This document shows, one piece after another, positions 1 to 8,654 of a DNA stretch of 8,654 bases. The position numbers were made by a program, and so were the translations under genes. The notes beneath the pieces were generated by a model, which did not search any database, was not told the DNA's origin, and saw only the letters and a program-made list of their open reading frames with translations. Numbering within the stretch: the stretch's first letter is position 1; every line of letters begins with the position of its first letter. The stretch covers positions 1 to 8,654 of the forward strand of contig CATYZV010000061.1 of the NCBI GenBank assembly GCA_958415865.1, given 5' to 3'. This DNA is from an uncultured Selenomonadaceae bacterium. GTDB lineage: Bacteria > Bacillota > Negativicutes > Selenomonadales > Selenomonadaceae.

Positions 1-273
1 TTGTACTTACAGTTGTTCAATTAAGTGGAGCAAGGCATTTCGAAGTGAGCTGTCAAACTGATAAAGCCGATAGATATGGCTTAAAGAAATTCCATCCATA
101 TATTCTTCTAAATTATCGTTTTTTTTAAGACCTATACCATAGCCGCTTAACCGATAATAATTAACTCTCTTTAAAATTGAAATGGCAATATCTGAATCAG
201 TAATTATGAGATTATGAACATGTATCAGGCGATCAATTTGCTGATCGTAAGTGAGAGCAGGCTTTAGTTTCAT
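1..273 (-). pseudogene. AbiF/Abi_2-family abortive infection protein, N-terminal part, stopped by TAA at codon 89
   Basis: The frame gives 88 residues from ATG at 273 to TAA at 7-9. Its layout fits the Abi_2 (AbiD/AbiF) N-terminus: KPALTYDQQIDRL (residues 4-16), then LKRVNYYRLSGY (34-45), then a DGISLSHIYRLYQFD segment (60-74) and the LR helix ending LIEQL. Known members are roughly 300 residues and carry a HEPN RNase motif (R-x4-6-H) in the second half, which is absent here. The next in-frame codons after the stop, to the window edge, are GTA CAA. A Glu is common at the stop position in the family, so a single GAA-to-TAA change could explain it (inference). The start is set by GGAGG at 279-283, 5 nt upstream; the in-frame ATG at 285 overlaps that site and is unlikely. 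GC is about 33%, well below the arg genes. The call of broken gene is likely but needs sequence beyond base 1. Confidence 0.72.
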
Positions 274-278
274 CAAAA

Positions 279-283
279 CCTCC
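279..283 (-). promoter_or_regulatory. Ribosome-binding site of the AbiF-like gene
   Basis: GGAGG on the minus strand, 5 nt before ATG at 273. It fixes the start at 273 and lies only 2 nt after the U-run that ends the leader RNA hairpin, so translation of the gene needs transcription to pass that hairpin. Confidence 0.8.
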
Positions 284-285
284 AT

Positions 286-343
286 AAAAAAGTCCCACCG
301 TGGTCCGCAGTACGTTTCCGCCTTATGCGTGGTGGGCTCTGTC
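286..343 (-). ncRNA. Structured leader RNA of the AbiF-like gene (candidate abiF RNA)
   Basis: Read on the minus strand from about 343, the RNA folds into one tiered hairpin. The outer stem CCCACC (336-331) pairs with GGUGGG (299-294). The middle stem CGCA (329-326) pairs with UGCG (309-306). The inner CG (320-319) pairs with CG (314-313) around a GAAA tetraloop (318-315). An A, a C and then six U (291-286) follow the outer stem, like an intrinsic terminator. The RNA sits between a good promoter and the RBS of an Abi_2-family gene. A conserved 'abiF RNA' motif is known upstream of such genes, and position and shape suggest this is one; I could not run the covariance model. Alternatives are an attenuator or simply a leader terminator. 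The exact 5' end is inferred from the -10 box. Confidence 0.68.
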
Positions 344-349
344 AATAAT

Positions 350-377
350 ATTATAGCAAAAATCCTGCTAAAAGCAA
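350..377 (-). promoter_or_regulatory. Promoter of the leader RNA and AbiF-like gene
   Basis: The -10 box TATAAT lies at 355-350, preceded by TG at 358-357 (extended -10). A TTGCTT -35 lies at 377-372 with a 16-nt spacer. Initiation is expected near 343-342, just before the hairpin. It has the same TGC-TATAAT core as the argC promoter, and it is isolated from the arg operon by the terminator at 432-475. Confidence 0.75.
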
Positions 378-384
378 GATTTTT
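358..384. promoter_or_regulatory. 27-bp near-perfect dyad over the -35 region (candidate operator)
   Basis: The left arm 358-369 (AAAAATCCTGCT) and the right arm 373-384 (AGCAAGATTTTT) are reverse complements at 11 of 12 positions, around a 3-nt AAA centre (370-372). The dyad covers the -35 box and most of the spacer of the promoter reading leftwards, a usual place for a repressor site. An RNA hairpin or weak terminator is possible but the arms are AT-rich. No regulator gene is visible here. Confidence 0.55.
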
Positions 385-431
385 AGTAAAGAGTTGTAAT
401 CTTGGTTGTTCATAACATTTGAAAAATGGAT

Positions 432-475
432 AAAAAACCTCCTGCAAGCCGAGTAATCGGTGCAGGAGGTTTTTT
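432..475. terminator. Bidirectional intrinsic terminator after argH
   Basis: A6-CCTCCTGCA (432-446) pairs perfectly with TGCAGGAGG-T6 (461-475), giving a GC-rich stem flanked by A and T runs on both sides, so it can work on either strand. Inside the loop, CCGA (449-452) pairs with TCGG (457-460) around GTAA. It lies 17 nt after the argH stop and separates the operon from the accessory promoter. Confidence 0.93.
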
Positions 476-492
476 ATGCTTGAATAATTAAA

Positions 493-1917
493 TTAGATTC
501 TGACCTGTTTATCAGCATAAACATCGAGCTGAGCTTGTTCGCCTGCTAATATCTTAGCTGCGAGTTCAAGCTGCATGTCGACCTGTGCGTACGAGGTGCC
601 GCCGTAGGAGTTGCGGTTTTTCACGCAGGTTTCGGGGCGGATGGCTTCGTAGATGTCGTCTTCAAACAGATCGGAGAGTTTTTTGTACTCGTCCATGGTG
701 AGGTCTTCGAGGTATTTGCCGTGCTCAATGCAGTAGTGGACTGCATGGCCGGATACGCTGTGCGCCTGGCGGAAGGGCATGCCCTTCTTGACGAGGTAGT
801 CGGCGAGGTCCGTGGCGTTGGAGAAGTCTTCGCGGACTGCCTTGAGCATGATGTCGCGCTTTACTTTCATGCCGCGGATGAGCTGAGCGTAGACGGCGAG
901 GCTGAATTTGACCGTGTCGATGGCATCGAACAGGCCTTCTTTATCTTCCTGAAGGTCTTTGTTGTAAGCCAGCGGCAGACCTTTGACGGTGGTGAGCATC
1001 GCCATGAGGTGGCCGATGGTGCGTCCCGTCTTGCCGCGCACTAGTTCGGATACATCGGGGTTTTTCTTCTGCGGCATCATGCTGGAGCCGGTGCAGTGTG
1101 CATCATCGAGTTCTACGAAGGAGAATTCGCGCGAGCACCAGAAGATGATTTCTTCGCTGATGCGGCTCAGGTGAATCATCAAAATAGAGGCTGCCGAGAG
1201 GAATTCCATGATGTAGTCGCGGTCGCTTACAGCATCGAGGCTGTTGGAATAGACTGCATTGAAGTGCAGCTGATCTGCTACGTACTGACGGTCGATCGGG
1301 AAGGTCGTGCCGGCAAGTGCGCCTGCGCCGAGCGGCATGATGTCGCAGCGTTCGTACACGCCTTTGAAGCGGGAGAAATCGCGCTGCAGCATGGAGAAAT
1401 ACGCCATCATGTGATGCGAGAACAGGATCGGCTGCGCGCGCTGGAGATGCGTGTAGCCGGGCATGATCACGTCTTTGTATTTTTTAGCAGTATCGGCAAA
1501 TGCTTCTTGCAGTGCTTTGATGAGCTTTGCTACTTCGACCGTTTCGCGGCGCACGTACATATGCGTGTCTAGTGCTACCTGGTCGTTGCGGCTTCTTGCT
1601 GTGTGCAGTCTGCCGCCGGCTTCGCCGATGGCTTCGGTCAGGCGTTTTTCTATGTTCATGTGGATGTCTTCGAGATCTACGGAGAAATCGAAATTGCCTG
1701 CTTCGATTTTAGCGAGTATATTCTTGAGTCCGCTGACGATTGCTTTCACGTCGTCATCGCTTAAAATGCCCACTTTGTTGAGCATCTTGGCATGGGCGAT
1801 GCTGCCGGCGATATCTTCGTGGTACATGCGCTTGTCGAAGTTGATGGAAGCCTGAAATTCATTGATCATTTCGTCGGTGGATTTGGCGAACCTGCCGCCC
1901 CACATCTGTTCTGCCAT
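493..1917 (-). CDS. argH: Argininosuccinate lyase
   Basis: This is the last step of arginine synthesis: cytosolic cleavage of argininosuccinate to arginine and fumarate, as a homotetramer of the fumarase/aspartase superfamily. At 474 residues it is the usual length. Visible motifs are MWGGRF (5-10), TARSRNDQ (106-113), GYTHLQ (154-159, with the conserved His157) and the superfamily signature GSSMMPQKKNP (277-287), whose GSS loop carries the catalytic serine in the family. The ATG at 1917 overlaps the argG stop by one base (TAATG), and there is no strong Shine-Dalgarno, so its translation is probably coupled to argG. It is the last gene of the operon, followed by the terminator at 432-475. No damage is seen. 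Confidence 0.98.
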   Translation of the reverse strand: MAEQMWGGRFAKSTDEMINEFQASINFDKRMYHEDIAGSIAHAKMLNKVGILSDDDVKAIVSGLKNILAKIEAGNFDFSVDLEDIHMNIEKRLTEAIGEAGGRLHTARSRNDQVALDTHMYVRRETVEVAKLIKALQEAFADTAKKYKDVIMPGYTHLQRAQPILFSHHMMAYFSMLQRDFSRFKGVYERCDIMPLGAGALAGTTFPIDRQYVADQLHFNAVYSNSLDAVSDRDYIMEFLSAASILMIHLSRISEEIIFWCSREFSFVELDDAHCTGSSMMPQKKNPDVSELVRGKTGRTIGHLMAMLTTVKGLPLAYNKDLQEDKEGLFDAIDTVKFSLAVYAQLIRGMKVKRDIMLKAVREDFSNATDLADYLVKKGMPFRQAHSVSGHAVHYCIEHGKYLEDLTMDEYKKLSDLFEDDIYEAIRPETCVKNRNSYGGTSYAQVDMQLELAAKILAGEQAQLDVYADKQVRI

Positions 1918-3140
1918 TATTTAAGACCTGCTTTTTCTTTCATGATTGCGCGGACTTTGAGCGGCAGGCCGAAGAGGTTGATGAAGCCGGTGCCGTCAGC
2001 CTGGTTGTAGACATCGTCTTCTTCAAACGTTACGAAGTCATGGCTGTAGAGGGAATAAGGAGATTTGGAGCCGGCAGGGATGATGTTGCCTTTGTACAGT
2101 TTGAGCTTAACGGTGCCCGTTACGGTTTCCTGCGTAGCGTCTACGAAAGCAGCGAGGCATTCGCGCAGCTGGGAGAACCAGAGACCGTTGTAAACGAGTT
2201 CAGCGTATTTGATAGCGATCGTTTCTTTGTAGTGAAGAGTTTCGCGGTCGAGGCAGAGGTATTCAAGTTCCTGGTGAGCAGCGTAGAGGATGGATCCGCC
2301 CGGGTTTTCATAAACGCCGCGGGATTTCATGCCGACGAGGCGGTTTTCTACGATGTCGACGATGCCGATGCCGTTAGCTGCGCCGATTTCGTTGAGTTTC
2401 GTCAGGAGTTCTACTGCGCCGAGCTTTTCGCCGTTTACGGCAACTGGAATGCCCTTTTCAAAGTCGATCGTAACGTATTCAGCTTTGTCGGGAGCTTCTT
2501 CCGGTGCTTTGCTGATCAGGAACATGCTGTTTTTCGGAGCGTTCCAGGGATCTTCAAGGTCAGAGCCTTCATGGCTGAGATGCCAGATGTTTCTGTCCAT
2601 GGAGTAAGTTTTGTTTTCTTTAGCGATGGGAATGCCGTGCTTTTCAGCATAAGCGATTTCTTCTTCGCGGGAGCGCAGCGTCCATTCGCGCCAAGGAGCG
2701 ATCAATTTGATGTTCGGAGCGAGGGCTTTAACGGACAGTTCAAAGCGGACCTGGTCATTGCCTTTGCCGGTTGCGCCGTGAGCGATAGCGTCAGCACCTT
2801 CTGCTTTAGCGATTTCCACGAGGCGTTTTGCGATCAGGGGACGTGCAAAGGAAGTACCGAGCAAGTATTTGCCTTCGTATACGGCACCTGCTTTTAATGT
2901 CGGGAAGACGTAGTTTTCTACGAAATCTTCCGTGAGGTGTTCGATGTAGACTTTGGATGCGCCGGATTTGAGTGCTTTGTCGTGAACGACGTTGAGTTCG
3001 TCGCCCTGTCCGATATCAGCGCAGACAGCGATTACTTCGCAGCCGTTGTAATTTTCTTTGAGCCAGGGGATGATGACGGAGGTATCGAGACCGCCGGAAT
3101 AAGCCAGAACGACTTTTTTTACAGTGTTTTTGTCAGCCAT
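1917..3140 (-). CDS. argG: Argininosuccinate synthase
   Basis: It joins citrulline and aspartate using ATP (to AMP and pyrophosphate), giving argininosuccinate for ArgH. With the ATG at 3140 the protein has 407 residues, normal for the family. The N-terminal PP-loop ATP-binding motif AYSGGLDTS is at residues 13-21. [14 protein letters not shown] (121-134) and [16 protein letters not shown] (177-192) are family-specific substrate and nucleotide-site blocks. An in-frame TTG at 3149 would add three residues, but it directly abuts the GGAG site, so the ATG with 9-nt spacing is preferred. The gene follows argF after the longest gap of the operon (70 nt, AT-rich) and overlaps argH by one base. It looks intact. 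Confidence 0.98.
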
Positions 3141-3149
3141 TGACAGCAA

Positions 3150-3156
3150 CTCCTTA
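3150..3156 (-). promoter_or_regulatory. Ribosome-binding site that decides the argG start
   Basis: TAAGGAG on the minus strand at 3156-3150. It is 9 nt from ATG at 3140 but 0 nt from the in-frame TTG at 3149, so the ATG is the credible start. Confidence 0.7.
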
Positions 3157-3210
3157 AATTTAAATTATCTTATCATAAATGAAACGGATATCTTTATATT
3201 ATCAAATTTC

Positions 3211-4140
3211 TCAGCCCATTAAAAGAGCCATGATTGCTTTTTGTGTGTGCAGGCGATTTTCTGCTTCATCGAAGATGACGTCGGCGTTCTTTTCGAGTAC
3301 GTCTTCAGCAATTTCTTCGCCGCGATGAGCAGGCAGGCAGTGCATTACGATAGCACGCTTGTCAGCGACGCTCAAGAGGTCGCTGTTGATCTGGTAATCT
3401 TTGAAGATCTTCACGCGGGCATCATGTTCTGCTTCCTGTCCCATGCTTGCCCATACGTCTGTGTAGAGAATATCTGCATCTTTAGCAGCAGCGTAAGGGT
3501 CGTTGAGGATTTCAACAGTCGAGCCGCTCTTGGCAGCGTCGATCTTGGCGTTGTCGATGATTTCTCTGTTCGGTTCATAGCCGGCAGGGCTTGCGCTGGC
3601 AAAGTTTATGCCGACTTTGGCGCAGGCGTACATCAGGGAATGAGTCATGTTGTTGCCGTCGCCGATATAAGCCATTTTGAGGCCTTTGAGATCCTTGCCT
3701 TTGTGTTCAATCGTGGTCAAAAGATCGGTCAGTGCCTGGCAGGGATGCAGCAAATCAGTCAGAGCGTTGATGACGGGAATATCGGCGTACTGAGCAAATT
3801 CTTCCACAATTTCATGGCCGAATGTGCGGATCATAACGCCGTCGAGGTAGCGGGAAAGGACGCGAGCCGTATCTTTGATCGGTTCGCCGCGGCCGATCTG
3901 AAGATCGCGGTTGGAGAGGAACAGCGCCTGGCCGCCGAGCTGATACATACCCGTTTCAAAGGAAACGCGCGTGCGGGTGGATGATTTTTCAAAAATCATG
4001 CCGAGCGTCTTGCCTTCGAGGATGTGGTGTTCAATGCCTGCTTTCTGCATGGCTTTTAATTCCTGAGCGAGGTCGAGGATTTCCCAGACTTCTTCAGTTG
4101 TAAGGTCGTGTATGGAAAGTAAGTCTTTGCCTTTTAACAT
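3211..4140 (-). CDS. argF: Ornithine carbamoyltransferase (anabolic)
   Basis: It transfers the carbamoyl group from carbamoyl phosphate to ornithine, making citrulline. Its 309 residues are typical. The carbamoyl-phosphate loop SSTRTR is at 53-58, HPCQ at 132-135, the ornithine-side DVWASMG loop at 228-234 and HCLPAHRG at 267-274; all are intact. The start ATG at 4140 has GGAGG at 4156-4152, 11 nt upstream, a slightly long spacing. The gene follows argD after 21 nt. Catabolic OTC (arcB) has the same fold, but the position between argD and argG argues for the biosynthetic role. Carbamoyl phosphate must come from carAB elsewhere, as none is in the window. Confidence 0.98.
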   Translation of the reverse strand: MLKGKDLLSIHDLTTEEVWEILDLAQELKAMQKAGIEHHILEGKTLGMIFEKSSTRTRVSFETGMYQLGGQALFLSNRDLQIGRGEPIKDTARVLSRYLDGVMIRTFGHEIVEEFAQYADIPVINALTDLLHPCQALTDLLTTIEHKGKDLKGLKMAYIGDGNNMTHSLMYACAKVGINFASASPAGYEPNREIIDNAKIDAAKSGSTVEILNDPYAAAKDADILYTDVWASMGQEAEHDARVKIFKDYQINSDLLSVADKRAIVMHCLPAHRGEEIAEDVLEKNADVIFDEAENRLHTQKAIMALLMG

Positions 4141-4161
4141 TTAATCTAAAACCTCCGTGCT

Positions 4162-5358
4162 TTAGGCGTATTTGGGCAGTACTTTGTCGAGTACGGCGAT
4201 GAGTTCATCAACGTGTGCTTTGGTGATGTTGAGCGGCGGGATGAAGCGGAGCACATTGCCTGCCGTGCAGTTGATGATCGCGCCGTAGTCGAGACATTCG
4301 TTGGCGATGTCGCGTCCGGGGCGGGTCAGTTCCATGCCGAGTATTAAGCCGCGTCCGCGCACTTCTTTGATGAGCGACGGATAGAGCTGCTGATATTTTT
4401 GCAGCTTTTCTTTAAAGTACGCGCCGACTTCTTTGGCATTGTCCATGAGGCCGTGCTTAGCCAGTGCATCGAGCACGACGCAGGCAGCAGCACAGGCGAG
4501 CGGGTTGCCGCCGAAAGTAGAGCCGTGGTCGCCTGCCTTGAAAGCGGAAGCAACTTTATCGGTCGCCATGAAGGCACCGATGGGCACGCCGCCGGCAAGA
4601 CCCTTGGCAAGTGTTACGATATCGGGTTTTACTCCGAACTGCTGGCAGCCGAAGAAAGTGCCGGTGCGTCCCATGCCGCACTGAACTTCATCGAAGATCA
4701 AAAGGGCATTGTACTTGTCGCACAGAGCGCGTACTTTGGGCAGGTAGTCTTCATCAGGCACGTTTACGCCGCCTTCGCCCTGGATAGCTTCGAGCATCAC
4801 GGCGCAAGTCTTGTCGCTCATGAGTTTTTCCAGTGCTTCGATATCGTTGTAGGGAACGTAGTCAAAGCCTTCCGGCAGAGGGCCGAAGCCATGATGGTAA
4901 TGATCCTGTCCTGTAGCTGTCAAAGTAGCGATAGTGCGGCCGTGGAAGCTGTGTATGGCAGAGATGATTTGTATTTTGTCTGGGTCTATATTGGTAGCGT
5001 ATTTGCGTGCCAGCTTTATAGCACCTTCGTTGGCTTCTGCGCCGGAGTTGCCGAAGAATACTTTGTCCATGTGGCTCAGTGCTTTGAGTTTTTCAGCTGC
5101 TTCTACCTGAACTTCTGTGTAGTAGAGGTTGGAGCAGTGAATCATTTTATGAGCCTGAGCAGTGATAGCATCGACGAGCGGCGGATAATTGTGGCCGACT
5201 ACGTTTACGGCAATGCCGGCGAGAAAGTCGATGTACTTTTTGCCTTTCGTATCGTAGAGGTACGGGCCCTCGCCGTGGTCCAGTACGATATTATAGCGTG
5301 CAAAGACAGGGATGTAATCCTGTTTGTCTTTGTCGAATATCTGTTGATCAGTTAACAA
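4162..5358 (-). CDS. argD: Acetylornithine aminotransferase
   Basis: A PLP-dependent class-III aminotransferase that converts N-acetylglutamate semialdehyde and glutamate to N-acetylornithine and 2-oxoglutarate. It has 398 residues, the normal length. Visible motifs are FGNSGAEANE (102-111, phosphate cup), IFDEVQCGMGRTG (221-233, with Asp223 for the PLP ring nitrogen), TLAKGLAGGVPIGA (249-262, with Lys252 as the Schiff-base lysine) and HGSTFGGNPL (278-287). The start is a TTG at 5358, supported by AGGTG 7 nt upstream and by the lack of any nearby in-frame ATG. Related class-III enzymes (e.g. succinylornithine or GABA transaminases) share these motifs; the operon context fixes the role, though many ArgD proteins also accept succinyl-diaminopimelate-pathway substrates. 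It follows argB after 24 nt. Confidence 0.96.
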   Translation of the reverse strand: MLTDQQIFDKDKQDYIPVFARYNIVLDHGEGPYLYDTKGKKYIDFLAGIAVNVVGHNYPPLVDAITAQAHKMIHCSNLYYTEVQVEAAEKLKALSHMDKVFFGNSGAEANEGAIKLARKYATNIDPDKIQIISAIHSFHGRTIATLTATGQDHYHHGFGPLPEGFDYVPYNDIEALEKLMSDKTCAVMLEAIQGEGGVNVPDEDYLPKVRALCDKYNALLIFDEVQCGMGRTGTFFGCQQFGVKPDIVTLAKGLAGGVPIGAFMATDKVASAFKAGDHGSTFGGNPLACAAACVVLDALAKHGLMDNAKEVGAYFKEKLQKYQQLYPSLIKEVRGRGLILGMELTRPGRDIANECLDYGAIINCTAGNVLRFIPPLNITKAHVDELIAVLDKVLPKYA

Positions 5359-5365
5359 TGTAATT

Positions 5366-5370
5366 CACCT
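5366..5370 (-). promoter_or_regulatory. Ribosome-binding site supporting the TTG start of argD
   Basis: AGGTG on the minus strand at 5370-5366, 7 nt before TTG at 5358. The next in-frame ATG comes only at residue 72, inside the conserved domain, so TTG is the only reasonable start. Confidence 0.7.
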
Positions 5371-5382
5371 GTTCTTTCGATT

Positions 5383-6303
5383 TTAGCGGACTACTTCCGT
5401 GCCGCAGCCCTGGGATGTGAACAGTTCAAGGATAAGCGAATGCGGTTCGCGTCCGTCGATTATGGAAGTCTTGCCCGTGCCGCTGTCGAGCGAATGCAGG
5501 CAGGCTTCGACTTTCGGTATCATGCCGCCGGCGATGCCGCCATCATTGATGAGCTGTTTGGCTTCCTTCTGGGTGAGCGTGGAGATAAAGCTCGATTTAT
5601 CTTCAAAATCGCGGTAGATGCCCTTCGTGTCGGTTAAGAGCAGCAGTTTTTCAGCCTGCAGTGCGCCGGCGATTTCAGCTGCTACGTAATCAGCATTGAT
5701 GTTGAAAGAGGATTCTTCATGTCTGCCGGTGCCTATAGGCGCGATGACAGGCACGTAATCGTTGTCGAGCAGGTCATTGATGATATCAGTGTTGATTTCT
5801 TCAACTTCGCCCACGTAGCCTATGTCGACTTTTTCCACTTTGTCGGAGCCATCGTGAACTTCCGCCAGCTTTTTGCGGGCGATTATGAGATCCGAGTCTT
5901 TGCCGCTGAGGCCTACGGCACGCACGCCGAGGCGGTTGAGGCGGTTGACGATTTCAGAATTGATCTTGCCGGCAAGCACCATTTCGGCGATCTGCACTGT
6001 TTCCTTATCCGTTACGCGCAGGCCGCTGACGAATTCGCTGACCTTGCCGAATTTCTTCAAAAATGCAGTGATGTCCGGGCCGCCGCCGTGCACGATGACA
6101 GGGCGGATGCCGACGTACTTCATCAGCACGATATCGCGCATTACCTGTTCTTTTAATTCATCGTTGATCATGGCGTTGCCGCCGTATTTGATTACGATGG
6201 TCTTGCCGTAGAATTCCTGGATGTAAGGCAGGGCATCGACGAGGATGGAAGCTCTGTCTTCAGCGGCAAAATCGGTGTGGTTTTCTATTTTTGTTTTATC
6301 CAT
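5383..6303 (-). CDS. argB: Acetylglutamate kinase, arginine-sensitive type
   Basis: It phosphorylates N-acetylglutamate with ATP, usually the controlled step when ArgJ recycles acetyl groups. The amino-acid-kinase fold shows as VIKYGGNAM (37-45), VHGGGPDI (71-78), GLRVTD (94-99), LTDTKGI (223-229) and GGIAGGMIPK (255-264). It has 306 residues, about 34 of them before the first strand. Short, arginine-insensitive enzymes such as that of E. coli lack this N-terminal helix, while hexameric arginine-inhibited ones have it. The C-terminal block DGREPHSLILELF...GCGTEV (283-304) also resembles the arginine-site signature of sensitive enzymes. Feedback inhibition by arginine is therefore likely (inference). 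The ATG overlaps the argJ stop by one base (TGATG); a GGAG lies 13 nt upstream, so coupling to argJ is likely. Confidence 0.97.
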   Translation of the reverse strand: MDKTKIENHTDFAAEDRASILVDALPYIQEFYGKTIVIKYGGNAMINDELKEQVMRDIVLMKYVGIRPVIVHGGGPDITAFLKKFGKVSEFVSGLRVTDKETVQIAEMVLAGKINSEIVNRLNRLGVRAVGLSGKDSDLIIARKKLAEVHDGSDKVEKVDIGYVGEVEEINTDIINDLLDNDYVPVIAPIGTGRHEESSFNINADYVAAEIAGALQAEKLLLLTDTKGIYRDFEDKSSFISTLTQKEAKQLINDGGIAGGMIPKVEACLHSLDSGTGKTSIIDGREPHSLILELFTSQGCGTEVVR

Positions 6304-7508
6304 CAGGTGTGATATTCTCCGTTGATTTTCACGTATTCATAAGAAAGATCGCAGGTCCATACGGTAGCGTCGCTATCGCCCATATTGAGTTCAATATCTA
6401 TGGTGATGCTGTCCTGCTTCATGACATTTGCCAGAGCTTTTTCATCGTATTTTGCACCCATACCGTTTACGAAGATGGGAATGCCGCCGAATTTAACCAC
6501 TGTCTGTTCAGGTACCATCTGCGCACCGCTGTAGCCGACAGCGCAGATTACACGGCCCCAGTTGGGATCTTCGCCGAAGAAAGCAGTCTTTACGAGCGGA
6601 GAGTTGGCAACAGTCATGCCGACGAGTTTTGCATCAGCGTCGTTAGCTGCGCCGTGTACGTTGATGGTGAGAAACTTGCTGGCACCTTCGCCGTCAGCAG
6701 CGATTTCTTTAGCCACTTCAACGCACAGATCCATTAGATTTTCATAGAAGACATGGTAATCGTCATCTTCAAAGGTGATCTTTTCATTGCCTGCTGCGCC
6801 GTTGGCGAGGACAACTACTGTATCGTTTGTGCTCATGTCGCCGTCGACGGAAATCATGTTGAAGGATTTTTCTACGCAGGCGGACAGAGCTTTCTGTAAT
6901 AATTTCTGGTCGATGGCAATATCGGTCGTGATGTAGCAGAGCATCGTCGCCATGTTGGGGCGGATCATGCCGGAGCCTTTAGCGATAGCACCCATGTGGA
7001 CTTCCTTGCCGCCGATGGTGAAAGCAGCCGTTACAGCTTTGCTGTGCGTATCGGTGGTGATGATGGCATTGCCGGCATTTTCACTACCGTCTTCCGACAG
7101 GGCACTAGCTGCAGCTTTAATGCCTTTTTCCATCTTATCCATGGGCAGCGTAACGCCGATTACGCCGGTGGAGCCGACGATTACATCATTTGCATTGATG
7201 TCGAGGGCAGAAGCTGCAATCTGTGCCATTTTGTGAGCATCGTCGAGACCCTGCTGACCAGTGCAGGCGTTGGCACAGCCGGCATTTGCTACGATGGCAT
7301 GAGCCGTGCCGGTAGCAACTGTTTCTTTCGATACGTAAACAGGTGCAGCGGCTACTTTGTTCTGCGTGAACGTGCCGGCTACAGCTGCTTCCTGTTTAGT
7401 GTAGATGAGAGCAACATCGAGGTTGCCGCTCTTTTTGATACCGGCTTTGACACCGGCAGCTAGAAATCCTTTTGCGTAAGTTACGCCTCTAGTGTCTTTT
7501 TTTATCAT
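6303..7508 (-). CDS. argJ: Glutamate N-acetyltransferase (ornithine acetyltransferase), possibly bifunctional
   Basis: It moves the acetyl group from N-acetylornithine to glutamate, releasing ornithine and regenerating N-acetylglutamate. ArgJ is made as a precursor that cleaves itself at an Ala-Thr bond; here this is GMIRPNMATML (180-190), with Thr188 as the new N-terminal nucleophile of the beta chain. The oxyanion-hole region GSTGVIG is at 112-118, VDGDMSTNDT at 221-230, and the C-terminus ends in the family-like YVKINGEYHT. The 401 residues are normal. Some ArgJ proteins also use acetyl-CoA and so replace ArgA; sequence alone does not settle this, but no argA is in the operon. AAGGAG lies 10 nt before the ATG; it follows argC after 23 nt. 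Confidence 0.97.
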   Translation of the reverse strand: MIKKDTRGVTYAKGFLAAGVKAGIKKSGNLDVALIYTKQEAAVAGTFTQNKVAAAPVYVSKETVATGTAHAIVANAGCANACTGQQGLDDAHKMAQIAASALDINANDVIVGSTGVIGVTLPMDKMEKGIKAAASALSEDGSENAGNAIITTDTHSKAVTAAFTIGGKEVHMGAIAKGSGMIRPNMATMLCYITTDIAIDQKLLQKALSACVEKSFNMISVDGDMSTNDTVVVLANGAAGNEKITFEDDDYHVFYENLMDLCVEVAKEIAADGEGASKFLTINVHGAANDADAKLVGMTVANSPLVKTAFFGEDPNWGRVICAVGYSGAQMVPEQTVVKFGGIPIFVNGMGAKYDEKALANVMKQDSITIDIELNMGDSDATVWTCDLSYEYVKINGEYHT

Positions 7509-7531
7509 TTGAGAAAATCTCCTTAATTTTA

Positions 7532-8569
7532 TTACGGATAGACAGGTGCAAAATTAAGCCCTGTCTTTTCATCGAAGCCGCAGGCGATGTTGAAGTTCTG
7601 AATAGCCTGTCCGGCTGCACCCTTGACGAGATTGTCGATAGCGGACAATACGATGATGCGTCCCGTCCTGAGGTCGACGTGCCAGCTGATATCGCAGAAA
7701 TTGGAGCCGCGCACTTCTTTTGTCGAAGGATATGCGTTGTGGCCCAAGAGGCGGATGAAAAATTCCTTGCCGTACATTTCAGAATAGGCATTGTCTATCA
7801 TTTCCGGCGTTATCCACTGCTTGATATTGGCATAGCAGGTAGCGAGGATGCCGCGGCTTATAGGCACGAGATGAGGCGTGAAGTTCAGCGTTACTTTGCG
7901 GTCGACGAGATGGCCCAGAGCCTGTTCAATTTCCGGCGTATGGCGGTGGGTGGCAACGCCGTATGCCTTGAAGTTGTCGTAGAACTCAGGAAAATGAGTC
8001 TGGAGCTTAGGCGAGCGGCCTGCACCTGAGGTGCCGGATTTTGCATCGACGATGATGGTATTAGGTTCGATGAACTCATTCTTGACGAGCGGAGCCAGTG
8101 CCAGAATGCTTGCCGTCGTATAACAGCCTGCATTGCCGATGATCTTGGCATCTTTTATCTGGTCGCGGTACAATTCTGCCAAGCCATAGACGCGTTTGGC
8201 ATCTTTATGGGTGTGCTTTACCTTGTACCACTGTTCGTAGACGCTCGTGTCATCAAAGCGGTAGTCAGCACCGAGGTCGATTATGCGCACCGGCGTGTTT
8301 TCCAGTGCCTTGCCCACTTCCATCGCATGGCCGTGCGGCAGGCCGATGAATACGAAATCGCTGTCTTTGGCGATGAGATCGAGGTCTTTCATGCTTTCGA
8401 GCTTCTGGTCGTACAGCCCGCGCAGATGCGGATAGACTTCCGAGATCGCCTTGCCCGTATGGCTCTCCGATGTGATATGTACTACTTCGGCTTGAGGATG
8501 ATTGTACAGAAGACGTAAGAGTTCTGCGCCAGCGTAGCCGGTAGCACCGATAATACTTACTTTTACCAT
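7532..8569 (-). CDS. argC: N-acetyl-gamma-glutamyl-phosphate reductase
   Basis: It reduces N-acetylglutamyl phosphate with NADPH to the semialdehyde used by ArgD. The Rossmann dinucleotide motif GATGYAG lies at 8-14. The catalytic cysteine is Cys149 in GNAGCYTTA (145-153), and the base is likely His210 in THRHTPEIEQ (207-216). GSNFCDISWHVDLRTGRI (288-305) and DNLVKGAAGQAIQNFN (312-327) are typical of the C-terminal part. At 345 residues it is the usual type-1 ArgC length. The start ATG at 8569 has a near-ideal AGGAGG 5 nt upstream. It is the first gene of the operon, just after the promoter at 8622-8630. Confidence 0.98.
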   Translation of the reverse strand: MVKVSIIGATGYAGAELLRLLYNHPQAEVVHITSESHTGKAISEVYPHLRGLYDQKLESMKDLDLIAKDSDFVFIGLPHGHAMEVGKALENTPVRIIDLGADYRFDDTSVYEQWYKVKHTHKDAKRVYGLAELYRDQIKDAKIIGNAGCYTTASILALAPLVKNEFIEPNTIIVDAKSGTSGAGRSPKLQTHFPEFYDNFKAYGVATHRHTPEIEQALGHLVDRKVTLNFTPHLVPISRGILATCYANIKQWITPEMIDNAYSEMYGKEFFIRLLGHNAYPSTKEVRGSNFCDISWHVDLRTGRIIVLSAIDNLVKGAAGQAIQNFNIACGFDEKTGLNFAPVYP

Positions 8570-8582
8570 TGTATCCTCCTGG

Positions 8583-8613
8583 TTGAATCAAATCTGTCAA
8601 TTTGTAAATTACA
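8583..8613. promoter_or_regulatory. Two small palindromes in the argC leader, candidate ArgR operator pair
   Basis: TGTAA-T-TTACA (minus strand, 8613-8603) and TTGAATCAA (plus strand, 8583-8591) are perfect odd-length palindromes. Their centres, 8608 and 8587, are 21 bp apart, which is the centre spacing of paired ARG boxes in known ArgR operators. They lie at or just after the predicted start of transcription, where a repressor would act. Neither matches the 18-bp ARG box consensus well, so ArgR binding is only a proposal. Confidence 0.35.
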
Positions 8614-8621
8614 GTATGTTT

Positions 8622-8653
8622 ATTATAGCATAAAATATAAAAAAGACTAGCAA
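8622..8653 (-). promoter_or_regulatory. Promoter of the arg operon
   Basis: On the minus strand, TATAAT at 8627-8622 is preceded by TGC (8630-8628), an extended -10. The only -35-like hexamer, TTGCTA at 8653-8648, is 20 nt away, so the extended -10 probably carries recognition. Initiation is expected near 8615, giving a leader of about 45 nt before argC. No T-box or long attenuator fits in that length. Confidence 0.75.
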
Positions 8654-8654
8654 T

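What the first reader, a model, noticed from the sequence alone, without database searches (positions are those of the whole stretch)
1..384. RNA-plus-AbiF locus: structured small RNA placed directly before an Abi_2-family (HEPN) gene
Dyad, promoter, about 58-nt tiered hairpin RNA with U6 tail, RBS and an AbiF-like N-terminus follow each other within 384 bases. Seen directly: the stems, the promoter hexamers and the protein motifs. Known: Abi_2/AbiF proteins act in phage abortive infection, and a conserved abiF RNA motif precedes many such genes; AbiF-type HEPN proteins have been discussed as relatives of Cas13. Inferred: the RNA controls or guides the protein, as in RNA-antitoxin systems. The function of this RNA is poorly understood, so another natural copy is of value.
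Basis: partly seen in the sequence, partly recalled or inferred. Interest (0 to 1): 0.75.

Follow-up and report, generated by a model that had tools for sequence, protein, structure and literature searches.

The report
AbiF antitoxin RNA outliving its toxin
Beside a set of arginine-making genes lies a small folded RNA of a kind predicted to hold a bacterial RNA-cutting toxin (AbiF) in check; its own toxin gene stops early here, and related RNAs occur in many phage records without any AbiF gene, where they would likely disarm that defence.

Summary
A 59-nt RNA (345-287, minus strand) with stacked helices and a U tract precedes an Abi_2 start, and near-identical RNAs precede intact Abi_2/AbiF genes elsewhere. 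Rfam's abiF model (RF03085) does not find it even at E<=10. It shares the abiF core (outer stem, bulged A, CGC/GCG inner stem, [G/U]ACCA bulge) but has a hairpin-bearing 18-nt tip instead of the 11-nt loop, so I file it as a variant of abiF RNA.

(1) The window's toxin gene stops after 88 codons, before the RNxxxH motif of relatives, while the RNA is 58 of 59 identical to a copy beside an intact toxin. (2) Such RNAs often stand alone: of 8 genomes reached by RNA alone, 7 have no Abi_2 gene; of 135 IMG/VR records and 10 named phage records carrying such sequences, 11 and 0 have one.

Best explanation: an AbiF RNA antitoxin whose toxin gene has decayed. Most novel reading, untested: solitary AbiF RNAs serve immunity or phage counter-defence. 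AbiF RNA antitoxins, and a few phage abiF RNAs, are already in print.

The parts
287..345 (-). AbiF-type RNA, expanded-tip variant; predicted transcript about 343 to 286
   Evidence: R1 match 92.5 bits (the window is one of the six sequences R1 was built from); conserved before Abi_2 genes; fold
350..355 (-). -10 box TATAAT, preceded by TG; the -35 is weak
   Evidence: sequence; the consensus scan finds no promoter
331..336 (-). outer stem, 5' side CCCACC
   Evidence: one of its six pairs changes C-G to U-A in 3 of 12 aligned sequences
294..299 (-). outer stem, 3' side GGUGGG
   Evidence: pairs with 336-331
337..340 (-). lower stem AGAG, pairs with CUUU at 292-289
   Evidence: fold; one of 12 sequences breaks one pair
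326..329 (-). inner stem CGCA, pairs with UGCG at 309-306
   Evidence: invariant in the 12 aligned sequences, so it neither supports nor speaks against pairing
312..321 (-). tip hairpin GCG-GAAA-CGU inside the enlarged apical loop
   Evidence: one pair changes on both sides in 4 of 12 sequences
300..305 (-). single-stranded 3' bulge GACCAC
   Evidence: ACCA invariant in the 12 sequences; a bulge of AbiFr is reported to inhibit the RNase (PMC12737573 passages); that it is the same bulge is my inference
286..291 (-). U6 tract, presumed terminator end of the RNA
   Evidence: sequence; the terminator scan does not report it, as its loop limit is shorter than this structure
279..283 (-). ribosome-binding site GGAGG
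   Evidence: sequence
7..273 (-). Abi_2/AbiF toxin gene cut short: 88 codons then stop at 9-7
   Evidence: Pfam Abi_2 5.1e-12 over profile 2-54 of 184; intact relatives 295-321 residues

Best explanation
The locus carries a variant AbiF-type RNA that likely acts as the antitoxin of an adjacent Abi_2/HEPN toxin gene, which here stops after 88 codons and so is predicted to make no active toxin. In an intact copy the RNA would be made from its own promoter, would mostly end at its own U tract so that little toxin mRNA is made, and would bind the AbiF dimer and block its RNase site (inferred from the published C. difficile RCd22-AbiF pair and the PbAbiF complex). Shown here: the RNA, its conserved fold, its place before intact AbiF genes elsewhere, the early stop, and copies without a toxin gene. 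Inferred: expression, binding and neutralisation. With its toxin gene broken, the RNA left in the window is either a relic or a trans-acting guard against AbiF brought in by mobile elements.
For: Same RNA before Abi_2 frames in L001-L005, of which L001, L003, L004 and L005 are full length. Conserved pairing: 99.5% of 203 cells paired, 7 cells changed on both sides against a shuffled mean of 1.7. Relative's protein matches the solved AbiF 8vz6 at 4.1e-23. Core shared with RF03085, which is found before relatives L012 and L017 and which R1 also matches there. Early stop, with full-length homologues up to 85% identical over the window's 87 residues. Other broken or toxin-less copies. Published neutralisation of AbiF by its RNA in cis and in trans (PMC12373285, abstract and sections).
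Against: No experiment on this RNA. No Rfam match. No consensus promoter or terminator in the scan. RCd22 has two motifs and a separate terminator; this RNA has one motif whose stem would itself be the terminator. Two of five covariation measures do not exceed shuffles (pairs with double change 2 against 1.4; further pair types 7 against 7.4). The inner stem never varies. The stop lies six bases from the contig end, where assembly errors are common, though the 88-residue protein is listed for 2 contigs.
Confidence: 0.7

Rival explanations
1. The locus is an ordinary intact AbiF system and the stop is a sequencing or assembly error at the contig end.
For: Stop six bases from the end of the window; intact close homologues exist.
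Against: The same 88-residue protein is listed for 2 contigs, though these may come from the same data. Broken copies also occur inside longer contigs (L002; P0142, 64 residues, longest contig 185,754 bases).
Confidence: 0.2
2. The RNA is only a cis leader that limits toxin transcription by ending it early, without acting on the protein.
For: It sits between promoter and gene and ends in a U tract; in C. difficile the leader lowers expression of the gene behind it (PMC12373285 passages).
Against: A plain terminator needs no conserved bulge, bulged A and inner stem. Copies without a gene to control are common. RCd22 also works in trans (abstract).
Confidence: 0.1
3. Toxin-less copies, the window's included, are relics without function.
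For: L090 and L098 keep scraps of an AbiF start, which shows recent loss.
Against: RNA 57 of 57 identical in two pairs of toxin-less loci whose flanks on one or both sides are at chance level; two pairs only, and a recent move of the unit would look alike. Solitary copies in viral contigs keep the outer stem by covariation.
Confidence: 0.35
4. The RNA is a guide that directs AbiF to targets, as in Cas13.
For: Cas13 is reported to descend from AbiF (PMC12737573 and PMC12948488 passages).
Against: No variable guide segment in 12 aligned copies; a review says AbiF lacks RNA-targeting specificity.
Confidence: 0.03

Closest known systems
Rfam RF03085, abiF RNA
   Same: Outer stem, bulged A, three-pair inner stem, six-nt 3' bulge, place before Abi_2 genes
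   Different: Apical part is 18 nt with a hairpin instead of 11 nt unpaired; no match by the Rfam model at E<=10
RCd22-AbiFCd of C. difficile (PMC12373285)
   Same: RNA before an Abi_2 gene, with a promoter upstream and terminator-like end
   Different: RCd22 carries two canonical motifs in about 100-130 nt; here one variant motif in about 58 nt and a toxin gene cut short
PbAbiF-AbiFr complex, PDB 8vz6
   Same: The protein of relative L001 matches it at 4.1e-23 over residues 16-292
Pseudo-ToxI of phage phiTE (PMC3475682, passages)
   Same: Phage-borne mimic of an RNA antitoxin; the model for the decoy reading of solitary copies
   Different: ToxI is a repeat-array pseudoknot of another toxin family; its function was shown, here it is inferred
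RNA anti-CRISPRs, Racrs (PMC10651486) and rAcrVIA1 (named in PMC12948488)
   Same: Solitary phage RNAs that copy the RNA partner of a defence nuclease; rAcrVIA1 is reported to act on Cas13
   Different: They act on CRISPR-Cas; the Racr survey is said to lack type VI (passage)
abiF RNA of cyanophage S-CREM1 (PMC9964418)
   Same: abiF RNA in a phage genome, already in print, with three further phages in Rfam
   Different: Canonical form found by Rfam; section 3.5 does not link it to neutralising AbiF

Membership tests
Rfam RF03085 abiF RNA | Covariance-model score at or above the gathering score of 37 bits | tested here: not met
   No match in the window at E<=10; none at L001, L003, L004, L005 at E<=5
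Rfam RF03085 abiF RNA | Outer six-pair stem, bulged A, three-pair inner stem, six-nt 3' bulge | tested here: met
   Fold and 12-sequence alignment set against the RF03085 consensus printed
Rfam RF03085 abiF RNA | Unpaired apical loop of 11 nt | tested here: not met
   18 nt between CGC and GCG with a GAAA-capped hairpin
Rfam RF03085 abiF RNA | Place directly before an Abi_2 gene | tested here: met
   Pfam Abi_2 5.1e-12 for the frame at 273-7
AbiF RNA-antitoxin system (type III-like) | Full-length Abi_2/HEPN toxin with the RNxxxH motif | tested here: not met
   88 codons only; the motif is at residues 210-215 of 298 in relative L001
AbiF RNA-antitoxin system (type III-like) | RNA made as a short transcript that ends before the gene | tested here: inconclusive
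   TATAAT and U tract seen, but the scan finds neither promoter nor terminator
AbiF RNA-antitoxin system (type III-like) | RNA binds and neutralises the toxin | not testable with these tools
Phage RNA decoy of a defence system (pseudo-ToxI or Racr kind), for the solitary copies | RNA partner of a defence nuclease in a phage without the nuclease gene | tested here: met
   Abi_2 in 8 of 51, 1 of 44 and 2 of 50 records searched whole
Phage RNA decoy of a defence system (pseudo-ToxI or Racr kind), for the solitary copies | Protects the phage from the defence | not testable with these tools
   No infection data for phages with and without the RNA

The most novel reading that the evidence does not exclude
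Solitary AbiF RNAs are a widespread class of RNA inhibitor: phages carry a toxin-less AbiF antitoxin RNA to switch off host AbiF, and bacteria that lost AbiF keep the RNA as protection against incoming AbiF modules. The window is a cellular copy on that path, and its expanded, variable tip is a specificity or stability element that the current RNA model misses.
Probability: 0.4. Interest if true: 0.85.

Novelty: new variant of a known kind. Interest (0 to 1): 0.62.

Why it matters
AbiF is described as the ancestor of Cas13. If its RNA antitoxin circulates alone in phages and chromosomes, AbiF defence has a ready-made RNA counter-measure, parallel to pseudo-ToxI and RNA anti-CRISPRs, and isolated phages that hold such sequences (for example Bacillus phages Grass and SBSphiJ) would make it directly testable. 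The expanded-tip form also means that a census of abiF RNA based on the Rfam model alone misses copies.

Tried and rejected
Rfam abiF scan of the window: negative. Guide-RNA reading: no variable segment in 12 aligned copies. The idea that the sk1 region said to protect phage 712 from AbiF (a title seen in a reference list) is an abiF RNA: no match in sk1 or 712 by Rfam at E<=5 or R1 at E<=10. The idea that Silviavirus has the RNA and Kayvirus lacks it, which would have fitted PMC12791408: rejected, both hold a homologous stretch, and neither model finds an abiF RNA in it (Rfam at E<=1 on Stau2; R1 at E<=5 on Stau2, G1 and Romulus). Pattern hits dropped as chance matches: L026 (12 bits over part of R1), L032 and L033 (inside frames), L082, L083, L086, L088 (GC-rich coding sequence; R1 finds none of the last three at E<=1 and gives L082 18.8 bits). 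L038 dropped as a second copy of phage phiLdb. Plasmid records: no DNA match to the window RNA at E<=0.01. Weinberg et al. 2017 (recalled) is not held; the Cas13-origin paper did not appear in a search for words of its title and is known here only through papers that cite it.

Full report
WHAT IS THERE. The window is 8654 bases, the same length as the longest contig listed for its own protein, so it is probably a whole contig. The genes I read lie on the minus strand: argC, argJ, argB, argD, argF, argG and argH (argH is confirmed by Pfam, the other names are my reading of the translations). After argH come an inverted repeat that looks like a terminator (about 434-477, seen in the alignment), a dyad (358-384), a TATAAT box (355-350), the RNA (345-287), GGAGG (283-279) and an ATG at 273. 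The frame matches Pfam Abi_2 (5.1e-12, profile 2-54 of 184) and ends at 9-7 after 88 codons. The host is thus probably an uncultured member of or near Selenomonadaceae.

THE RNA IS REAL. A search of one genome per species with the Abi_2 fragment gave 16 loci. In L001-L005 the 59 nt before the gene are 54 to 58 of 59 identical to the window; L006 has the last 24 nt at a contig edge. The protein is only 57-69% identical over the same loci. The fold is an outer stem CCCACC/GGUGGG with a lower AGAG/CUUU extension, a bulged A, an inner stem CGCA/UGCG, a tip hairpin with a GAAA loop, and a 3' bulge GACCAC. In 12 expanded-tip sequences 99.5% of 203 cells are paired; seven cells are changed on both sides against 1.7 in shuffles (0 of 500 as high), and the covariation score is 0.164 against 0.102 (0 of 500). 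Sliding the partners gives 26-49% paired. Two of five measures do not exceed their shuffles: pairs with a double change 2 against 1.4 (233 of 500 as high), further pair types 7 against 7.4 (450 of 500). The inner stem never varies. A further copy not in that alignment, L098, has CCCUCC opposite GGAGGG in the outer stem, but four positions of the structure unpaired.

RELATION TO abiF RNA. Rfam finds nothing abiF-like in the window at E<=10, nor at L001, L003, L004 or L005 at E<=5. It does find RF03085 at L012 (49.4 bits) and, below the gathering score of 37, at L017 (35.2), both before Abi_2 genes reached by the window's protein. R1, built from the window and L001-L005, matches L012 and L017 at 33 and 29 bits. 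The shared core is the outer stem, the bulged A, the CGC/GCG inner stem and the bulge; the difference is the tip, 11 nt unpaired in Rfam and 18 nt with a hairpin here. Tips vary elsewhere too: of 40 distinct tips 31 are 13 nt or longer, with a mean folding z of -1.29 and 21 of 31 below -1. In that set the stems were imposed by the search patterns but the tips were free. Expanded tips also stand before full-length AbiF in the viral contigs L031, L055, L066 and L067. Other relatives (L007-L011 and L014; L013 and L016) have leaders of other forms, seen and not analysed.

THE TOXIN GENE IS BROKEN HERE AND ELSEWHERE. Full-length relatives have about 295-321 residues, with RNICAH at 210-215 of 298 in L001. 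L001's protein matches the solved AbiF 8vz6 at 4.1e-23. Full-length homologues reach 85% identity over the window's 87 residues (P0108). Among 16 cellular loci with the expanded class, AbiF is full length in 4 (L001, L003, L004, L005), broken or partial in 4 (window, L002, L006, L098) and not found in the 1.0-1.5 kb held downstream in 8 (L029, L030, L090, L091, L092, L097, L099, L100). Seven of the 16 (window, L001-L006) were the query or were reached by protein, which favours copies with AbiF. L093 (27.5 bits; with AbiF) was left out as it is not clearly of this class. Of the 8 genomes reached by RNA searches only (G264, G369, G402, G407, G408, G409, G680, G690), 7 have no Abi_2 match in a whole-genome search and G407 has one; in G690 my own profile still sees a 43-residue piece. 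One further genome with a pattern match (G254, L026) was dropped as chance. The expanded class is rare: with up to 2 mismatches its tip pattern was found in G001, G264 and G369 among 391 Clostridia genomes, plus that chance match. No completeness is given for these genomes, so absence is not proof.

SOLITARY RNAs IN PHAGES. Two gapped patterns found 33 and 22 stretches in IMG/VR. After dropping four chance matches and one duplicate and adding phage phiLdb, 51 records were searched whole for Abi_2: 8 of 51 have it. Of 115 new loci from it, 85 records were searched whole: 1 of 35 (its match has stops inside) and 2 of 50; 30 (L164-L193) were not. My own profile on the held DNA of all 115 finds the same three, L133, L150 and L206. 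In total 11 of 135 IMG/VR records have Abi_2, and 0 of 10 named phage records (phiLdb; Stau2, Grass, SBSphiJ, phiSHEF4, SNW-1, Javan129, dArtagnan, G1, Romulus). Some records are near-duplicates, many are fragments, and IMG/VR includes prophages. The named ones differ in support: R1 finds phiLdb (34 bits), Grass (22.6) and SBSphiJ (17.2) and none of the other seven at E<=5, apart from a 9.7-bit match elsewhere in Javan129. Rfam, run on eight of the ten, gives SNW-1, phiSHEF4 and Javan129 30-33 bits, below the gathering score, and nothing for phiLdb, Stau2, Grass, SBSphiJ and dArtagnan at E<=1. Stau2, G1, Romulus and dArtagnan thus rest on a shared or related core and my reading of the fold only. 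Among the viral contigs put to both models, Rfam passes L065 (40.8 bits) and misses L034 and L058, while R1 gives L034 58.7 and L058 32.2 bits.

The core pattern leaves the outer stem free, which makes it an independent test. Of 100 distinct copies, 80 have an uninterrupted outer helix of at least 5 pairs, against a shuffled mean of 14.7 and a maximum of 24 in 500 shuffles; without the 13 copies reached in other ways it is 70 of 87 (no shuffles run). Copies that fail include Stau2, SNW-1 and Javan129. Some copies sit among phage tRNA genes: L058 between tRNA-Trp and tRNA-Tyr, L065 beside tRNA-Ser, and Grass. As a contrast, RF03085 gave 25 loci in 21 of 391 Clostridia genomes, and 15 of 25 have AbiF in the held DNA, one of them in two pieces. 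Against 3 of 85 the exact test gives p = 1.7e-9, but the two counts were made in different ways, 10 of 25 bacterial loci lack AbiF too, and phages rarely carry AbiF anyway.

IS THE SOLITARY RNA KEPT? L097 and L099 agree at 57 of 57 RNA bases and 35 of 40 in the promoter region, and at about chance level beyond on both sides. L029 and L030 agree at 57 of 57 in the RNA and at about chance level downstream, while the upstream side is similar, as in orthologous places. This fits selection on promoter plus RNA, but also a recent move of the unit; two pairs are few.

AGAINST THE DECOY READING. Among canonical-core copies, those next to AbiF have G or U at the first bulge position in 12 of 12, viral copies without AbiF have C in 56 of 89 and G or U in 32 of 89. 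The viral bulge is thus often different in what may be the inhibitory element; this could be tuning to other AbiF proteins, or another function. No infection data were available. PMC12791408 (a conference abstract, whole text) suggests that abiF acts on Kayvirus-like and not on Silviavirus-like phages. Both hold a homologous stretch after a similar promoter; Kayvirus G1 reads AGC/GCU where Stau2 reads CGC/GCG, with a different tip. So presence alone does not explain that report, and no model calls either an abiF RNA.

PRIOR WORK. PMC12373285 (abstract, section 12, first part of section 13, passages) shows RCd22 as an RNA antitoxin of AbiF. PMC12737573 (passages) describes PbAbiF-AbiFr and inhibitory bulge nucleotides. 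PMC9964418 (passages and section 3.5) already reports an abiF RNA in cyanophage S-CREM1 and three phages in Rfam, without tying it to neutralising AbiF. PMC3475682 (passages) is the pseudo-ToxI precedent; PMC10651486 (listing and two passages) and rAcrVIA1 (a passage of PMC12948488) are the RNA anti-CRISPR precedents. I found no statement of the solitary-AbiF-RNA idea in the listings or the passages opened, which cover open-licence papers only. The original motif paper and the Cas13-origin paper could not be read and may say more.

VERDICT. The feature is real and is a structural variant of a known RNA-antitoxin kind, with a toxin gene cut short in this copy. The wider pattern of toxin-less copies is the part worth following.

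Noticed in passing
L107, L229, L230 (phages Stau2, G1, Romulus): Staphylococcus Twort-like phages share an intergenic stretch with an abiF-like core after a strong promoter; 249 phage records match it. Kayvirus and Silviavirus forms differ in inner stem and tip; neither R1 nor Rfam (Stau2) calls it abiF.
   Followed up: partly
L114-L228, bulge after the inner stem: Viral copies without AbiF often have C at the first bulge position (56 of 89), copies next to AbiF have G or U (12 of 12).
   Followed up: partly
G003 (L096, L099, L100): One Spirochaetales draft genome holds three copies of the RNA, one with intact AbiF and two without.
   Followed up: partly
L018, 11902-11960: The expanded-tip RNA lies near the end of a prophage contig, before a 61-residue frame instead of AbiF; the whole 32-kb record has no Abi_2.
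   Followed up: partly
L007-L011, L014; L013, L016: Other Abi_2 relatives have structured-looking leaders of two further forms before the gene.
   Followed up: no
window 358-384: A dyad overlaps the weak -35 region of the RNA's promoter; I see no such dyad in the upstream stretches of L001-L005.
   Followed up: no
window 434-477: A long inverted repeat with A and T runs between argH and the RNA looks like a terminator that would work in both directions (alignment).
   Followed up: no
L008, 5191-5271: A c-di-GMP-I riboswitch lies near another Abi_2 gene (44 bits).
   Followed up: no
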